Source: Streptomyces sp. JB150 (GTDB taxonomy: Bacteria; Actinomycetota; Actinomycetes; Streptomycetales; Streptomycetaceae). From it: DNA of 64,000 nt. The position numbers were made by a program, and so were the translations under genes. The stretch covers positions 3,485,085 through 3,549,084 of the forward strand of contig NZ_CP049780.1 of NCBI RefSeq assembly GCF_011193355.1, in the 5' to 3' direction. Positions 1 through 64,000 of this stretch are shown in pieces. Each line of letters begins with the position of its first letter. The stretch's first letter is position 1. A model generated the notes under the pieces. That model was given only the letters and a program-made list of their open reading frames with translations, ran no database searches and was not told where the DNA came from.

Positions 1-801
1 GGCCGTCAGGCCGTACAGCCGCTCGTCCGGGTCGGCGTGCGAGCGCAGCTGGAGGACGAGCGACAGCAGCACCCAGACGCCGAGCGTGCCGAGGATGACC
101 GCCGGGCCGTGGTCTCGTCCGGTGGCGAGCAGTGCCGCGTCGGCGGCGAGCGCGCCCGCGAAGGCCAGCACGATGCCCTGCCGGGCCGGCCACATGCCGT
201 TCAGCCGGAACCAGCCGGCCGCGGTCACCGCCTGCAGCGCGACCAGCGGCACGAGCAGCGCGTACGCGCCGACAGCGGCGGCGCCGGACAGCAGCGCGCC
301 GAGCAGCGCGGTGAGCGCGGCGGGCTGGAGTCCGGGCTCGATGATGGGGCTACGGCCCTCCAGGCGGGCCCGCTGGGCCGCCGTGAGCGGGGCCGAGGGG
401 GCCGCGGGAGGGGCGGGCTCCGGTTCGGGTGCCGGTGCCGGTGGGGGCACCGCCGCCGCGGGGGGCTGGGGCTCGTACGGCTGCCCGGGCATCGCGTACG
501 TCTGCTGCGGGGCGTAGGACTGCTGCGGGGCGTACGGCGCCGTCGTCTGCTGCGTCTGGGGGTCCCAGGTCTGCCCCTCCCACTGCTGGGTGTACGGGGC
601 GGCGGCGTACTGCTCCGGGTACTGCTGATACTGCTGCTGGGGCTGCTGGTACTGCGGCTGCTGCTCGTACTGCCGCTGGTACTGGTCGTAGCCCTGGTGG
701 CCCGGGTGGCCTTGGTGGCCCTGGTAGTCCGGGTAGCCCTCGTGCCCGTCGTACCGCTGCCCGTCGTACGGCTGCCCGTCGTACCGCTGCTGGTCGTTCA
801 T
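1..801 (-). CDS. Q/Y/P-rich membrane protein, partial
   Basis: The 5' 267 codons of a gene that runs off the left edge. The ATG at 801 is preceded by an AGGAGGGTG Shine-Dalgarno. The first ~110 residues are low complexity, rich in Gln, Tyr, Gly and Pro, with repeated YDGQ/YQGH/QYQQ units. A Pro/Ala linker (PPAPAPEPEPAPPAAP) follows, then a hydrophobic half with at least three likely membrane helices from about residue 155. This layout, a disordered cytoplasmic tail before a helix bundle, is common in Streptomyces envelope proteins of unknown function. The gene starts 8 bp downstream of the MoaD-like gene and is probably co-transcribed with it. I do not recognise a catalytic domain and the C-terminus is not visible. 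Confidence 0.75.
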   Translation of the reverse strand, partial: MNDQQRYDGQPYDGQRYDGHEGYPDYQGHQGHPGHQGYDQYQRQYEQQPQYQQPQQQYQQYPEQYAAAPYTQQWEGQTWDPQTQQTTAPYAPQQSYAPQQTYAMPGQPYEPQPPAAAVPPPAPAPEPEPAPPAAPSAPLTAAQRARLEGRSPIIEPGLQPAALTALLGALLSGAAAVGAYALLVPLVALQAVTAAGWFRLNGMWPARQGIVLAFAGALAADAALLATGRDHGPAVILGTLGVWVLLSLVLQLRSHADPDERLYGLTA

Positions 802-808
802 CGGTCGG

Positions 809-1063
809 TCACCCTCCTGCGAACGGCGGGAGCACCTCGACCGTGCCGCCGTCGGTCAGCCGTACCGTCTCATGTCCACGGGTCCCGACGGGATCGCCGT
901 CGATGAGGAACGAGCAGCGCCGCAGCACGCGCGCGAGTTCGCCGGGGTGGCGCTCCCGCACCGCGGCGAGCGCGCCGGCGAGCGTGGCCGCCTCGTACGC
1001 CTCCTCGGCCACCCCGGCCGCGGCCTTCGCGGCGGCCCAGTAGCGCACCGTGACCTTTGCCAT
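809..1063 (-). CDS. MoaD/ThiS family sulfur-carrier protein
   Basis: An 84-residue beta-grasp protein ending in Gly-Gly (PPFAGG), the hallmark of MoaD/ThiS sulfur carriers whose C-terminal glycine is adenylated and thiocarboxylated. The N-terminus (MAKVTVRYWAAAKAAAG) and the central FLIDGDPV...LTDGGTVEVLPP pattern match molybdopterin synthase small subunits. I chose the ATG at 1063 because GAGGGAC sits just upstream; a GTG at 1075 is the alternative. Family knowledge suggests sulfur donation in molybdopterin (or thiamin) synthesis. No moaE, thiG or moeB gene lies nearby, so the partner is encoded elsewhere. It reads into the downstream membrane-protein gene. Confidence 0.82.
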   Translation of the reverse strand: MAKVTVRYWAAAKAAAGVAEEAYEAATLAGALAAVRERHPGELARVLRRCSFLIDGDPVGTRGHETVRLTDGGTVEVLPPFAGG

Positions 1064-1101
1064 CTCGTCCCTCACGTCAGTCCACTCATGACACGGCCAG
1101 G

Positions 1102-1998
1102 CTAGCCCGCCACGCCGGTGGCCCAGTCACCCATGCGGGCGAGCAGGGCGTCGTCGGCCGCGTGCTCGGCGTGGCCCATGCCCGGCTCGATCCACAGGGC
1201 GGCGTGGTCGCCCGCGGCGGTGGCCAGCATGTACGGGTGGTCGAGCGGGAAGTAGCCGTCCCGGTCGCCGTGGACGATCAGCAGCGGGGTCGGAGCGATC
1301 CGCGAGGCCGCCTCCACCGGGGAGAGCGGCACCGGGTCCCAGTCGCGGTGGTGGATGCGGGTACGGAAGCCGTAGCGGCCGACCAGGCGGCCGGCGGGGC
1401 GGGTGACCAGCCAGTGCAGGCGGCGCATGGGGGCGGTGCCGCGGTAGTACCAGCGGGCCGGCGCGCTGACCGAGACGACGGCGGCCAGTTCCTGCTCCCG
1501 GTGCAGCGCCGCGTGCCGCAGCACCACCGAGCCGCCCATGGAGAAGCCGACGGTCACCACGCGCGTGTGCCCGAGGGCGCGGGCCCAGTCCACGGCGGCG
1601 GCCAGGTCCAGGATCTCGCGGTCGCCGACGGTCGAGCGGCCGCCGGAGGCGCCGTGGCCGCGGAACGAGAAGGTGACGACGGCGCCGTGGTGCGCGAGGG
1701 CGCGCGCCACCCGGCGCACGTGCGGGCGGTTCACGTCACCGGTGAAGCCGTGGGCGACCACGAACACGAGGTGGCCGGCGGGCGGCCGCGCGGTGTCGTC
1801 GTCGCCCGCCGCCGGTTCGCATGGCGGTTCGTACACGGCACGGGGCGGTTCGTACACGGCTTCGATCCGCACCCCGTCGGCCGTGTGCAGAAACGTCCGC
1901 TTTCGTGCGGACTTGGTCCCTCCGGCCGTCTCGCGATGCGGACGAACGGTGGATGGCGGGGTGGATCGGGCCACATGACCTGCCGGACCTGAGCTCAT
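1102..1998 (-). CDS. alpha/beta hydrolase
   Basis: A 298-residue hydrolase. VVAHGFTGD is the oxyanion-hole loop, GFSMGGS is the nucleophile elbow (G-x-S-x-G), [10 protein letters not shown] carries the acid, and GMGHAEHA carries the catalytic His. The fold resembles S9/esterase-like serine hydrolases acting on short acyl or peptide substrates; the substrate cannot be inferred. The ATG at 1998 ([12 protein letters not shown]) is preferred over upstream codons because the earlier frame is low-quality leader. Near residue 55 a 7-residue unit ([14 protein letters not shown]) is duplicated in tandem. The gene is divergent from glnR, with about 275 bp between them, and is not obviously in an operon with the MoaD gene 38 bp downstream. 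Confidence 0.83.
1823..1860. repeat. 21-bp in-frame tandem duplication
   Basis: The 17-mer GGCGGTTCGTACACGGC occurs at 1823-1839 and again at 1844-1860, an exact 21-bp period. It duplicates seven codons (AVYEPP plus R or C) near the N-terminus of the hydrolase. Confidence 0.85.
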
Positions 1999-2064
1999 GT
2001 GGGCTATTCTGCTGGGCAGAGGACTCGGGCAGCGTAGCCCCCGGGTCCTTTTGTGCTTTCGGAA

Positions 2065-2080
2065 GCGTTGTATACGACGC
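2065..2080. promoter_or_regulatory. near-perfect palindrome between hydrolase and glnR
   Basis: GCGTTGTATACGACGC is a 16-bp palindrome with one mismatched pair around a GTATAC core. It lies in the ~275-bp divergent intergenic region (1999-2273) that must hold promoters for both the hydrolase and glnR. It may be an operator; no regulator can be assigned. Nothing else in this stretch is recognisable. Confidence 0.3.
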
Positions 2081-2273
2081 GGGAAACCGCAGGTGTACGG
2101 GCCGTCGATCGCATGAGTGGCCCCACGGGGCCGCAGCGGATCCCAGGGGCGCGGGGACCGCGCGTACGAAGCAGTGCCGCAAACGTCCTCGAAGGGACCG
2201 AGGAGGAACCAGACGTTATGGGCGAGCGAACCGTGCACGAACGTATGACGACGACCCAGGCAGGTGGGGCGCG

Positions 2274-3062
2274 ATGAGCTCTCTGCTGCTTCTCACCAAT
2301 GCCCTCCAGCCGTCGGCGGAGGTGCTCCCCGCGCTCGGCCTGCTCCTGCACAACGTGCGGGTGGCCCCGGCGGAAGGCCCGGCCCTCGTCGACACCCCGG
2401 GTGCCGACGTCATCCTCATCGACGGCCGCCGCGACCTCCCGCAGGTCCGCAGCCTCTGCCAGCTGCTGCGCTCCACCGGCCCCGGCTGTCCGCTGGTCCT
2501 CGTCGTCACCGAGGGCGGCCTGGCCGCCGTCACCGCCGACTGGGGCATCGACGACGTGCTGCTCGACACCGCCGGCCCGGCCGAGGTCGAGGCCCGGCTG
2601 CGGCTCGCCATGGGCCGCCAGCAGATCGTCAACGACGACTCCCCGATGGAGATCCGCAACGGCGACCTGTCGGTGGACGAGGCGACGTACAGCGCCAAGC
2701 TCAAGGGCCGGGTCCTCGACCTGACCTTCAAGGAGTTCGAGCTGCTGAAGTACCTCGCCCAGCACCCGGGCCGGGTCTTCACCCGTGCCCAGCTGCTCCA
2801 GGAGGTCTGGGGCTACGACTACTTCGGCGGCACCCGCACGGTCGACGTCCACGTACGGCGGCTGCGGGCCAAGCTCGGCCCCGAGCACGAGTCGCTGATC
2901 GGCACCGTCCGCAACGTCGGCTACCGGTTCGTCACCCCGGAGAAGGTGGAGCGCGCCGCCGAGGAGGCCAAGGCCAAGGCCGACCGGGCGAAGGTGGACA
3001 GGGCGGGCAAGCCGGACAGCGTGACCGCCTCTTCCGTCACCGAGGTCCCGGCCGACGCCTGA
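2274..3062 (+). CDS. glnR: nitrogen regulator GlnR (OmpR-type, atypical receiver)
   Basis: A 262-residue response regulator. The N-terminal receiver-like domain (residues 1-120) keeps an Asp at position 50 (VILIDGRRD) but lacks the usual acidic pocket and lysine, as in actinobacterial GlnR, which works as a phosphorylation-independent dimer. The C-terminal winged helix (about 135-225) contains [38 protein letters not shown] and [10 protein letters not shown], typical of OmpR/PhoB DNA binders. There is no partner kinase beside it, which also fits GlnR. In Streptomyces, GlnR controls glnA, glnII, amtB and nitrite/nitrate genes. The tail after residue 225 is charged and variable ([16 protein letters not shown]). 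I recognise the sequence as close to SCO4159. Confidence 0.88.
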
Positions 3063-3160
3063 CCGGGCATACCGGACGCGGCGGACCGGTACTGCGGGCG
3101 GGCACGGCCAAGACGCAAGACGCCCTGCCCAGAGCCGGTCTCTCCGCGTAGACTCCGCGC

Positions 3161-4183
3161 GTGGCCAAGGTGACTCGGGATGATGTGGCGCGGCTGGCGG
3201 GGACTTCGACCGCCGTCGTCAGCTATGTCATCAACAACGGACCCCGGCCGGTCGCCCCGGCCACGCGCGAGCGTGTCCTCGCGGCGATCAAGGAACTGGG
3301 TTACCGGCCGGACCGGGTCGCCCAGGCGATGGCCTCCCGCCGCACCGACCTCATAGGCCTGATCATCCCGGACGCCCGCCAGCCCTTCTTCGGGGAGATG
3401 GCGCACGCGGTCGAACAGGCCGCGTCGGAGCGCGGGAAGATGGTCCTGGTCGGCAACACCGACTACGTCGGCGAGCGCGAGGTCCACTACCTGCGCGCCT
3501 TCCTCGGGATGCGGGTCTCCGGCCTGATCCTCGTCTCGCACGCGCTGAACGACCTGGCCGCCGCCGAGATCGAGGCGTGGGACGCCCGGATCGTGCTGCT
3601 GCACGAGCGCCCCGAGTCCATCGACGACGTCGCCGTGGTCACCGACGACCTGGGCGGCGCCCAGCTCGCCGTACGCCACCTGCTGGAGCACGGCTACGAG
3701 TACGTCGCCTGCATGGGCGGCACCGCCGAGACCCCGGCGGTCGGCGACCCGGTCTCCGACCACGTCGAGGGCTGGCGGCGCGCCATGGAGGAGGCGGGCG
3801 TCCCGACCGAGGGACGGCTGTTCGAAGCGCCGTACAACCGTTACGACGCCTACCGGGTGGCCCTGGAGATCCTCGCCGGCCCGGACCGCCCGCCCGCGAT
3901 CTTCTGCTCCACCGACGACCAGGCGATCGGCCTGCTCCGCGCGGCCCGCGAACTGCGCATCGACGTCCCCGGCGAGCTGGCCGTGGCCGGCTTCGACGAC
4001 ATCAAGGAGGCCGCGCTCGCCGACCCGCCGCTGACCACGGTCGCCTCGGACCGGTCCGCGATGGCGCGCGCCGCGGTGGACCTCGTCCTCGACGACGGGC
4101 TGCGGGTGGCGGGCTCACGGCGGGAACGGCTGAAGGTGTTCCCGTCGCGGCTGGTGGTGCGGCGGTCGTGCGGCTGTGAGTGA
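3161..4183 (+). CDS. LacI/GalR family transcriptional regulator
   Basis: A 340-residue LacI-type repressor. Residues 3-55 are the helix-turn-helix ([20 protein letters not shown]) and hinge helix ([16 protein letters not shown]). The rest is a periplasmic-binding-protein-like sensor with [35 protein letters not shown] and VAGFDDI, where family members bind a sugar or related ligand. The start is GTG at 3161. The C-terminus ends in a Cys-rich RRSCGCE. It stands alone 98 bp after glnR with no sugar operon beside it, so it may act on remote targets. The ligand is unknown. Confidence 0.9.
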
Positions 4184-4221
4184 CCTCCGCGGGTCCGGGC
4201 GGCGCTCCTCTCACGGCGTGG

Positions 4222-5175
4222 TCACCACTGGGCGATGAGCGGCGTGTCCGGCTCGTGCCGCCGCCACGCCTCGCCGAGGCGGACCAGGCGGGCGGGCGCG
4301 GCGATACCGCGCACGGTGGCGATCCGCCCGTCGGCGAGGTCGAACGTGACGGCGCCGATGACCCGGTCGCCCAGCACGAAGAGGACGGCGGGGGCCCCGT
4401 TGACGGGCGCGTAGTGGACGGCGGGGGTGCCACCGGCCAGGCGCCGCTTCGCGGGCGTGGGCCGGAAGCCGGCCCGGACGACCGTGGCGATGCGCTGCGG
4501 GGTGTCGAACCGCAGCAGCCGCTCGGCCCGGCCCGCGCCGTCGGAGATCGCGGTCGCGTCGTCGGTGAGCAGCGCCACGAGCCGGTCGGTACGGCCCGAG
4601 GAGGCCGCGGCGAGGAATTCCTCGACGATCCGGCGGGCCGATTCCGGGTCCGGTGCACCGCTGCGGCGGCGGCCGGCGGTGAGGCGGCGCCGGGCCCGGT
4701 GCAGGTGCTGCTGGCTCGCGGACTCGGTGATGTCGAGGATCTCGGCGATCTCGGCGTGGCTGTGGGAGAACGCCTCGCGCAGGAGGTAGACGGCCCGCTC
4801 GACGGGTGACAGGCGTTCCATGAGCGTCAGCACGGCCAGCGAGACCGATTCGCGCTGCTCGAACGTGTCGGCCGGGCCGAGCATCGGGTCGCCGTCGAGA
4901 AGCGGTTCGGGCAGCCAGGCACCGACGGCGCGTTCGCGGCGGGCCTGTGCCGAGCGGAGCCGGTCGAGACAGAGATGGGTGACGACCTTGGTCAGCCAGG
5001 CCTCCGGCACCCTGATCCGCTGCCGGTCGGCCGCCTGCCAGTGCAGGAACGCGTCCTGCACGGCGTCCTCGGCGTCGGCGGCGGAGCCCAGCAGGCGGTA
5101 CGCCAGTGAGGCCAGCCGGTTCCGGCTGGCCTCGAACCGGCTGGTGTCGAAGCGATCGGTGGCGATGCCGTCCAC
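4222..5175 (-). CDS. ECF41-type (SigJ-like) RNA polymerase sigma factor
   Basis: A 317-residue ECF sigma factor. Region 2 is at about 12-85 (LASLAYRLLGSAADAEDAVQDAFLHW) and region 4 at about 115-165 (LSPVERAVYLLREAFSHSHAEIAEIL). A fused SnoaL/NTF2-like domain occupies the last ~140 residues. The linker motif WLPEPLL and SDGAGR in the extension match the WLPEPL and DGGGR motifs of the ECF41 group, in which the C-terminal domain replaces a classical anti-sigma factor and tunes activity. ECF41 genes typically neighbour a carboxymuconolactone decarboxylase, oxidoreductase or epimerase; here the FAD oxidoreductase lies 10 bp upstream in the same direction. The signal is unknown. Confidence 0.9.
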   Translation of the reverse strand: MDGIATDRFDTSRFEASRNRLASLAYRLLGSAADAEDAVQDAFLHWQAADRQRIRVPEAWLTKVVTHLCLDRLRSAQARRERAVGAWLPEPLLDGDPMLGPADTFEQRESVSLAVLTLMERLSPVERAVYLLREAFSHSHAEIAEILDITESASQQHLHRARRRLTAGRRRSGAPDPESARRIVEEFLAAASSGRTDRLVALLTDDATAISDGAGRAERLLRFDTPQRIATVVRAGFRPTPAKRRLAGGTPAVHYAPVNGAPAVLFVLGDRVIGAVTFDLADGRIATVRGIAAPARLVRLGEAWRRHEPDTPLIAQW

Positions 5176-5185
5176 GTGGCCGGTC

Positions 5186-6385
5186 CTAGGCGGCCGGGCG
5201 CATCGCGGCCGGTGCCGCCGGGACGGCGGTCAGCCGGCGCCGGCGCCTGGGCATGCCGAAGGTGGGGTGCGAGACCGCCCACAGCGCGGTCGCGAGGATG
5301 CCCGCCTTGATCCGCGCCGCCTTCCGGCCGCCCAGGTACGCCGGCTTGGCCCGCCCTTCGCCGTCGACCAGCTGCAGGATCCCGTCCCGCCGCCCGAGGC
5401 TGATGTGATTGCCCACGTAGGTCAGTCTGACGTCCGCGGTCCTGCCGCCGGTCAGGCGCCCCACGATCGCCTCGGTGGCCTGCCGGGCGGTGTCGCCGGC
5501 CGACGCGCAGGACATCGGCAGCGGCCGGCCGTTGTCGCCGATGGCGTGGACGCTGTCGCCGATGGCGTGGACGTCCGGGTGGGAGACCGAGCGCATGCTG
5601 CGATCGACGACGATCCGGCCCTCCTCGGTGACCTCCAGACCGCTCTGGGCGGCGATGGAGTCGACGGCGAACCCGGCCGTCCACACGGTCGCGTCGGAGG
5701 CCAGGACGGTGCCGTCGGCGCACAGCACCCGCGTCGCCTCGACGGCTTCGACGGAGGTGTGCTCCAGGACGGTGATGCCCAGCCGGTCACAGGCCCGGCG
5801 CAGGTGGCCGCGGGCCCCGGCGGAGAGCCGGGCGGCCGGCTCGCCGCGGGCGATCAGCGTCACCCGCAGGCCGGGCCGGGACTCGGCGATCTCGGTGGCG
5901 GTCTCGATGCCGGTCAGCCCGTCGCCGACGACCAGGACGGTGCCGCCGCCCCGCCCTTCCAGGGCGTCCAGGCGATCGCGCAGGCGCAGCGCCGAGGGCC
6001 GGCCGGCGACGTCGAAGGCGTGCTCGGCCACGCCGGGCACACCGTGGTCGGCGACACGGCTGCCGAGCGCGTAGACGAGCGTGTCGTAGCCGAGTTCGCC
6101 GCCGCCGCCCGTGTCCGCCACGGCGACGGTGCGGCGCTCGGGGTCGACGGCGGTGACCCGGGCCACGCGCAGCCGGATCCCGGTGCCGGCGAAGACGTCG
6201 GCGAGCTTCGGCGCCCGGATCCGCCGGCCGGCCGCGAGCTGGTGCAGCCGCAGCCGCTGGACGAAGTCCGGCTCGGCGTTGACCACGGTGATCTCGGTGT
6301 CCGCCGGGGACAGCCGGCGGGCCAGGTTCCCGGCCGCGTAGGCCCCGGCATATCCGGCGCCGAGGACGACGATGCGATGCTTCAT
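5186..6385 (-). CDS. NAD(P)/FAD-dependent oxidoreductase (NDH-2-like), ECF41 partner
   Basis: A 399-residue pyridine-nucleotide-disulphide-type oxidoreductase. The N-terminal GAGYAGAYAAGNL is the FAD Rossmann loop, VVGDGLTGIETATEIAE (about 150-170) is the NAD(P) loop, and VHAIGD near residue 275 is the second FAD contact. The length and order resemble type-II NADH dehydrogenases and related quinone reductases. It is the first gene of a two-gene unit with the ECF41 sigma factor, a typical oxidoreductase target. A 7-residue unit at the FAD-contact motif (VHAIGDS/VHAIGDN) is duplicated, which may disturb cofactor binding. The C-terminus has no clear membrane anchor but carries a basic stretch (RRRRR). 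Confidence 0.87.
   Translation of the reverse strand: MKHRIVVLGAGYAGAYAAGNLARRLSPADTEITVVNAEPDFVQRLRLHQLAAGRRIRAPKLADVFAGTGIRLRVARVTAVDPERRTVAVADTGGGGELGYDTLVYALGSRVADHGVPGVAEHAFDVAGRPSALRLRDRLDALEGRGGGTVLVVGDGLTGIETATEIAESRPGLRVTLIARGEPAARLSAGARGHLRRACDRLGITVLEHTSVEAVEATRVLCADGTVLASDATVWTAGFAVDSIAAQSGLEVTEEGRIVVDRSMRSVSHPDVHAIGDSVHAIGDNGRPLPMSCASAGDTARQATEAIVGRLTGGRTADVRLTYVGNHISLGRRDGILQLVDGEGRAKPAYLGGRKAARIKAGILATALWAVSHPTFGMPRRRRRLTAVPAAPAAMRPAA
5533..5573. repeat. 21-bp in-frame tandem duplication in FAD-binding motif
   Basis: TGTCGCCGATGGCGTGGACG at 5533-5552 is repeated at 5554-5573 (21-bp period). It duplicates VHAIGD within the region that contacts the FAD pyrophosphate in this family. 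Confidence 0.87.
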
Positions 6386-6533
6386 GTGCGGCTCCTGTCG
6401 GTTCGGATGCTGTCGTGGGTTGAGCGGGACGGCGAGCCGATTGCTGACAGGAACCGCATGTGATGTGCGCCACAGGTTGGCCTGGGCGTACCGAGCCCGG
6501 TCCTCACATCGGGCATACGACGTTCTGCCGGGC

Positions 6534-6564
6534 TTCTCAGGCGGCCCTCAGGAAGCTCTCATGG
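6534..6564 (+). promoter_or_regulatory. triple CTCA direct repeat, likely OmpR-type operator
   Basis: CTCAGG at 6536, CTCAGG at 6547 and CTCATGG at 6558 recur with an exact 11-bp period, placing them on one face of the helix. The pattern resembles the MprA box of M. tuberculosis (8-bp repeats of the type YCTCAGG spaced 2-3 bp), which controls the HtrA-like pepD gene. Here it lies immediately before an HtrA-like gene followed by an MprAB-like pair, so the response regulator at 7661 is the obvious candidate ligand. The third repeat ends 15 bp before the start codon. Confidence 0.6.
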
Positions 6565-6579
6565 TCGGGCGACAAGCTC

Positions 6580-7572
6580 ATGGACATGACCGACAGCAAC
6601 GTGAACCCCGAGTGGCCGCCCCCTCCGGCGTACCAGCCACAGCAGCAGCCGCAGCAACCGCAGCAACCGACCGCGCTCCTGGCGGAGCCCGTGTCCCGGC
6701 GGCGCGCCAGGCGGCGGGGGCCCGTGGCCCTGCTCACCGCCGTCGCGATCGTCGCCGCGGCCGTCGGCGGCGGCACGGCGTACGGCATCCAGGAGCTGAC
6801 CGGCGGTTCCGCGGCCGTCGCGTCCAGCTCCACCAGCACCACCGTGGTGCCGTCGAGCCAGAAGGGCACGGTCGCCGGGGTCGCGAAGGCGGTCAGCCCG
6901 AGCATCGTCGAGATCGACGCCACCTCGAACGCGGGGTCCTCCACCGGCTCCGGCGTGATCATCACGTCCGACGGCGAGATCGTCACCAACAACCACGTCG
7001 TCTCCGGCGCCTCCCGGATCACGGTGACGACCAGCGACGGCACGCAGTACACCGCCCGCGTCGTCGGCACCGACAGCGGCAAGGACCTCGCGCTGATCGA
7101 GCTGGAGAACGCCTCCGGGCTCAAAGCGGCGACGCTCGGCGACTCCGACGGGGTGCGGGTCGGTGACCAGGTGGTGGCGATCGGCTCGCCCGAGGGTCTG
7201 ACCGGCACGGTGACCAGCGGCATCGTCTCCGCCCTGAACCGGGACGTCACCGTCTCCACCGGTGAGGGTCAGCAGCAGCGGCAGCCGGACGGCGGCTGGC
7301 CGTTCGAGTTCGGCGGGCAGGAGTTCAACGGCGACACCGGCTCGTCCACGACGACGTACAAGGCCATCCAGACCGACGCGTCCCTCAACCCGGGCAACTC
7401 CGGCGGCGCGCTGATCGACATGAACGGCAACATCATCGGCATCAACTCCGCGATGTACTCGGCGAGCGGTTCCTCCTCGTCCGACGCGGGCAGCGTCGGC
7501 CTCGGCTTCGCCATCCCCATCAACACCGTGAAGGCCGACCTGGCGAAGCTGCGGGCGGGCGCGACCGACTGA
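6580..7572 (+). CDS. membrane-anchored HtrA/DegP-like trypsin protease without PDZ
   Basis: A 330-residue type II membrane protein. It has a Pro/Gln-rich cytoplasmic tail (residues 1-45), one membrane helix ([19 protein letters not shown], about 47-70) and an extracytoplasmic trypsin-like domain. The catalytic triad is visible as VTNNHVVSG (His), KDLALIEL (Asp) and [11 protein letters not shown] (Ser). It ends right after the protease domain ([15 protein letters not shown]), so the usual C-terminal PDZ domain is absent. HtrA proteins remove misfolded secreted proteins during envelope stress. ATG 6580 or ATG 6586 could be the start; neither has a strong Shine-Dalgarno. The downstream two-component system and the CTCA repeats upstream suggest a feedback circuit. 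Confidence 0.9.
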
Positions 7573-7660
7573 GAGCGACCGGCCCAGACCGACCGGCGAG
7601 TCGTGCGACGCTGAGAACGTCAGCCGCCCGCTTGCCGACCACCCCCGAGGAACCCACGCC

Positions 7661-8398
7661 ATGAGCCCCGCCGAAGGCGACCGTGACCCCCAGCGCATCC
7701 TCATCGTCGACGACGAGCCCGCGGTGCGCGAAGCGCTCCAGCGCAGCCTGGCCTTCGAGGGATACGACACCGAGGTCGCGGTCGACGGCGCGGACGCCCT
7801 GGAGAAGGCGACCGCGTACCGGCCCGACCTCGTCGTCCTCGACATCCAGATGCCGCGCATGGACGGCCTGACCGCGGCCCGGCGCATCCGCGGCGCGGGC
7901 GACACCACCCCGATCCTCATGCTGACCGCCCGCGACACCGTCGGCGACCGCGTCACCGGCCTCGACGCGGGCGCCGACGACTACCTGGTCAAGCCCTTCG
8001 AGCTGGACGAGCTGTTCGCCCGTATCCGCGCGCTGCTGCGCCGCAGCTCCTACGCGGCGGCGACGGCCGGCGCCGGCGCCGAGGCCGGCGAGGTGCTGAC
8101 CTTCGCCGACCTGCGGATGGACCTCGCGACCCGCGAGGTGACGCGCGGCGGGCGGCCGGTGGGGCTGACCCGCACCGAGTTCACCCTGCTGGAGATGTTC
8201 ATGGCGCACCCCAGGCAGGTCCTCACCCGCGAGCAGATCCTGAAGGCGGTGTGGGGCTTCGACTTCGAGCCGTCGTCGAACTCGCTGGACGTGTACGTGA
8301 TGTACCTGCGCCGCAAGACCGAGGCGGGCGGCGAGCCGCGGCTCGTGCACACCGTCCGGGGCGTCGGCTACGTCCTGCGGCAGGGCGGCACCGAGTGA
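7661..8398 (+). CDS. OmpR-family response regulator (MprA-like)
   Basis: A 245-residue response regulator. The receiver (residues 12-125) has acidic pocket DDE (17-19), phospho-acceptor Asp61 ([13 protein letters not shown]), Thr in MLTARD and Lys in YLVKPF. An Ala/Gly linker leads to a winged helix (about 145-240) with [39 protein letters not shown] and VRGVGYVLR. The stop overlaps the kinase start by 4 bp (GTGA), so the two are translationally coupled. It lies 88 bp after the HtrA-like gene, matching the mycobacterial MprAB/PepD arrangement. Confidence 0.92.
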
Positions 8399-9813
8399 GC
8401 AAGGCGGTACGGCGGCTGCGCGCGCTGCCCCTGCGCTCCCGGCTCGCGCTGCTGGTGGCGGCGGCGGTGGCGTTCGCGGTGGCGGCGGTCTCGGTCAGCT
8501 GCTGGTTCGTGGTGCGCGGAAAGCTGTACGCCGAGATTGACGACAAGCTCGACAACGTCCGGGTCACGCTGGACGCCATCCGGGACACCCTGGCCGACTG
8601 CCGCCAGACCCCCGGCGACGCCCGCGCCTTCGGCCCGCCCACCCAGGTCTACGCGGAACTGGTCAGCGCGGACGGGACGTACTGCGTCTTCGACACCTCC
8701 GCGGGCGCGGTGCGGGTGACCGCGGCCGACGCCCGCATCGCCGCGCGGAACCCCGGCGACACCCCCTCCTTCCGCGACGGGAAGGACTCCGACGGCAAGG
8801 CCGTCCGCACCATGACGCGCCCGCTCGGCGGCGGGATCGCCCTGGTCGTCGCCCTCCCCCTGGAGGACACCGAGGGCACCCTCAACGAGCTGGCGCTGCT
8901 GCTGCTCGCCGTCTCCGGCATCGGGGTCGTCGGCGCCGGCGCGGCCGGACTCGCCGTGGCCCGGGCCGGACTCCGTCCCGTCGACAAGCTGACGGAGGCC
9001 GTCGAGCACGTCGCCCGCACCGAGGACCTGACCATCCGCATCCCCGTCGAGGACGACAGCGAGGACGAGATCGCCCGCCTGTCCCGCTCCTTCAACTCGA
9101 TGACCTCCGCGCTGGCCAGCTCCCGCGACCTCCAGCAGCAGCTCATCGCGGACGCGGGCCACGAGCTGCGCACGCCGCTCACCTCGCTGCGCACCAACAT
9201 CGAACTCCTCACCCGCAGCGAGGAGACCGGCCGCCCCCTGCCGGAGGCCGACCGCACGGCCCTGCTGGCCTCGGTGAAGGCCCAGATGACGGAGCTGGCC
9301 GCGCTGATCGGCGACCTCCAGGAGCTGTCCCGCCCGGACACCGCCCAGCACGGCGGTCTGGCGCCCGTCATCCCCTTCCACGACGCGGTCGAATCGGCCC
9401 TGCGCCGCGCCCGGCTGCGCGGACCCGAGCTGACGATCACCGCGGACGTCCGGCCCTGGTACGTCCGCGCGGAGCCGGCGGCGCTGGAGCGGGCGGTGGT
9501 CAACGTGCTGGACAACGCGGTGAAGTTCAGTCCGGCGGGCGGCACGGTCGACGTACGCCTGGACGGCGGTGTCCTCACGGTCCGGGACCACGGTCCGGGC
9601 ATCCCGGAAAACGAACTCCCCTACGTCTTCGACCGCTTCTGGCGCAGCCCGGGCGCCCGCGCCCTCCCCGGCTCGGGCCTCGGCCTGTCGATCGTGGCCC
9701 GCACGGTGCAGCAGGCGGGCGGCGAGGTGACGCTGACTCCTGCGGAGGGCGGGGGCACGGTGGTGACGATCCGCTTGCCGGGGGCGGCTACTCCTCCGCC
9801 GGAGGCTCCGTAG
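8395..9813 (+). CDS. sensor histidine kinase (MprB-like)
   Basis: A 472-residue HAMP kinase. Helix 1 is at about 12-35 and is followed by a ~125-residue extracytoplasmic sensor. Helix 2 is at about 165-185 and leads into HAMP, a HisKA domain with [15 protein letters not shown] (His is the phospho-acceptor) and an HATPase domain with [10 protein letters not shown] (N box), DHGPGIP (G1) and GSGLGLSIV (G2). The GTG start overlaps the regulator stop. The sensor contains two Cys (DCRQTP and YCVFD) that could form a disulphide, so a redox or folding signal is possible. Its 3' end overlaps a small antisense ORF by 26 bp. Confidence 0.92.
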
Positions 9814-9895
9814 GAGGTTCGTGAACCTGCCAGAAAAGCTGTTCATCGAGCCGCCAGTCCGTCTGCCAAGGCGGCGTCATGAAGTCGTCGATCAC
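9788..9895 (-). CDS. candidate 35-residue protein downstream of DUF6247 gene
   Basis: This short frame begins with a GTG whose last two bases are part of the upstream gene's TGA (GTGA overlap), typical of translational coupling. The product begins VIDDFMTPPWQTDWRLDEQL and ends [10 protein letters not shown]: acidic, with three Trp. Its last codons overlap the 3' end of the kinase gene on the other strand. It could be a real micro-protein partner of the DUF6247 protein or the stump of a longer lost gene. I know no family for it. Confidence 0.45.
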   Translation of the reverse strand: MIDDFMTPPWQTDWRLDEQLFWQVHEPPTEPPAEE

Positions 9896-10239
9896 TCGCC
9901 CGGCTCCGTCCTCAGAGCCTTGTCCCGAATCCTCGCCGCCTCGTCGAGGAGGGCCCTGGCCTCGGCGATGTCGGTGGACTCAGCCGCACGGAGTTCCAGG
10001 TCGTGCAGGCGTGCATCGAGCTCCGGATCACGAGCGATCGTGTACTCGATCCACCAACGAGCCATGAACGCGGGAACGGGTCGAAGGTCGTACGTGTCGG
10101 CGATCGCCCGCTTCCAGTGTTTGTCGAAGTCGGGCAGAAGCACAGGTGCGTGCTGGGCAATGGCCTCGCGCAGCGCCTTGGGAGTCCGGGAGAACGGGAC
10201 CCGGGCCCCCTCCGGTGCTTGATCGAGTTCCTGTGCCAT
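9892..10239 (-). CDS. DUF6247-like small protein
   Basis: A 115-residue protein starting MAQELDQAPEGARVPFSRTP. It has a conserved-looking centre (LREAIAQHAPVLLPDFDKHW, ARWWIEYTIARDPELDARLH) and a helical Ala/Glu-rich tail (AEARALLDEAARIRDKALR). It resembles the DUF6247 family, small actinobacterial proteins often sitting in toxin-antitoxin-like pairs; that family name is from memory. It is the fourth gene of the minus-strand XRE/DUF397 run, and a 35-codon frame overlaps its stop. Function unknown. Confidence 0.7.
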   Translation of the reverse strand: MAQELDQAPEGARVPFSRTPKALREAIAQHAPVLLPDFDKHWKRAIADTYDLRPVPAFMARWWIEYTIARDPELDARLHDLELRAAESTDIAEARALLDEAARIRDKALRTEPGE

Positions 10240-10291
10240 GGGATCACCGTGACCGAACCGCACACCTTCGCGTCCCGGGTTCCCGCCCGCT

Positions 10292-10513
10292 TCACCCGAG
10301 AGCGTGCGAAGCCCTCTCCTGCTTGACGCCCTCCACGAACGCGGCCCACGGAGACGCCCCGAAGAGCAGGACCCGGCCGGCCGGGATCTTGCTGTCACGG
10401 ACCGGGACTATGCCGGGGCAGTTGTCGGCGACCTCGACGCAGTTGTTGTCTCCCCCGTCGCTGTAGGACGACTTACGCCACACGGCGGTGGTGAGGGCGA
10501 GGGCTCGATTCAT
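10292..10513 (-). CDS. DUF397 domain protein (second copy)
   Basis: A 73-residue DUF397 protein with the diagnostic WRKSSYSDGGDNNCVEVA, VPVRDSK and FGASPWAAFVEGVK. Such small proteins accompany XRE/DUF5753 regulators throughout Streptomyces (the WhiJ-like families) and probably modulate them. It is 16 bp downstream of a paralogue, with about 45 of the shared positions identical, including NNCVEVADNCPGIVPVRDSK-like blocks, so this is a local gene duplication. It has an additional tail (QERASHALG). Confidence 0.88.
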   Translation of the reverse strand: MNRALALTTAVWRKSSYSDGGDNNCVEVADNCPGIVPVRDSKIPAGRVLLFGASPWAAFVEGVKQERASHALG

Positions 10514-10529
10514 GATCCGGCGACCTCCG

Positions 10530-10727
10530 TCAGCTCTTGACGCCGTTCACGAACGACACCCACGAGCCGGCCCCGAACACGAGCACCGGGCCCTCCGGGG
10601 CTTTGCTGTCGCGGACCGGGACTATGCCGGGGCAGTTGTCGGCGACTTCGACGCAGTCGTTGGCTCCCCCTTCGCTGTAGGACGACTTACGCCACACGGC
10701 GGTGCTGAGGTCGGGGGTGCCCGTCAT
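10530..10727 (-). CDS. DUF397 domain protein (first copy)
   Basis: A 65-residue DUF397 protein (MTGTPDLSTAVWRKSSYSEG, CVEVADNCPGIVPVRDSK, SWVSFVNGVKS). Its ATG overlaps the stop of the XRE regulator (ATGA), so the two are translationally coupled. Family knowledge places it as the small acidic partner of the adjacent DNA-binding protein, acting as an antagonist or co-factor. A paralogue follows directly. Confidence 0.9.
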   Translation of the reverse strand: MTGTPDLSTAVWRKSSYSEGGANDCVEVADNCPGIVPVRDSKAPEGPVLVFGAGSWVSFVNGVKS

Positions 10728-11548
10728 GATCTGTGCTCCTCCAGTACGTCCCTGATGAGCGCGAGCGATTCCGACGGGGACAGCGCCAGGTCGCGGAGCC
10801 GATCGTAGGACAATCGCTGCCGCAGAACCTCGTGCGGATCCTCGATCAACCGGCTGCACCCGTTGCCCTCCTTGTAAGCAACAGCGCTCCCGTCGCTCTG
10901 CCAGAGCAGCGTCAGCGATCCGTTCATATGGTGGTGCGCTCCCGCCGAGAAGGGCAGTACCTGGAGCGCCACGTTGGGCCACAGCGCGGCGGCCTCGAGA
11001 TGCAGCAGCTGATCCTCCCAGGTCTTGCCCTGGGCGGCGGGCCGTCGGAGCGCGAACTCGTCCACGATGATGCGCACTTCCGGTTCCGGCTTCTGCCTCA
11101 GCAGGTACTGACGACCAAGCCGTGCGGCCACCTGCTCCTCGACGGCCTCGTCGCCGTCGGCCGTTGTCTGCGCGCCAGACAACACCTCCCGAGCGAAGTC
11201 CTCGGTCTGCAGAAGCCCTGGGACCCCCAGCGAGAACACCCACATGATCCGCGCCGTCGCCTCCAAGGCCATGTACTCCTTGTACTGGTCCTTGAACGCG
11301 TCCAGCCGAGCCGCCTTCCAGTGGCTCAACAGCAGGTCACCGGTGCCGTAGTACTCGTCGAGGTCCTCCATGACCGTCACCTTGGACAGCCGCTCGCCCG
11401 ACTCCAGCCGGCTCAGATAGCTCTTCTCGTAGCCGGTGTCGTCGGCCAGCTGCCCCAGTGACTTTCCGGCCTTCTCCCGCAGGACCTTCAGCGTCTGGCC
11501 GAGCATCGCCCGCCCGGAAACCCGCTGAGCGTCAACCTTTTCGCCCAC
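10724..11548 (-). CDS. XRE helix-turn-helix regulator with DUF5753 domain
   Basis: A 274-residue regulator. The N-terminal XRE helix-turn-helix (about 15-70: LGQTLKVLREKAGKSLGQLA, SYLSRLESGE) is followed by the DUF5753 ligand/partner domain (about 95-265: VPGLLQTEDFAREVL, RLGRQYLL, RIIVDEFALRRP, LPFSAGAHHHMNGSLTLL). The start chosen is GTG 11548, with GAGGGGTGAC upstream. It heads the minus-strand operon with two DUF397 genes. A near-perfect palindrome just upstream of the start recurs, perfectly, inside this gene at 11163-11183, suggesting autoregulation. Confidence 0.9.
   Translation of the reverse strand: MGEKVDAQRVSGRAMLGQTLKVLREKAGKSLGQLADDTGYEKSYLSRLESGERLSKVTVMEDLDEYYGTGDLLLSHWKAARLDAFKDQYKEYMALEATARIMWVFSLGVPGLLQTEDFAREVLSGAQTTADGDEAVEEQVAARLGRQYLLRQKPEPEVRIIVDEFALRRPAAQGKTWEDQLLHLEAAALWPNVALQVLPFSAGAHHHMNGSLTLLWQSDGSAVAYKEGNGCSRLIEDPHEVLRQRLSYDRLRDLALSPSESLALIRDVLEEHRS
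11163..11183. promoter_or_regulatory. perfect palindrome inside the XRE gene, possible operator
   Basis: GTTGTCTG-N5-CAGACAAC is a 21-bp perfect inverted repeat within the coding sequence (it encodes part of VLSGAQTT). It matches 19 of 21 bases of the palindrome upstream of the same gene. Confidence 0.5.
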
Positions 11549-11561
11549 GTCACCCCTCCCC

Positions 11562-11582
11562 GTTGCCTGGGCGCCAGACAAC
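11562..11582. promoter_or_regulatory. palindrome upstream of the XRE gene, likely operator
   Basis: GTTGCCTG-N5-CAGACAAC (one mismatch between arms) lies 14 bp upstream of the XRE GTG start, in the divergent region facing the small genes at 11686. Together with the intragenic copy it suggests a site for the XRE protein. Confidence 0.55.
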
Positions 11583-11685
11583 ACCGAACCTCTTCCGCAG
11601 CGTACGCGTGATCCGTAACCATCGAGGCACGAACGGTAATCGCCGCTCGTCAGCCACCCCTGTCACGCCCCGGAAGGGCACCCCC

Positions 11686-11886
11686 ATGCCTCTGCGCCTC
11701 CGCCTGCGCCTCGCCGCGCTCTGCGAGACCGTCCTGCTCGCCCTCGTACGGCTCCTGCTGCCCGCCGAGGGACGCCACCGCGCCACGGCGCCCCCGCCAC
11801 CGCCCCCGCCCGCCCCGCCGATCGCCCTGGAGCCCGTCTGGCTCGACACCCCGCTCGTACGCCCCTACCTGGAGGTCCCCGCATGA
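11686..11886 (+). CDS. small hypothetical protein
   Basis: A 66-residue frame with ATG after GGAAGGGC. It has an Arg/Leu-rich amphipathic N-terminus (MPLRLRLRLAALCETVLLAL), a run of prolines and an acidic end. It overlaps the next gene by ATGA and is divergent from the XRE operon. Such pairs of tiny genes commonly flank XRE/DUF397 loci in Streptomyces. Function unknown. Confidence 0.65.
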   Translation: MPLRLRLRLAALCETVLLALVRLLLPAEGRHRATAPPPPPPPAPPIALEPVWLDTPLVRPYLEVPA

Positions 11887-12134
11887 GGCTGCTCCCCTGG
11901 ACGGGCGTCGACGGCAAGCCCTGCTACCTCAGCAGCGACGACCCGCACAGCCCCCTCTCGCGGCTCGCCGACGACATCGAGGCCGCCCAACTGCGCTCCG
12001 CCCAGGAGGTGCTGGCCGGGGCGAGGGCCGTACTCGGCGACGCCAAGGCGGGTGAGCGGGCCGTGCGGTTCGCGCTCACCCGGGCCACCGAGTCCCTGGC
12101 GGACGTCCTGCGGATCGCGGTCAGCCGGCGGTGA
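11883..12134 (+). CDS. small hypothetical protein
   Basis: An 83-residue protein (MRLLPWTGVDGKPCYLSSDD...) with a compact N-terminal motif and a long Ala/Arg-rich helix (IEAAQLRSAQEVLAGARAVL). Its start overlaps the stop of the preceding gene by 4 bp. The pattern of a Trp-containing hairpin followed by a helix recurs in Streptomyces genes next to DUF397/XRE regulators, which suggests an accessory role; no function is known. Confidence 0.72.
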   Translation: MRLLPWTGVDGKPCYLSSDDPHSPLSRLADDIEAAQLRSAQEVLAGARAVLGDAKAGERAVRFALTRATESLADVLRIAVSRR

Positions 12135-12256
12135 CCCGCACGAGGACCGCGTCACCCGGCGACGTCGGGTTCGTTCGGCCGCCCCGGCAACCTTCCAGGC
12201 GTCCGCGGCGACTGTTCGTCGACCATCCCCACACCCCACGGACGAACGGAACCCGC

Positions 12257-14326
12257 ATGAGTGAGACGACTCGTGGCAAGCCCCGCAAGCCCCGCAGGGC
12301 ACAGCACCGCAGGCGCCGGACGACGGTGCTCGCGGCCGGTGTCCCCCTCGCCCTGATCGCCGCGGGGGCGCTCGTCTACGGCGAGCACGCGCAGCCCGAG
12401 GCGGCGGCCGCCGTGGTGCCCGCGTGGGCGACGGCGACCGCCGACGGCTTCGCCTCCGTGAACTCCCTCGGCCAGAACGGCACGTACGGCGGGCGGGGCG
12501 GTCAGACCGTCACCGTCCGCACGCTCGCGGACCTGGAGAAGTACGCGACCGCCCCCGAGCCGTACGTCATCGTCGTCGCCGGGACCATCACCATGTCCCC
12601 GGCCGGCAAGGAGATCAAGGTCGCCTCCGACAAGACCATCATCGGCTCCGGCACCTCCGGGCACATCGTCGGCGGCGGCTTCTTCCTCGGCCCCGGCGTG
12701 CACAACGTGATCATCCGGAACCTGACGATCCGGGACGCGTACCAGGGCGTCTGGAACGACAAGGAGCACGACTACGACGCGATCCAGATGGACGGCGCGC
12801 ACCACGTCTGGATCGACCACAACAACCTGCGGCACATGGCGGACGGGCTCATCGACGTCCGCAAGGACAGTACGAACATCACCGTGTCGTGGAACAAGCT
12901 GAGCGACAACGACAAGACGTTCGGCATCGGCTGGACCGAGAACGTCGTCACGGACATCACGATCCACCACAACTGGTTCCGCGAGACCGAGCAGCGCAAC
13001 CCGTCCACGGACAACGCCGCCCACGCGCACCTCTACAACAACGTCCTGGAGGACACTCCGGGGACCGCCGTCACCTCCTCCTACGGCAACTACTCGCGCG
13101 GGAAGACGCAGATGGTCCTGGAGAACTCCTTCTTCCAGGGCGTGAAGAACCCCGTCATCAAGGACGCCACGGCGTCGATCGTCCAGCGCGGCAACGTCTT
13201 CTCCGGCACCAGCGGACGCAACGAGAGCGGCGGCACCGCCTTCGACCCGAAGACGTACTACGGCTACACCCTCGACAAGGCGGCGGACCTCCCCGCCCTG
13301 CTGAAGTCGGGTGCGGGCCCCCGCGGTTCCCTCGGCACCACGGCGGCCACGACCGCTGCCGCCGCCGCGGCGACCACGCTCACCGTCGCCAGGGACGGTT
13401 CCGGCCAGTACTCCACCGTCCAGGCCGCGGTGAACGCCGTACCCGCGAACAACCCGAGCCGCGTCGTCATCGCCGTGAAGCCGGGCACGTACCGCGAGAC
13501 GGTGAAGGTCCCCTCCAACAAGCCGCACGTCACCATCCAGGGCACGGGCGCCAGCCGCAAGGACACGGTGATCGTCTACAACAACGCCTCCGGCACGCCC
13601 AAGCCGGGCGGCGGCACGTACGGCACCGGCGGCAGCGCCACCGTCGCCGTCGAGGCGGACGACTTCCAGGCCCGCAACCTGACCATCGCCAACGACTTCG
13701 ACGAGAAGGCCAACCAGCACATCTCCGGCCACCAGGCCGTCGCCCTGCGCACCGCGTCGGACAAGGTGTTCCTGGACTCGGTGATCGTGGAGGGCGACCA
13801 GGACACGCTCCTGCTCGACACCGCGGCGAAGGACCGCCTGGGCCGCGTCTACATGACCAACAGCTACGTCGTCGGCAACGTCGACTTCATCTTCGGCCGC
13901 GCCACGGCGGTCATCGACCGCTCGGTCATCACCCTGAAGAAGCGCTGGGACGGCACCTCGGCCGGCTACGTCACGGCACCGAGCACGGCCGCCGGGCGCA
14001 GGGGCATCCTGATCGCCAACTCCACGGTGAACGGCGCCGTCTCGGACCGCACCTTCTACCTCGGCCGCCCCTGGCACGCGGGCGGTGACGCGACCCTCGA
14101 CCCGCAGACGACGGTCCGCAACACCACCCTCAGCGCCGCCATCCGCACCACCCCCTGGACCGACATGAGCGGCTTCTCCTGGAAGGACGACCGCTTCGCC
14201 GAGTACAAGAACACCGGCCCCGGCGCCGGTTCCGCCTCGTCCGACCGCCCCCACCTGACCGACGCCCAGGCCGCCGACCAGGAGGTCACGGACTGGCTGG
14301 CGGGCTGGACACCCGCGGCGTCCTGA
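12257..14326 (+). CDS. secreted bifunctional pectate lyase (PL1) / pectin methylesterase (CE8)
   Basis: A 689-residue exported enzyme. The signal segment has an Arg-rich n-region and hydrophobic core (about 20-50, TVLAAGVPLALIAAGALVYG), with Ala-rich cleavage near residue 52. Residues about 55-360 form the PL1 beta-helix (DAIQMDGAHHVWIDHNNLRH, GLIDVRKDSTNITVSWN, GWTENVVTDITIHHNWF). A short Thr/Ala linker follows. Residues about 385-670 form the CE8 esterase (DGSGQYSTVQAAVNAVP, GHQAVALRT, GDQDTLL, GNVDFIFG, YLGRPWH), with catalytic Asp in the VDFIFG and DQDT motifs and the Arg in LGRPW. De-esterification and cleavage of pectin are thus joined in one polypeptide for plant-litter breakdown. The gene stands alone and ends before a strong terminator. 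Confidence 0.92.
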   Translation: MSETTRGKPRKPRRAQHRRRRTTVLAAGVPLALIAAGALVYGEHAQPEAAAAVVPAWATATADGFASVNSLGQNGTYGGRGGQTVTVRTLADLEKYATAPEPYVIVVAGTITMSPAGKEIKVASDKTIIGSGTSGHIVGGGFFLGPGVHNVIIRNLTIRDAYQGVWNDKEHDYDAIQMDGAHHVWIDHNNLRHMADGLIDVRKDSTNITVSWNKLSDNDKTFGIGWTENVVTDITIHHNWFRETEQRNPSTDNAAHAHLYNNVLEDTPGTAVTSSYGNYSRGKTQMVLENSFFQGVKNPVIKDATASIVQRGNVFSGTSGRNESGGTAFDPKTYYGYTLDKAADLPALLKSGAGPRGSLGTTAATTAAAAAATTLTVARDGSGQYSTVQAAVNAVPANNPSRVVIAVKPGTYRETVKVPSNKPHVTIQGTGASRKDTVIVYNNASGTPKPGGGTYGTGGSATVAVEADDFQARNLTIANDFDEKANQHISGHQAVALRTASDKVFLDSVIVEGDQDTLLLDTAAKDRLGRVYMTNSYVVGNVDFIFGRATAVIDRSVITLKKRWDGTSAGYVTAPSTAAGRRGILIANSTVNGAVSDRTFYLGRPWHAGGDATLDPQTTVRNTTLSAAIRTTPWTDMSGFSWKDDRFAEYKNTGPGAGSASSDRPHLTDAQAADQEVTDWLAGWTPAAS

Positions 14327-14507
14327 GATCCGCCCCAGGCTCCTGGCGTCCTTCCGGGCGCCATCGCCCGAACAGGTGAACTCAGAGCAGCACCCCGGGC
14401 CGGCAGCGCCGTCACACCTGGTCGGACGCCCGGATCACGATCCGTCCGCAGCCCGCGCTGGACAGGTTCCTGGCCGGCTGAGCCGAGCAAGGCGGAAGAG
14501 TCCGAGA

Positions 14508-14551
14508 ACGGGGTGGGGGGAACGCGCTCGCGCGCGTTCCCCCCACCCCGT
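14508..14551. terminator. 20-bp perfect-stem bidirectional terminator
   Basis: ACGGGGTGGGGGGAACGCGC at 14508-14527 pairs perfectly with 14532-14551 around a TCGC loop. It lies between the convergent pectinase and 5'-nucleotidase genes and probably ends both transcripts; there is no long T-tract. The 14327-14507 stretch before it shows nothing else. Confidence 0.75.
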
Positions 14552-14566
14552 CTCCCGGTCCGGCGT

Positions 14567-16372
14567 CTACTTCACGATCGTGATCCGGTCCGCCTTCGGC
14601 GGTGCGATCGGGCTCGCCGGGGACGAGTTCGCCGTCAGGTACTTCTCCAGTGCCGTCAGGTCGTCCGCGCCGACCAGGTCGTTGGTGCCCTGGCCGAGGG
14701 TCGGGAAGCCGTCGCCGCCGCCCGCGAGGAAGCTGTTCGACGCGACGCGGTACACCGCCGACGGGTCGACGGGGGCGCCGTTCAGCCTGATGGAGTCGGT
14801 GACCACGCGGTCCGCGCCGGTCTTCGTCAGGTCCAGGGTGTAGGTGAGGCCCGAGGAGACCTGGAGGATCTTCGGGGCCGCCGCGTTCGCGCCGCTGACC
14901 TGCTCCTTGAGGATCTGGATCAGCTGGGTGCCGGTGATGTCCTGGAGGTTGACGGTGTTGGCGAACGGCTGGACCGTGAAGCCCTCGGCGTAGGTGACGA
15001 CGCCGTCGCCCTCGGCCGCCTTGGCCGCGTAGGTGAGCGGGGCCCGGATGCCGCCCGGGTTCATCAGCGCCAGGTCGGTCTCCGGGTCCAGCTCCTTGCC
15101 GTAGGCGAGCTGGGCGTCGGCGATGAGGTCGCCGAGCGGGGACTCGGTGCCGGTGTTGCCGATGTCACCGGAGATGTAGCCGATCGGGCGGTTGCCGATG
15201 GGCGCGGCGAGCGCGTTCCACTTGCCGATCAGCTCGGTCATGTCGGGCGCCTTGGGGACGTCCCGGGTGACGACGTGGTTCGCCGACCGCACCGCCGTAC
15301 GGGCGATGTCGCCGGTCCACCGGTCGTACGTCAGCGTGGTGTCGGTGTAGAGCCGGCCGAAGGAGGCGGCCGAGGTCACCATGCGGGGCTTGCCGGCCGG
15401 GTCGTCGACGGTGCAGACGTACGGCGCGTGGGTGTGGCCGGTGACCAGCGCGTCGACCTGCGGGGTGACGTTCTTGGCGATGTCGACGATCGGGCCGGAG
15501 ATGCCGTCGCCGGGGCCGGGCGCGTCGCAGTCGTAGTTGTACGCCGTCCCGGCGGGGAAGCCGCCCTCGTGGATGAGCGCCACGATGGACTTCACGCCCT
15601 GCGCCTGGAGCACCTTGGCGTACTTGTTGATGGTCTCGACCTCGTCCTTGAAGGTGAGGCCCTTGACGCCCTCGGCCGAGACGATGTCCGGGGTGCCCTC
15701 CAGGGTCACACCGATGAAGCCGATCCTGACGTCCTTCTTCTTCCACACCCAGTACGGCTTGAGGAGGGGCTTCTTCGTCTTCTCGTCGCGGACGTTGGCC
15801 GCCAGGTACGGGAAGTCCGCGCCCTCGAACTCCTCGTCCGTGTAGCAGCCCTCCGTGGGGTGGCAGCCGCCCTTCTGGAGGCGGGCCAGCTCCCGGGCAC
15901 CCTCGTCGAACTCGTGGTTGCCGACGCTCGTGACGTCCAGCTCCAGCTTGTTCAGCGCCTCGATGGTGGGCTCGTCGTGGAAGAGACCGGAGAGCAGCGG
16001 GGAGGCGCCGACCATGTCGCCGCCGGCGGCGGTGACGGAGTACTTGTTGCCCTCGCGCGCCTGGCGCAGGTGGGTGGCCAGGTACTCGATTCCGCCCGCT
16101 TCGACCGTCTTCGTCGTGCCGTCGGCCTGGAGTTCGGTGACCCGGCCCGAGGAGCCGGCCGGCGGCTCCAGGTTGCCGTGCAGGTCGTTGAAGGAGAGCA
16201 GCTGCACGTCCTGGTAGCGGCCCGGCTTGTGACTCGTGGTCTTCTCGTCGGCGCTGGCGGCCGACGGCAGCGCGGCGGCCAGCGCGCCGACGGTGGCGAC
16301 ACCGGCGGCGGCCGCGAGCAGCCTGGTCGTACGCCGTCTGCGGCGGTCCTGCGGCGGAGTGGTGGCTGGCAT
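14567..16372 (-). CDS. secreted 5'-nucleotidase / UshA-like metallophosphoesterase
   Basis: A 601-residue exported protein with a twin-Arg-rich n-region and Ala-rich signal (RRTTRLLAAAAGVATVGALA, cleavage near ASA-DE, residue 41). The calcineurin-like metallophosphatase domain starts at LLSFNDLHGNLEPP (D-x-H) and includes GGDMVGASP, SVGNHEFDEG (GNHE) and VTGHTHAPY. The C-terminal 5_nucleotid_C domain has LALMNPGGIRAPL and YRVASNSFLAGGGDGFPT. It should release phosphate and nucleosides from extracellular nucleotides, consistent with nearby phosphate genes. It converges with the pectinase gene at a shared terminator. Length is as expected for bacterial UshA-type enzymes. Confidence 0.93.
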   Translation of the reverse strand: MPATTPPQDRRRRRTTRLLAAAAGVATVGALAAALPSAASADEKTTSHKPGRYQDVQLLSFNDLHGNLEPPAGSSGRVTELQADGTTKTVEAGGIEYLATHLRQAREGNKYSVTAAGGDMVGASPLLSGLFHDEPTIEALNKLELDVTSVGNHEFDEGARELARLQKGGCHPTEGCYTDEEFEGADFPYLAANVRDEKTKKPLLKPYWVWKKKDVRIGFIGVTLEGTPDIVSAEGVKGLTFKDEVETINKYAKVLQAQGVKSIVALIHEGGFPAGTAYNYDCDAPGPGDGISGPIVDIAKNVTPQVDALVTGHTHAPYVCTVDDPAGKPRMVTSAASFGRLYTDTTLTYDRWTGDIARTAVRSANHVVTRDVPKAPDMTELIGKWNALAAPIGNRPIGYISGDIGNTGTESPLGDLIADAQLAYGKELDPETDLALMNPGGIRAPLTYAAKAAEGDGVVTYAEGFTVQPFANTVNLQDITGTQLIQILKEQVSGANAAAPKILQVSSGLTYTLDLTKTGADRVVTDSIRLNGAPVDPSAVYRVASNSFLAGGGDGFPTLGQGTNDLVGADDLTALEKYLTANSSPASPIAPPKADRITIVK

Positions 16373-16554
16373 GCGCCCCCCTGTCGTTCTTATCCGGGTG
16401 TGTGAGGGTCCCGGCGCAGCCTAGAGTCAACGCGCGTAGCGCGACAGGGGGTTCATGGTTACAGCCTGGTTTCCCTTTGGGTTTCCCCTTGCGCTCGCCC
16501 GCGCTGTCCCCCCGTGCCGCCGTTTTGGCGGCGCCTCCCCTTACTCTCGTAGGC

Positions 16555-17481
16555 ATGACCAGCGACGACTTGGCACGGCCCGGCCCCGCACGCGCCCTGG
16601 AGACCCACGCGGCGCTCTCCCCCGGGCAGATCGAGGCCGTTCTCGACCTGCTCGCCCAGGCCGCCCGCGTCGACGGCCGGCAGGCGGTGTCCGAACAGGG
16701 CCGGCTCCAGCTGCGCGGCGGTGAGCGCGAGGGCGTCTCCCATCTGCTGCTCACCAGCGGCGGCGAACTCGTCGGCTACGCGCAGCTGGAGGACACCGAC
16801 CCGGTCGAGGCCCCGGCCGCCGAGCTGGTCGTCCACCCCTCGCACCGCGGCCACGGCCACGGCCGCGCCCTCGGCACGGCGCTGCTCGCCGCCTCCGGCA
16901 AGCGGCTGCGGGTGTGGGCGCACGGCGGGCACTCGGCCGCCCGGCATCTGGCGCAGGTGCTGGGGCTGACCCTGTTCCGCGAACTGCGGCAGATGCGGCG
17001 GCCTTTGTCCGGGTTCGACCTGCCGGAGCCGGTGCTGCCGGCCGGGGTCACCGTCCGCACCTTCGTGCCCGGCCAGGACGACGCGGCCTGGCTCGCCGTC
17101 AACGCGGCCGCCTTCGCGCACCATCCGGAGCAGGGCTCCCTCACCCAGCGCGACCTCGACGACCGCAAGGCGGAGCCGTGGTTCGAACCGGCGGGCTTCT
17201 TCCTGGCCGAGCGCGGGGGCGAGCTGGTCGGCTTCCACTGGACGAAGACGCACGCCGAGGAGCAGCTCGGCGAGGTGTACGTGGTGGGGGTCGCGCCCGG
17301 CGCGCAGGGCGGCGGCCTCGGCAAGGCGCTCACCCTGATCGGCCTGCGCCACCTGGCCGCGCAGGGCCTGCCGACGGCGATGCTGTACGTCGACGCGGAC
17401 AACAAGGCGGCCGTGTCGGTGTACGAGGGCCTGGGATTCACCACATACGAGACGGACCTCATGTACCGGACCGAAACCTGA
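16555..17481 (+). CDS. mshD: mycothiol synthase MshD
   Basis: A 308-residue protein of two tandem GNAT domains. The N-terminal copy has HPSHRGHGHGRALGTALL and the C-terminal copy has VVGVAPGAQGGGLGKALT and LYVDADNKAAVSVYEGLGF. This double-GNAT layout, with an acetyl-CoA site in the C-terminal half, is that of MshD, which acetylates Cys-GlcN-Ins in the last step of mycothiol synthesis. The ATG at 16555 fits the usual MshD length (~300). It is monocistronic and followed by a 10-bp hairpin terminator. Confidence 0.9.
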   Translation: MTSDDLARPGPARALETHAALSPGQIEAVLDLLAQAARVDGRQAVSEQGRLQLRGGEREGVSHLLLTSGGELVGYAQLEDTDPVEAPAAELVVHPSHRGHGHGRALGTALLAASGKRLRVWAHGGHSAARHLAQVLGLTLFRELRQMRRPLSGFDLPEPVLPAGVTVRTFVPGQDDAAWLAVNAAAFAHHPEQGSLTQRDLDDRKAEPWFEPAGFFLAERGGELVGFHWTKTHAEEQLGEVYVVGVAPGAQGGGLGKALTLIGLRHLAAQGLPTAMLYVDADNKAAVSVYEGLGFTTYETDLMYRTET

Positions 17482-17505
17482 GAATCGGTCAGCACAGGCC
17501 CCACA

Positions 17506-17538
17506 GGGGGCGGCGATCTTGACGCCGCCCCCTTCTTT
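17506..17538 (+). terminator. rho-independent terminator of mshD
   Basis: GGGGGCGGCG (17506-17515) pairs with CGCCGCCCCC (17523-17532) over a 7-nt loop and is followed by TTCTTT. Confidence 0.75.
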
Positions 17539-17540
17539 GC

Positions 17541-17576
17541 ACCACCCTTTCACTACTCAATTAGTGAAAGGGTGGT
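17541..17576. promoter_or_regulatory. 36-bp operator palindrome of the GntR/ABC operon
   Basis: Two perfect 15-bp arms (ACCACCCTTTCACTA and its complement) flank a 6-bp CTCAAT spacer, ending 6 bp before the GTG start of the GntR gene. AT-rich core arms TTTCACTA/TAGTGAAA are typical of GntR-family sites and of an overlapping promoter. It is the obvious autoregulatory site. Confidence 0.72.
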
Positions 17577-17582
17577 TGCCGA

Positions 17583-17969
17583 GTGGTCGAATACCGCATC
17601 GACCGGCGCAGCGGAGTCGCCACCTATCTGCAGATCGTCCAGCAGACCAAGCAGGCCCTGCGCCTCGGCCTGCTGCGGCCCGGCGACCGGCTGCCCACGG
17701 CCCGCGAGGTCGTGGCGGCCACCGCCATCAACCCGAACACCGTGCTGAAGGCCTACCGCGAGCTGGAACGCGAGGGCCTGGTGGAGGCCCGCCGCGGCCT
17801 CGGCACCTTCGTGCGGCGCTCCCTGGGCGCCGCGCCCGCCGACTCCCCGCTGCGCAGCGAGCTGGAGGCGTGGGCGGCGAAGGCCCGCGAGGCCGGGCTG
17901 GAACGGGACGACGTGGCCGCGCTCTTCACTTCCGTACTGGACAAGCACTTCAAGGGGGACCAGGAATGA
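17583..17969 (+). CDS. GntR-family regulator, YtrA subfamily
   Basis: A 128-residue short GntR protein. The winged helix (about 10-75) has YLQIVQQTKQALRLGLLRPG, LPTAREVVAATAINPNTVLK and YRELEREGLVEARRGLGTFV. A brief C-terminal helical tail follows. YtrA-type regulators lack a large effector domain and repress linked ABC transporter genes. The GTG start lies right after the 36-bp palindrome. Its TGA overlaps the ABC ATPase ATG, so the three genes form a coupled operon. Confidence 0.92.
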   Translation: MVEYRIDRRSGVATYLQIVQQTKQALRLGLLRPGDRLPTAREVVAATAINPNTVLKAYRELEREGLVEARRGLGTFVRRSLGAAPADSPLRSELEAWAAKAREAGLERDDVAALFTSVLDKHFKGDQE

Positions 17970-18919
17970 CCGACACCGCCATCGAGGCGGCCGGCCTCGC
18001 CAGGAGCTTCGGCCGCGGGGGGCGGCGGCGGGCGCTTAACGCCTGCACGTTCCGGCTGCCCGCCGGCAGCGTGTGCGCCCTGGTCGGCCCGAACGGCGCC
18101 GGCAAGTCCACCCTGCTCGCCCTCGCCGCCGGACTGCTCGCCCCCACCGAGGGCACCGTCCGGGTGCTGGGCGAGCACCCGGCCCGGGTCCGCGAGCGCG
18201 TCGGCTACGTCGCCCAGGACAAGCCGCTGCACCCCCAGCTCACCGTCGCCGACACCCTGCGCCTCGGCGCGGAGCTGAACCCCGGCCGCTTCGACCCGGC
18301 CGCCGCCGCCCGCGTCGTCGCCGGGGGCGACCTGGACCCCGGCGCCCGCGTCCGCTCGCTCTCCGGCGGCCAGCGCACCCGCGTCGCGCTCGCCCTCGCC
18401 CTCGGCAAGCGGCCCGAGGTGCTGCTGCTGGACGAGCCGATGGCCGACCTCGACCCGCTGGCCCGGCACCAGCTGATGGGCGCCCTGATGGCGGACGCCG
18501 CCGACCACGGCACCACGATCGTCATGTCCTCGCACGTGGTGGCGGAGCTGGAGGGCTCCTGCGACCACCTGCTGCTCGTCGGCGGCGGCCGGGTCCGCCT
18601 GGCCGGCCCGCTCGACGCCGTGCTCGCCGCGCACACCCGGGTCAGCGGCCCGACCGACGGCGACCTCACCGGTCACACCGTCGTCGAGTCCCGGACCACC
18701 GGACGCCAGCTCACCGCCCTGATCCGGCCGCGCGGCCCGCTCCGCGGCACCTGGCAGCGCGCCGAGCCCACCCTGGAGGAACTGGTCCTCGCCCACCTGC
18801 GCGCCCCCGACGCCCCGCCGCTCCACCTCGACCCCGCCGCACTCCACCCCGACACCACCGCGCACGGCACCGGCACCGCCGCGCACGGCCACGACACCAC
18901 CGCGGAGGCCGCCGTATGA
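17966..18919 (+). CDS. ABC transporter ATP-binding protein
   Basis: A 317-residue ABC ATPase. Walker A is GPNGAGKST, the Q-loop is YVAQDKP, the signature is LSGGQRTR, Walker B is VLLLDEPMADLD and the H-switch is SSHV. After residue ~215 comes an extra His/Thr-rich tail. It pairs with the downstream permease and is under the YtrA-like regulator, as in the ytr and related cell-envelope or antibiotic-response operons. The substrate is unknown. Confidence 0.93.
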   Translation: MTDTAIEAAGLARSFGRGGRRRALNACTFRLPAGSVCALVGPNGAGKSTLLALAAGLLAPTEGTVRVLGEHPARVRERVGYVAQDKPLHPQLTVADTLRLGAELNPGRFDPAAAARVVAGGDLDPGARVRSLSGGQRTRVALALALGKRPEVLLLDEPMADLDPLARHQLMGALMADAADHGTTIVMSSHVVAELEGSCDHLLLVGGGRVRLAGPLDAVLAAHTRVSGPTDGDLTGHTVVESRTTGRQLTALIRPRGPLRGTWQRAEPTLEELVLAHLRAPDAPPLHLDPAALHPDTTAHGTGTAAHGHDTTAEAAV

Positions 18920-19905
18920 CCGCCACGACGACCACGGCCACGGCCCGCACCGCCCCCGCGCCCCGCGGGCCACGCGGCCTGACCTGGCTGATGCTGCGCC
19001 TGCACCGCTCCGCGCTCTGGTTCTGGCTGATGCTGCTCGCCGTCGCCGCCGGGGCCCTGCTGTGGGCGTACGGGCCGGGCGCGGAAGCCGCCTGGGAGGA
19101 ATTCCGCCGGATGGACTGCGGCCCCACCGGCACACCCGACCTGTCCTGCGACTACGCGGGCCCCGCCTACCAGGACTACGACCTCGCCCTCGCCCTCGCC
19201 GCCGGGCTGCTCACCGTCGCCCCGCTGCTCGTCGCCGCCTGGGCGGGCGGCGCGCTCACCGGCCGCGAGCTGGAGAACGGCACCGCCCGGCTCGCCTGGG
19301 TCCAGTCCGTCTCCCCCGCCCGCTGGCTGGCCGCCAAGCTCGCCGTGCCCGCCGCGGTCCTCACCACCGGCGCCCTCGCGCTGACCGCGCTGCACCGGCT
19401 GGTGTGGGCGTCGGACGGCGAGCTGCGGGACGGCTGGCGGGAGTGGCACAGCACCACCACGTACATCGTCAACGGCCCCCTGCTCATCGCCTACCTCCTG
19501 CTCGGCCTGGCGGTCGGCGTCCTCGCCGGCCTGCTGCTGGGCCGCGCCCTGCCCGCGCTCGCCGCCGCCGCGGCCGCCCTGGTCGCCCTGCTCACCGCGC
19601 TCGACGCGGTGCGCCCGCACCTGTGGCCGGCCGAGACGCTGGTCGACAAGGAGCAGTACCCGGACTGGATCGGCATGGTCGTCGACGACGGCGCCCTGAC
19701 CGCCGACGGCACCCGGATCGACGACCCGATCTGCGTCGACGACGCCCGCTGCCTCGCCGAGCACGACGTCGTCGGCTTCTACCGCGACTACCACCCCGCC
19801 GGCCACTTCTGGCCGCTCCAGCTCATGGAAACGGCCCTCGTCCTCGCCCTCACGGCGCTCGCGCTCCTCGCCGCCTTCCGACTGCTCCGCCGCCGCACCC
19901 ACTGA
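18916..19905 (+). CDS. ABC transporter permease
   Basis: A 329-residue integral membrane protein. Helix 1 is at about 33-55. A ~45-residue extracellular loop with two Cys (RMDCGPTG, LSCDYAG) is followed by helices near 85-110, 130-150, 185-230 and a last helix near 300-325 ending RRRTH. ENGTARLAWVQSVSPARWLAAKL is typical of the cytoplasmic coupling region of ABC-2 type permeases. ATG overlaps the ATPase stop. Last gene of the operon; a palindrome at 19917-19938 follows. Confidence 0.88.
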   Translation: MTATTTTATARTAPAPRGPRGLTWLMLRLHRSALWFWLMLLAVAAGALLWAYGPGAEAAWEEFRRMDCGPTGTPDLSCDYAGPAYQDYDLALALAAGLLTVAPLLVAAWAGGALTGRELENGTARLAWVQSVSPARWLAAKLAVPAAVLTTGALALTALHRLVWASDGELRDGWREWHSTTTYIVNGPLLIAYLLLGLAVGVLAGLLLGRALPALAAAAAALVALLTALDAVRPHLWPAETLVDKEQYPDWIGMVVDDGALTADGTRIDDPICVDDARCLAEHDVVGFYRDYHPAGHFWPLQLMETALVLALTALALLAAFRLLRRRTH

Positions 19906-19916
19906 CCCCCGGGCCC

Positions 19917-19938
19917 GCGTACGCCCCCGGGCGTACGC
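19917..19938 (+). terminator. 22-nt palindromic hairpin after the ABC operon
   Basis: GCGTACGCCC and GGGCGTACGC are perfect complements separated by CC. There is no T-tract, so termination is a guess. The rest of 19906-20098 is C-rich with nothing recognisable. Confidence 0.4.
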
Positions 19939-20098
19939 ACCCCTCGCACCCGTTCGCACACCCCGCGCCCGCTGGCGTCACCGCGCCCCGGTGCCCCCGC
20001 GCACGCACCCGCGCCCCACCCCACAGACCCCCCGCGCCACCCCCGGACCCCCCGCACCCCCTCCAGGCCGCCCGCGGGCCGCCGCGCGCTAGCCCACA

Positions 20099-20131
20099 CG
20101 TCATGTCGCCGTAACCATCGATTCAGACACG
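20099..20131 (+). promoter_or_regulatory. PHO-box-like direct repeats upstream of ppk
   Basis: Three adjacent 11-bp units (CGTCATGTCGC, CGTAACCATCG, ATTCAGACACG) have the TCA/TAA/TCA core at the same offset, resembling degenerate PhoP-binding direct repeats. PhoP control of ppk is reported in S. lividans, so this placement is expected; the match is weak. Confidence 0.45.
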
Positions 20132-20283
20132 CTTGCGACGCTCGCCGAATGAAGCCCGCCGTGCCAGAGCCTTCGCCCCCGCCCGGGGGGACCTCCGGGA
20201 ACGGAAGCGCGGACGCCAGCGCCGTGCTCCCGCCCGCCCGCTCCGACGCGCCTGTCTCGCTCGTGGCGCGGAAGAATGGCTCT

Positions 20284-22521
20284 ATGAGCCAGCAGAACGC
20301 CCAGGCACCGGTCCCGCAGGTCCAGCACGCCCAGCCCTCCGTGGGCTCCATCGCCGCGCACCGCCCGCACACCGTGGCGGCGGCGGTCTCCGATCTGGAA
20401 CCCGACATCGACTCGGACCTCGACGTGTACGAGGAGCACGCGGACGGCGCCCAGCTGCCCCAGGGCCGCTTCCTCGACCGGGAGCGCAGCTGGCTCGCGT
20501 TCAACGAGCGCGTCCTCGAACTCGCCGAGGACCCGAACACCCCCCTGCTCGAACGAGCGAACTTCCTGGCGATCTTCGCCAGCAACCTGGACGAGTTCTT
20601 CATGGTCCGGGTCGCCGGCCTGAAGCGCCGTATCGCCACCGGCGTCGCCACCCGCTCCGCCTCCGGCCTCCAGCCGCGCGAGGTGCTGGAGATGATCTGG
20701 GCCCGCTCCCGCGAGCTGATGGCCCGGCACGCCGCCTGCTACCACGAGGACGTCGCCCCCGCCCTCGCGGAGGAGGGCATCCACCTGGTCCGCTGGAGCG
20801 AGCTGACCGAGAAGGAACAGGCCCGCCTGTTCACCCTCTTCAAGCACCAGATCTTCCCGGTGCTCACCCCGCTCGCCGTGGACCCCGCGCACCCCTTCCC
20901 GTACATCTCCGGCCTGTCCCTGAACCTGGCCGTCGTCGTGCGCAACCCGGTCAGCGGCCACCGGCACTTCGCCCGCGTGAAGGTGCCGCCGCTGCTGTCC
21001 CGCTTCCTGGAGGCCTCCCCGGGCCGGTACGTCCCCATCGAGGACGTCATCGCCGCCCACCTGGAGGAGCTGTTCCCGGGCATGGAGGTGCTGGAGCACC
21101 ACGCCTTCCGCCTCACCCGCAACGAGGACCTGGAGGTCGAGGAGGACGACGCCGAGAACCTGCTCCAGGCCCTGGAGAAGGAGCTGATGCGGCGCCGCTT
21201 CGGGCCGCCGGTGCGCCTGGAGGTCGAGGAGTCCATCGACCGCGAGGTGCTGGACCTGCTGGTGCGCGAGCTGAAGATCAGCGAGGCCGAGGTCTACCCG
21301 CTGCCCGGCCCCCTGGACCTCACCGGCCTCTTCCGCATACACGGCCTCGACCGGCCCGAGCTGAAGTACCGCAAGTTCATCGCCGGCACCCACCGCGACC
21401 TCGCGGAGGTCGAGTCCTCCTCGCCGCCCGACATCTTCGCCGCCCTGCGCCAGCGGGACGTGCTGCTGCACCACCCCTACGACTCGTTCTCCACGTCGGT
21501 GCAGGCCTTCATCGAGCAGGCCGCCGAGGACCCCGACGTCCTCGCGATCAAGCAGACCCTCTACCGCACCTCCGGCGACTCCCCCATCGTCAACGCGCTC
21601 ATAGACGCGGCCGAGGCCGGCAAGCAGGTCCTCGTCCTCGTCGAGATCAAGGCCCGCTTCGACGAGCACGCCAACATCAAGTGGGCGAAGAAGCTGGAGG
21701 AGGCCGGCTGCCACGTCGTCTACGGCCTCGTCGGCCTGAAGACCCACTGCAAGCTGTCCCTGGTGGTCCGTCAGGAGGGCGAGACGCTACGGCGCTACAG
21801 CCACGTCGGCACCGGCAACTACCACCCGAAGACGGCCCGGCTCTACGAGGACCTCGGCCTGCTCACCGCGGACCCCCAGGTCGGCGCGGACCTCTCCGAC
21901 CTCTTCAACCGCCTCTCCGGCTACTCACGCCGGGAGACCTACCGCCGTCTCCTGGTGGCCCCCAAGTCGCTGCGCGACGGCCTCATCTCCCGCATCAACA
22001 AGGAGATCCAGCACCACCGCGCCGGCCGCCCCGCCTACGTCCGCATCAAGGTCAACTCGATGGTCGACGAGGCCGTCATCGACGCCTGCTACCGGGCGTC
22101 CCAGGCGGGCGTGCCGGTCGACGTCTGGGTGCGCGGCATCTGCGCGGTGCGGCCGGGAGTCGCGGGCCTGTCGGAGAACATCCGGGTCCGCTCGGTCCTC
22201 GGCCGGTTCCTCGAACACTCCCGCATCTTCGCCTTCGCCAACGGCGGCGAGCCCGAGGTGTGGATCGGCAGCGCGGACATGATGCACCGCAACCTCGACC
22301 GCCGGATAGAGGCCCTCGTCCGGGTCGTCGACCCCGCCCACCGGGCCGCCCTCAGCCGGCTGCTGGAGACCGGGATGTCGGACTCCACCGCGTCCTGGCA
22401 CCTCGGCCCCGACGGCGAGTGGACCCGGCACGCGACGGACGGGGACGGCACGCCCCTGCGGAACATCCAGGAGATGCTCATAGACGCCCGGAGGCGCCGG
22501 CGTGGCAAAGCGACACCTTGA
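20284..22521 (+). CDS. ppk: polyphosphate kinase Ppk
   Basis: A 745-residue PPK1. After a variable N-terminus the conserved core begins at [20 protein letters not shown], followed by [20 protein letters not shown], the [14 protein letters not shown] motif, and [19 protein letters not shown], whose His is the phosphorylated residue in this family. It ends with the phospholipase-D-like domains ([24 protein letters not shown] sequence). It reversibly transfers phosphate between ATP and polyphosphate. ATG 20284 is chosen because GGAAGA lies 8 bp upstream and PHO-like repeats lie just before the other candidate, ATG 20149, which would add 45 residues. It overlaps the CHAD gene by 20 bp. Confidence 0.93.
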
Positions 22522-23665
22522 CCCGACGGACCCCGTGGCCGGGCCGCGCCCCGAACCGGCGGCCGCGCCGGAACGGGCGGGCACAGTGCGGGCGGGCACG
22601 GAGCGGACAGGCACCGTGCGGGCAGGCACCGTGCGGGCGGGCACGGAGCGGGCGGGCACCCCCACCGGGGACGTGCTCGCGGGCTATCTGCGCGCCCAGG
22701 CCACGGAGTTCCTGCGCGCCCTGCGCCAGCACCGGGAAACCGGCACCGGGGACTCCCTCGACGCGGCCCGGGCGCTGCGCCGCTCGGCCCGCCGGATCAG
22801 CGGCAGCCTGCACACCTTCCGCCCGCTGCTGGACAGCGACTGGTCCGAGGCCATGCGCCCCGAACTGGCCTGGCTGTCCGGCACGCTGGCCCTGGAGCAC
22901 GCCTACGCGTCCCGCCTGGACCGCCTGCTGAACGCCCTGCACCGGCTGTCGGGCTCGGCGGCGTTCCCGGACCGGGCGGGCAGCGGCGCGACGGCCCGCG
23001 TGGGCGGTGGCGGCGGCGGTGGTGGCGGCGGTCCGGAGCGGGGGAGCCTCACCGTGGGCGCCGCGAAGGCCGGCGCCCTCCTCGACCGCCAGCTCACCCT
23101 CGCCCGCACCCGGGCCCACTCCACCGCCCTGCAGGCCCTCGGCTCCTCCCGCTTCCACGCGGTGGCCGACAAGGTCGCCTTACTCGCCAGCGAGGTCCCG
23201 CTCACCGCCACCGCCGCGGCGACCGACCTGCGCCCGCTCGCCACCGCGGCACAGGAGCGCCTGACGGCCGCGGTCGCCGCCCTGCCCCTGGTCACCGCGG
23301 GCAGCCCGTACAACGCCGAGGCCCTGATCCACGGCCTCTCCCCCGACCCGGCCCCGCACCCGCAGGACGCCCCCTGGCACCAGGTCCGCCTCCTGCTGCG
23401 CCTGCACCGCTACGCCCGTGAGGTCCTGGAGGGCGAGGCGGGCCCGGTCGACGTCCGCCTGCTGGCCGCGGGACAGGCCCTGAACCGGCACCGCGACGCC
23501 TCCGAGGCCGCCGCCGCGGCCGCCGCCGCGGCCCGTACCCCGCGGATCGCCCCCGCCACCGCCTACGCCCTCGGCGTCCTGCACGCCGACCAGCGCCACG
23601 AGGTGGAGGCGGCCCGGTTCGCGTTCCAGCAGTCCTGGCAGAAGCAGACGGTGAGCACGCCATGA
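22502..23665 (+). CDS. CHAD-domain protein
   Basis: A 387-residue CHAD protein. Conserved helical repeats contain [20 protein letters not shown], basic residues that bind polyphosphate in this family, and [20 protein letters not shown] helices. The N-terminus (about 25-53) is built of repeats of a 15-bp unit (RAGTV/RTGTE), and a run of ten Gly (about 168-177) interrupts the domain. CHAD proteins bind inorganic polyphosphate, and this one overlaps the ppk stop by 20 bp and precedes a Nudix gene. Codon 227 (23180-23182) is TTA, the rare bldA-tRNA codon in Streptomyces, so translation may depend on developmental bldA. The GTG start is supported by the coupling to ppk. Confidence 0.85.
22577..22660 (+). 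repeat. 15-bp tandem repeats in CHAD N-terminus
   Basis: About six copies of a degenerate 15-bp unit (of the type GCGGGCACNGTGCGG) encode [RA/T]GT[V/E] repeats. Copy number is likely to vary between strains. Confidence 0.75.
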
Positions 23666-23681
23666 GCGCGGAGAGCACCCC

Positions 23682-24158
23682 GTGAGCGCGGACGGCGGGC
23701 AGCGCCCCCCGGCCGGCCGGCAGGCCGGCGTCCCGGCCGCCGCCGGGGCCGGTGACCCGGTCCGGGCCGCCGGCTGTGTCCTGTGGCGCCGCCCGGCGGC
23801 CGGCGCGGCAGTGGAGATCTGCCTGGTGCACCGCCCCAGGTACGACGACTGGTCGCACCCCAAGGGCAAGCTGAAGCGGGGCGAGGACCCGCTGTCCGGC
23901 GCGCTGCGCGAGGTGGAGGAGGAGACCGGCCACACGGCGGTGCCGGGCGCCGAGCTGCCGACCGCGCGCTACCTGGCCGACGGCCGCCCCAAGGAGGTCC
24001 GTTACTGGGCGGCCGAGGCCGGCCCCGGCACCTTCGTGCCCACCGACGAGGTCGACCGGATCCTGTGGCTGCCCGCGGACGCGGCCCGCGACCGCCTCAC
24101 CCGGCCCCGCGACAGGGAACTGGTGGACGCGCTCCTGGCCGCCCTGCGGGACGGCTGA
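23682..24158 (+). CDS. Nudix hydrolase (MutT-like)
   Basis: A 158-residue Nudix enzyme with the complete Nudix box: G-x5-E-x7-REVEEETG (from GKLKRGEDPL onward). An N-terminal Ala/Pro-rich segment precedes the domain (WRRPAAG... LVHRPRYDDWSHPKGK). The DDWSHPKGK context resembles MutT1/Ap4A-type enzymes. Actinobacterial MutT1 often adds a C-terminal histidine phosphatase, which is absent here. Third gene of ppk-CHAD-Nudix; in mycobacteria mutT1 likewise sits beside ppk. The likely role is cleaving a nucleotide or polyphosphate-like substrate. Confidence 0.9.
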   Translation: MSADGGQRPPAGRQAGVPAAAGAGDPVRAAGCVLWRRPAAGAAVEICLVHRPRYDDWSHPKGKLKRGEDPLSGALREVEEETGHTAVPGAELPTARYLADGRPKEVRYWAAEAGPGTFVPTDEVDRILWLPADAARDRLTRPRDRELVDALLAALRDG

Positions 24159-24497
24159 CGCCCGGCTCACCCCTCACCGGCGTGCCCCGCCCCGTCCGTG
24201 CGTGCCTGACTGCGCGCCCGCCGGGCGGGCCCGCGCCAGCCGCAACTGCACCGCGCCACACAAAACGGCCCCTGCTCCACCGTCGTCACCCGGTGTTCCG
24301 CATGGTTTCGGCCAGGGGCGAGCCTGTCCTGCTCGGTCACGCCGTCACGGTAACCGGTGAAGGTGAACAGCCCGTGGAGAGCCCTCCGCCCGCGACGCGC
24401 GCCCCGCCCCGGCGGCGTGACGGCCCCACCTACCCGTCGTTAACCGGACAACACGGGGCCCGTGACGGACCGACGGACGGCTGGGGGTAGGCAGGCG
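24159..24497. other. intergenic stretch, no gene found
   Basis: About 340 bp between the Nudix and lipoprotein genes. It contains a GGTAACC...GGTGAAC stretch at 24349-24369 that superficially resembles PHO boxes but lacks the 11-bp period, and GTTAACC at 24439-24445. No hairpin terminator or small ORF with a good start was seen. Confidence 0.35.
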
Positions 24498-25337
24498 ATG
24501 GCGGAGCGGCAGCACGGCAGGGCGGGCGGGACGGTCGTCGCGGCGGGGCTGATGGCCTGGGTCTGCCTGGGCGCCACGGGATGCGAGAGCAGCGGCGCGG
24601 CGGCCGACGACGCCGCGGCCGCCGACCCGGTGGGGACCCTGCACCGGGCCGCCGACGTCCTGGTGGCCGCGCGCACCTCGAAGGCGCGCACGTCGATGGA
24701 GATGGCCACCGGCGGCACCCGCGTGACGATCCGCGGCGAGGGCGTCTACGACTACACGCGCGGCCTGGGCCGCCTGAAGGTGATGCTCCCGCACGACCCG
24801 GCGGGCGCGGCCGAGCGCCGCCCCATCACCGAACTCCTCGCGCCGGGCGCCCTCTACATGAAGAACCGCGGCGCGGGCGTCCCGGCCGACAAGTGGGTCC
24901 GGGTCGACACCGGCACGCTCTCCGACGGCAACCTGGTCACCGGCGGCGCCACCGATCCGCTCGCCGCGGCGGAGGTGCTGCGCGGGGCGCGGACGGCGAC
25001 GTATGTCGGCCGGACGCGGTTCGCGGGCACGCCGGTGCGCCACTACCGCGGCACCGCGCACCTCGCCGAGGCCGCGAAGAAGGCCTCGCCCGGCGGGAGG
25101 GCGTCGCTCGCGGCGGCGGCAGAAGGGTTCGCCACGGCCGAGGTCCCGTTCGACGTCTTCCTGGACGACGAGGGCCGCATCCGCAAGGTCCGGCACCGCT
25201 TCAGCTTCGTCAACGGCAGCGGGAAGACGGCCGTGGCGGTGGCCTCCACGACCCTGCTGTACGCCTTCGGCACCCCCGCCGACGTACGGCTGCCGCCCGC
25301 GCGGGACATCTACGCGGGCCGGATCGCGGAGCAGTGA
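24498..25337 (+). CDS. lipoprotein
   Basis: A 279-residue exported lipoprotein with a signal peptide ending in the lipobox VCLGATGC (Cys at about residue 27) and a Ser/Gly/Ala linker. The fold-type body (GVYDYTRGLGRLKVML, KWVRVDT, YVGRTRFAGTPVRHYRGTAHL, VPFDVFLDDEGRIRKVRHRF) resembles actinobacterial LppX/LprG-type or DUF-type lipoproteins with an anti-parallel sheet. The function is unknown. ATG 24498 follows AGGCAGGC. It lies between phosphate genes but nothing else links it to phosphate. Confidence 0.8.
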   Translation: MAERQHGRAGGTVVAAGLMAWVCLGATGCESSGAAADDAAAADPVGTLHRAADVLVAARTSKARTSMEMATGGTRVTIRGEGVYDYTRGLGRLKVMLPHDPAGAAERRPITELLAPGALYMKNRGAGVPADKWVRVDTGTLSDGNLVTGGATDPLAAAEVLRGARTATYVGRTRFAGTPVRHYRGTAHLAEAAKKASPGGRASLAAAAEGFATAEVPFDVFLDDEGRIRKVRHRFSFVNGSGKTAVAVASTTLLYAFGTPADVRLPPARDIYAGRIAEQ

Positions 25338-25494
25338 GCGCCCGCGCGGAGGAACGGGCCGGGGGAGGGGCCCGGGGGACGGCCGAGGGGGCCGCGCACG
25401 GGAGAGGTGACCGGCTGGAACTAGCCCGTCCGTGCCATGCGCGGTGCGCGGGCCGCTCCCTACTCTAGGAAGCGGTGACGGCAGAGAAGAGGTG

Positions 25495-25671
25495 ATGCGC
25501 GTGGCTCCGGTCGGCGGTCCGGCGGTTCAGGACCACGTGGCCCTCGCCGAGATCGAGCTGTGCGGAGAGCTGATCATCGCGGCCTCGGCCGCCGAGGACC
25601 GGCTCAGCATGGAGAGCATCGACCAGGTCCTGCGGGTGGCCGAGGAACGCGCGAGCGCGCCGAGACCGTAG
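25495..25671 (+). CDS. small conserved hypothetical protein
   Basis: A 58-residue protein (MRVAPVGGPAVQDHVALAEIELCGELIIAASAAEDRLSME...) with ATG preceded by AGAAGAGG, a good Shine-Dalgarno. The central helices (VALAEIELCGELIIAASAAE, IDQVLRVAEERA) suggest a small helical bundle. It faces the convergent csoR gene, whose stop is 15 bp away. Function unknown. Confidence 0.7.
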   Translation: MRVAPVGGPAVQDHVALAEIELCGELIIAASAAEDRLSMESIDQVLRVAEERASAPRP

Positions 25672-25686
25672 TACGGACCGGCGGGG

Positions 25687-26070
25687 TCAGGTGCGCAGCA
25701 TCCGCCCGATCGCCTTGGTGGCCTCCTCGACCTTGGCGTTGATCTCGTCCCCGCCCTTGAGCGCCGCGTCGGCCACGCAGTGCCGCAGGTGCTCCTCCAG
25801 CAGCTGCAGCGCGAAGGACTGCAGGGCCTTCGTGGAGGCCGAGACCTGGGTGAGTATGTCGATGCAGTAGACGTCCTCGTCGACCATCCGCTGCAAACCG
25901 CGGATCTGGCCCTCGATCCGGCGCAGCCGCTTGAGGTGCTCGTCCTTCTGGTGGTGGTACCCGTGGAGCCCGCGGTCGTGATCGGTCACCACGGCCTCGG
26001 CGGAACCCTCCGCGACCGCCTCCGCGACGGCTTCGGCGGGCGCACCGGCGCCGGCCTCGGTGGTCGTCAT
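25687..26070 (-). CDS. csoR: CsoR-family copper-sensing repressor
   Basis: A 127-residue CsoR homologue with an Ala/Glu-rich N-terminal extension (1-30). The metal site is intact: Cys69 (VYCIDIL), His94 and Cys98 (EHLRHC), spaced 25 and 4 as in M. tuberculosis CsoR (C36, H61, C65). Sequence hallmarks are KRLRRIEGQIRGLQRMV and ILTQVSASTKAL. ATG 26070 has GGAGG 5 bp upstream; earlier in-frame Mets exist. A perfect ATACCC-N5-GGGTAT palindrome lies 29 bp upstream, so it probably represses itself. Copper export genes are not adjacent. It is divergent from the pit operon. Confidence 0.92.
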   Translation of the reverse strand: MTTTEAGAGAPAEAVAEAVAEGSAEAVVTDHDRGLHGYHHQKDEHLKRLRRIEGQIRGLQRMVDEDVYCIDILTQVSASTKALQSFALQLLEEHLRHCVADAALKGGDEINAKVEEATKAIGRMLRT

Positions 26071-26098
26071 AGCGTCCTCCATCCACAAACCCATCCCC

Positions 26099-26115
26099 AT
26101 ACCCCTACTGGGTAT
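26099..26115. promoter_or_regulatory. CsoR operator
   Basis: ATACCC (26099-26104), CTACT spacer, GGGTAT (26110-26115): a perfect GC-cored inverted repeat of the type bound by CsoR, just upstream of csoR. Confidence 0.75.
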
Positions 26116-26294
26116 ATCGTACTGGACTTTGCCGGGTATGCGCCCCTTGCCGGCAGGCTGCACCGTGCCCCCGCGACGCCCCCGTGCCGATAACTCTGCC
26201 TGATGGGCGACACTGGGGGACGGCCCGATAGCCGTGGCCGGATGATGCGCCTAGCATCAGCCTGACCGAAACCGATGCATCCCGAGGACCCCAC

Positions 26295-26915
26295 GTGCGC
26301 TTTCGTCTGACCCCCAGGGAGACGAGCTTCTACGACATGTTCGCCGCCTCCGCGGACAACATCGTCACGGGCTCCAAGCTCCTGATGGAACTGCTCGGGG
26401 CGGACGCCTCCGCCCGGGCCGAGATCGCGGAGCGTATGCGGGCAGCGGAACACGCAGGTGACGACGCCACGCACGCGATCTTCCACCAGCTGAACTCCTC
26501 CTTCATCACGCCCTTCGACCGCGAGGACATCTACTCCCTCGCCTCCTCCCTCGACGACATCATGGACTTCATGGAGGAGGCCGTCGACCTGGTCGTCCTC
26601 TACAACGTCGACGAGCTGCCCAAGGGCGTGGAGCAGCAGATCGAGGTGCTGGCGCGGGCGGCGGAGCTGACCGCCGAGGCCATGCCGCACCTGCGCACGA
26701 TGGAGAACCTCACCGAGTACTGGATCGAGGTCAACCGCCTCGAGAACCAGGCCGACCAGATCCACCGCAAGCTGCTCGCCCACCTCTTCAACGGCAAGTA
26801 CGACGCCATCGAGGTGCTGAAGCTCAAGCAGATCGTCGACGTCCTCGAAGAGGCCGCCGACGCTTTCGAACACGTGGCGAACACGGTGGAGACCATCGCC
26901 GTCAAGGAGTCCTGA
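26295..26915 (+). CDS. DUF47 / PhoU-like Pit accessory protein
   Basis: A 206-residue all-helical DUF47 (TIGR00153) protein with FYDMFAASADNIVTGSKLL, DREDIYSLASSLDDIMDFME and LENQADQIHRKLLAHLF, the PhoU-like metal-binding E/DxxxD patterns. In bacteria it is encoded next to Pit and modulates phosphate uptake. GTG 26295 is the start. Pit starts 7 bp after its stop, so the two form an operon. Confidence 0.93.
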   Translation: MRFRLTPRETSFYDMFAASADNIVTGSKLLMELLGADASARAEIAERMRAAEHAGDDATHAIFHQLNSSFITPFDREDIYSLASSLDDIMDFMEEAVDLVVLYNVDELPKGVEQQIEVLARAAELTAEAMPHLRTMENLTEYWIEVNRLENQADQIHRKLLAHLFNGKYDAIEVLKLKQIVDVLEEAADAFEHVANTVETIAVKES

Positions 26916-26922
26916 GGCGTCG

Positions 26923-27921
26923 ATGGACACCTTTGCCCTGGTCGTGACCATCCTGGTCGCACTGTTCTTCACCTACACCAACGGCTTCCACGACTCGGCC
27001 AACGCGATCGCCACCTCCGTGTCGACGCGCGCGCTCACCCCGCGCGCGGCGCTCGCGATGGCGGCCGTGATGAACCTCGCGGGCGCGTTCCTCGGCTCGG
27101 GCGTCGCCAAGACGGTCAGCGAGGGCCTGATCCAGACACCCGAGGGCTCCACCGGCATGGGGATCCTCTTCGCCGCGCTGGTCGGCGCGATCGTCTGGAA
27201 CCTCGTCACCTGGTACTTCGGCCTGCCGTCCTCCTCCTCCCACGCGCTGTTCGGCGGCATGGTGGGCGCGGCGCTGGCCGGCGGGACGACCGTGTACTGG
27301 GACGGCGTGCTGGAGAAGATCGTCATCCCGATGTTCGTGTCCCCGGTGGTGGGCCTCCTGGCCGGCTACCTCGTGATGACGGCCATCATGTGGATGTTCC
27401 GGCGCACCAACCCGCACAAGGCCAAGCGCGGCTTCCGGATCGCGCAGACGGTGTCCGCGGCCGGCATGGCGCTCGGCCACGGCCTCCAGGACGCCCAGAA
27501 GACCATGGGCATCGTGGTCATGGCCCTGGTCATCGCCGACGTCGAGGACTACGGCGACCCGATCCCGATCTGGGTCAAGGTCGCTTGCGCCGTGATGCTG
27601 TCGGCGGGCACCTACGCGGGCGGCTGGCGCATCATGCGCACCCTCGGCCGCAAGATCATCGAGCTGGACCCGCCGCAGGGCTTCGCCGCCGAGACCACCG
27701 GCGCGACGATCATGTTCGGCTCGGCGTTCCTCTTCCACGCGCCGATCTCCACCACCCATGTCATCACCTCCGCGATCATGGGCGTCGGCGCCACCAAGCG
27801 CGTGAACGCCGTCCGCTGGGGCGTCGCCAAGAACATCGTCCTCGGCTGGTTCATCACCATGCCGGCGGCGGCGGCGGTGGCGGCGGCCTCGTACGGCCTG
27901 GTGCACCTGGCGTTCCTGTAG
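26923..27921 (+). CDS. pit: low-affinity inorganic phosphate transporter Pit
   Basis: A 332-residue Pit (PiT, TC 2.A.20) carrier with about ten membrane helices. The duplicated signature is visible as TNGFHDSANAIATSVSTRAL (near residue 20) and HGLQDAQKTMGIV (near residue 186). It carries out metal-phosphate/proton symport. It forms an operon with the DUF47 gene and ends before a strong terminator. In S. coelicolor, pitH genes are used when phosphate is ample, in contrast to the PHO-controlled pst operon downstream. Confidence 0.94.
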   Translation: MDTFALVVTILVALFFTYTNGFHDSANAIATSVSTRALTPRAALAMAAVMNLAGAFLGSGVAKTVSEGLIQTPEGSTGMGILFAALVGAIVWNLVTWYFGLPSSSSHALFGGMVGAALAGGTTVYWDGVLEKIVIPMFVSPVVGLLAGYLVMTAIMWMFRRTNPHKAKRGFRIAQTVSAAGMALGHGLQDAQKTMGIVVMALVIADVEDYGDPIPIWVKVACAVMLSAGTYAGGWRIMRTLGRKIIELDPPQGFAAETTGATIMFGSAFLFHAPISTTHVITSAIMGVGATKRVNAVRWGVAKNIVLGWFITMPAAAAVAAASYGLVHLAFL

Positions 27922-28008
27922 CACCCGGCGCCCGTACGGCGGCGCCGATGCGCCGCCGCGGAGTACCGCCGCCGAAGCACCGCCGCGAGGCGCCGCAGGC
28001 AACGCGAT

Positions 28009-28043
28009 GGGCCCGCCCCCGGGAGCCAGGGGCGGGCCCTTTT
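28009..28043 (+). terminator. strong rho-independent terminator after pit
   Basis: GGGCCCGCCCC (28009-28019) pairs perfectly with GGGGCGGGCCC (28029-28039) over a 9-nt loop, followed by TTTT. It lies between the convergent pit and pstB genes. Confidence 0.85.
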
Positions 28044-28091
28044 GCGACCTCGCGGTGGCACCGCCATGCAGCACCGCGAGGAGTCGTCGGC

Positions 28092-28868
28092 TCAGCCGAA
28101 GCGGCCGGAGATGTAGTCCTCGGTCGCCTGGACCGACGGGTTGGAGAAGATCCGCTCCGTGTCGTCGATCTCGATCAGCCGGCCGGGCTGCCCGACCGCC
28201 GCGAGGTTGAAGAAGGCCGTACGGTCCGAGACACGCGCCGCCTGCTGCATGTTGTGCGTGACGATGACGATCGTGAACCGTTCCTTCAGCTCGCCGATCA
28301 GGTCCTCGATGGCGAGGGTGGAGATCGGGTCGAGCGCGGAGCACGGCTCGTCCATGAGCAGGACGTTCGGCTCGACGGCGATCGCCCGCGCGATGCACAG
28401 GCGCTGCTGCTGGCCGCCGGAGAGGCCGGAACCCGGCTTGTTCAGGCGGTCCTTGACCTCGTTCCAGAGGTTCGCGCCCCGCAGCGACTTCTCGACGATG
28501 TCGCTCAGCTCGCTCTTCTTGTAGTTGCCGTTCAGGCGCAGCCCGGCCGCCACGTTGTCGAAGATCGACATCGTCGGGAACGGGTTCGGGCGCTGGAACA
28601 CCATGCCGACCTCGCGCCGCACGGACACCGGGTCGACCCCGTGGCCGTACAGGTCCTCGTCGTCGAGCATCACCTTGCCCTCGACCCGCCCGCCGGGCGT
28701 GACCTCGTGCATGCGGTTCAGGGTGCGCAGGAACGTCGACTTGCCGCAGCCGGACGGGCCGATGAAGGCCGTCACCGAGCGGGGCTCGACGGTCATCGAG
28801 ATGTCCTCGATCGCCTTGTGGGAGCCGTAGTAGGCGGTCAGTCCGCTTACGTCGATTCGCTTGGCCAT
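28092..28868 (-). CDS. pstB: phosphate ABC transporter ATP-binding protein PstB
   Basis: A 258-residue Pst[11 protein letters not shown] (Walker A), [17 protein letters not shown] (the PstB-specific Q-loop context), [16 protein letters not shown] (signature), [15 protein letters not shown] (Walker B). It is the ATPase of the high-affinity phosphate importer. Last gene of pstSCAB on the minus strand; phoU is not adjacent. Confidence 0.97.
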
Positions 28869-28912
28869 GTTTACGTCACTTCCAGAGGTTCGATCGGTCG
28901 CCGTTGGCCGCG

Positions 28913-29971
28913 TCAGCGACCGGTCTTCGGGGCCTTCCAGCGGGCGATGCCGCGGGCCACCAGGTTCAGGATCATCACGAAGGCGATCAGCGTCAGCGAC
29001 GCCGCCCAGGCACGGTCGTAGGCCGCGGGCGAGCCCGCGCTCTGCGAGTACTGCTGGTAGATGTAGAGCGGCAGCGACGCCTGCGGGCCCTCGAAGGGGT
29101 TGTTGTTGATGAACGGGTTGCCGAACACCAGCAGCAGCACGGGCGCCGTCTCACCGGCGATGCGGGCGACCGAGAGCATGATGCCCGTGGTGATGCCGCC
29201 GACCGCGGTCGGCAGGACGACCTTCAGGATGGTCCGCCACTTCGGCACACCGAGCGCCAGGGAGGCCTCCCGCAGCTCGTTCGGGACGAGCTTCAGCATC
29301 TCCTCGGTTGAGCGGACGACCACCGGCATCATCAGGATCGCCAGGGCCAGCGCGCCGGCGAAGCCGGAGAAGCCCATGTCGAAGATCAGCAGCAGGCTGA
29401 GGATGAACAGACCGGCGACGATCGAGGGGATACCGGTCATCACGTCGACGAAGAAGGTGACGGCCCGGGCGAGGTTGCCGCGCCCGTACTCCACCAGGTA
29501 GATCGCGGTGAGCACGCCGATCGGCGCGGCGATCAGGGTGGCGAGGCCGACCTGCTCCAGCGTGCCGATGATGGCGTGATAGATGCCGCCGCCCGGCTCG
29601 GAGTCGGCGATGAGGCCCATGGAGTGGGTCAGGAAGTAGCCGTCGAGGACCTTCACACCGCGCGAGACGGTCGTCCACACCAGGGAGACCAACGGCACCA
29701 CGGCGAGCAGGAAGGCGACCCAGACCAGCGAGGTCGCGATGCGGTCCTTGGCCTGACGGCCGCCCTCGACGCGCGCCGCGATGACGTACGTACCGAGGAC
29801 GAACAGGATCGCGGCGATCAGACCCCACTGGATCCGGCTCTCCATCCCGACGGCGAGGCCGCCGCCGACGGACACCGCGACGGAGCCAGCGGCGATCGCC
29901 CAGGGGGACCACTTCGGCAGACGGGCGCCCTGGAGCGTGCTGGGGCGCTTGACGGCGGTCGTGGTGCTCAT
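28913..29971 (-). CDS. pstA: phosphate ABC transporter permease PstA
   Basis: A 352-residue membrane permease. The N-terminus has two extra helices (about 25-60), then the standard PstA core with [33 protein letters not shown] and the EAA-like [22 protein letters not shown] loop. Its ATG overlaps the pstC stop (ATGA). Confidence 0.96.
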
Positions 29972-30975
29972 GCGTTGGCCCCCGAGTACTCCTTGCGGCG
30001 GGCGATGATCGCGCGGGCCGCGCCGTTGACCAGCAGCGTGATGACGAACAGGACCAGACCGGAGGCGATGAGCGCGTCGCGGCCGAACTCCGTCGCCTCG
30101 CCGAACTTGCTGGCGATGTTCTGGGCGAAGGTGCCGCCGCCCGGGTTGAGCAGGCTGGCGTGGATCAGGAAGTCCGGCGACAGGACGGTGGCGACGGCCA
30201 TGGTCTCGCCGAGCGCGCGGCCGAGGCCGAGCATCGAGGCCGAGATCACGCCGGAGCGGCCGAACGGCAGCACCGCCATGCGGATGACCTCCCAGCGCGT
30301 GGCGCCGAGGGCCAGGGCCGCCTCCTCGTGCATCTGCGGGACCTGCCGGAAGACCTCGCGGCTGACGTTGGTGATGATCGGCAGGATCATGATCGCCAGC
30401 AGGATGCCGACGGTGAGCATCGAGCGGGGGGCGCCGCCCTCCCAGTCGAAGACGCCGGTCCAGCCGAGGTAGTCGTCCAGCCAGCCGAACAGGCCGTCCA
30501 TGTGCGGGACGAGGATCAGGGCGCCCCACAGGCCGTACACGATGGACGGCACGGCGGCGAGCAGGTCGATCACGTAGGCGATCGGGCCGCTCAGCCGGCG
30601 GGGGGCGTAGTGGGTGAGGAACAGCGCGATGGCGACGGCGATCGGGACCGCGATGACCATGGCGATGACCGAGGACACGATCGTGCCGTAGGCCAGGACC
30701 GCGATGCCGAAGACCGGCGGCTGGGCGCTGGTGTTCCACTCGAAGGTGGTGAGGAAGTCGCCCTCGTTCTCGCTGATCGCGAGGGCGGCCCGCCAGCTGA
30801 GGAAGACCGCGATGGCGGCCATGATCGCCAGGAGCAGGATGCCCGAGCCGCGGGACAGGCCCAGGAAGATGCGGTCGCCGGGCCGGGTGGCGCCGCGGGC
30901 CGCGCGCTTCTGCTCGGGCAGGGTGGGCTGTGGGCTGGGGGGAGGTGCGTCGGTGGGTGCTGTCGTTATGTCCAT
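29968..30975 (-). CDS. pstC: phosphate ABC transporter permease PstC
   Basis: A 335-residue permease with a cytoplasmic Pro/Thr-rich N-terminus, about six helices, and the coupling loop HEEAALALGATRWEVIRMAVLP. It pairs with PstA (stop/start overlap) to form the phosphate channel. Confidence 0.96.
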   Translation of the reverse strand: MDITTAPTDAPPPSPQPTLPEQKRAARGATRPGDRIFLGLSRGSGILLLAIMAAIAVFLSWRAALAISENEGDFLTTFEWNTSAQPPVFGIAVLAYGTIVSSVIAMVIAVPIAVAIALFLTHYAPRRLSGPIAYVIDLLAAVPSIVYGLWGALILVPHMDGLFGWLDDYLGWTGVFDWEGGAPRSMLTVGILLAIMILPIITNVSREVFRQVPQMHEEAALALGATRWEVIRMAVLPFGRSGVISASMLGLGRALGETMAVATVLSPDFLIHASLLNPGGGTFAQNIASKFGEATEFGRDALIASGLVLFVITLLVNGAARAIIARRKEYSGANA

Positions 30976-31063
30976 CGGGGTCTCCGGTCTGCGGAGCCGC
31001 GCTCGGCGGGCGGCTCGGTGGAGCGTGCGCGGGGCGCTGCTCCGGGCGGCGGTGCACCGGACG

Positions 31064-31097
31064 GTGCGGTCCGGTCCCGCTCGGGACCGGACCGCAC
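31064..31097 (-). terminator. 15-bp hairpin between pstS and pstC
   Basis: GTGCGGTCCGGTCCC (31064-31078) pairs with its complement (31083-31097) over a GCTC loop, about 5 bp after the pstS stop. In pst operons such hairpins attenuate or stabilise so that PstS greatly exceeds PstCAB. Confidence 0.65.
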
Positions 31098-31102
31098 TCG
31101 GG

Positions 31103-32227
31103 TCAGCTCAGCTCTTCGATGGTGGTGCGGACCTTGGCGATGATGTCCGCGGGCATCGGCGCGTAGTCGTTGGCGGCGAGGACCTTCTGGCCGTCCTCGC
31201 TGGCGATGTAGCGCAGGAAGGCCTTGGTGGCGGGCAGGGTCTCCTGCTTGTTGCCCTTGTCGCAGACGATCTCGTAGGTGACGAGGGTGATCGGGTAGGC
31301 GCCCTCGGCCTTGGTGGCGTAGTTCAGCTCCAGGGCGAGGTCCTTGCCGGTGCCCACGACCTTGGCGTCCGCGATGGCCTTGGTGGCGTTCTCGACGGTG
31401 GCCTCGACCGGCTCGCCGGCGCCCGTGTCGATGGCGGCGGCCTTGATGCCGTCCTTGGCGTACGACAGCTCCATGTAGCTGATGGCGCCGGCGGTCTGCT
31501 TGACCTGCTGGGCGACACCGGAGGAGCCCGCGGCGGACTGGCCGCCCTTGGCCTGCCAGGCCTTGCCGCCCTCGTACTTCCAGTTCTCCGGGGTGGCGGC
31601 GATCAGGTACTTGGTGAAGTTGTCCGTGGTGCCGGACTCGTCCGAGCGGTGGAACGCCTGGATCTTGAGGTCGGGCAGCTTGGCGTCGGGGTTCAGCTTC
31701 TTGATCGCCGGGTCGTTCCAGTTGCTGATCTTGCTGTCGAAGATCTTGGCGATGGTGGCCGCGTCGAGGACCAGCTTGTCGACACCCGGCACGTTGTAGC
31801 CGACGGCGATCGGGCCGCCGACCATCGGCAGGTCGATGCCCTGGCCGCCGGAGCAGACCTTCTTGGAGGCCGCGATCTCCTCGGAGTCCAGCGCGGAGTC
31901 GGAGCCGGCGAAGGCGACCGTGCCCTGCGTGAAGGCGGTGACGCCGGCGCCGGAGCCGCCGCCCTTGTAGTTGACCTGCACGCCCTTGCACTGCTGGGTG
32001 AACTGCTTCACCCAGGCGTCGATCGCGTTCTTCTGCGCCGAAGAGCCGTCGGCCAGCAGCTGGCCCTGGGCGTCGTCACACTTGATCGAGCCGGCCGCCT
32101 GCGTACCGCCCGTCGGGTCGGCACTGGTGCCGGGGTCGTCGGAGCCGCACGCCGTGAGGGCCAGGGCGCCGGAGACGGCGAGAGCACCGAGGGTGAGGGC
32201 CCGCCGGTTCTTGCGCTGAAGCTTCAC
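31103..32227 (-). CDS. pstS: phosphate-binding lipoprotein PstS
   Basis: A 374-residue substrate-binding protein. The signal peptide ends in ALTACGSDD (lipobox Cys near residue 28). The binding-protein body has GSSAQKNAIDAWVKQF, GGGSGAGVTAFTQGTVAFAG and FHRSDESGTTDNFTKYL, which form the phosphate-binding loops in this family. GTG 32227 follows AAGGAAC. First gene of the pst operon, preceded by PHO-box repeats, hence induced by phosphate limitation via PhoP. Confidence 0.96.
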   Translation of the reverse strand: MKLQRKNRRALTLGALAVSGALALTACGSDDPGTSADPTGGTQAAGSIKCDDAQGQLLADGSSAQKNAIDAWVKQFTQQCKGVQVNYKGGGSGAGVTAFTQGTVAFAGSDSALDSEEIAASKKVCSGGQGIDLPMVGGPIAVGYNVPGVDKLVLDAATIAKIFDSKISNWNDPAIKKLNPDAKLPDLKIQAFHRSDESGTTDNFTKYLIAATPENWKYEGGKAWQAKGGQSAAGSSGVAQQVKQTAGAISYMELSYAKDGIKAAAIDTGAGEPVEATVENATKAIADAKVVGTGKDLALELNYATKAEGAYPITLVTYEIVCDKGNKQETLPATKAFLRYIASEDGQKVLAANDYAPMPADIIAKVRTTIEELS

Positions 32228-32343
32228 TTTCGGGAGTTCCTTCCGGGAGCCGCCGTCCTGAATCCGGCGGCGTGCGAGAAGTGCGGGTGAGACGGCGCGA
32301 GGGCGGACGTGGCATCCGGGCGCGCTCGTCGTCAGCAAGGCCG

Positions 32344-32399
32344 AAATTAGGCAGATCAGGTGAAGCCGCCTATGGCCGGAAGTGAACGGGGGGTGAACC
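32344..32399 (-). promoter_or_regulatory. PHO box and -10 of the pst operon
   Basis: Read on the minus strand, GTTCACC-type units recur with 11-bp spacing: at 32392-32398, 32381-32387 (GTTCACT), a degenerate one at 32370-32376, and 32359-32365 (CTTCACC). A -10-like TAATTT lies at 32344-32349. This is the PhoP-activated promoter architecture known for Streptomyces pstS. Confidence 0.88.
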
Positions 32400-32637
32400 C
32401 CTGCGGACGGTGCGGTTAGGTCACGGAATGCTTACAGGGAGAACACGTGGAGGTCCCGGCCCCGGCCTGCACGGCTGTCGGCACCGCTGACTCCCAAGAG
32501 CGAGCAAATGGAGCATTTGCGTGGAAAGTACACCACTTTCCGTGCACAGCGGGAGTACCCGATCGGGTAGGGAACCCGCCGCCCGCAGACCCCGTCTCGT
32601 TCCCTGAGAGCACCCGTCGGGCGAAGGCAGGCAGCAC
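32400..32637 (+). promoter_or_regulatory. palindrome-rich promoter region of the BBE oxidase
   Basis: Three inverted repeats stand in a row: GCAAATG-GAG-CATTTGC (32504-32520), GGAAAGT-ACACC-ACTTTCC (32523-32541) and the perfect palindrome TACCCGATCGGGTA (32556-32569). The last sits about 70 bp from the start at 32638. They are likely operators; no regulator gene is adjacent. Confidence 0.55.
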
Positions 32638-34218
32638 ATGGAACGGCGTACGTTCATCGGCGGCGGCACGGCCGCGCTCGCGACGGCGGTCTCCGTGGCG
32701 GCCTGCGGCGGCGGCACCGGCCGCGCCCAGGCGACGGCCACCGCGACCGGCACCGGCACGGGTACAGCCGCCGGCACCCGGACGGCCACGACCAGCGCCG
32801 CCACCCGGGCCTCCGCCGAGTGGGGCGCCCTCGCCCGCGACCTCGACGGCGCCCTGATCCGCCCCGGCGACGCCGCCTGGGCCACCGCCCGCCAGCTCTA
32901 CAACACCCGCTTCGACGCCCTGAAGCCCGCCGCCGTCGCCTACGTCGCCCACGCCGACGACATCACCACCACCCTCGCCTACGCCCGCGCCCACGAACTG
33001 CGCGTCGCCATCCGCAACGGCGGCCACTCCTACGCGGGCTGGTCCTCCGGCAACAACCGCCTGATCATCGACGTCTCCCGGCTGAACCGGGTGCGGGCGA
33101 GCGGGACTTCCGCCGTGGTCGGCGCCGGCGCCAAGCTGATCGACGTCTACCGCGCGCTGGCCGCGAAGGGCGTCACCGTCCCGGCCGGCTCGTGCCCCAC
33201 GGTCGGCGTCTCCGGTCTGGTCCTCGGCGGCGGACACGGCGTGGTCTCCCGGGCGTACGGCCTGACCTGCGACAGCCTCACGGCCGCCACCCTCGTCACG
33301 GCCGACGGCAAGCAGATCACCGCCGACGCCACCCACCACAAGGACCTCTTCTGGGCCCTGCGCGGCGCGGGCAACGGCAACTTCGGCGTCGTCACCGAAC
33401 TCCACTTCCGCACCCACCCCGCCCCGCAGGCGGTCACGGCGTACCTGTCCTGGCCGTGGGCGAAGGCGGCGGCCGTGGTGAAGGCCTGGCAGGAGTGGGG
33501 CCCGGACCAGCCGGACGAGATCTGGTCCTCGCTCCACCTGGCCTGCTCGGCCGGCGGCGCCCCGAAGGTCTCCGTCGCGGCCTTCTCCCTCGGCACGTAC
33601 GGCGGACTGCAGAACGCGGTCGACCGCCTGGCCGCCCGCGTCGGCGCGCCCGCGAGCAGCGTCTCGCTGCGCCGCCGCTCCTACGAGGAGGCCATGGAGG
33701 TCTACGCCGGCTGCGCCTCCTTCTCCAGCGACGCCCAGTGCCACCTGCCCGGCACCACGCCGGGCCGCTCGCCCCAGGGCGCACTGGCCCGGGAGACCTA
33801 CGCGGCCCGCTCCGACTTCTTCGACCACTCCCTGTCCACGGCGGGCGTCCAGACCCTGCTCACCCGCATCAAGGACGTGCGGGGCGGCGCGGGCAGCATC
33901 GCGCTCACCGCGCTGGGCGGCGCGATCAACCGCGTCCCGCCCACGGCGACGGCGTTCGTCCACCGCCGCTCCCGGATGCTCGCCCAGTACCTCGTCTCCT
34001 GGCGCACGGGCACCACCGGCTCCACCGCCCGCGCCTGGCTGGATTCCACGCACCACGCGATGCGCCCGCACGCCTCGGGCGCGGCCTACCAGAACTACAC
34101 GGACGCGGCCCTGACGAACTGGCGCACGGCGTACTACGGCGACGCGGCCCCACGCCTGACGAAGCTGAAGCGGACGTACGACCCGGGCCGGGTGTTCACG
34201 TATCCGCAGGCGCTGTGA
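32638..34218 (+). CDS. exported FAD-linked oxidase (berberine bridge enzyme type)
   Basis: A 526-residue secreted oxidoreductase. The N-terminus ERRTFIGGG is Tat-like and is followed by a lipobox-like VAACG near residue 23, then a Thr/Ala-rich linker. The VAO/BBE FAD domain has RNGGHSYAG (covalent His) and YGLTCDS (the Cys of bicovalent flavin). The C-terminal BBE motif YQNYTDAAL...YYGDAAPRLTKLKRTYDPGRVFTYPQAL matches the family. It probably oxidises a sugar or secondary alcohol outside the cell; the substrate is unknown. It is divergent from pstS. Confidence 0.9.
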   Translation: MERRTFIGGGTAALATAVSVAACGGGTGRAQATATATGTGTGTAAGTRTATTSAATRASAEWGALARDLDGALIRPGDAAWATARQLYNTRFDALKPAAVAYVAHADDITTTLAYARAHELRVAIRNGGHSYAGWSSGNNRLIIDVSRLNRVRASGTSAVVGAGAKLIDVYRALAAKGVTVPAGSCPTVGVSGLVLGGGHGVVSRAYGLTCDSLTAATLVTADGKQITADATHHKDLFWALRGAGNGNFGVVTELHFRTHPAPQAVTAYLSWPWAKAAAVVKAWQEWGPDQPDEIWSSLHLACSAGGAPKVSVAAFSLGTYGGLQNAVDRLAARVGAPASSVSLRRRSYEEAMEVYAGCASFSSDAQCHLPGTTPGRSPQGALARETYAARSDFFDHSLSTAGVQTLLTRIKDVRGGAGSIALTALGGAINRVPPTATAFVHRRSRMLAQYLVSWRTGTTGSTARAWLDSTHHAMRPHASGAAYQNYTDAALTNWRTAYYGDAAPRLTKLKRTYDPGRVFTYPQAL

Positions 34219-34254
34219 GGCGGGGCGCTGGGAGGTGGGGCGCCGGGACGCGGG

Positions 34255-34322
34255 AGGCACCCGACGGGCACCCGACGGGCACCCGACGGAGGAGGCGCCT
34301 CACGGGGGAGGCGCCTCACGGG
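34255..34322 (+). repeat. short tandem repeats downstream of the oxidase
   Basis: The 11-bp unit GGGCACCCGAC occurs about three times (34255-34287), then the 16-bp unit GGAGGCGCCTCACGGG occurs twice exactly (34291-34306, 34307-34322) with a GAGGCGCCTC palindrome. Confidence 0.8.
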
Positions 34323-34380
34323 AGAGCCACTGGACGGGGAAGCGCCGCGCAGTCGCCGTGGCCCGGCCTCGCCCGGCCGC

Positions 34381-35097
34381 TCAGGCGGCCAGATCCCGCT
34401 CCTCGCTCTGCCTGCCGGCGGCCTCCCGCCGGGCGCCCGGGATCATCGCGTCCCGGCTCCCCCCGGACGGCCGCTTCCAGATCAGCCACCCCACGCGCGG
34501 CGACCGCTCCATCGCCCGCGCGACAGGCGTGAGGAGCGCCATGGCGACGGGCGAGAGCAGCAGCGCGACGGCGGTGCCGAGCGCGAGGCCGCCGATGACG
34601 TCGGTCGGGTAGTGCACACCCATGTAGACCCGGCAGAACCCTTCGAGCAGGGCGAGCACGAGTCCGACGAGGCCGAACTTGCGGTTGGCGACGAAGAGCC
34701 CGACGGCCATGGCCATGGTGATGGTCGCGTGATCGCTGACGAAGGAGTAGTCCGTCTTGCCGGACACGAGGACGTCGAGGCCCTCGTGCTCCAGGAACGG
34801 CCGGGGCCGTTCGACGAACCCGCGTATCGGCACGTTCACCAGCACGGCGACACCGGCCGCGAGCGGCGCCCACACCAGCGCGGCGACCGAGGAGGCCGCG
34901 TCCTCCGCGGACTGTGCCCGGCGCCGACCCGTCCACCAGCACCACAGCACGAGGAGCACCATGGCGAGCAGCAGTCCGTACTCGCCGACGTACTCCATGA
35001 CCCGGTCGAACCAGTGCGGCGCGTCCTTGGCCAGGCCATTGATGTCGTAGAGCAGCTCGACGTCGGGGTTCGACCCTGATTGCGCGAGTCCAGCCAT
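34381..35097 (-). CDS. PAP2-family membrane phosphatase
   Basis: A 238-residue integral membrane protein with about five helices. Phosphatase motifs are partly visible as FVERPRPFLE (KX6RP-like, though the leading Lys is Arg), SFVSDHATITMAMA (PSGH-like) and CRVYMGVHYPTDVIGG (SRxxxxxHxxxD-like). Family members dephosphorylate undecaprenyl pyrophosphate or lipid phosphates. The 35098-35338 region upstream shows no other gene. The C-terminus is basic and cytoplasmic. Confidence 0.87.
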   Translation of the reverse strand: MAGLAQSGSNPDVELLYDINGLAKDAPHWFDRVMEYVGEYGLLLAMVLLVLWCWWTGRRRAQSAEDAASSVAALVWAPLAAGVAVLVNVPIRGFVERPRPFLEHEGLDVLVSGKTDYSFVSDHATITMAMAVGLFVANRKFGLVGLVLALLEGFCRVYMGVHYPTDVIGGLALGTAVALLLSPVAMALLTPVARAMERSPRVGWLIWKRPSGGSRDAMIPGARREAAGRQSEERDLAA

Positions 35098-35338
35098 GGT
35101 GCAGCGGCCCCTTCGTCGTCATCTCACCGGCGCGCTCTTGTCGCGCGCCGTCCTGCCACCCCCGTGGTACGTAGAGCGATCGGCTAGGTCTTCGGGCTAG
35201 GTCAATCGGCTACGTCAACAGGAACGCACGATCCCGGTTCCTACGTTCCACATTCCACTGAATGATCACGCAGACGTTATCGAAGAGAGATACATCGCCG
35301 CAGCTCAGGGGTGGGGTTCACACGCCGTTCCGGCCCCG

Positions 35339-36340
35339 TCAGGCGGTCGTGGGCAACGCTTTTGCGCCATCTTCGGTGACCCGCGTCGCCCCGAAGTACT
35401 TCTTCGTGTCGATCGGGTCGAACCGGATCACGGCCCCCGTGTAGGGCGCGTCGATCATGTACCCGCCCCCCACGTAGATCCCGACGTGGTCGATGGCCCG
35501 CGAGTTGGTCGGGTCGGGCGAGAAGAACACCAGATCGCCGGGGAGCAGCTCGTCCCGCGACGGGTGCGGCCCCGCGTTGTACTGATCGTTCGCCACCCGG
35601 GGCAGCGTGATCCCCACGCTCTCGTACGCCGCCTTGGTCAGACCCGAGCAGTCGAACCGTCCGCCCTGCTCAGGCGTGCCGTTGCCGCCCCAGAGATAGG
35701 GCGTGCCGAGCTTCTTCTGGGCGTAGTGGATGGCCCCGGCGGCCTGCTTGGAGGGGTCGAGCCGGGTCTGGGGGGCGGCGAAGCTCTCCTCCAGCGTGGT
35801 GATCGTCTTGACGTAGTTCCGGGTCTCCCGGTACGGCGGCACGCCCTTGTACTTGATCACCGCGTAGGCCCCCGCGTTGTAGGCGGCGAGCATGTTCGCG
35901 GTGGGGTCGCCGGGCACGTCCTTGACGTACTTGGCCAGCGTGCAGTCGTACTTGGCGGCCGATGGAATCGCGTCATTCGGGTCCCAGACGTCCCGGTCGC
36001 CGTCCCCGTCGCCGTCGATCCCGTGCGAGGCCCACGTCCCCGGGATGAACTGCGCTATCCCCTGCGCGGCGGCCGGGCTCTTGGCGTTCGGGTTGAACCC
36101 GCTCTCCTGGTACAGCTGCGCGGCGAGCAGCGCGGGGTTGATGGCGGAGCAGAGGTTGCCCCACTTCTCCACCAGCGGCCGGTACGCGGCGGGCACCGAT
36201 CCCTTGGCCAGCGTCCTGCTCCCGCCGCGCATCCCGTTGACCAGGTTGCCGGCGACCACGTACACGCCGACCACGAGCAGCATCACGAAGGCGAGCGACC
36301 CACCGACCACAGCAGTGCCCACGACCCACGCCTTACGCAC
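35339..36340 (-). CDS. lytic transglycosylase / NlpC-P60 peptidoglycan hydrolase
   Basis: A 333-residue envelope enzyme with one N-terminal membrane helix (about 5-30). An SLT-like transglycosylase domain (LLAAQLYQESGFNPNAKSPA, catalytic Glu in QESGF; QGIAQFIPGTW) spans about 60-190. A C40 NlpC/P60 peptidase follows (FDCSGLTKAAYES with Cys, DHVGIYVGGGYMIDAP with His). It cuts both glycan and peptide bonds. GTG 36340 is preferred (GAGGGG upstream); GTG 36394 would add 18 residues. In S. coelicolor I recall this gene next to the T4SS-like cluster, where it would play a VirB1-like role; here the toxin island lies between. Confidence 0.9.
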   Translation of the reverse strand: MRKAWVVGTAVVGGSLAFVMLLVVGVYVVAGNLVNGMRGGSRTLAKGSVPAAYRPLVEKWGNLCSAINPALLAAQLYQESGFNPNAKSPAAAQGIAQFIPGTWASHGIDGDGDGDRDVWDPNDAIPSAAKYDCTLAKYVKDVPGDPTANMLAAYNAGAYAVIKYKGVPPYRETRNYVKTITTLEESFAAPQTRLDPSKQAAGAIHYAQKKLGTPYLWGGNGTPEQGGRFDCSGLTKAAYESVGITLPRVANDQYNAGPHPSRDELLPGDLVFFSPDPTNSRAIDHVGIYVGGGYMIDAPYTGAVIRFDPIDTKKYFGATRVTEDGAKALPTTA

Positions 36341-36513
36341 CGTCAACCGCCCCTCACCGTCCGGGAGTACGCCGCCGCCAGTGTAGATGCGCACCTCCCA
36401 CGAGGGGACGCTCCCGCTCGCCGGCGTCTCGGATCCGGTCGTGGCTGCTCTGGTCGGCGAGCATCCCTTTCGTGCGACCCCCGTGAACCACGTACCCCGC
36501 CGTTCGGGTCAGG

Positions 36514-36987
36514 TCAGGTCAGGTCCGTGACGAGAACGTAGTCGTAGTACAGAGGGTCCCCCTCCTCGTCCACGGGGTAGTCGAAGCTGCTGTTGTTCGC
36601 GAAGCGCAGGCCGAGGTCCGTGACCTCCTCGAACCCGTAGTCGCTCTCGACGACCTGGTGCCCGCGTTCCTCCAGGATCTCCGGCAGGTCGTCCGCCGGC
36701 GTGCGGAAGACGTCGATGCCCTCCAGGAGGAAACGGATGTCGGCGGCCTCGTCACGGAACCGCCACACCTCGATCCCGGTCAGCTCTTCCTTGTCCTCCG
36801 CTTCGAAGAGGAGGACGAACTCGAATTGGTACGTCTCGTTGACGACGACGTACTTGCCCGGCGGGCGCCCCCCTTCAGGGGAGTGCTCGACACGTCCCCA
36901 CGTCCGAGCCTCGGCCATCGCATCGTCGAACGGCATACCAAGCCGGAACGCTGCGACGCCGACGTGCGGCACCAGTTCGACGTCCAT
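36514..36987 (-). CDS. putative immunity protein of the RHS toxin
   Basis: A 157-residue soluble, acidic protein (MDVELVPHVGVAAFRLGMPF... GFEEVTDLGLRFANNSSFDY) lying 39 bp downstream of the toxin gene on the same strand. Position, size and acidity are those of polymorphic-toxin immunity proteins. I do not recognise a named Imm family. Alternative: an unrelated small gene. Confidence 0.65.
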   Translation of the reverse strand: MDVELVPHVGVAAFRLGMPFDDAMAEARTWGRVEHSPEGGRPPGKYVVVNETYQFEFVLLFEAEDKEELTGIEVWRFRDEAADIRFLLEGIDVFRTPADDLPEILEERGHQVVESDYGFEEVTDLGLRFANNSSFDYPVDEEGDPLYYDYVLVTDLT

Positions 36988-37026
36988 CCTTCTGTCTCCC
37001 TCTCACGGCCTGTTGCTTCGTCGGCA

Positions 37027-40000
37027 TCATGCCAACAGAGCTGCTTCGTCGATCGTCCACCCTCGCTTGGCGAGCATGTCCTGGAGTGGCTTGTTGTGCT
37101 TCAGGCTCTCCACCATCTCCTTGATGTGCTGGTCGTACTTCTCGGGGAACTTCGTCTTGATGTCGTCGATGTCCATGCGCATCGCCTCGGTGATGCGCCC
37201 CTGGTTGATCAGTGCCCTCTGCGTGGCGTGCCAGTTGGCCGCCGTGGTACTGGACCCCGTGCTGTTGAGCTGAGCGTGGTCCGCCTTCTCCATGCGGATC
37301 GCCGGGCCGTTGTTGACCTTCTGCTTCCGGTGCGGCTTGTTCGCGATGTAGAAGCCCGGCTCGATGACGTCTTTCCACGCCGCCTTCGGCGGGATGTGGT
37401 TGACCTCCATCTTCTGTGGGTAGGGCTTGCCATTCGCCATCAGGTTCGCGGGCAGCAGTCCGCCGTACCAGCCGGCGATCTGCGTGCATCCCTTCGCGAT
37501 CAGCCCCTCCGGGTCCATCCAGGTGAAGGGGTTGACCACGTACGCGGCCGGGTTGGGGGCCGGGACGAGACCCAGGGGGTCCGAGGACACGTAGCGGCCC
37601 GTCTCGGGGTCATAGTGCCGGTTGAGGTTGTAGTGCAGGCCCGTCTCCGGGTCCGCGTACTGACCGGGGAAGCGCAGCGGCGTGTGGGCACGGGCGTCAC
37701 GGTTGCGGGTCGTGATGCCCCAGACCGTGGAGCGCTTGTGCCAGGCGATGTCGCCCTCTTCGCCGACGAGTTCGGTGGGCGTTCCTATGACGTCGGTGAC
37801 GATGGCGAAGAACCGGGTGTCCACCTCGCGCTGGTCACCGTCGGCCGGCAGCCGGCGCTCCAGCTGGGCCATCGGCTGGTGGCCCTCGTATTCCCAGGTG
37901 AGCGTGACCCCCGTGGCCGTGTCGGTCTCCTCGGCCGGCTGGGTGCCCTCCCAGGCGAAGCGGACCGTCGAGACGACCGTCCGCCCGTCCGGGGACATGC
38001 GGTGCTTGGCGGTACGGCGGCCCAGCGCGTCGTAGGTGTAGCGCCACTCGGTGCCGTCGGGGGTGGTGCAGGAGACGAGGCGATCCTCGGCGTCCCACGT
38101 GTAGCGCCAGGTGTCGGGCTTGCGGGACAGCCGCCGCTTCTGCCGCAGGACGACCCGTCCAGCGGCGTCGTACTCGTAGCGCACCCCGTCCGAGCCGAGC
38201 AGCCGGGTGCCGTCGTAGGTCCGCGGGCCGCGGCTCTCGGCGTGCCGGGCCCGGTCGGGCCAGTGGGCGTCGGTCTGGTTGCCGATGGCGTCGTAGGCGT
38301 AGCGCTCCGACCAGTCGTCGGCGGTGACGCCGAGCGGGCGGCCCACCGGGTCGAGTTCGAACCGCCACTGCGTCCCCGCCGCCCGGTCCGTGACGCCGGT
38401 GAGGAAACCGTCGGCGCGGTACTCGTAGAAACGATTCCGCAGTGTCCCGCGGGCCGTGGTCAGTGACCGTGCCGAAAGCCGGCCGAGCGTGTCCCACCGC
38501 GAGGCCAGGGTCACCGGCGCCTGCTCGGGGCCCAGTGTGCGCCGCGTCTCACGGCCCAGCTCGTCCCGGGTGAAGCGGAGCGCGTGCCCCGCACAGTCCA
38601 CCCGCACGCGGTTGCCCGCGGTGTCGTACGCGTACGAGCTGACGGCGCCGGTCGGGGTCGTACGCGAGACCAGTTCGCCGTGCGAGTCGTAGCCGAACCG
38701 CATGCTGCGTCCGTCGACCGTCTCCGCGAGCAGCCGCCCCATGGTGTCGCGCTCCACGCTGAGCGAGGAAACCGGCGAGACCGCGGCGACGAGCCGGTCA
38801 CCGCTGTCGTAGGAGTAGCGGGTGACCATGCCGTCGGCGTCCTTCTCCACGACGTTGCCCACGGCGTCGAACGTGAAGCCGATGCGCTGTCCGAGGGGAG
38901 TCGTCCGGGCGACGAGGCGGCGGGCGGCGTCGTACTCGTAGCGCGTGGTGCGCCCGTCGAAGTCGGTCTCGGACTCGGTCAGCCCGGACGGACCATACCG
39001 GTACCGCCACGTTCTGCCCTGCGGGTTGCGCACCTCGGTGAGGCGCAGCTCGGTGTCGTACCCGAACTCGTACCGGGCCCCGTCCTTACCGGTGCGGGCG
39101 GCGAGCAGGTCGAACGACGTGTACGCGAAACGCGTGACACCGCCCAGCGGGTCGGTGTGGCTGAGGCAGTTGCCTTCCTCGTCGTACGTCCACTGCTCGG
39201 CCGACCCGTCGGGTGCCGTCCGCCGGGTGAGCCAGCCGTCCGCCGTCCACTCCAGGCGGGTCACGGAGCCGGCGGGGTCGACGGACTCGCGGGGCCGGCC
39301 GAACGCATCGCGGCGGACCGTGTAGGTGGCGCCGTGCCCGTCCGTGACCGACAGGACCAGGCCCGCCTCGTCGTTGACGCGCGTCTCCGTCTCGCCGGTC
39401 GGGAACGTGACCGTCGCCAGGGCGCCCGTGGCGTCATGGGTGAAGGTGGTCGAGGTGCCGTCCGGTGCGACGACGGCGGTCCGGTTGCCCCGCTCGTCGA
39501 AGACGTTGCGCCACACGGTGCCGTCCGGGCCGGTCACCGTCTCCGGCAGGTGCAGCTCGTTGTACGTGGTCGACGCCTGCCGCCCGTCCGGGTACCGCAC
39601 CGTCAGCAGGTTGCCCGCGTCGTCGTAGGTGAACCGGGCGGTGTGCCCCAGTTCGTCGGTGCGCGACAGCAGGTTGTCGTAGCGGTCCCACGCGAAGTGG
39701 ACCGTGTTGCCGAGCGGGTCGGTCTCGCTGATCGTCTGGCCCAGCTCGTTGAGGCGGGTGACGGTGACCGCGCCGGTCGAGTCGGTGAAACGGGTCTCGC
39801 GGGCGGCGCGGTCGTAGGTGAACCGCGAGGACAGCGCGCCGTCGGGACCGATCGTCTCCACGACCCGGCCGGCCACGTCGTAGACATAACCGTAGGTGTG
39901 GCCGTTGCGGTCGGTCCAGGACGTCACGCGGTGTGCGTCGTCGTAGGTGAACCGCAGCGGCACCCCCCGGGAACCCGAGACCGCCACCAGATCGCGGCCG

Positions 40001-41748
40001 GGGCCGTCGTACCCGAATGAGGCGACGCGGACCGGGCCGTCCGGTGTCCGCACCTCGAGGGCGGTGACCCGGCCCAGCTCCGGGTCCGAGGTGACCCGTA
40101 CCCGGTAGCCGCCGTCGTGCAGGACCGCCGTGGGGATGCCCTCGTCATCGCGGGCGATTCGGAGGCCGTTGCCGTTGCGGTCCTCCATGTCGGTCAGCCA
40201 GTACAGGCTGCCGGAGGAGTAGGGGCTGCCGGTGAAGCGGCGGGTCAGACCGGAGCGGACGTCGGACGTGGCGTACGTCACGTCCCCCAGGGCCGACCTT
40301 TCCACGTAGGTCAGCGGGATGCGCTCGCCCTCCAGCGGAAGCACCTCGTCGCCCTCCTCGAGCGGCAGTCTGGGGTACTGGAGCAGGGACCCGTCCTCGC
40401 GCGCCCAGATCGCGCCGCCGCCCGTCAGTTCCAGCCGCTCGTCGAGCGTGGAGGCCCAGCTCGCCCCGAAGCAGTGGCCGAAGCGATAGCCGGATATATG
40501 GGTACGCCGCAGCACCAGGGGCAGCACACCCGGCAGGACCAGGTCCGTCTGAGAGAGGACCATCTCCCCGCTCGCCACGTCGACCGGGTCGCTCTTGCAG
40601 CGCCGCTGCGCCAGGGCGATAGCTCTCTGGCGGACGTTGTCCAGCGCGGTGCGCAGCGACTCGGGCACCCGCCGGCCGGCACCGCCGGCCGGGCGTGCGT
40701 GACCACCGCCTGCGTCACCGTCCTTCTTGCCGCCCGCGATCGCGTTGAGCCGGTCCCGGACGTCCAGATCCTTGTTCTTCTCGAGCCGGGAGGCGGCCTT
40801 CACCCGCTCGGGCACGGTCTCCGTCACATGCTTGGAGATCTTCTTCAGGGCCTTCTCGGTGCCGTCGAGCGCGCCGTGCAGGATCGACTCGAAGGCCTGC
40901 GTGAACGGGTCCTTGCCCTTCGTTCGCCCGAAGGCGGTTCTCGCGCGGGTCAGTCCCGCCGAGGAGTTGAGGTTCAGGTCGCCGCCGTGCAGCGAGATCT
41001 TGCGGGAACCGTCCTCGAACGAGACATGGTCGATACGGGTCTTCTTGCCCGCTCCGCCGCCCGGGGCGTCACCCCCCGTACCGCCGCCGGCGGAGGCCAG
41101 CTGCATCCCGTCGTGACCGCGTCCGTGCCCGTCGCCTCCGGCGCCATCGCCGCCGGAACCGGCGGGCGGCATCGTGAACGCTCCTTCGGCGAGGTCGAGG
41201 ACCGCGTCCTCGACCATCGCCTCCAGCTTGGCGTTGACCGGTTCCGTGACCCGCGCGATCAGCTCCTCGACCACCCGGTCGGCGGCCTCGTCGACGATCT
41301 TCTTGACCAGTTGCCTCATCGCCGCGATCTCCGCGGCGCCGAGCAGCGCGGACAGACCGCCGGTGAAGGCCGCGAGCCCGAGCGAGATGCCCACCGAGGC
41401 CGCCATCGCGCCCAGCTCGATCTCGGCCTTCCGCTTCATCCCGAAGATGATGTCCGCGACCACGTCACAGGCGTCCGCGAACAGCCGCGCCAGCTCGGGG
41501 ACCTTGTCCAGGTGCCCGGACTTGACCTTGCCCCAGTGCTTCTCGATCGCGTCCACGGCCCAGCCCTCCGAGGAGGAGAGCATGGCCGTGGCCGCCTTGT
41601 GGGTCTCGCCGCCGTGCTTTTCGAACTTGTCCGCGAAGTCCCGCATGGCCCTGGCCATTTCGCGGTAGTCATCCTCGTCGACGTTCGGGAAGTTGATCCC
41701 GATGAAGTCGAGGATTTCGTCCAGCCAGTCCGGAAGCGTGTATCCCAC
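37027..41748 (-). CDS. RHS/YD-repeat polymorphic toxin with WXG-like leader
   Basis: A 1573-residue toxin. The N-terminus (about 1-110) is a WXG/LXG-like helical export domain (EGWAVDAIEKHWG near 60-72), followed by a hydrophobic stretch (about 115-150) and a Gly-rich linker. A DUF6531 module begins near CKSDPVDVASGEMVLSQTDL (about 385-400). About twenty YD repeats follow, of the type YDVAGRVVETI and RYEYDAARRLVART, forming a shell. The RHS core ends with RFPGQYADPETGLHYNLNRH and RYVSSDPLGL. After residue ~1417 comes a variable tip with MEVNHIPPKAAW and MEKADHAQLNSTGSS, like HNH/EndoVII-type nuclease toxins. Immunity gene lies downstream. Confidence 0.9.
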   Translation of the reverse strand: MGYTLPDWLDEILDFIGINFPNVDEDDYREMARAMRDFADKFEKHGGETHKAATAMLSSSEGWAVDAIEKHWGKVKSGHLDKVPELARLFADACDVVADIIFGMKRKAEIELGAMAASVGISLGLAAFTGGLSALLGAAEIAAMRQLVKKIVDEAADRVVEELIARVTEPVNAKLEAMVEDAVLDLAEGAFTMPPAGSGGDGAGGDGHGRGHDGMQLASAGGGTGGDAPGGGAGKKTRIDHVSFEDGSRKISLHGGDLNLNSSAGLTRARTAFGRTKGKDPFTQAFESILHGALDGTEKALKKISKHVTETVPERVKAASRLEKNKDLDVRDRLNAIAGGKKDGDAGGGHARPAGGAGRRVPESLRTALDNVRQRAIALAQRRCKSDPVDVASGEMVLSQTDLVLPGVLPLVLRRTHISGYRFGHCFGASWASTLDERLELTGGGAIWAREDGSLLQYPRLPLEEGDEVLPLEGERIPLTYVERSALGDVTYATSDVRSGLTRRFTGSPYSSGSLYWLTDMEDRNGNGLRIARDDEGIPTAVLHDGGYRVRVTSDPELGRVTALEVRTPDGPVRVASFGYDGPGRDLVAVSGSRGVPLRFTYDDAHRVTSWTDRNGHTYGYVYDVAGRVVETIGPDGALSSRFTYDRAARETRFTDSTGAVTVTRLNELGQTISETDPLGNTVHFAWDRYDNLLSRTDELGHTARFTYDDAGNLLTVRYPDGRQASTTYNELHLPETVTGPDGTVWRNVFDERGNRTAVVAPDGTSTTFTHDATGALATVTFPTGETETRVNDEAGLVLSVTDGHGATYTVRRDAFGRPRESVDPAGSVTRLEWTADGWLTRRTAPDGSAEQWTYDEEGNCLSHTDPLGGVTRFAYTSFDLLAARTGKDGARYEFGYDTELRLTEVRNPQGRTWRYRYGPSGLTESETDFDGRTTRYEYDAARRLVARTTPLGQRIGFTFDAVGNVVEKDADGMVTRYSYDSGDRLVAAVSPVSSLSVERDTMGRLLAETVDGRSMRFGYDSHGELVSRTTPTGAVSSYAYDTAGNRVRVDCAGHALRFTRDELGRETRRTLGPEQAPVTLASRWDTLGRLSARSLTTARGTLRNRFYEYRADGFLTGVTDRAAGTQWRFELDPVGRPLGVTADDWSERYAYDAIGNQTDAHWPDRARHAESRGPRTYDGTRLLGSDGVRYEYDAAGRVVLRQKRRLSRKPDTWRYTWDAEDRLVSCTTPDGTEWRYTYDALGRRTAKHRMSPDGRTVVSTVRFAWEGTQPAEETDTATGVTLTWEYEGHQPMAQLERRLPADGDQREVDTRFFAIVTDVIGTPTELVGEEGDIAWHKRSTVWGITTRNRDARAHTPLRFPGQYADPETGLHYNLNRHYDPETGRYVSSDPLGLVPAPNPAAYVVNPFTWMDPEGLIAKGCTQIAGWYGGLLPANLMANGKPYPQKMEVNHIPPKAAWKDVIEPGFYIANKPHRKQKVNNGPAIRMEKADHAQLNSTGSSTTAANWHATQRALINQGRITEAMRMDIDDIKTKFPEKYDQHIKEMVESLKHNKPLQDMLAKRGWTIDEAALLA

Positions 41749-42108
41749 AACTTCGCAACCCCCGTTACCGCACCATCAGTTCGCCTGCCACGTCGGAGCA
41801 GTACCTCTCGCGACACCGCCACTCGAACGATAGTTGGACGCGAGGTCACGTGTACGACCAGGGACCCTGCACCCGCACGGCTGAACGCCTCCGCGCCGCA
41901 CCGTCTTCACACACGCATCCGACTACGGGCTTGCGCAGGCAAGGGGAACAGGTGACGCCCTCCCCTGCGCACTCCCCGGAACCCCGCCGGGACCTCACCC
42001 GAGCCCGCGGAACCCCACCCCCGTGGGCGGCAGGGCGCCCGCCGCGTCGTCCTGGGCGAAGGGGCGGTTGCCGAGGGCCATGGCCAGCCGGCTCACCCGG
42101 CCGGCGGC

Positions 42109-42438
42109 ATGGCTCTGGAGTGTCGTCGCCGCGTAGCGGGGTGCGTCGCAAGTGCCCGCGCTCGAGCTGACGTACACCCGCAAGCAGGACCCGGACACCC
42201 CGAGCAGCTGGACGACGCCATCGCCCGCACGAAGGAAACCTTCTTCCGGCCCATCACCGACGCCCGGGAGCGTGGCGAGATCGTTCCGGACGACCCCTAG
42301 CGCACCGCCCTCCTGGCCGGTGCCGCCTTGCACGGCGTCGCCGGCTCCACCACCACCGGCCACCTGCCGCCGCCGACGGCCCTGACCGGCGCCGACGAGC
42401 CGGTCCACCATCTGCTGCACGGACTACGACCCCGATAG
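42109..42438 (+). pseudogene. TetR-family C-terminal fragment, decayed
   Basis: In one frame the sequence reads LDDAIARTKETFFRPITDARERGEIVPDDP, then an in-frame TAG (42298-42300), then RTALLAGAALHGVAGSTTTG...VHHLLHGLR before a final stop at 42438. The two halves look like the helical C-terminal domain of a TetR repressor interrupted by a stop. No DNA-binding domain remains. It borders the toxin gene, consistent with insertion-associated loss. Confidence 0.5.
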
Positions 42439-42635
42439 CCTTCACCCGGATGACTCTCACCCGCAGCACATCGGCGCGATCGTTCACCCGTCACACCATC
42501 AGAGGGCGGTGTACGCACCAAAAGTGACACAACGACGGAACCACACCACAGGTTCCGCACTCGCCTCGTTGCCCGGCGTTACCTGCCGTGATACACAGAG
42601 TGACCATACGAGCTATTCGTACGAAACCTGCCAAG

Positions 42636-42670
42636 CAATGACGCCAAGTCGACATACCTGGGCGTCATTG
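42636..42670. promoter_or_regulatory. inverted repeat upstream of the secretion-like operon
   Basis: CAATGACGCC and GGCGTCATTG, perfect 10-bp arms with a 15-bp spacer, end 73 bp before the first gene at 42744. The spacing of arms suits a dimeric regulator or an RNA hairpin in the leader. Confidence 0.5.
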
Positions 42671-42743
42671 TCGGCGAGAATGAGGCCTGACCTCTGCGCA
42701 CCGCAGGGGACTGCGGAACTACCCAACAGGGGCGGTGACTTAC

Positions 42744-43052
42744 ATGCTCTTTGCGGCCGACAAGGGAGACATCAACACCATCATCGGCGGAATCGCTCCG
42801 GACTGGGGGCCCTTCGGCAGCCTGGGCAACGAGGCCAAGGTGATGATCGAGGTGGTGATGGCGGTCGCCATCCTGATCTGTCTGGGCATCGCCATCTGGG
42901 GCGCCGCGAAGCAGCGCATCGGCGCGACCGCGCTGCGCGACACCTTCAGCGCGGAACAGGGCAAGGGCCTCATCATCGCCGGCCTCACGGGCGTCTTCAT
43001 CATCGGATCCCTCGGCACGCTCTTCACCATCGTGTACGGCATGGCCGTGTAG
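42744..43052 (+). CDS. small two-helix membrane protein, first gene of the T4SS-like cluster
   Basis: A 102-residue protein. After a short N-terminus it has two membrane helices (VVMAVAILICLGIAIWGAA, about 38-57; LIIAGLTGVFIIGSLGTLF, about 76-95) with a polar loop. Size and topology match VirB2/TrbC-like pilin subunits. It starts the operon. GTG 42735 is an alternative start. I believe this corresponds to one of cmdA-F of S. coelicolor (membrane proteins affecting differentiation and antibiotic production), but I cannot assign the letter. Confidence 0.75.
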   Translation: MLFAADKGDINTIIGGIAPDWGPFGSLGNEAKVMIEVVMAVAILICLGIAIWGAAKQRIGATALRDTFSAEQGKGLIIAGLTGVFIIGSLGTLFTIVYGMAV

Positions 43053-43163
43053 CCCGGCGCGCGCCGCCGACCGTCGCGGGCGCGCCCAGTCCGCTCCGGG
43101 CACGCCCGGTCCCCTCTACCCCACCCGCCCGTCGTGCCCACCGGCTGAGGTTGCGTTTCCCTG

Positions 43164-43280
43164 ATGTCGAGTCACCACACCGCGCCCGCGCGGGAACCAG
43201 CACGGCTACCGTCGTACTTCCACACGTTCTTCCGGTACGAGGGTTTCCGCTACGACGTCGAGGGGGCGGATGCGGCATGA
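43164..43280 (+). CDS. 38-residue protein within the T4SS-like cluster
   Basis: ATG 43164 opens 38 codons reading MSSHHTAPAREPARLP...FRYEGFRYDVEGADAA and ends in a TGA that overlaps the next gene's ATG (ATGA). The aromatic-rich C-terminal half (SYFHTFFRYEGFRYD) is not random-looking. The exact 4-bp overlap and lack of stops argue for a real, translationally coupled small gene. Function unknown. Confidence 0.6.
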   Translation: MSSHHTAPAREPARLPSYFHTFFRYEGFRYDVEGADAA

Positions 43281-44086
43281 GTCTCGGAGACGAACACCAG
43301 CCGGAGGGCTCCGGCGGCTACGCCGGCACCGGGCACACCCGCACCCGCCTGCCCGACTCCGACCCCTACGGCGGCGCCCGGCGGCCCGGCCGCTCCTCCT
43401 CGCGGAGCCTGGTCACCGTCGTCGGCGTCGTCGTCCTCCTCATCGCGGCCATCGCCTTCGCGAACCGCGGCGACGACGACGCCCCCGCGGGCGCCCAGGA
43501 CCCCGAACAGCCCCGCCCGGCGGCGACGGCCGCGAGCGGGGTCCGCCCGGTGAAGGCGGGCTTCGCCCGGGACGAACAGGGGGCACAGAGCGCTGCGGCG
43601 AATTATGCGGTGACGCTGGTTTCGGCGGAGATCCTCAAGCCGGCCCGGCGAGCCGAGATCGTCCGGCAGCTCTTCGTGCCCGACCAGCGGGCCGCGCTGG
43701 AGGAGAGGTTCGACCAGGCCTACTCGAAGGAGTTCCTGAGCAACATCGGCCTGGACCAGAACGGCAACGCGGCCCGGGGCCACACGTACGTCTCGCGCAC
43801 AACGCCGATCGGCAGCAAGGTCACCCGCTACTCCGACACCGCCGCCACCGTGGACGTCTGGTGCACCGGTGTCTACGGAACCGCGGGGGAGGACTCGACC
43901 AACCCGGTCACCAGCGACTGGTTCACCCTGACGCTCCAGTTGCGCTGGAGCGACAACGACTGGAAGGTCGAGAGCTTCGCTCAAAAGGACGGACCCGCCC
44001 CCGTTCCCGGCGACAACCAGGCGTCCAGCGCCGATGAGATGAGCAAGGCCGTCGAGGAGTACGGAGGCTTCACTTATGCCCGGTAA
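43277..44086 (+). CDS. membrane protein with NTF2/VirB8-like domain
   Basis: A 269-residue protein with a disordered N-terminus, one membrane helix (SLVTVVGVVVLLIAAIAFA, about 44-62), an Ala/Pro linker and an extracytoplasmic domain of about 165 residues (AAANYAVTLVSAEILKPARR, VDVWCTGVYG, WFTLTLQLRWSDNDWKVESF). The helix-plus-NTF2-like arrangement is that of VirB8/TcpC scaffold proteins in type IV secretion. Overlaps the small gene upstream and the next gene by 11 bp. Confidence 0.75.
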   Translation: MSLGDEHQPEGSGGYAGTGHTRTRLPDSDPYGGARRPGRSSSRSLVTVVGVVVLLIAAIAFANRGDDDAPAGAQDPEQPRPAATAASGVRPVKAGFARDEQGAQSAAANYAVTLVSAEILKPARRAEIVRQLFVPDQRAALEERFDQAYSKEFLSNIGLDQNGNAARGHTYVSRTTPIGSKVTRYSDTAATVDVWCTGVYGTAGEDSTNPVTSDWFTLTLQLRWSDNDWKVESFAQKDGPAPVPGDNQASSADEMSKAVEEYGGFTYAR

Positions 44087-45479
44087 GCCGCGCCGCGCAC
44101 TCGGAATCGCCGCTGCCCTCACCGTCGTACAGACCACCGCCGTCCTGCTGGCCACCCGCGCCACGGCGGAACCCACTCCGTCCCCCACCCCGACTCCCAC
44201 CCCAACCCCCTCTCCTTCGGCGTCGTCGTCCCCGACCGCGTCACCGTCGCCGTCCGCTTCCAACGACAACTGCGACCTCATCGTCGGCCCCGCCAAGGAC
44301 TACTGCGAACGCGGTCAAGGCGCTCGCTCCCGGTCCGGGGGCACCGACACCCTCGACCCCACCTCCACCCTCGACCCCCTCTCCTCCCTAGCCAAGGGCT
44401 GTGCCGACGCCGCGTCCTGGACGATCGACAAGCTCAGCGAGGCCGTGCAGGAGACCGCGAACGTCGACTTCACGAACAAGACGTTCCTCCAGCAGTACGC
44501 GGTGGTCTTCGCCGCGTCGACGATCCTGACGCTGCTGCTCTGGCTGCTCGCGGTAGCCAAGCGCGCGGTGCGCGGTGTCCCCCTCGCCACCGCGATCTCG
44601 GAGGCGATCGGCTTCCTCTGGCTGACCGTCCTGGCCTCCGCGTTCACCCCGCTGATCCTCTACACCGTCGTCTCGGCCACCGACGGCGTCACCGACGTCC
44701 TCGCGAAGGCCACCGGCGACCAGACCGACACGTTCTTCGGCAACTTCTCCGCCGCCCTGGAGAAGGGCGAGGACATCGGCGGCGGCCCGATCATGCTGAT
44801 CGTCGTCTCCCTGGTCAGCATCCTCGCCGCGGGCGTCCTGTGGCTGGAACTCGTCATCCGCGCCGCCCTGCTCTACGTCGGCGCCCTCCTCGGCACCGTC
44901 GTCTACGCCGGCCTGGTCGACAAGAACCTGTGGGGCCACGTCCGCCGCTGGGCGGGCATCATGATCGCCGTCATCCTGGTGAAGCCGGTCATCGTGATCG
45001 TCCTCGGCCTCGCGGGCGCCCTCTCCGCCGACGACGGCCCGGACGCCTTCTCCGCGGTCGTCTCCGGCCTCGCGATCATCCTGCTCGCCATCTTCGCCAG
45101 CGCGATGATCTACCGCTTCGTCCCCGGCTTCGGCGACGAGATCGCCGGCTCCCGCAACAACCGCATCATGGCCGGCGCCGAGAGCAAGGCGGCGGCCGTC
45201 ATCAGCAGCCCCGCCACCCTGGTCGCCCAGGGCATCAAGACCCACAGCTCGCGCGCGGACAACAACGGCGCCCAGCCCACCGGCGGCATGAGCGGCGCCC
45301 GCCCGGCCAACACCGCCGCCGGCGGCGTCGCCGCGCACAGCACGCGCACCTCGACCGGTGGCGGCGGATCTGTCCCCTCCGCCGCGCCGCCGCCCCGCTC
45401 GTCCAGCCCGGTGAACACCCCGCACGCCAGCAACACCCGCAACAGCAGTACCCATCGCACGGGAGGTGAAGGGCGTTGA
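44076..45479 (+). CDS. polytopic membrane protein (VirB6/TrbL-like)
   Basis: A 467-residue protein. A signal peptide (about 1-31) leads to a Pro/Thr/Ser repeat (PTPTPTPTPSPSASSS). A Cys pair follows (DNCDLIVGPAKDYCERG), then about six membrane helices between 150 and 350 (YAVVFAASTILTLLLWLLAV, ILAAGVLWLELVIRAALLYV, VVSGLAIILLAIFASAMIYR). A Gly/Ser/Ala-rich tail ends the protein. The central polytopic block resembles VirB6/TrbL channel proteins. The stop overlaps the next gene's TTG start. Confidence 0.75.
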   Translation: MPGKPRRALGIAAALTVVQTTAVLLATRATAEPTPSPTPTPTPTPSPSASSSPTASPSPSASNDNCDLIVGPAKDYCERGQGARSRSGGTDTLDPTSTLDPLSSLAKGCADAASWTIDKLSEAVQETANVDFTNKTFLQQYAVVFAASTILTLLLWLLAVAKRAVRGVPLATAISEAIGFLWLTVLASAFTPLILYTVVSATDGVTDVLAKATGDQTDTFFGNFSAALEKGEDIGGGPIMLIVVSLVSILAAGVLWLELVIRAALLYVGALLGTVVYAGLVDKNLWGHVRRWAGIMIAVILVKPVIVIVLGLAGALSADDGPDAFSAVVSGLAIILLAIFASAMIYRFVPGFGDEIAGSRNNRIMAGAESKAAAVISSPATLVAQGIKTHSSRADNNGAQPTGGMSGARPANTAAGGVAAHSTRTSTGGGGSVPSAAPPPRSSSPVNTPHASNTRNSSTHRTGGEGR

Positions 45480-47032
45480 CGACCGAGTCCCACCTGTCCC
45501 ATCCGGTCACGCCCCGCCGTACATATCTGATCGGCCGCGCCCGGCCGAACGCGATCGTCGGACGCAACCGCGAGACCGGCGAGATCGTGCTGATCATCGC
45601 GGGCGCGTTCCTCGGCATGATGTGCGGGCTCCTCGTTCCGGTCCTGTCCCTGCGGATCGTGCTCCTCATGGGCTTCCCGCTGCTCGCGCTGGCCGCGGTC
45701 TACGTGCCGTACAAGCACCGCACGTTCTACAAGTGGTTCGAGATCAACCGCAGCTACAAGCGCACCCTGCGCCAGGGCGCCACCTACCGCTCCGGCGCCA
45801 TGGAGGCCGGCACCCGCCTCGACGGCCGGGAGATCGAGATCGGGCCGCCGCCCGGCATCGGCCGGATCACCTGGCTCTCCGCGCCCTTCGGCCCGGACGA
45901 GATCGCCGTACTCCTGCACGCCGACCGCAAGACGGTCACCGCCTGCATCGAGATCGAGGGCCCCGGCGTCGGCCTGCGCGACTCGGAGGACCAGGAAGCC
46001 CTGGTGGACCGTTTCGGCACCCTGCTCAAGCACGTCGCCAACGGCGACGGCTTCGTCACCCGCCTGCAGATGCTGGCCCGCACCCTCCCCGCCGACCCCG
46101 ACGCCCACGCCAAGGACGTCGCGGTCCGCGGCGACGACCGCGCACCGGCCTGGCTCCAGCAGTCCTACGACCAGCTCCAGTCGATGGTGTCGACCAGCAG
46201 CGAGCAGCACCGCGCGTACCTCGTCGCCTGCATGCACTACACCCGCGAACTGGCCGCCGAGGCCAACGCCATGGCCCGCGCCGCCCGCCCGCACGGCGGC
46301 AAGGTCGACCGGGACGCCGGTCTCGCCGTCGTCATGGCCAGGGAGCTGACGGACATCTGCTCCCGCCTCCAGGAGGCCGACATCCGGGTCCGCCAGCCGC
46401 TCGGCCAGAGCCGGCTCGCCTCCCTCATCCACTCCATGTACGACCCGGACCACCCCATCGACCACATCCAGGCGATGACCAAGCGCAACGCCTGGCCGGC
46501 CGAGCTGGACGCCATGGAGCCGACGTTCCTCCAGGCCAAGACCCGCGAGTCCACCACCCGCGCCCCCTGGTGCCACGCCACGGCCTGGGTGAAGGAGTGG
46601 CCGATGACGCCCGTCGGCGTCAACTTCCTCGCCCCGCTCCTCGTCCACACCCCGGACGTCATCCGGACGGTCGCCGTCACGATGGACCTCGAACCCACCG
46701 AGGTCGCCATCGAACGCATGCTCACCGAGAAGACCAACGACGAGGCGGAGGCGTCCCGCGCCGCCAAGATGAACCGCACCGTCGACCCGCGCGACATCGC
46801 CGCCCACAACCGTCTCGACCAGCGCGGCGAGGACCTCGCGAGCGGCGCCGCGGGAGTGAATCTCGTCGGCTACATCACCGTCTCCTCGCGTAATCCCGAG
46901 GCGCTGGCCCGCGACAAGCGCACGATAAGGGCATCGGCCGGAAAGTCGTATCTGAAGCTGGAATGGTGTGACCGCGAGCACCACCGCGCCTTTGTGAACA
47001 CGCTGCCCTTCGCCACCGGCATTCGGAGGTAG
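45476..47032 (+). CDS. SCO6880/PrgI-like membrane protein
   Basis: A 518-residue protein starting at TTG 45476, with GGAGGTGAAGGG upstream and TTGA overlapping the previous stop. An N-terminal pair of helices (EIVLIIAGAFLGMMCGLLVP, about 36-75) matches the PrgI-like module. A large soluble domain then contains regions like the N-terminal part of VirB4. It is commonly named the SCO6880 family. With the VirB4 ATPase 6 bp downstream it probably forms a split PrgI-VirB4 unit. Confidence 0.82.
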   Translation: MTTESHLSHPVTPRRTYLIGRARPNAIVGRNRETGEIVLIIAGAFLGMMCGLLVPVLSLRIVLLMGFPLLALAAVYVPYKHRTFYKWFEINRSYKRTLRQGATYRSGAMEAGTRLDGREIEIGPPPGIGRITWLSAPFGPDEIAVLLHADRKTVTACIEIEGPGVGLRDSEDQEALVDRFGTLLKHVANGDGFVTRLQMLARTLPADPDAHAKDVAVRGDDRAPAWLQQSYDQLQSMVSTSSEQHRAYLVACMHYTRELAAEANAMARAARPHGGKVDRDAGLAVVMARELTDICSRLQEADIRVRQPLGQSRLASLIHSMYDPDHPIDHIQAMTKRNAWPAELDAMEPTFLQAKTRESTTRAPWCHATAWVKEWPMTPVGVNFLAPLLVHTPDVIRTVAVTMDLEPTEVAIERMLTEKTNDEAEASRAAKMNRTVDPRDIAAHNRLDQRGEDLASGAAGVNLVGYITVSSRNPEALARDKRTIRASAGKSYLKLEWCDREHHRAFVNTLPFATGIRR

Positions 47033-47038
47033 GACCTG

Positions 47039-48451
47039 ATGCGGGACCCGCTGTCCGTCCTCACCGACGCCTTCACGTCCTTCCTGTTCGGGAAGGTCGA
47101 GACGACCCGCCTGCCGGTCCGCACGTCGACCGGCCAGGCGCAGGCGGTCTACCTGCCGACGGCCGCACCCGGTCTCGGCGACTCCGGCGTCATCATCGGC
47201 CGCGAGGTCTACTCCGGGAAGGGGTACATCTACGACCCCTTCCAGCTGTACGGCCAGCAGCTCCCCGCGCCGCACTGGCTCGTCCTCGGCGAGTCCGGCA
47301 ACGGCAAGTCGGCGCTGGAGAAGACGTACGTCCTGCGCCAGCTGCGCTTCCGCGACCGCCAGGTCGTCGTCCTCGACGCCCAGGGCGAGGACGGCGTCGG
47401 CGAGTGGAACCTGATCGCGCAGGAGCTGGGCATAACGCCCATCCGGCTGGACCCGATGGCCGCCCTGGACCACGGCATCCGGCTCAACCCGCTCGACCCG
47501 GCGATCACCACGACCGGACAGCTCGCCCTGCTGCGCACCATCATCGAGGTGGCGATGGGCCACGGCCTCGACGAGCGCTCCGGCTTCGCGCTGAAGGTCG
47601 CCCACGCCTACGTCAACGAGACCATCGTCGAACGCCAGCCCGTCCTCTCCGACATCGTCGAGCAACTGCGCCACCCCGAACCGGAGTCGGCCGAGGCGAT
47701 GAACGTCGACATAGACGACGTACGGGCGTGGGGCCTGGACGTCGCCCTGGTCCTGGACCGGCTCGTCGACGGTGACCTGCGCGGCATGTTCGACGGCCCG
47801 ACCACGGTCGGCATCGACCTGGACGCCCCGCTGATCGTCTTCGACCTGTCCCACATCGACCGCAACTCCATCGCCATGCCCATCCTCATGGCGATCGTCG
47901 GCGTGTGGCTGGAGCACACGTGGATCCGCCCCGACCGGAAGAAGCGCATCTTCCTGGTCGAGGAGGCCTGGCACATCATCAACAGCCCGTTCGTGGCCCA
48001 GCTGTTCCAGCGGCTGCTGAAGTTCGGCCGGCGGCTCGGCCTGTCCTTCGTCGCGGTCGTCCACCACCTGTCCGACGTGGTCGACGGCGCGGCCGCGAAG
48101 GAGGCCGCCGCCATCCTGAAGATGGCGTCCACCCGGACGATCTACGCCCAGAAAGCCGATGAGGCCAGGGCCACCGGCCGTGTCCTCGGGCTGCCGAGGT
48201 GGGCGGTGGAGATCATCCCCACCCTCACCCCCGGCATCGCCGTCTGGGACGTCAACGGCAACGTCCAGGTCGTCAAACACCTGGTCACCGAGACCGAACG
48301 CCCGCTCGTCTTCACCGACCGCGCGATGACCGAGTCCGCCAGCGACTTCCTCGACCACGACGCCCTGCGCGCCGCCGAGCTGGAAGCCGAAGAGCGGGCC
48401 GCGGCCTTCGTCGAGCAGCACCTCGGCGACTCCGAGTCCACGGTGGCCTGA
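47039..48451 (+). CDS. VirB4-like secretion ATPase
   Basis: A 470-residue ATPase with Walker A GESGNGKSA (about 84-92), VVVLDAQGEDGVGEWN after it, Walker B RIFLVEEAW and VHHLSDVVDGAAAKEAAAIL. It has the C-terminal ATPase part of VirB4/TraC-type motors; the N-terminal half is the preceding gene. It energises a type IV-like apparatus. Start ATG 47039 follows GGAGG. Confidence 0.87.
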   Translation: MRDPLSVLTDAFTSFLFGKVETTRLPVRTSTGQAQAVYLPTAAPGLGDSGVIIGREVYSGKGYIYDPFQLYGQQLPAPHWLVLGESGNGKSALEKTYVLRQLRFRDRQVVVLDAQGEDGVGEWNLIAQELGITPIRLDPMAALDHGIRLNPLDPAITTTGQLALLRTIIEVAMGHGLDERSGFALKVAHAYVNETIVERQPVLSDIVEQLRHPEPESAEAMNVDIDDVRAWGLDVALVLDRLVDGDLRGMFDGPTTVGIDLDAPLIVFDLSHIDRNSIAMPILMAIVGVWLEHTWIRPDRKKRIFLVEEAWHIINSPFVAQLFQRLLKFGRRLGLSFVAVVHHLSDVVDGAAAKEAAAILKMASTRTIYAQKADEARATGRVLGLPRWAVEIIPTLTPGIAVWDVNGNVQVVKHLVTETERPLVFTDRAMTESASDFLDHDALRAAELEAEERAAAFVEQHLGDSESTVA

Positions 48452-48453
48452 CG

Positions 48454-50034
48454 ATGAGACCGGACGACCGCGACAGCCGCCGAAGCGCCCAGGGCGGTAT
48501 CCCCGACGGTCTGCTGATCGGCATACTCGCGTTCCTGCTCGGCATGACCCTGATGGTCTGGTCGGCCACCGGCCTCGCCGCCTGGTTCGCCCACGGCGCC
48601 TGGCCGGACACCGTCACCTTCGCCCGTACGCCGCTGGCCATGCGCAGCCTGATCGCCCAGCCGCACGACATCCCGGGCGCCTGGCCGGACACCCCGGCCG
48701 GGCAGCTGTCGGGGTACGGGCTGTTCTGGGGGCTGTTCATCGGACAGCTGATGGTGCTGGTCGTGCTGAGCGTGTTCGTCCTGGGCACGGTGGCCCGCTG
48801 GCGCGCGGGCCGGGCCCGCCGACGCCACCAGCCGGTGCCGGAGGCCGCCCCGACGCCCGCGTCCGCCGGTGCTCCGGAGCCGCAGTACGAGGTCCCCACG
48901 CCCCGCAGGGAGCCCGACCCCGCCCCGGCCCACGCCGCCGCCGGCCCGGTCCCGGCACCCGCCCCGCTCGCCCCGGCGCAGCAGGAGCACGCGGTGGAGG
49001 CCCGTGCGGCAGAGGCCCGTGCGGAGCCCGTGCCTCAGGGGGAGGGGCACGGGCAGGTCCCGTACGAGCCGGTCCCGGCCCCCGCGCCCGCACCCGCACC
49101 CACACCCGCCGGACAGCGTCTGATCCTCGCCCCGCGCGAACTGCGCCACGCCACCGCCGTCCAGGCCGTGCGCGACGCCGCCGGCCCCACCCTCGTCGTG
49201 ACCTCCAACCCGGCCCTGTGGTCCGACACCAAGGACGCCCGCGCCAAACTGGGCCCGGTCCTCCTCTACGACCCCCACCACCTGTGCGACACCCCGTCCC
49301 GGCTGCACTGGTCCCCCACCGCGGGCTGCGAGTCCCAGCAGACGGCGGTCCGGCGCGCCGTGGCGCTCCTCGCGCCCGTCCGCCCCACCGCCCGGATCGA
49401 CCAGGCGGTCACCGACACGGCCGAGACCCTGCTGCGCTGCTGTCTGCACGCCGCCGCCCTGGACGGCCGTACGATCCGCCACGTCCACCGCTGGTCCCAG
49501 GGCACCCACATCCAGGAAGCCGTCCGGACCCTGCGCACCCACCCCAAGGCGGCACCCGGCTCCGCCGGCGAGCTGGAGTCCGCGCTCACCGCGCACCCCG
49601 AGCGCCGCGACATGGCCCAGCAGCTGATCGGCCGCGCCCTGTCCGCGCTGTCCACGGTCCACGTGCGCGAGGCATGCACTCCAAACCGAAATGATGCCCT
49701 CGCCTTGGATTCCTTCATCGCGGAAGGGGGAAGTCTTTACGTGGTGGGTGAATCCATCGAGGACCCCAGGACCGACCCGGGCGCGATGCCCTTCCTGACG
49801 GCCCTCGTCTCCAGCGTGGTCGAGCACGGCCGGCGCATGGCCGAAAGGTCATCCCCCGGTCGGCTCGACCCACCAGTCACCCTCGTCCTGGACGACGTGG
49901 CGGCCGTCGCCCCGCTCCCCCAGCTCCCGGACCTCCTCGCGACCGGCCCGGACCGGGGCATGCCCACGCTCGCCCTGCTCCGCTCCCGCGAACAGGCCCG
50001 CTCCCGCTGGCCCCACGACGAGCTGCCCCTTTGA
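48454..50034 (+). CDS. TraG/VirD4-like protein without visible P-loop
   Basis: A 526-residue protein with two membrane helices (about 15-35 and 85-110), a Pro/Ala-rich cytoplasmic region (about 125-220) and a domain resembling the coupling-protein ATPase (TLVVTSNPALWSDTKDA, GPVLLYDPHHL, LVLDDVAAVAPLPQLPDLLA). A Walker A GxxxxGK(S/T) is not seen, and the Walker B is LDDVA. It may be an ATPase-dead recruiter. Last gene of the cluster; no relaxase or nickase gene follows. Confidence 0.72.
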   Translation: MRPDDRDSRRSAQGGIPDGLLIGILAFLLGMTLMVWSATGLAAWFAHGAWPDTVTFARTPLAMRSLIAQPHDIPGAWPDTPAGQLSGYGLFWGLFIGQLMVLVVLSVFVLGTVARWRAGRARRRHQPVPEAAPTPASAGAPEPQYEVPTPRREPDPAPAHAAAGPVPAPAPLAPAQQEHAVEARAAEARAEPVPQGEGHGQVPYEPVPAPAPAPAPTPAGQRLILAPRELRHATAVQAVRDAAGPTLVVTSNPALWSDTKDARAKLGPVLLYDPHHLCDTPSRLHWSPTAGCESQQTAVRRAVALLAPVRPTARIDQAVTDTAETLLRCCLHAAALDGRTIRHVHRWSQGTHIQEAVRTLRTHPKAAPGSAGELESALTAHPERRDMAQQLIGRALSALSTVHVREACTPNRNDALALDSFIAEGGSLYVVGESIEDPRTDPGAMPFLTALVSSVVEHGRRMAERSSPGRLDPPVTLVLDDVAAVAPLPQLPDLLATGPDRGMPTLALLRSREQARSRWPHDELPL

Positions 50035-50067
50035 GGCCACGAGCCGGAGCCGAGCCGGGAACGCCGG

Positions 50068-50108
50068 GGCGTCACAGGCCCAGCTGAAGTCGAGGCGTCA
50101 CAGGCCCA
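50068..50108. repeat. 15-bp direct repeat
   Basis: GGCGTCACAGGCCCA at 50068-50082 and again at 50094-50108, 26 bp apart, in the intergenic space before the GNAT gene. Confidence 0.6.
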
Positions 50109-50136
50109 CGGGCCCCGCCGGCCCGCAGGGCACGCC

Positions 50137-50685
50137 TCAGCCCGCGGCCCGCTCCAGCACGTACTCCAGCTCCCGCTCCTCCTCCCGCCCCTGCAGCGGC
50201 ACCACCACCCCGCTCGGCGCGAAGCCCATCTTCCGGTAGAAGCCCTGGGCCCGCTCGTTGTCCTCGTGCACGATCAACCGCACCCGCTCCAGCCCGATCT
50301 CCCCGCACCAGGCCAGCACCGCCTCGAACAGCCGCTCGCTCAGTCCGCGCCCGCGGTACTCGGGCCGTACGAACACCCCGACCACATGCCCCTGCCGGCG
50401 CTCGACCGGGAACCCCGCCCAGTCCGTCGTCCCGGCCTCCTCGACCAGCACCGTCACGGTCCCCGCCCAGTCGCCGTCCGCCCCCTCGGCGATGACCTGC
50501 CGCGCCCCGGTCCCTCCCTCGGCCACGCTCGCCGTCCGCTCCCGCCAGAAGGAGTCCGGACGGTTCACGGCCGTCTCATAGGTCTCCAGAAAGGCGAGGT
50601 GGGCGAGCGGATCACGGAGCGCGGCCAAGCGCAGTGCCTTCGCGGCCGGCCACTCCTCGGCCCGCACCGCGCGCACCACGAACAT
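50137..50685 (-). CDS. GNAT family N-acetyltransferase
   Basis: A 182-residue single-domain GNAT with VVGVFVRPEYRGRGLSERLF (acetyl-CoA loop) and LIVHEDNERAQGFYRKMGF. ATG 50685 has AGGGA upstream; ATG 50721 would add 12 residues. Substrate unknown. It is divergent from the ABC operon. Confidence 0.88.
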   Translation of the reverse strand: MFVVRAVRAEEWPAAKALRLAALRDPLAHLAFLETYETAVNRPDSFWRERTASVAEGGTGARQVIAEGADGDWAGTVTVLVEEAGTTDWAGFPVERRQGHVVGVFVRPEYRGRGLSERLFEAVLAWCGEIGLERVRLIVHEDNERAQGFYRKMGFAPSGVVVPLQGREEERELEYVLERAAG

Positions 50686-50806
50686 CTTGTCAACATCCCT
50701 GACAGAACCCATGCCGGCCACCGTAGTACCGGGGTACCACGCCGCTCACCCGGAATACTGCCCGCGGTCGGACGCCCGCCGCCCCCGCGCGGACGAGCAT
50801 CGGAGC

Positions 50807-51727
50807 ATGATTACGGCACAGGACCTCACCAAGCGCTACGGCGACAAGACCGTCGTCTCCGGCCTCTCCTTCACCGTCCGGCCGGGCACCGTCACCGGCT
50901 TCCTCGGCCCCAACGGTGCCGGCAAGTCCACCACGATGCGGATGCTCCTCGGCCTGGACGCCCCCACCCGCGGCCGCACCGCCATCAACGGCCGCCCCTA
51001 CGCCGCCCATCCCGCACCCCTCACCCAGGTCGGCGCCCTGCTGGAGGCCCGCTCGGTGCACCCCGGCCGCACCGCCCGCCACCACCTGACCGCCCTCGCC
51101 CTCACCCACGGCATCCCCCGCGCCCGCGTCGCCCGGGTACTGGACCTCACCGGCCTCACCGACGTCGCGAACCGCCGCGTCAAGGGCTTCTCCCTCGGCA
51201 TGGGCCAGCGCCTCGGCATCGCCGCCGCCCTGCTCGGCGACCCGGAGGTGCTCATCCTCGACGAGCCGGTCAACGGCCTCGACCCCGAGGGCGTCCTGTG
51301 GATCCGCACCCTGCTCAAGTCCCTCGCCGCCGAAGGCCGCACCGTCCTCGTCTCCTCCCACCTCATGAGCGAGATGGCCCTGACCGCCGAGCACCTGATC
51401 ATCATCGGCCGCGGCCGCCTCCTCGCCGACACCACGGTCGCGGACTTCGTACGCCAGTCCGGAGCCGGCACCGTCAAGGTCGTCACCCCCGAAGCCACCG
51501 CCCTCGCCCGGCAGCTGTCCGCCCCCGGCGTCGACATCACCAGCGACACCCCCGGCACCCTCCACGTCCACGGCACCGACGCCGAGGACATCGGCCGCAC
51601 CGCCGCCGCCCACGGCATCCCCCTGTTCGAACTGACCCCGCGCGCCGTCTCCCTCGAGGAGGCCTTCATGAACCTCACCCGCGACGCGGTGGAGTACACC
51701 GCCACCCTCGAAGGAGCCTCCGCATGA
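50807..51727 (+). CDS. ABC transporter ATP-binding protein (DrrA-like)
   Basis: A 306-residue ATPase: GPNGAGKST, FSLGMGQRLGIAAALLGDPE (signature variant LGMGQR), VLILDEPVNGLDPEG, VSSHLMSE. The C-terminal ~80-residue extension is typical of ABC-2 exporters. Its stop overlaps the permease start (ATGA). Confidence 0.92.
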   Translation: MITAQDLTKRYGDKTVVSGLSFTVRPGTVTGFLGPNGAGKSTTMRMLLGLDAPTRGRTAINGRPYAAHPAPLTQVGALLEARSVHPGRTARHHLTALALTHGIPRARVARVLDLTGLTDVANRRVKGFSLGMGQRLGIAAALLGDPEVLILDEPVNGLDPEGVLWIRTLLKSLAAEGRTVLVSSHLMSEMALTAEHLIIIGRGRLLADTTVADFVRQSGAGTVKVVTPEATALARQLSAPGVDITSDTPGTLHVHGTDAEDIGRTAAAHGIPLFELTPRAVSLEEAFMNLTRDAVEYTATLEGASA

Positions 51728-52491
51728 CCACCCTGGCGGTCACCCCGGCCCGCGTCCTGCACGCCGAATGGCACAAGCTGTGGACGCTCCGCTCCACCTG
51801 GCTCAACCTCGCCCTGATCCCCCTGCTGACGATCGGCACGGGCGTCGCCGTCGGCAGCGCCTACGAGTCCGGCGACGCCACCGGGATGGACACCGTCCTG
51901 CTCACCCTCCTCGGTATGCAGTTCAGCCAGATCACCGTGGGCGTCCTCGGCATCCTCTCCACCGCCGAGGAACACTCCACGGGTCTCGCCCGCTCCACCA
52001 TGGCGGCCGTCCCGGCCCGCCTGCCCGTCCTGTGGTCCAAGGCGGCGCTCCTCGGCGCCGTCTCCTTCCTCACCGTCCTCGCCACCAACCTCATCACCTT
52101 CCCCCTCGTCCAGACCTTCCTCACCGGCACCGACAAGGAAGCCTCCCTCGGCGACCCGGGCATCCTGCGCGCCCTCGTCGGCAACGCCGCCGGCCTCGCC
52201 CTCCTCGCCGTCCTCGCCGCGGGCCTAGGCGCCCTGCTCCGCTCCGTCCCCACCAGCGTCGGCGTCCTGATCGGCGTGGTCATGATCCTCCCGGAGGTGC
52301 TGCGGATGCTGCCCTACGACGTCGTCGACGACGCCGTACGCCACTTCCCCGGCAAGGCCCTCGAAGTCCTCACCCACGCCGACCCGGCCCCCGGCATGAC
52401 CACCCCCGGCACCGCCCTCCTCTCCCTCGCTCTCTGGACGGCGGCCACCCTCGCCGCGGCGGCCGTCATCCTCAAGCGACGGGACGTATGA
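51724..52491 (+). CDS. ABC-2 type permease
   Basis: A 255-residue permease with about six helices; the N-terminus WHKLWTLRSTWLNLALIPLL is typical of exporter permeases. It is coupled to the ATPase, and to the kinase by ATGA overlap, which suggests that the kinase senses what it exports or envelope stress. Confidence 0.88.
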   Translation: MTTLAVTPARVLHAEWHKLWTLRSTWLNLALIPLLTIGTGVAVGSAYESGDATGMDTVLLTLLGMQFSQITVGVLGILSTAEEHSTGLARSTMAAVPARLPVLWSKAALLGAVSFLTVLATNLITFPLVQTFLTGTDKEASLGDPGILRALVGNAAGLALLAVLAAGLGALLRSVPTSVGVLIGVVMILPEVLRMLPYDVVDDAVRHFPGKALEVLTHADPAPGMTTPGTALLSLALWTAATLAAAAVILKRRDV

Positions 52492-53747
52492 CCCCCGCGC
52501 CCCGCACCATGGACGCCATGCCGCAGGCCCCCGAGCCCCTGACCCAGCACATCCAACGCCTCCTCACCCGGGTGCGCGCCTTCGACCGGCGCCACCCGCT
52601 GGCCTGGGACCTCCACCTGACCGGCTTGTGCGTCTCCCTCGCCCTGCTGGACTACGCCGCCGACGGCTGGCGCGACCTCGCGCGCGGCACACCCGCCCCC
52701 GACTGGCTCGTCGTCGTCCTCAGCCTCGGCTTCTCCGTCCCCCTCCTCCGGCGCCGCACCCACCCCCTCGCGGTCCTGCTGGCCATGACCCCGTCCGCCC
52801 TGGTCACCGCCTGGACCGGCACGGTCCTCCAGGCCGCCATGCTCCCACTGGTCGTCGTCTACAACATCGCCCTGCGCCTCCCCCTGCGCTCCCTGTGGTG
52901 GACCACCGCCGTCGCTACGCTCCCCACCCTTGTCCTCACTGTCCGTCACCGGGAAAACGGCTGGGACCAGGAGATGGTTCCCCCGCTGATGTCCCTCGCC
53001 GTGGCCGTTCTGGCGGGCATCGCGGTCCGCACCCGCCGCGACTACACGGAGGCCCTGGAAGACCGCGCCCGTCGCCTGGAGGTCGAACGCGACCAGCAGG
53101 CCCGGCTCGCCGCCGCCGCCGAACGGGCCCGCATCGCCCGCGAGATGCACGACATCATCGGCCACAACCTCTCCGTCATCACCGGCCTGGCCGACGGCGG
53201 CCGCTACGCCGCCGCGAAGTCCCCGCAGCGAGCCGCCCAGGCCCTGGACGCCATCGCCGGCACGAGCCGCCAGGCCCTCACCGAACTCCGCCGCCTCCTG
53301 GACGTCCTGCGCGACGACCACCAGCACCCCGCGGCCGACCTCGCCCCGCAGCCCGCGCTCACGGACCTGGACCAGCTCATCGACGGCGTCCGCGCGGCCG
53401 GCCTCCCCGTCCGCACCACCGTCCACGGCAGCCCGTCCCTCCCTCCGGGCCGCCAGCTCACCGTCTACCGCGTCATCCAGGAGGCCCTGACCAACACCCT
53501 CAAGCACGCGGGCCCGGACGCCACCGCGGAGATAGTGCTGCGCTACGACGCCCAGGGCGCCACCACCGTCACGATCACCGACACCGGCCACGGCCGGCCC
53601 GTGAACGGCACCGGCGGGGGCCGCGGACTTCCCGGCATGCGCGAGCGAACGGCCCTCTACGGCGGCACACTTGAGGCCGGCCCCCGCCCGCACCCCGGAC
53701 GGGGTTGGCGCGTCCGTCTGCACCTACCGGAGGAAGCACCGCAGTGA
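52488..53747 (+). CDS. sensor histidine kinase (NarL/DesK class)
   Basis: A 419-residue HisKA_3 kinase. About five or six membrane helices (40-185) with very short loops suggest intramembrane sensing. RIAREMHDIIGHNLSVI carries the phospho-His, IQEALTNTLKHAG is the N box and DTGHGRPVNGTGGGRGLPGM the G boxes. It forms a pair with the downstream regulator, overlapping by 4 bp. Confidence 0.93.
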   Translation: MTPAPRTMDAMPQAPEPLTQHIQRLLTRVRAFDRRHPLAWDLHLTGLCVSLALLDYAADGWRDLARGTPAPDWLVVVLSLGFSVPLLRRRTHPLAVLLAMTPSALVTAWTGTVLQAAMLPLVVVYNIALRLPLRSLWWTTAVATLPTLVLTVRHRENGWDQEMVPPLMSLAVAVLAGIAVRTRRDYTEALEDRARRLEVERDQQARLAAAAERARIAREMHDIIGHNLSVITGLADGGRYAAAKSPQRAAQALDAIAGTSRQALTELRRLLDVLRDDHQHPAADLAPQPALTDLDQLIDGVRAAGLPVRTTVHGSPSLPPGRQLTVYRVIQEALTNTLKHAGPDATAEIVLRYDAQGATTVTITDTGHGRPVNGTGGGRGLPGMRERTALYGGTLEAGPRPHPGRGWRVRLHLPEEAPQ

Positions 53748-54418
53748 CGACCGTCCTCATCGCCGACGACCAGCCCCTCCAGCGCCTCGGCTTCCGCATG
53801 CTGCTGGAGAGCCAGGACGACATGACGGTCCTCGGCGAGGCCGCCAACGGGACGGAGGCGGTCCGGATGACCGCCGAGCTGCACCCCGACGTCGTCCTGA
53901 TGGACGTCCGCATGCCCGGCCTCGACGGCATCGAGGCCACCCGCCGCATCGTCGCCACCGGCGACCGCACCCGCGTCCTGATCCTCACCACCTTCGACCT
54001 CGACGAGTACGCCTACTCCGGCCTCCGCGCCGGAGCCTCCGGCTTCCTCGTCAAGGACGCCCAGCCCGAGGAACTGCTGTCGGGCATCCGCGCGGTCGCC
54101 ACCGGGGACGCGGTCGTCGCCCCCAGCACGACTCGCCGCCTCCTCGACGCCTACGCCCAGCACCTCCCGGCCGGCCACCCACCGGCCGGCACCCCGGCAC
54201 CCGAAGACCCCCGCCTGGCCCCCCTCACCGACCGGGAACGGGAAATCCTCACGGTCATCGGCAAAGGCTGGACGAACACCGAGATAGCGGCCCGCCTGCA
54301 CCTGGCCGAATCCACGGTGAAAACGCATGTGAGCCGCGTCCTCGCGAAAACGGGCTCACGGGACCGCATTCAGGCGGTGATCCTGGCGTACGACACCAGG
54401 CTGGTGGAACCCTCCTGA
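53744..54418 (+). CDS. LuxR-type response regulator
   Basis: A 224-residue NarL/LuxR regulator: acidic pocket DD (8-9), Asp54 (VVLMDVRMPG), Lys in FLVKDA. The C-terminal HTH has LTDREREILTVIGKGWTNTE and STVKTHVSRVLAKTG. GTG 53744 follows GGAGG. It ends 7 bp before a bidirectional terminator. Confidence 0.94.
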   Translation: MTTVLIADDQPLQRLGFRMLLESQDDMTVLGEAANGTEAVRMTAELHPDVVLMDVRMPGLDGIEATRRIVATGDRTRVLILTTFDLDEYAYSGLRAGASGFLVKDAQPEELLSGIRAVATGDAVVAPSTTRRLLDAYAQHLPAGHPPAGTPAPEDPRLAPLTDREREILTVIGKGWTNTEIAARLHLAESTVKTHVSRVLAKTGSRDRIQAVILAYDTRLVEPS

Positions 54419-54425
54419 AACGCAG

Positions 54426-54457
54426 AAAAGCCCCGTGCCGAATGGCACGGGGCTTTT
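54426..54457. terminator. bidirectional terminator between the regulator and rRNA remnant
   Basis: AAAAGCCCCGTGCC (54426-54439), loop GAAT, GGCACGGGGCTTTT (54444-54457): perfect 14-bp stem flanked by a T-tract on either strand. Confidence 0.88.
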
Positions 54458-54465
54458 CTCAATAA

Positions 54466-54536
54466 TTGTTCGGCGGCGTCCTACTCTCCCACAGGGTCCC
54501 CCCTGCAGTACCATCGGCGCTGTAAGGCTTAGCTTC
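54466..54536 (-). rRNA. rrf: 5S rRNA, 3' portion only
   Basis: On the minus strand the sequence from GAAGCTAAGCC to GCCGAACAAT matches the last ~71 nt of Streptomyces 5S rRNA, including the GATGGTACTGCAGGGGGGAC and GTGGGAGAGTAGGACGCCGC blocks. The first ~50 nt are missing; the preceding sequence is rrn leader-like. A functional 5S cannot be made from this copy alone. Confidence 0.88.
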
Positions 54537-54600
54537 TTCCCGCTCTCGCGTTTCCCTTTCCGGCGGTTCCGACTCTATCAGATCCTTTCGGGCCTGACTC
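54537..54600 (-). promoter_or_regulatory. rRNA promoter, proximal, with leader
   Basis: TAGAGT -10 (54572-54577 complement) with a GAGTCA -35-like hexamer (54595-54600) 17 bp away, in a TCTGATAGAGTCGGAA context typical of Streptomyces rrn promoters. About 35 nt of leader with GGGAAACGCGAGAGCGGGAAG-like sequence connect to the 5S fragment. Confidence 0.65.
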
Positions 54601-54651
54601 CCAGTCAGAGGGGCTTGTCTTTCCGGCCGTTGGGCCGTTCCGACGTCTCAA

Positions 54652-54681
54652 ACTTTAGCGGATCCGTCCGGCGATTCCCAA
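54652..54681 (-). promoter_or_regulatory. rRNA promoter, middle
   Basis: TAAAGT -10 (54652-54657) with TTGGGA (54676-54681) 18 bp upstream, in GGATCCGCTAAAGTTTGAGA context similar to the distal promoter. Confidence 0.6.
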
Positions 54682-54824
54682 TCGGACTGCCGGGCCCCTA
54701 TTCGAATTGAATTCGGGCACGCCGAAATCAACCCCGTCGGGAGATCGTGCTTGTGGTTTGAGGTGCCGCTCTCGCGGCGGAAGTGTCGTCGCAGAACCGT
54801 TCCGGCTCCCTGACAACCCGAAGA

Positions 54825-54867
54825 ACTCTACGGATCCGTCCAGGGGGTGTCAAGTACCCCCTGTCAA
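54825..54867 (-). promoter_or_regulatory. rRNA promoter, distal
   Basis: TTGACA (54848-54853) and TAGAGT (54825-54830) with a 17-bp spacer, near consensus. A second TTGACA lies at 54862-54867. With the two downstream promoters this is the multi-promoter arrangement of Streptomyces rRNA operons. Confidence 0.72.
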
Positions 54868-54896
54868 GATCTTTTCCGACCCCGGTGACGGCCTGG

Positions 54897-55451
54897 TCAG
54901 TCCAGGTCGGAGAGGCGGCCGCCGGCGTCCGGCTGGGCGTGCTCCACCCTGCGGAGCAGCCGGGTCAGGACCTCGCCGAGGGCCGTTCGCTCCGCGGGGG
55001 TGAGGTCCTGGAGCAGGTCCTCCTCGAACACGGTCGCGAGGCGCATGGCCTCCAGCCACTTCTCGCGGCCCTCGGGGGTCAGCTCCACGATCACCCGTAC
55101 GCGGTTGTTCTCGTCCCGCTCCCGGGTGACCAGGCCCTCGGCGACCATGCGGTCGATGCGGTGGGTCATGGCGGCCGGGGTGAGGCCGAGGCGCTTGGCG
55201 AGGTCGCCGGGGCCCATGCGGTAGGGCGCGCCGGAGAGGACGAGGGCCTTGAGGACCTCCCACTCGGCGTTGCTGATGCCGAGGGCGGCGGTCTGCCGGC
55301 CGTAGGCGACGTTCATGCGGCGGTTCAGCCGGGACAGCGCCGACACGATCTTCTCGACCTGGGGGTCGAGGTCCTGGAACTCGCGCTGGTACGCGGCGAT
55401 CTGTTCTTCGAGTGTCGGCTCGGCGCCGAGTGTGCCGGGGATGTCGCCCAT
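54897..55451 (-). CDS. MarR-family regulator
   Basis: A 184-residue MarR protein. Its winged helix has LGISNAEWEVLKALVLSG, MGPGDLAKRLGLTPAAMTHR and VTRERDENNRVRVIVELTPEG; a helical dimer interface follows. Divergent from an MFS exporter with a palindromic region between, the usual arrangement for MarR control of drug efflux. Confidence 0.93.
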   Translation of the reverse strand: MGDIPGTLGAEPTLEEQIAAYQREFQDLDPQVEKIVSALSRLNRRMNVAYGRQTAALGISNAEWEVLKALVLSGAPYRMGPGDLAKRLGLTPAAMTHRIDRMVAEGLVTRERDENNRVRVIVELTPEGREKWLEAMRLATVFEEDLLQDLTPAERTALGEVLTRLLRRVEHAQPDAGGRLSDLD

Positions 55452-55509
55452 GGGCGCAGTATCGCACGCCGTTGCTTTGCCTTGAAGTCCTTCGATGTGT
55501 ACTCTTTAG

Positions 55510-55530
55510 CTTCGAACTTTACTTTCGAAG
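55510..55530. promoter_or_regulatory. MarR operator candidate
   Basis: CTTCGAA-N7-TTCGAAG, a perfect inverted repeat between the marR and MFS genes; extra TTCGA half-sites lie near (55486-55497). Confidence 0.65.
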
Positions 55531-55561
55531 TCTTCAGGTCTAACTAGTGAGAGAGGTGAAC

Positions 55562-56848
55562 GTGACCAGGGCGATGGGCGCTGCGATGCGCCGGATCCAT
55601 GTGGGCAACGCACTCAGCGCGTTCGGACTCGGCTTCACCGTCCCCTACCTGTACGTCTATGTGGCGCAGGTGCGGGGGCTCGGTGCCGTGACGGCGGGGC
55701 TGGTCCTCGCCGTGTTCGCCGTGGCCGCGCTGATCGTGCTGCCGTTCGCCGGCCGGGCGATCGTGCGGCAGGGCCCGCTTCCGGTGCTGCAGACCGCCCT
55801 GGTGACGGCCGCCGTCGGTGCGCTGGGCCTCGGGCTCGCGGGGGGCGCGGCGAGCGTGCTGGCCGCGGCGGCGCTGCTCGGTGCCGGGCAGGCCGTGATG
55901 CAGCCGGCGCTGGCCACGATGATCGTGGACTGCTCGACCGCGGAGACGCGGTCGCGGGCGTTCGCCATGCAGTTCTTCCTGCAGAACCTGGGTCTCGGTG
56001 TCGGCGGTCTGATCGGCGGGCACCTCGTCGACACCACGCGCGTCTCCTCCTTCACGCTGCTGTTCGCGATCGAGGCGGCGATGTTCCTGCTGCTGGTCGT
56101 GGTGATGGCGACGGTGCGGATGCCGCACTCGCCGCGGATGGAGAGCGCGCCGAAGGAGTCCGGGAAGGGCGGCTGGAGGCAACTGCTCGAAAACCGGGCG
56201 ATGGTGCAGCTGTGTGTGCTCGGGTTCGTGCTGTTCTTCGCCTGCTACGGACAGTTCGAGTCCGGTCTGAGCGCCTACGGTGTCGAGGCCGCCGGGATCT
56301 CGACGTCGGCGCTGGGCACCGCGCTCGCGGCGAACACCGGGATGATCGTGGTGGCCCAGTTCCTGGTGCTGCGGTTCGTCGAGCGGCGGCGGCGCTCGCG
56401 GGTGATCGCGGCCGTGGGTCTGATCTGGGCCGTGGCGTGGCTGGCGGCCGGGTACGCGGGGCTGGGGCACGGCAGCCAGGAGATGGCGACGGCGGCCTTC
56501 GTCTCGACGTACGCGCTGTTCGGGCTGGGTGAGGCGATGCTGTCGCCGACCGTGGCGCCGCTGGTCGCGGATCTGGCGCCGGAGGGCCTGGCCGGGCAGT
56601 ACAACTCGGCGTTCGCGCTGGTCAAGCAGCTCGCTCTGGCGGTCGGGCCGGCGGTGGGCGGGCCCATGGGGGCCTCGCTGCACGCGCCGTACATCGTGAC
56701 CTTCCTGCTGTTCTCGCTCGGCATCAGCGTGCTGGCGATCCGGCTGGGCCGTCGCCTCACCGAGGCGCAGGACCAGCCGTGGCTCGCCAGGAACCGGGTG
56801 GTCGCGCGCGGTGGCCCGGCGGCGGAGCCGGTGTCCGCGGAGGCGTGA
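55562..56848 (+). CDS. MFS transporter
   Basis: A 428-residue major facilitator with about twelve helices. The GTG at 55562 is preferred, with GAGAGG 5 bp upstream; GTG 55547 would add five residues. It contains the loop pattern of drug exporters (FAGRAIVRQGPLPVLQTALV after helix 2) and ends with a short cytoplasmic tail. Probably repressed by the divergent MarR protein. Substrate unknown. Confidence 0.9.
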   Translation: MTRAMGAAMRRIHVGNALSAFGLGFTVPYLYVYVAQVRGLGAVTAGLVLAVFAVAALIVLPFAGRAIVRQGPLPVLQTALVTAAVGALGLGLAGGAASVLAAAALLGAGQAVMQPALATMIVDCSTAETRSRAFAMQFFLQNLGLGVGGLIGGHLVDTTRVSSFTLLFAIEAAMFLLLVVVMATVRMPHSPRMESAPKESGKGGWRQLLENRAMVQLCVLGFVLFFACYGQFESGLSAYGVEAAGISTSALGTALAANTGMIVVAQFLVLRFVERRRRSRVIAAVGLIWAVAWLAAGYAGLGHGSQEMATAAFVSTYALFGLGEAMLSPTVAPLVADLAPEGLAGQYNSAFALVKQLALAVGPAVGGPMGASLHAPYIVTFLLFSLGISVLAIRLGRRLTEAQDQPWLARNRVVARGGPAAEPVSAEA

Positions 56849-56868
56849 GAGCGGAGAGTGCGGTCGGG

Positions 56869-56903
56869 GCGCCGGCCGGGTGCGTGGGCACCCGGCCGGC
56901 GTT
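56869..56903. terminator. 14-bp hairpin terminator after the MFS gene
   Basis: CGCCGGCCGGGTGC (56869-56882) and GCACCCGGCCGGCG (56887-56900) are perfect complements around GTGG, followed by TTT. It serves the convergent pair of genes. Confidence 0.75.
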
Positions 56904-56909
56904 TCGCTG

Positions 56910-58559
56910 TCAGGGGGTGCGGGGCAGCGCGAACTCGCACCAGACCGCCTTGCCGCCGCCCGGGGTGCGGCGGCATCCCCAGTTCGACGCGATGGTCGCG
57001 ACGATGGCGATGCCCCGGCCGGACTCGTCGCCGGGTTCCGCGCGGCGGCGGCGCGGGAGGTGGTCGTCGCCGTCCGTCACCTCGATGATCAGGCGGCGGT
57101 CGGTGCGGCGCAGCCGCAGGCGCATGGGCGGGGTGCCGTGCTGGAGGGAGTTCGCCACCAGCTCGCTCGCGGCCAGGACGCCCAGGTCGTGCAGGTCGGC
57201 GGGAAAGCGCCAGCTGGTGAGGACTCCGGAGGCGAAGGCACGCGCGCGGGGGGCCGCTTCCACGCCGCCGAGGAGTTCCAGGGCGGCGTTGCGGAACAGT
57301 TCGGCGTCGGGGCCGGTGCGGGCCGGGTGCTGGAGGACGAGGACGGCGACGTCGTCGTCGTGGTCGGCGGTGACGCCCGCGGTGCGGACCAGGCGGTCGC
57401 AGACGACCTGCGGGGTACCGGTGGCGCCGGCGAGGGCGCGTTCCAGGGCGGCGATGCCCTCGTCGAGGTCCGCGTCGCGGCGTTCGACCAGGCCGTCGGT
57501 GTAGAGGACGGCGGTGGAGCCGGGGCCCAGGGCGATCGAGCCGGAGGAGTGCATCCAGCCGCCGGTGCCGAGCGGCGGGCCGGTGGGTTCGTCGGTGCGC
57601 TGGACGGTGCCGCTCTCGTCTCGGACGAGGATCGGCAGGTGGCCCGCCGAGGCGTACACCAGCCGTCCCTCGTTCGGGTCGTGGATGGCGTAGACGCAGG
57701 TGGCGATCTGGTTGGCGTCGATCTCGGTGGCGAGGCCGTCGAGGAGTTGCAGGACCTCGTGCGGGGGCAGGTCAAGGCGGGCGTAGGCGCGTACGGCGGT
57801 GCGGAGCTGGCCCATGACGGCCGCCGCACGGACGCCGCGGCCCATGACGTCGCCGATGACGAGGGCGGTGCGGCCGCCGCCGAGGGTGATCACGTCGTAC
57901 CAGTCGCCGCCGACGGCCGCCTCGGTGCCGCCGGGGTGGTAGGTCGCGGCGATCCGCAGATCGTCCGGCTGTTCGAGTTCCTGGGGAAGCAGGGAGCGCT
58001 GGAGGGTGACGGCGGTCTCGCACTGGCGGCGTTCGCTGGCGCGCAGGCGTTCGACGGCCTCCGCGTGGTCGGTGACGTCGGTGGCGAAGACGAGTACTCC
58101 GCCGCCGGTGCCGGCGCCTTCGCGGACCGGGGTGCAGGTGAACGTGTAGGAGCGGCCGTCGGGAGCCTTGCGGGACTTCAGGGTGCGGGGCTTGCCGCTG
58201 CGCAGGACCTGGTCGAGGAGGGGCAGCAGGCCCAGTGCACACAGCTCGGGCAGGGCGTCGCGGGCGGGTTCGCCGGGCGGGCGGGCGCCGAAGGCCGCGG
58301 CGTACGCCTCGTTGACGTACGCCAGCCGGTGGTCGGTGCCGTGGACGAGGGCGACCAGGGCGGGGGTGCGGTCGAGGACCTCGCGCACCGGAAGGTCGTC
58401 GACGGCGGGGACGGGCGGCGGCTCGTCGGTGAGGTGTTCGGCGCGGGCCGCGGGGACGGCGCCCTCGCCCCGCCGGTCCGGGGTGGCCGTGGGTTCGGTC
58501 CGCGCTGCGGCGCGGCGCTGCGTTCCGGGGAGCCGGGCGCTCCAGCGCGTGAAGTTCAC
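56910..58559 (-). CDS. PAS-SpoIIE phosphatase-HATPase regulator
   Basis: A 549-residue regulatory protein in three parts. A PAS-like sensor spans about 55-165 (LVALVHGTDHRLAYVNEAYA). A SpoIIE/PP2C phosphatase spans about 190-400 (GGDWYDVITL, VIGDVMGRGVRAAAVM, YASAGHLP, LYTDGLVERRD). A C-terminal anti-sigma-like ATPase (RsbW-type, ASELVANSLQHGTPP, GRGIAIVATIAS) completes it. Such proteins control anti-anti-sigma factors in stress and development. GTG 58559 has AAGGA upstream. Confidence 0.9.
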   Translation of the reverse strand: MNFTRWSARLPGTQRRAAARTEPTATPDRRGEGAVPAARAEHLTDEPPPVPAVDDLPVREVLDRTPALVALVHGTDHRLAYVNEAYAAAFGARPPGEPARDALPELCALGLLPLLDQVLRSGKPRTLKSRKAPDGRSYTFTCTPVREGAGTGGGVLVFATDVTDHAEAVERLRASERRQCETAVTLQRSLLPQELEQPDDLRIAATYHPGGTEAAVGGDWYDVITLGGGRTALVIGDVMGRGVRAAAVMGQLRTAVRAYARLDLPPHEVLQLLDGLATEIDANQIATCVYAIHDPNEGRLVYASAGHLPILVRDESGTVQRTDEPTGPPLGTGGWMHSSGSIALGPGSTAVLYTDGLVERRDADLDEGIAALERALAGATGTPQVVCDRLVRTAGVTADHDDDVAVLVLQHPARTGPDAELFRNAALELLGGVEAAPRARAFASGVLTSWRFPADLHDLGVLAASELVANSLQHGTPPMRLRLRRTDRRLIIEVTDGDDHLPRRRRAEPGDESGRGIAIVATIASNWGCRRTPGGGKAVWCEFALPRTP

Positions 58560-58803
58560 GAATCCTTGCCTCGTGTAGTCGTCGTCGGCCGGCTCCGGAC
58601 CCGGCCCGGTCCTCCGGGGGCGGCGCGGTGGTGACCGCGGGGGGCCACCGCCCCTGGGAAGTGCGGCACGGGGAAAGCCTCGTGGGTTCGGCGGGCGGGG
58701 CGGGCGGCGGACCGCCCTGTCGGCGGGGACCAGTCTGGCAGTGTGGCCGACCGGACCGACATCCGTCAGACGCCCCGGCCACCGCGGGAGTTCCTCGCTC
58801 CGG

Positions 58804-60171
58804 TCAGGACGACCCCTTCGGGTCGTGAGGAGGTTTTCCCCCGGCCGCGAGTTCGAACTCCGCACGGGGATGTTCGAGTGAACCGAGGGAGACGATCTCC
58901 CGTTTGAAGAGGCCGGCGAGGGTCCATTCGGCGAGGACGCGCGCCTTGCGGTTGACGGTGGGCACGCGGCTGAGGTGGTAGGCGCGGTGCATGAACCACG
59001 CGGGGTAGCCCTTCAGCTTGCGTCCGTAGACGTGGGCGACGCCCTTGTGCAGGCCGAGGGAGGCGACCGAGCCGACGTACTGGTGGGAGTACGTCTCCAG
59101 GGGCTCGCCGCGCAGGAAGCGCACGATGTTGTCGCCGAGGACGCGGGCCTGGCGGACGGCGTGCTGGGCGTTGGGGGCGCATTCGGCGCCGGGGCCGGCG
59201 GCGGTGACGTCGGGGACGGCGGCGGCGTCGCCCGCGGCCCACGCGTGCGCGTGCCCCTCGACGGTCAGCTCGGCGGTGCACTTCAGGCGGCCCCGCGCGG
59301 TGCGCGGCAGGTCGGTGGCGGCGAGCAGGGGGTGGGGCTTGACGCCGGCCGTCCAGACGACCGTACGGGTGGGGTAGCGGCTGCCGTCACTGAGGACGGC
59401 GGTCCGGTCGGCGCAGGACTCCAGGCGGGTGCCGAGGAGGACCTGGATGTTGCGGCGGCGCAGTTCGGAGACCGTGTAGCGGCCCATCTCCTCGCCGACC
59501 TCGGGCAGGACGCGGTCCGAGGCCTCGACGAGGATCCACTTCATGTCCTCGGGGCGGATGTTGTGGTAGTACCGCGCGGCGTAGCGGGCCATGTCCTGCA
59601 GTTCGCCGAGCGCCTCCACGCCGGCGAAGCCGCCGCCGACGAAGACGAAGGTGAGGGCGGCGTCGCGGATCGCGGGGTCGCGGGTGGAGGAGGCGATGTC
59701 CATCTGTTCGAGGACGTGGTTGCGCAGGCCGATGGCCTCCTCGACGGTCTTGAAGCCGATGCCGTGGTCGGCGAGGCCGGGCACGGGGAGGGTGCGCGAG
59801 ACGGAGCCGGGCGCGAGGACCAGTTCGTCGTAGGTGAGCGTTTCCGGGGGTGCGGCGCGCTCCTCGGTGGCGAGGGTGGTGAGGGTCACGGTGCGCTCCG
59901 CGTGGCGGACGGACCGGGCCTCGCCGACGATGACGCGGCAGTGCGGCAGGACGCGGCGCAGGGGTACGACGACGTGGCGCGGCGAGATGGCGCCGGCGGC
60001 CGCCTCGGGGAGGAACGGCTGGTACGTCATGTACGGGTCAGGGGTGAGGACGGTGATCTCGGCCTCGCCCCGCTTCAGTTCGTGTCTCAGCTTCCGCTGG
60101 AGGCGCAGGGCCGTGTACATCCCGACGTAGCCGCCACCGACAACGAGAATGCGCGCACGTTCCTTCACCAT
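58804..60171 (-). CDS. ndh: type II NADH dehydrogenase
   Basis: A 455-residue NDH-2: GGGYVGMYTALRLQ (FAD), FVFVGGGFAGVEALGEL (NADH), TVVWTAGVKPHPLL and HAWAAGDAAAVPDV. The C-terminal membrane-attachment region (YPAWFMHRAYHL) matches. It transfers electrons from NADH to menaquinone without proton pumping. ATG 60171 begins at the family start. The gene is divergent from the TetR gene. Confidence 0.93.
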   Translation of the reverse strand: MVKERARILVVGGGYVGMYTALRLQRKLRHELKRGEAEITVLTPDPYMTYQPFLPEAAAGAISPRHVVVPLRRVLPHCRVIVGEARSVRHAERTVTLTTLATEERAAPPETLTYDELVLAPGSVSRTLPVPGLADHGIGFKTVEEAIGLRNHVLEQMDIASSTRDPAIRDAALTFVFVGGGFAGVEALGELQDMARYAARYYHNIRPEDMKWILVEASDRVLPEVGEEMGRYTVSELRRRNIQVLLGTRLESCADRTAVLSDGSRYPTRTVVWTAGVKPHPLLAATDLPRTARGRLKCTAELTVEGHAHAWAAGDAAAVPDVTAAGPGAECAPNAQHAVRQARVLGDNIVRFLRGEPLETYSHQYVGSVASLGLHKGVAHVYGRKLKGYPAWFMHRAYHLSRVPTVNRKARVLAEWTLAGLFKREIVSLGSLEHPRAEFELAAGGKPPHDPKGSS

Positions 60172-60570
60172 CCCATGACGCACCCGTCGCCTGCGTTTGT
60201 CCACAGCCCCGGCAATTTGTGTGACAGGGCGCGTGGCGCGGCCGGGGTTGGCCGAATCACCGGGGTACGGGGAAGCGGCGCAGGTCAGGGGGTGTGATCC
60301 GAGGGAGGTGCGGGGGTGGAACCGGGACGTACACGACCCGTACTCCGATCGGGGGGCGCTCCGTGCGGAACCTGCCCCTTCTGAATTGACTGTCTCTCAA
60401 CTATGTTCGTCTCTCGACGGGGTGTAGGGGGATGCCTCTCGTGTCCGCGACGGGCGGGCGCGGCGGGCAGGCTCGACCGGCTGCTCGATGGTTCGGGCGG
60501 TTCCACGCGCTCCGGCATCCAATGGCGGGGAGAGTCTCCGGGGGGAGACGTCATTACCGGGGGATTTCTT
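60172..60570. other. divergent intergenic region ndh / TetR
   Basis: About 400 bp that must contain promoters for both genes. A TTGACT hexamer at 60386-60391 is present without a well-spaced -10. No small gene or clear operator was found. Confidence 0.4.
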
Positions 60571-61323
60571 ATGCACATTCAGGACTCTCGTTGGTCTTCC
60601 GCGTCTGCCATCGCACCTGGCGGCGCGGTCGGCGCGGCGGTGGGCGGCACGCGCGCGGACGGCGCGCGGACGACACCGCTGCGTGTGGACGCACAGCGCA
60701 ACCTGGAGCACGTACTGCGCGCGGCCCGTGAGGTCTTCGGCGAGCTGGGGTACGGCGCGCCGATGGAGGACGTGGCGCGGCGCGCGCGCGTCGGTGTCGG
60801 CACGGTCTACCGGCGCTTTCCGAGCAAGGACGTCCTGGTCCGGCGGATAGCCGAGGAGGAGACCGCGCGGCTGACCGACCAGGCGCGGGCCGCGCTCGGG
60901 CAGGAGGACGAGCCGTGGTCGGCGCTGTCCCGCTTCCTGCGGACCTCGGTCGCGTCGGGCGCGGGTCGGCTGCTGCCGCCGCAGATCCTGCGGGTCGGGG
61001 TCGCCGACGAGGCGGGCGCGGCGGCGGACGAGGCGCGGGTGCCGCAGCAGCGGTCCCAGCCGGTCGGCGGTGAGCTGCGGCTGGTGCCGGAGCAGCCGGC
61101 GGCCGGGGACGACGCGGGCGCGGCGGCCCTGCTCGACGTGGTGGGCCAGCTCGTGGAGCGGGCCCGCGCGGCGGGCGAGCTGCGGCCGGACGTGTCGGTG
61201 TCGGACGTCCTGCTGGTGATCGCGACGGCGGCGCCCTCGCTGCCGGACGCGGCGCAGCAGGCGGCGGCCTCTGCGCGGCTGCTGGACATCCTGCTGGAGG
61301 GGCTGCGGTCGCGGCCGGCGTGA
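60571..61323 (+). CDS. atrA: TetR-family regulator, probably AtrA
   Basis: A 250-residue TetR protein. The HTH is at about 37-82 (RNLEHVLRAAREVFGELGYG, MEDVARRARVGVGTVYRRFP). The ligand domain has an unusual Ala/Gln-rich insert (ARVPQQRSQPVGGELRLVPE). ATG 60571 has GGGGGA 9 bp upstream. N-terminal MHIQDSRWSSASAIAPGG and position beside ndh match what I recall of SCO4118 (AtrA), the activator of actII-ORF4. Name by synteny, not alignment. Confidence 0.8.
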   Translation: MHIQDSRWSSASAIAPGGAVGAAVGGTRADGARTTPLRVDAQRNLEHVLRAAREVFGELGYGAPMEDVARRARVGVGTVYRRFPSKDVLVRRIAEEETARLTDQARAALGQEDEPWSALSRFLRTSVASGAGRLLPPQILRVGVADEAGAAADEARVPQQRSQPVGGELRLVPEQPAAGDDAGAAALLDVVGQLVERARAAGELRPDVSVSDVLLVIATAAPSLPDAAQQAAASARLLDILLEGLRSRPA

Positions 61324-61737
61324 CCGTCGGTCCCGCGGGTGACCGAGCGGGGCGCTCCAAGGGCTCCAAGGGTGACCCGATGAGGTGACAGGGGCGTGGG
61401 TGGCGTGCCGCCCGCGCCCCTTGTCGGCTTGTCGGCTTTTCTCGCGCCGGCGCCTGGCGGGTTCGTGCGCGCCGTGCCGGGTTCGCGCGCGCCGTGTCGC
61501 TTCACGGACAGCCGGTGGGTTCGGTGTGCGGGGCGCGCCGTCTGGCGCCCGGGAATGGTCCCGGCGTCCAGGGACATCCGTGGAGCGTTCCCCGAACGGG
61601 TGAGTGTCAGTACCGATTCGGCGCAAGTGCGCTCGGACGGGTGGATGACGTCCCTTGCCGGGGAGGAGCCGGAATCCGGTATGGCACGCTGACCCGGTGG
61701 TCGGGACCGGTGGGGCAGGCGGCGAGGGCATTCCGCG
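61324..61737. other. intergenic region before the sigma factor
   Basis: About 410 bp. It contains a 20-bp direct repeat with two mismatches (61459-61478, 61479-61498) and TTGTCGGC repeats (61422-61438). No gene or clear promoter seen. Confidence 0.4.
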
Positions 61738-63735
61738 ATGAGTGGTGACGGGCGGGACGAGTCGCTGGGCGGGGGCACCCCCGAGGCCGGCTCACCTCCA
61801 CCCCAGGTGCCCAGTCAGGGCGGACGGCGCGCGGGCCGGGTGCCGGCGGGCCGTCCGGGCGAGGGTGCCGTACCGGCGCAGCGCGACCGGCGCGACGACG
61901 GCGGGATCCTGCCGCCACGGGAACTGCCGCCTTCCGACGCCGAGCTGATCGGCCGGATGCGCTCCGGCGACGACACTGCGTACGAAGAGCTGTACCGGCG
62001 CCACGCGGACGCCGTCCGCCGTTACGCGCGCACCTGCTGCCGCGACGCCCACACCGCCGACGACCTCACCGCCGAGGTCTTCGCCCGGATGCTCCAGGCG
62101 GTGCGCGGCGGCTCCGGCCCCGAGCACGCCGTACGCGCCTACCTGCTGACGAGTGTCCGGCGCGTCGCCGCGCGGTGGACGGACTGCGCCAAGCGGGAAC
62201 AGCTCGTCGACGACTTCGCGGTGTTCGCCGCGCAGGCCGCGCGGGTCCCCGAGACGTCCGGCCCGGCCGGCTCGCCCGGTTCCTTCGGCGCCGGTCTCGA
62301 CCTGGGCGCGGACGTGCGGGCGATGCACGAGGCCGAGCAGTCCCTCGCCATGCGCGCCTTCCGCTCGCTGCCCGAGCGGTGGCAGGCCGTGCTGTGGCAC
62401 ACCGAGGTCGAGGACGAGTCGCCGAGCGAGGTCGCCACGCTCTTCGGGCTCGACGCCAACGGCACCCGCGTGCTCGCCAGCCGCGCCCGAGAGGGCCTGA
62501 AGCAGGCCTACCTGCAGGCCCATGTGTCCACGGCCCTCGCCACCGACGGGGAGTGCGCCCGCTACGCCGACCAGCTCGGCACGTACGCCCGCCGCAAACT
62601 GCGCACCCGCGCGGAGCGGGGCCTGCGCAAGCACCTGGAGGAGTGCGCCAGGTGCCGGCTGGCGGCGACCCAGATCGAGGAGGTCGCCGGCGGCATCCCC
62701 GCCGTGGTTCCGGTGGCCGTCATCGGCTGGTTCGGCGCCGCCGGGTACGCGAAGGCGGCCGGGCTCGTCGCGGGCGGCGCCGGAGCCGGGGCGGCGGGCG
62801 CCGCGGGCGCGGCAGCGGCCGGCGCAGGCACGTCCGGCGGTGCGGCAGGCGGTGCGTCGGGGGCCGGGGGTGCGTCCGGTGGTGCGGGGAGCGGAGCGGC
62901 CGCCGAGGGCGTGGGCGCGCCGGTGAAGGCCGGTGTCGCGGCCGGTGTGGTCGCGGTGGCCGCCGCCGCCGTGACGCTCGCGCTCGTGGGGGACGACGCC
63001 ACGCCCAGGGAACCGGTGGCCAGGCCGCCCGCGTCCGCGCGGCCGCCCCGGCCGGAGCTGCCGTCCCCCGCCCCCTCGCCCGAGAAGACCGCACCGCGGG
63101 CCCCGGCCGTCACGCCCGTCGCCGCCCCGTCACCGGTTTTGAGCCCCACACCCACGCCCACCCCGGCGCCGGCCCCGTCCCGCGAGCCCGTGCGCCCTCC
63201 GGCGCCCACCCCCAGCCCGACGCCCACCCGGACTCCCCCGCCCGGCCCCGCCCCGACCCCGCCGCCCACGCCGACACCCGCGCCCACGCCACCGCCCGCG
63301 CCGGTCGTCTACCAGTGGAGCGAGCTGGGGTACGACATCAGCGGCGACGGCACCGGGCCCGAGATGCGCATCGGCGAGAGCGGCTGGGTGTGGCAGCGGC
63401 AGGGCCTGTCGATCGGCGGGACGTCGTACGCGCGCGGGGTGACCGTCCACGGCCGGTCTTCCGTGACCATCGACCTCAACCGTGACTGCTCCTCCTACCA
63501 GGCGCTGGTCGGCGTCGACGACATGACGCTGAAGCTCGGCAAGGTGTACTTCTCCGTCTACGCCGACGGCGTACGGCTGTGGAGCTCCGGCATGGTCAAG
63601 GGCGGCGACCCGGCCGTCCCGGTCCGGGTGAAGCTGGCCGGGCGGAAGACCGTACGGCTGGTGGTCGAACCGCACGGCCACCTGGACCAGGTGGCGGTCG
63701 CGAACTGGGCGGAGTCGCGGTTCACCTGCTGGTAG
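61738..63735 (+). CDS. membrane-tethered ECF sigma factor with zinc finger and NPCBM domain
   Basis: A 665-residue single-chain regulator. Residues 66-140 are sigma region 2 ([40 protein letters not shown]) and 205-255 region 4 ([20 protein letters not shown]). His299-x3-Cys303-x2-Cys306 forms a ZAS-type zinc-binding anti-sigma motif. A hydrophobic/Gly-Ala region follows, with a membrane helix at about 398-417 and a long Pro/Thr/Ala linker (425-525). The C-terminal ~140 residues are an NPCBM carbohydrate-binding domain ([40 protein letters not shown]) outside the cell. Probably senses cell-wall glycan. Confidence 0.88.
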
Positions 63736-64000
63736 GGGTCCGCGCGGGACGGGTGGCGGCGGCCTCGTCGAGTTCGCCGGCGATCTCCTCCAGCGTGAGG
63801 GCGGCGCCCCGCGCGCATTCGGCGGCGTACCGCTCGGCGCCCAGCGCGGCGCGCGCCGCGGCCTCGGTGCGGCGGGTGCGCGCGCCCTCCGGCCTGGGGC
63901 GCGGCAGGCCGCCGCGCAGCCGCTCGCCGGCCGCGAGGAGCCGGGCCGTGCGCGGGAAGTCGCCGAGCCGCCCGAGCACGTTGGCCGCCTCGTCCACGAT
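63722..64000 (-). CDS. C-terminus of a large regulator, partial
   Basis: The last 92 codons of a gene entering from the right edge. The helical pattern ([40 protein letters not shown]) resembles the tetratricopeptide end of AfsR/LuxR-type ATPase regulators. Its stop overlaps the sigma gene end by 14 bp. Confidence 0.6.

Follow-up and report, generated by a model that had tools for sequence, protein, structure and literature searches.

Assembly error almost certainly explains an rRNA operon reduced to its leader and a 5S tail in a one-contig Streptomyces genome

We analysed a locus of Streptomyces sp. JB150 at which an rrn promoter region and 16S leader run directly into the 3' part of a 5S rRNA gene. 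This miniature locus of promoter plus 5S tail is almost certainly an assembly error, which makes the finding an ordinary one: with a probability of roughly 0.98, a normal 16S-23S-5S operon, one of six, lost its repeated body here during assembly or gap closing. An earlier note on this DNA had put forward a real deletion of about 5 kb that left strong promoters driving a tiny RNA, and had named an assembly collapse across repeated rrn operons as the alternative. The alternative is strongly supported, since the assembly shows truncation at every one of the six rrn loci found, two of them contain N, no 16S rRNA gene was found, and relatives carry a full operon at this site. The headline deletion is not supported, given that none of the six loci escaped truncation and that 16S was not found.

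The window, that is, the whole stretch of 64,000 nucleotides that was analysed, covers positions 3485085-3549084 of the one contig (7,318,937 bases) that makes up a 7.32 Mb assembly with a whole-genome completeness score of 98.82%. The window contains no N. ARAGORN detected no tRNA and Rfam, at curated thresholds, no family in the window. Two open reading frames flank the rrn locus, which occupies 54880 to 54425 of the minus strand. Upstream is a gene at 54897..55451 on the minus strand, which from recognition of its sequence we take to encode a MarR-type regulator. Downstream and convergent is a gene at 53705..54418 on the plus strand, presumably encoding a response regulator, a name likewise given by recognition. 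The promoter region and 16S leader (54537..54880, minus strand) are cut at 54537 and joined there to the 3' part of 5S rRNA (54466..54536, minus strand), which is followed by the rrn terminator hairpin (54424..54459, minus strand). The earlier description of a promoter and leader block joined to a 5S 3' part and hairpin was thus correct, with the joint at 54537|54536, as was the absence of 16S and 23S, neither of which was detected between leader and 5S by Rfam at curated thresholds. The 5S part is 99% identical to the 5S end of an intact operon of S. canus (L063) and measures 71 nt by BLAST to this relative, as had been stated, while the Rfam match ends at 54468 and gives about 69 nt. With 117 nt as the length of the L063 5S, about 41% of the gene is missing and not half of it. 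The Rfam 5S match scores 30.9 bits, below the gathering score of 38.

The three rrn-type promoters proposed for the leader are weakly supported. TTGACA-17-TAGAGT at 54853-54825 was the sole promoter-type site to pass a scan for sigma-70-type promoters (1 found, 0.1 expected), and the two others are -10-like motifs only (TAAAGT at 54657-54652 and TAGAGT at 54577-54572). Counted up to 420 bases after the upstream gene, with some contigs ending sooner, the motifs in strict form are present in 23, 39, and 62 of 80 relatives, respectively, and no relative has all three. The hairpin at 54459-54424 is strong in the predicted fold and absent from the terminator list of a pattern scan; we take it to be a terminator between the convergent genes rather than a small RNA. 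It has a weak match to the Rfam F6 sRNA on both strands, under the gathering score. A known small RNA was considered and rejected, as the 13 Rfam matches that 54300-55000 gave at E values of 1 or below all stay under their gathering scores, and the matches on the hairpin (F6 and others, the 5S match apart) were attributed to the terminator.

The joint (54536..54537, minus strand) is most likely false. In a comparison with the complete leader and 5S at another rrn locus of this genome (L014), the leader agrees as far as GGGAA, the 5S from GAAGC on, and the overlap is 0. A deletion mediated by microhomology leaves a single copy of the shared bases. With no shared bases, the joint is blunt and has one GAA from each side, so that the GAAG microhomology of 3-5 bases previously read from it does not hold. 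Among the 80 relatives, GAGAGCGGGAA continues with CCTGGAAA in all six occurrences found, and GAAGCTAAGCC is preceded by AACCCG in all seven. A search of 392 sampled genomes of the genus for the exact 29 bases across the joint found them in the window's genome and in none of the 391 others; this is supporting evidence only, since variants escape an exact match and draft contigs are often broken at this place. A conserved mini-rrn locus was rejected on this count and on the full operon at the site in relatives.

The relatives are the best 80 of 523 loci anchored on the upstream MarR-type gene, which was matched in them at 88-97% identity, and the promoter and leader block follows this gene in all 80. 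In 72 loci, the contig ends 231-1,171 bases past the gene (median 404.5); a break at rrn repeats is usual for short-read contigs. Eight loci reach across, seven of them with a full 16S-23S-5S operon by Rfam and one (L074) with 3,397 N. The downstream response-regulator gene was matched in L063, which has both flanks, and was unmatched in the other seven. The L063 relative of this gene (16428-17122, 87% over 704 bases) lies directly after the 5S of the full operon. Among 60 other genomes, both flanks lie within 6 kb on one contig in at least six (G004, G007, G009, G015, G019, and G027), with a spacing of 5.2-5.7 kb among the matches listed; more distant flank matches were attributed to response-regulator paralogues. 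Ten of the 60 genomes were picked by hand, and leader and 5S are on one contig, 5,248-5,448 bases apart, in eight of them. The remaining two are G017, with leader and 5S on two contigs, and G015, for which no leader piece was listed there. A 16S was listed between leader and 5S in seven of the eight genomes, the six listed 16S of G004 lying elsewhere.

Using the feature as query, we found six rrn loci in the assembly, near 1.094, 1.571, 3.041, 3.540 (the window), 4.272, and 5.600 Mb. None is complete: each is truncated by a different joint, and two contain N. In the coordinates of L063, the intact S. canus operon (offset 10500), the sequence is kept up to base 408 and resumes at base 5814 at the window locus (no N); the corresponding pairs are 694 and 5607 at 4.272 Mb, 662 and 5616 at 1.571 Mb, and 433 and 5855 at 3.041 Mb (no N in the stretches fetched for these three), and 447 and 5810 at 5.600 Mb, with 100 N between. 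The BLAST pieces against L063 overlap by 6 bases at the 4.272 Mb joint and lie 10 and 6 bases apart at the 1.571 and 3.041 Mb joints, respectively. At 4.272 and 1.571 Mb (L014, L016), the leader continues to just short of the 16S start, where the sequence passes directly to the 23S end, leaving stubs longer than that of the window. These two loci gave the two Rfam 5S matches at the cut-off (150 of 464 candidates scored). The 1.094 Mb locus (L100, G000:C1:1093400-1101000) is a second and plainer assembly error. Its leader match ends at reference position 499, followed by 2,600 N, 23S positions 3199-3818, 100 N, positions 3742-3969 and 3892-5692, 100 N, positions 3742-3968 again, 100 N, and the 5S tail. 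The 23S pieces are thus out of order, and one stretch of about 228 bases is present twice. We take the four N runs, three of which are 100 long, as scaffold gaps; the longest, of 2,600, stands where about 2,700 reference bases including the whole 16S belong, so that the assembly itself seems to allow for a 16S there. Gap marks and scrambled pieces are therefore seen at other rrn loci of this genome, and the joint in the window has neither.

A genuine loss of about 5.3 kb from this operon alone, with its promoters driving a short, possibly abundant leader-5S RNA and the other five truncations being assembly errors, is very improbable. The joint is free of N, and one promoter-like site and the hairpin are present, as such a deletion would have it. 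Against it stand the joint without microhomology, which is private to this genome among those sampled, the full operon at the site in relatives, and the same type of truncation at six of six loci, which leaves no separate cause needed for the window locus. No intact rrn operon was found elsewhere in the genome. We rejected the deletion on the truncation of all six loci together with the lack of any 16S found.

16S was not found in the genome by either search. The Rfam model yielded none (26 of 154 candidates scored); it detects 16S in 9 of 14 controls, so that this search can miss. With the L063 16S as DNA query, none was found either (9 of 9 candidates scored), and that query matched 47 of 60 other genomes with up to six candidates scored per genome. 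The 13 other genomes without a DNA match have 3 to 1,300 contigs, and the window's genome is the only one-contig miss among the 14. In G010, a two-contig genome of the genus, 16S is listed on contig C2 in pieces only (for example, query positions 3-351 and 1125-1541) at several loci, with six candidates scored; the pattern resembles the rrn misassembly described here. No cell can live without 16S. It follows from the lack of any 16S found that, unless the rrn operons reside on a replicon outside the assembly, one or more of the six truncations must be errors, and parsimony extends this to all six.

That exception, a chromosome that truly lost all its rRNA operons and depends on a plasmid missing from the assembly, as in Aureimonas ureilytica or Persicobacteraceae, appears exceedingly improbable. 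Such bacteria exist (PMC10645730), and no 16S was found at the six chromosomal loci here. The assembly consists of one contig on which no 16S was found, and it includes no rrn plasmid. Yet all six loci still have pieces of leader and 5S tail, N gaps interrupt two of them, and the 1.094 Mb locus has 2,600 N in place of about 2,700 operon bases besides its disordered and duplicated 23S pieces. The paper names four clades, and neither 'Streptomyces' nor 'Actinobacteri' occurs in its main text. We judged plasmid-borne rrn operons unlikely on the N gaps and the disordered 23S pieces.

The preferred reading is the loss of the operon body during assembly. Reads from near-identical operons may not have been placeable. 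The contig ends, which reach slightly into the repeat with promoter and leader on one side and 5S tail and terminator on the other, would then have been butted together, at the window locus without N. The exact software step behind the collapse is one that we infer. The locus is very probably about 5.3 kb longer in the living cell. Two observations speak against a collapse: the window joint and three more of the six loci are without N and are presented as finished sequence, and the 16S searches are imperfect (9 of 14 controls for Rfam, 13 of 60 other genomes missed by the DNA query).

These results are a warning that a one-contig genome that is scored 98.8% complete can be without detectable 16S. 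The clean, N-free joints at rRNA loci here are very probably false, and rrn copy counts or 'mini-rrn' genes read from such an assembly would mislead. Were the deletion real, the locus would offer a natural fragment RNA under a strong promoter; nothing here asks for such a reading.

The riboSeed paper (PMC6009695) discusses rDNA repeats that are collapsed or misassembled in bacterial genomes. The window locus resembles them in that near-identical rrn repeats were unresolved, with flanks kept and the repeated body lost, and in that contigs of relatives break at the same place. It differs in that the flanks are joined without N, so that the stub looks like finished sequence, and in that a one-contig assembly is affected at all six loci found. 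PMC10645730 documents that four clades, Aureimonas, Oecophyllibacter, Persicobacteraceae, and Treponema saccharophilum, have truly lost their chromosomal rrn operons. The shared trait is that no 16S was found on the chromosome, whereas six chromosomal rrn stubs, two with N gaps, are present here. In comparison with an ordinary Streptomyces rrn operon, the assembly text lacks 16S, 23S, and the 5' part of 5S, but the promoter and leader block, the 5S tail, the hairpin, and the neighbouring genes all match intact operons in relatives.
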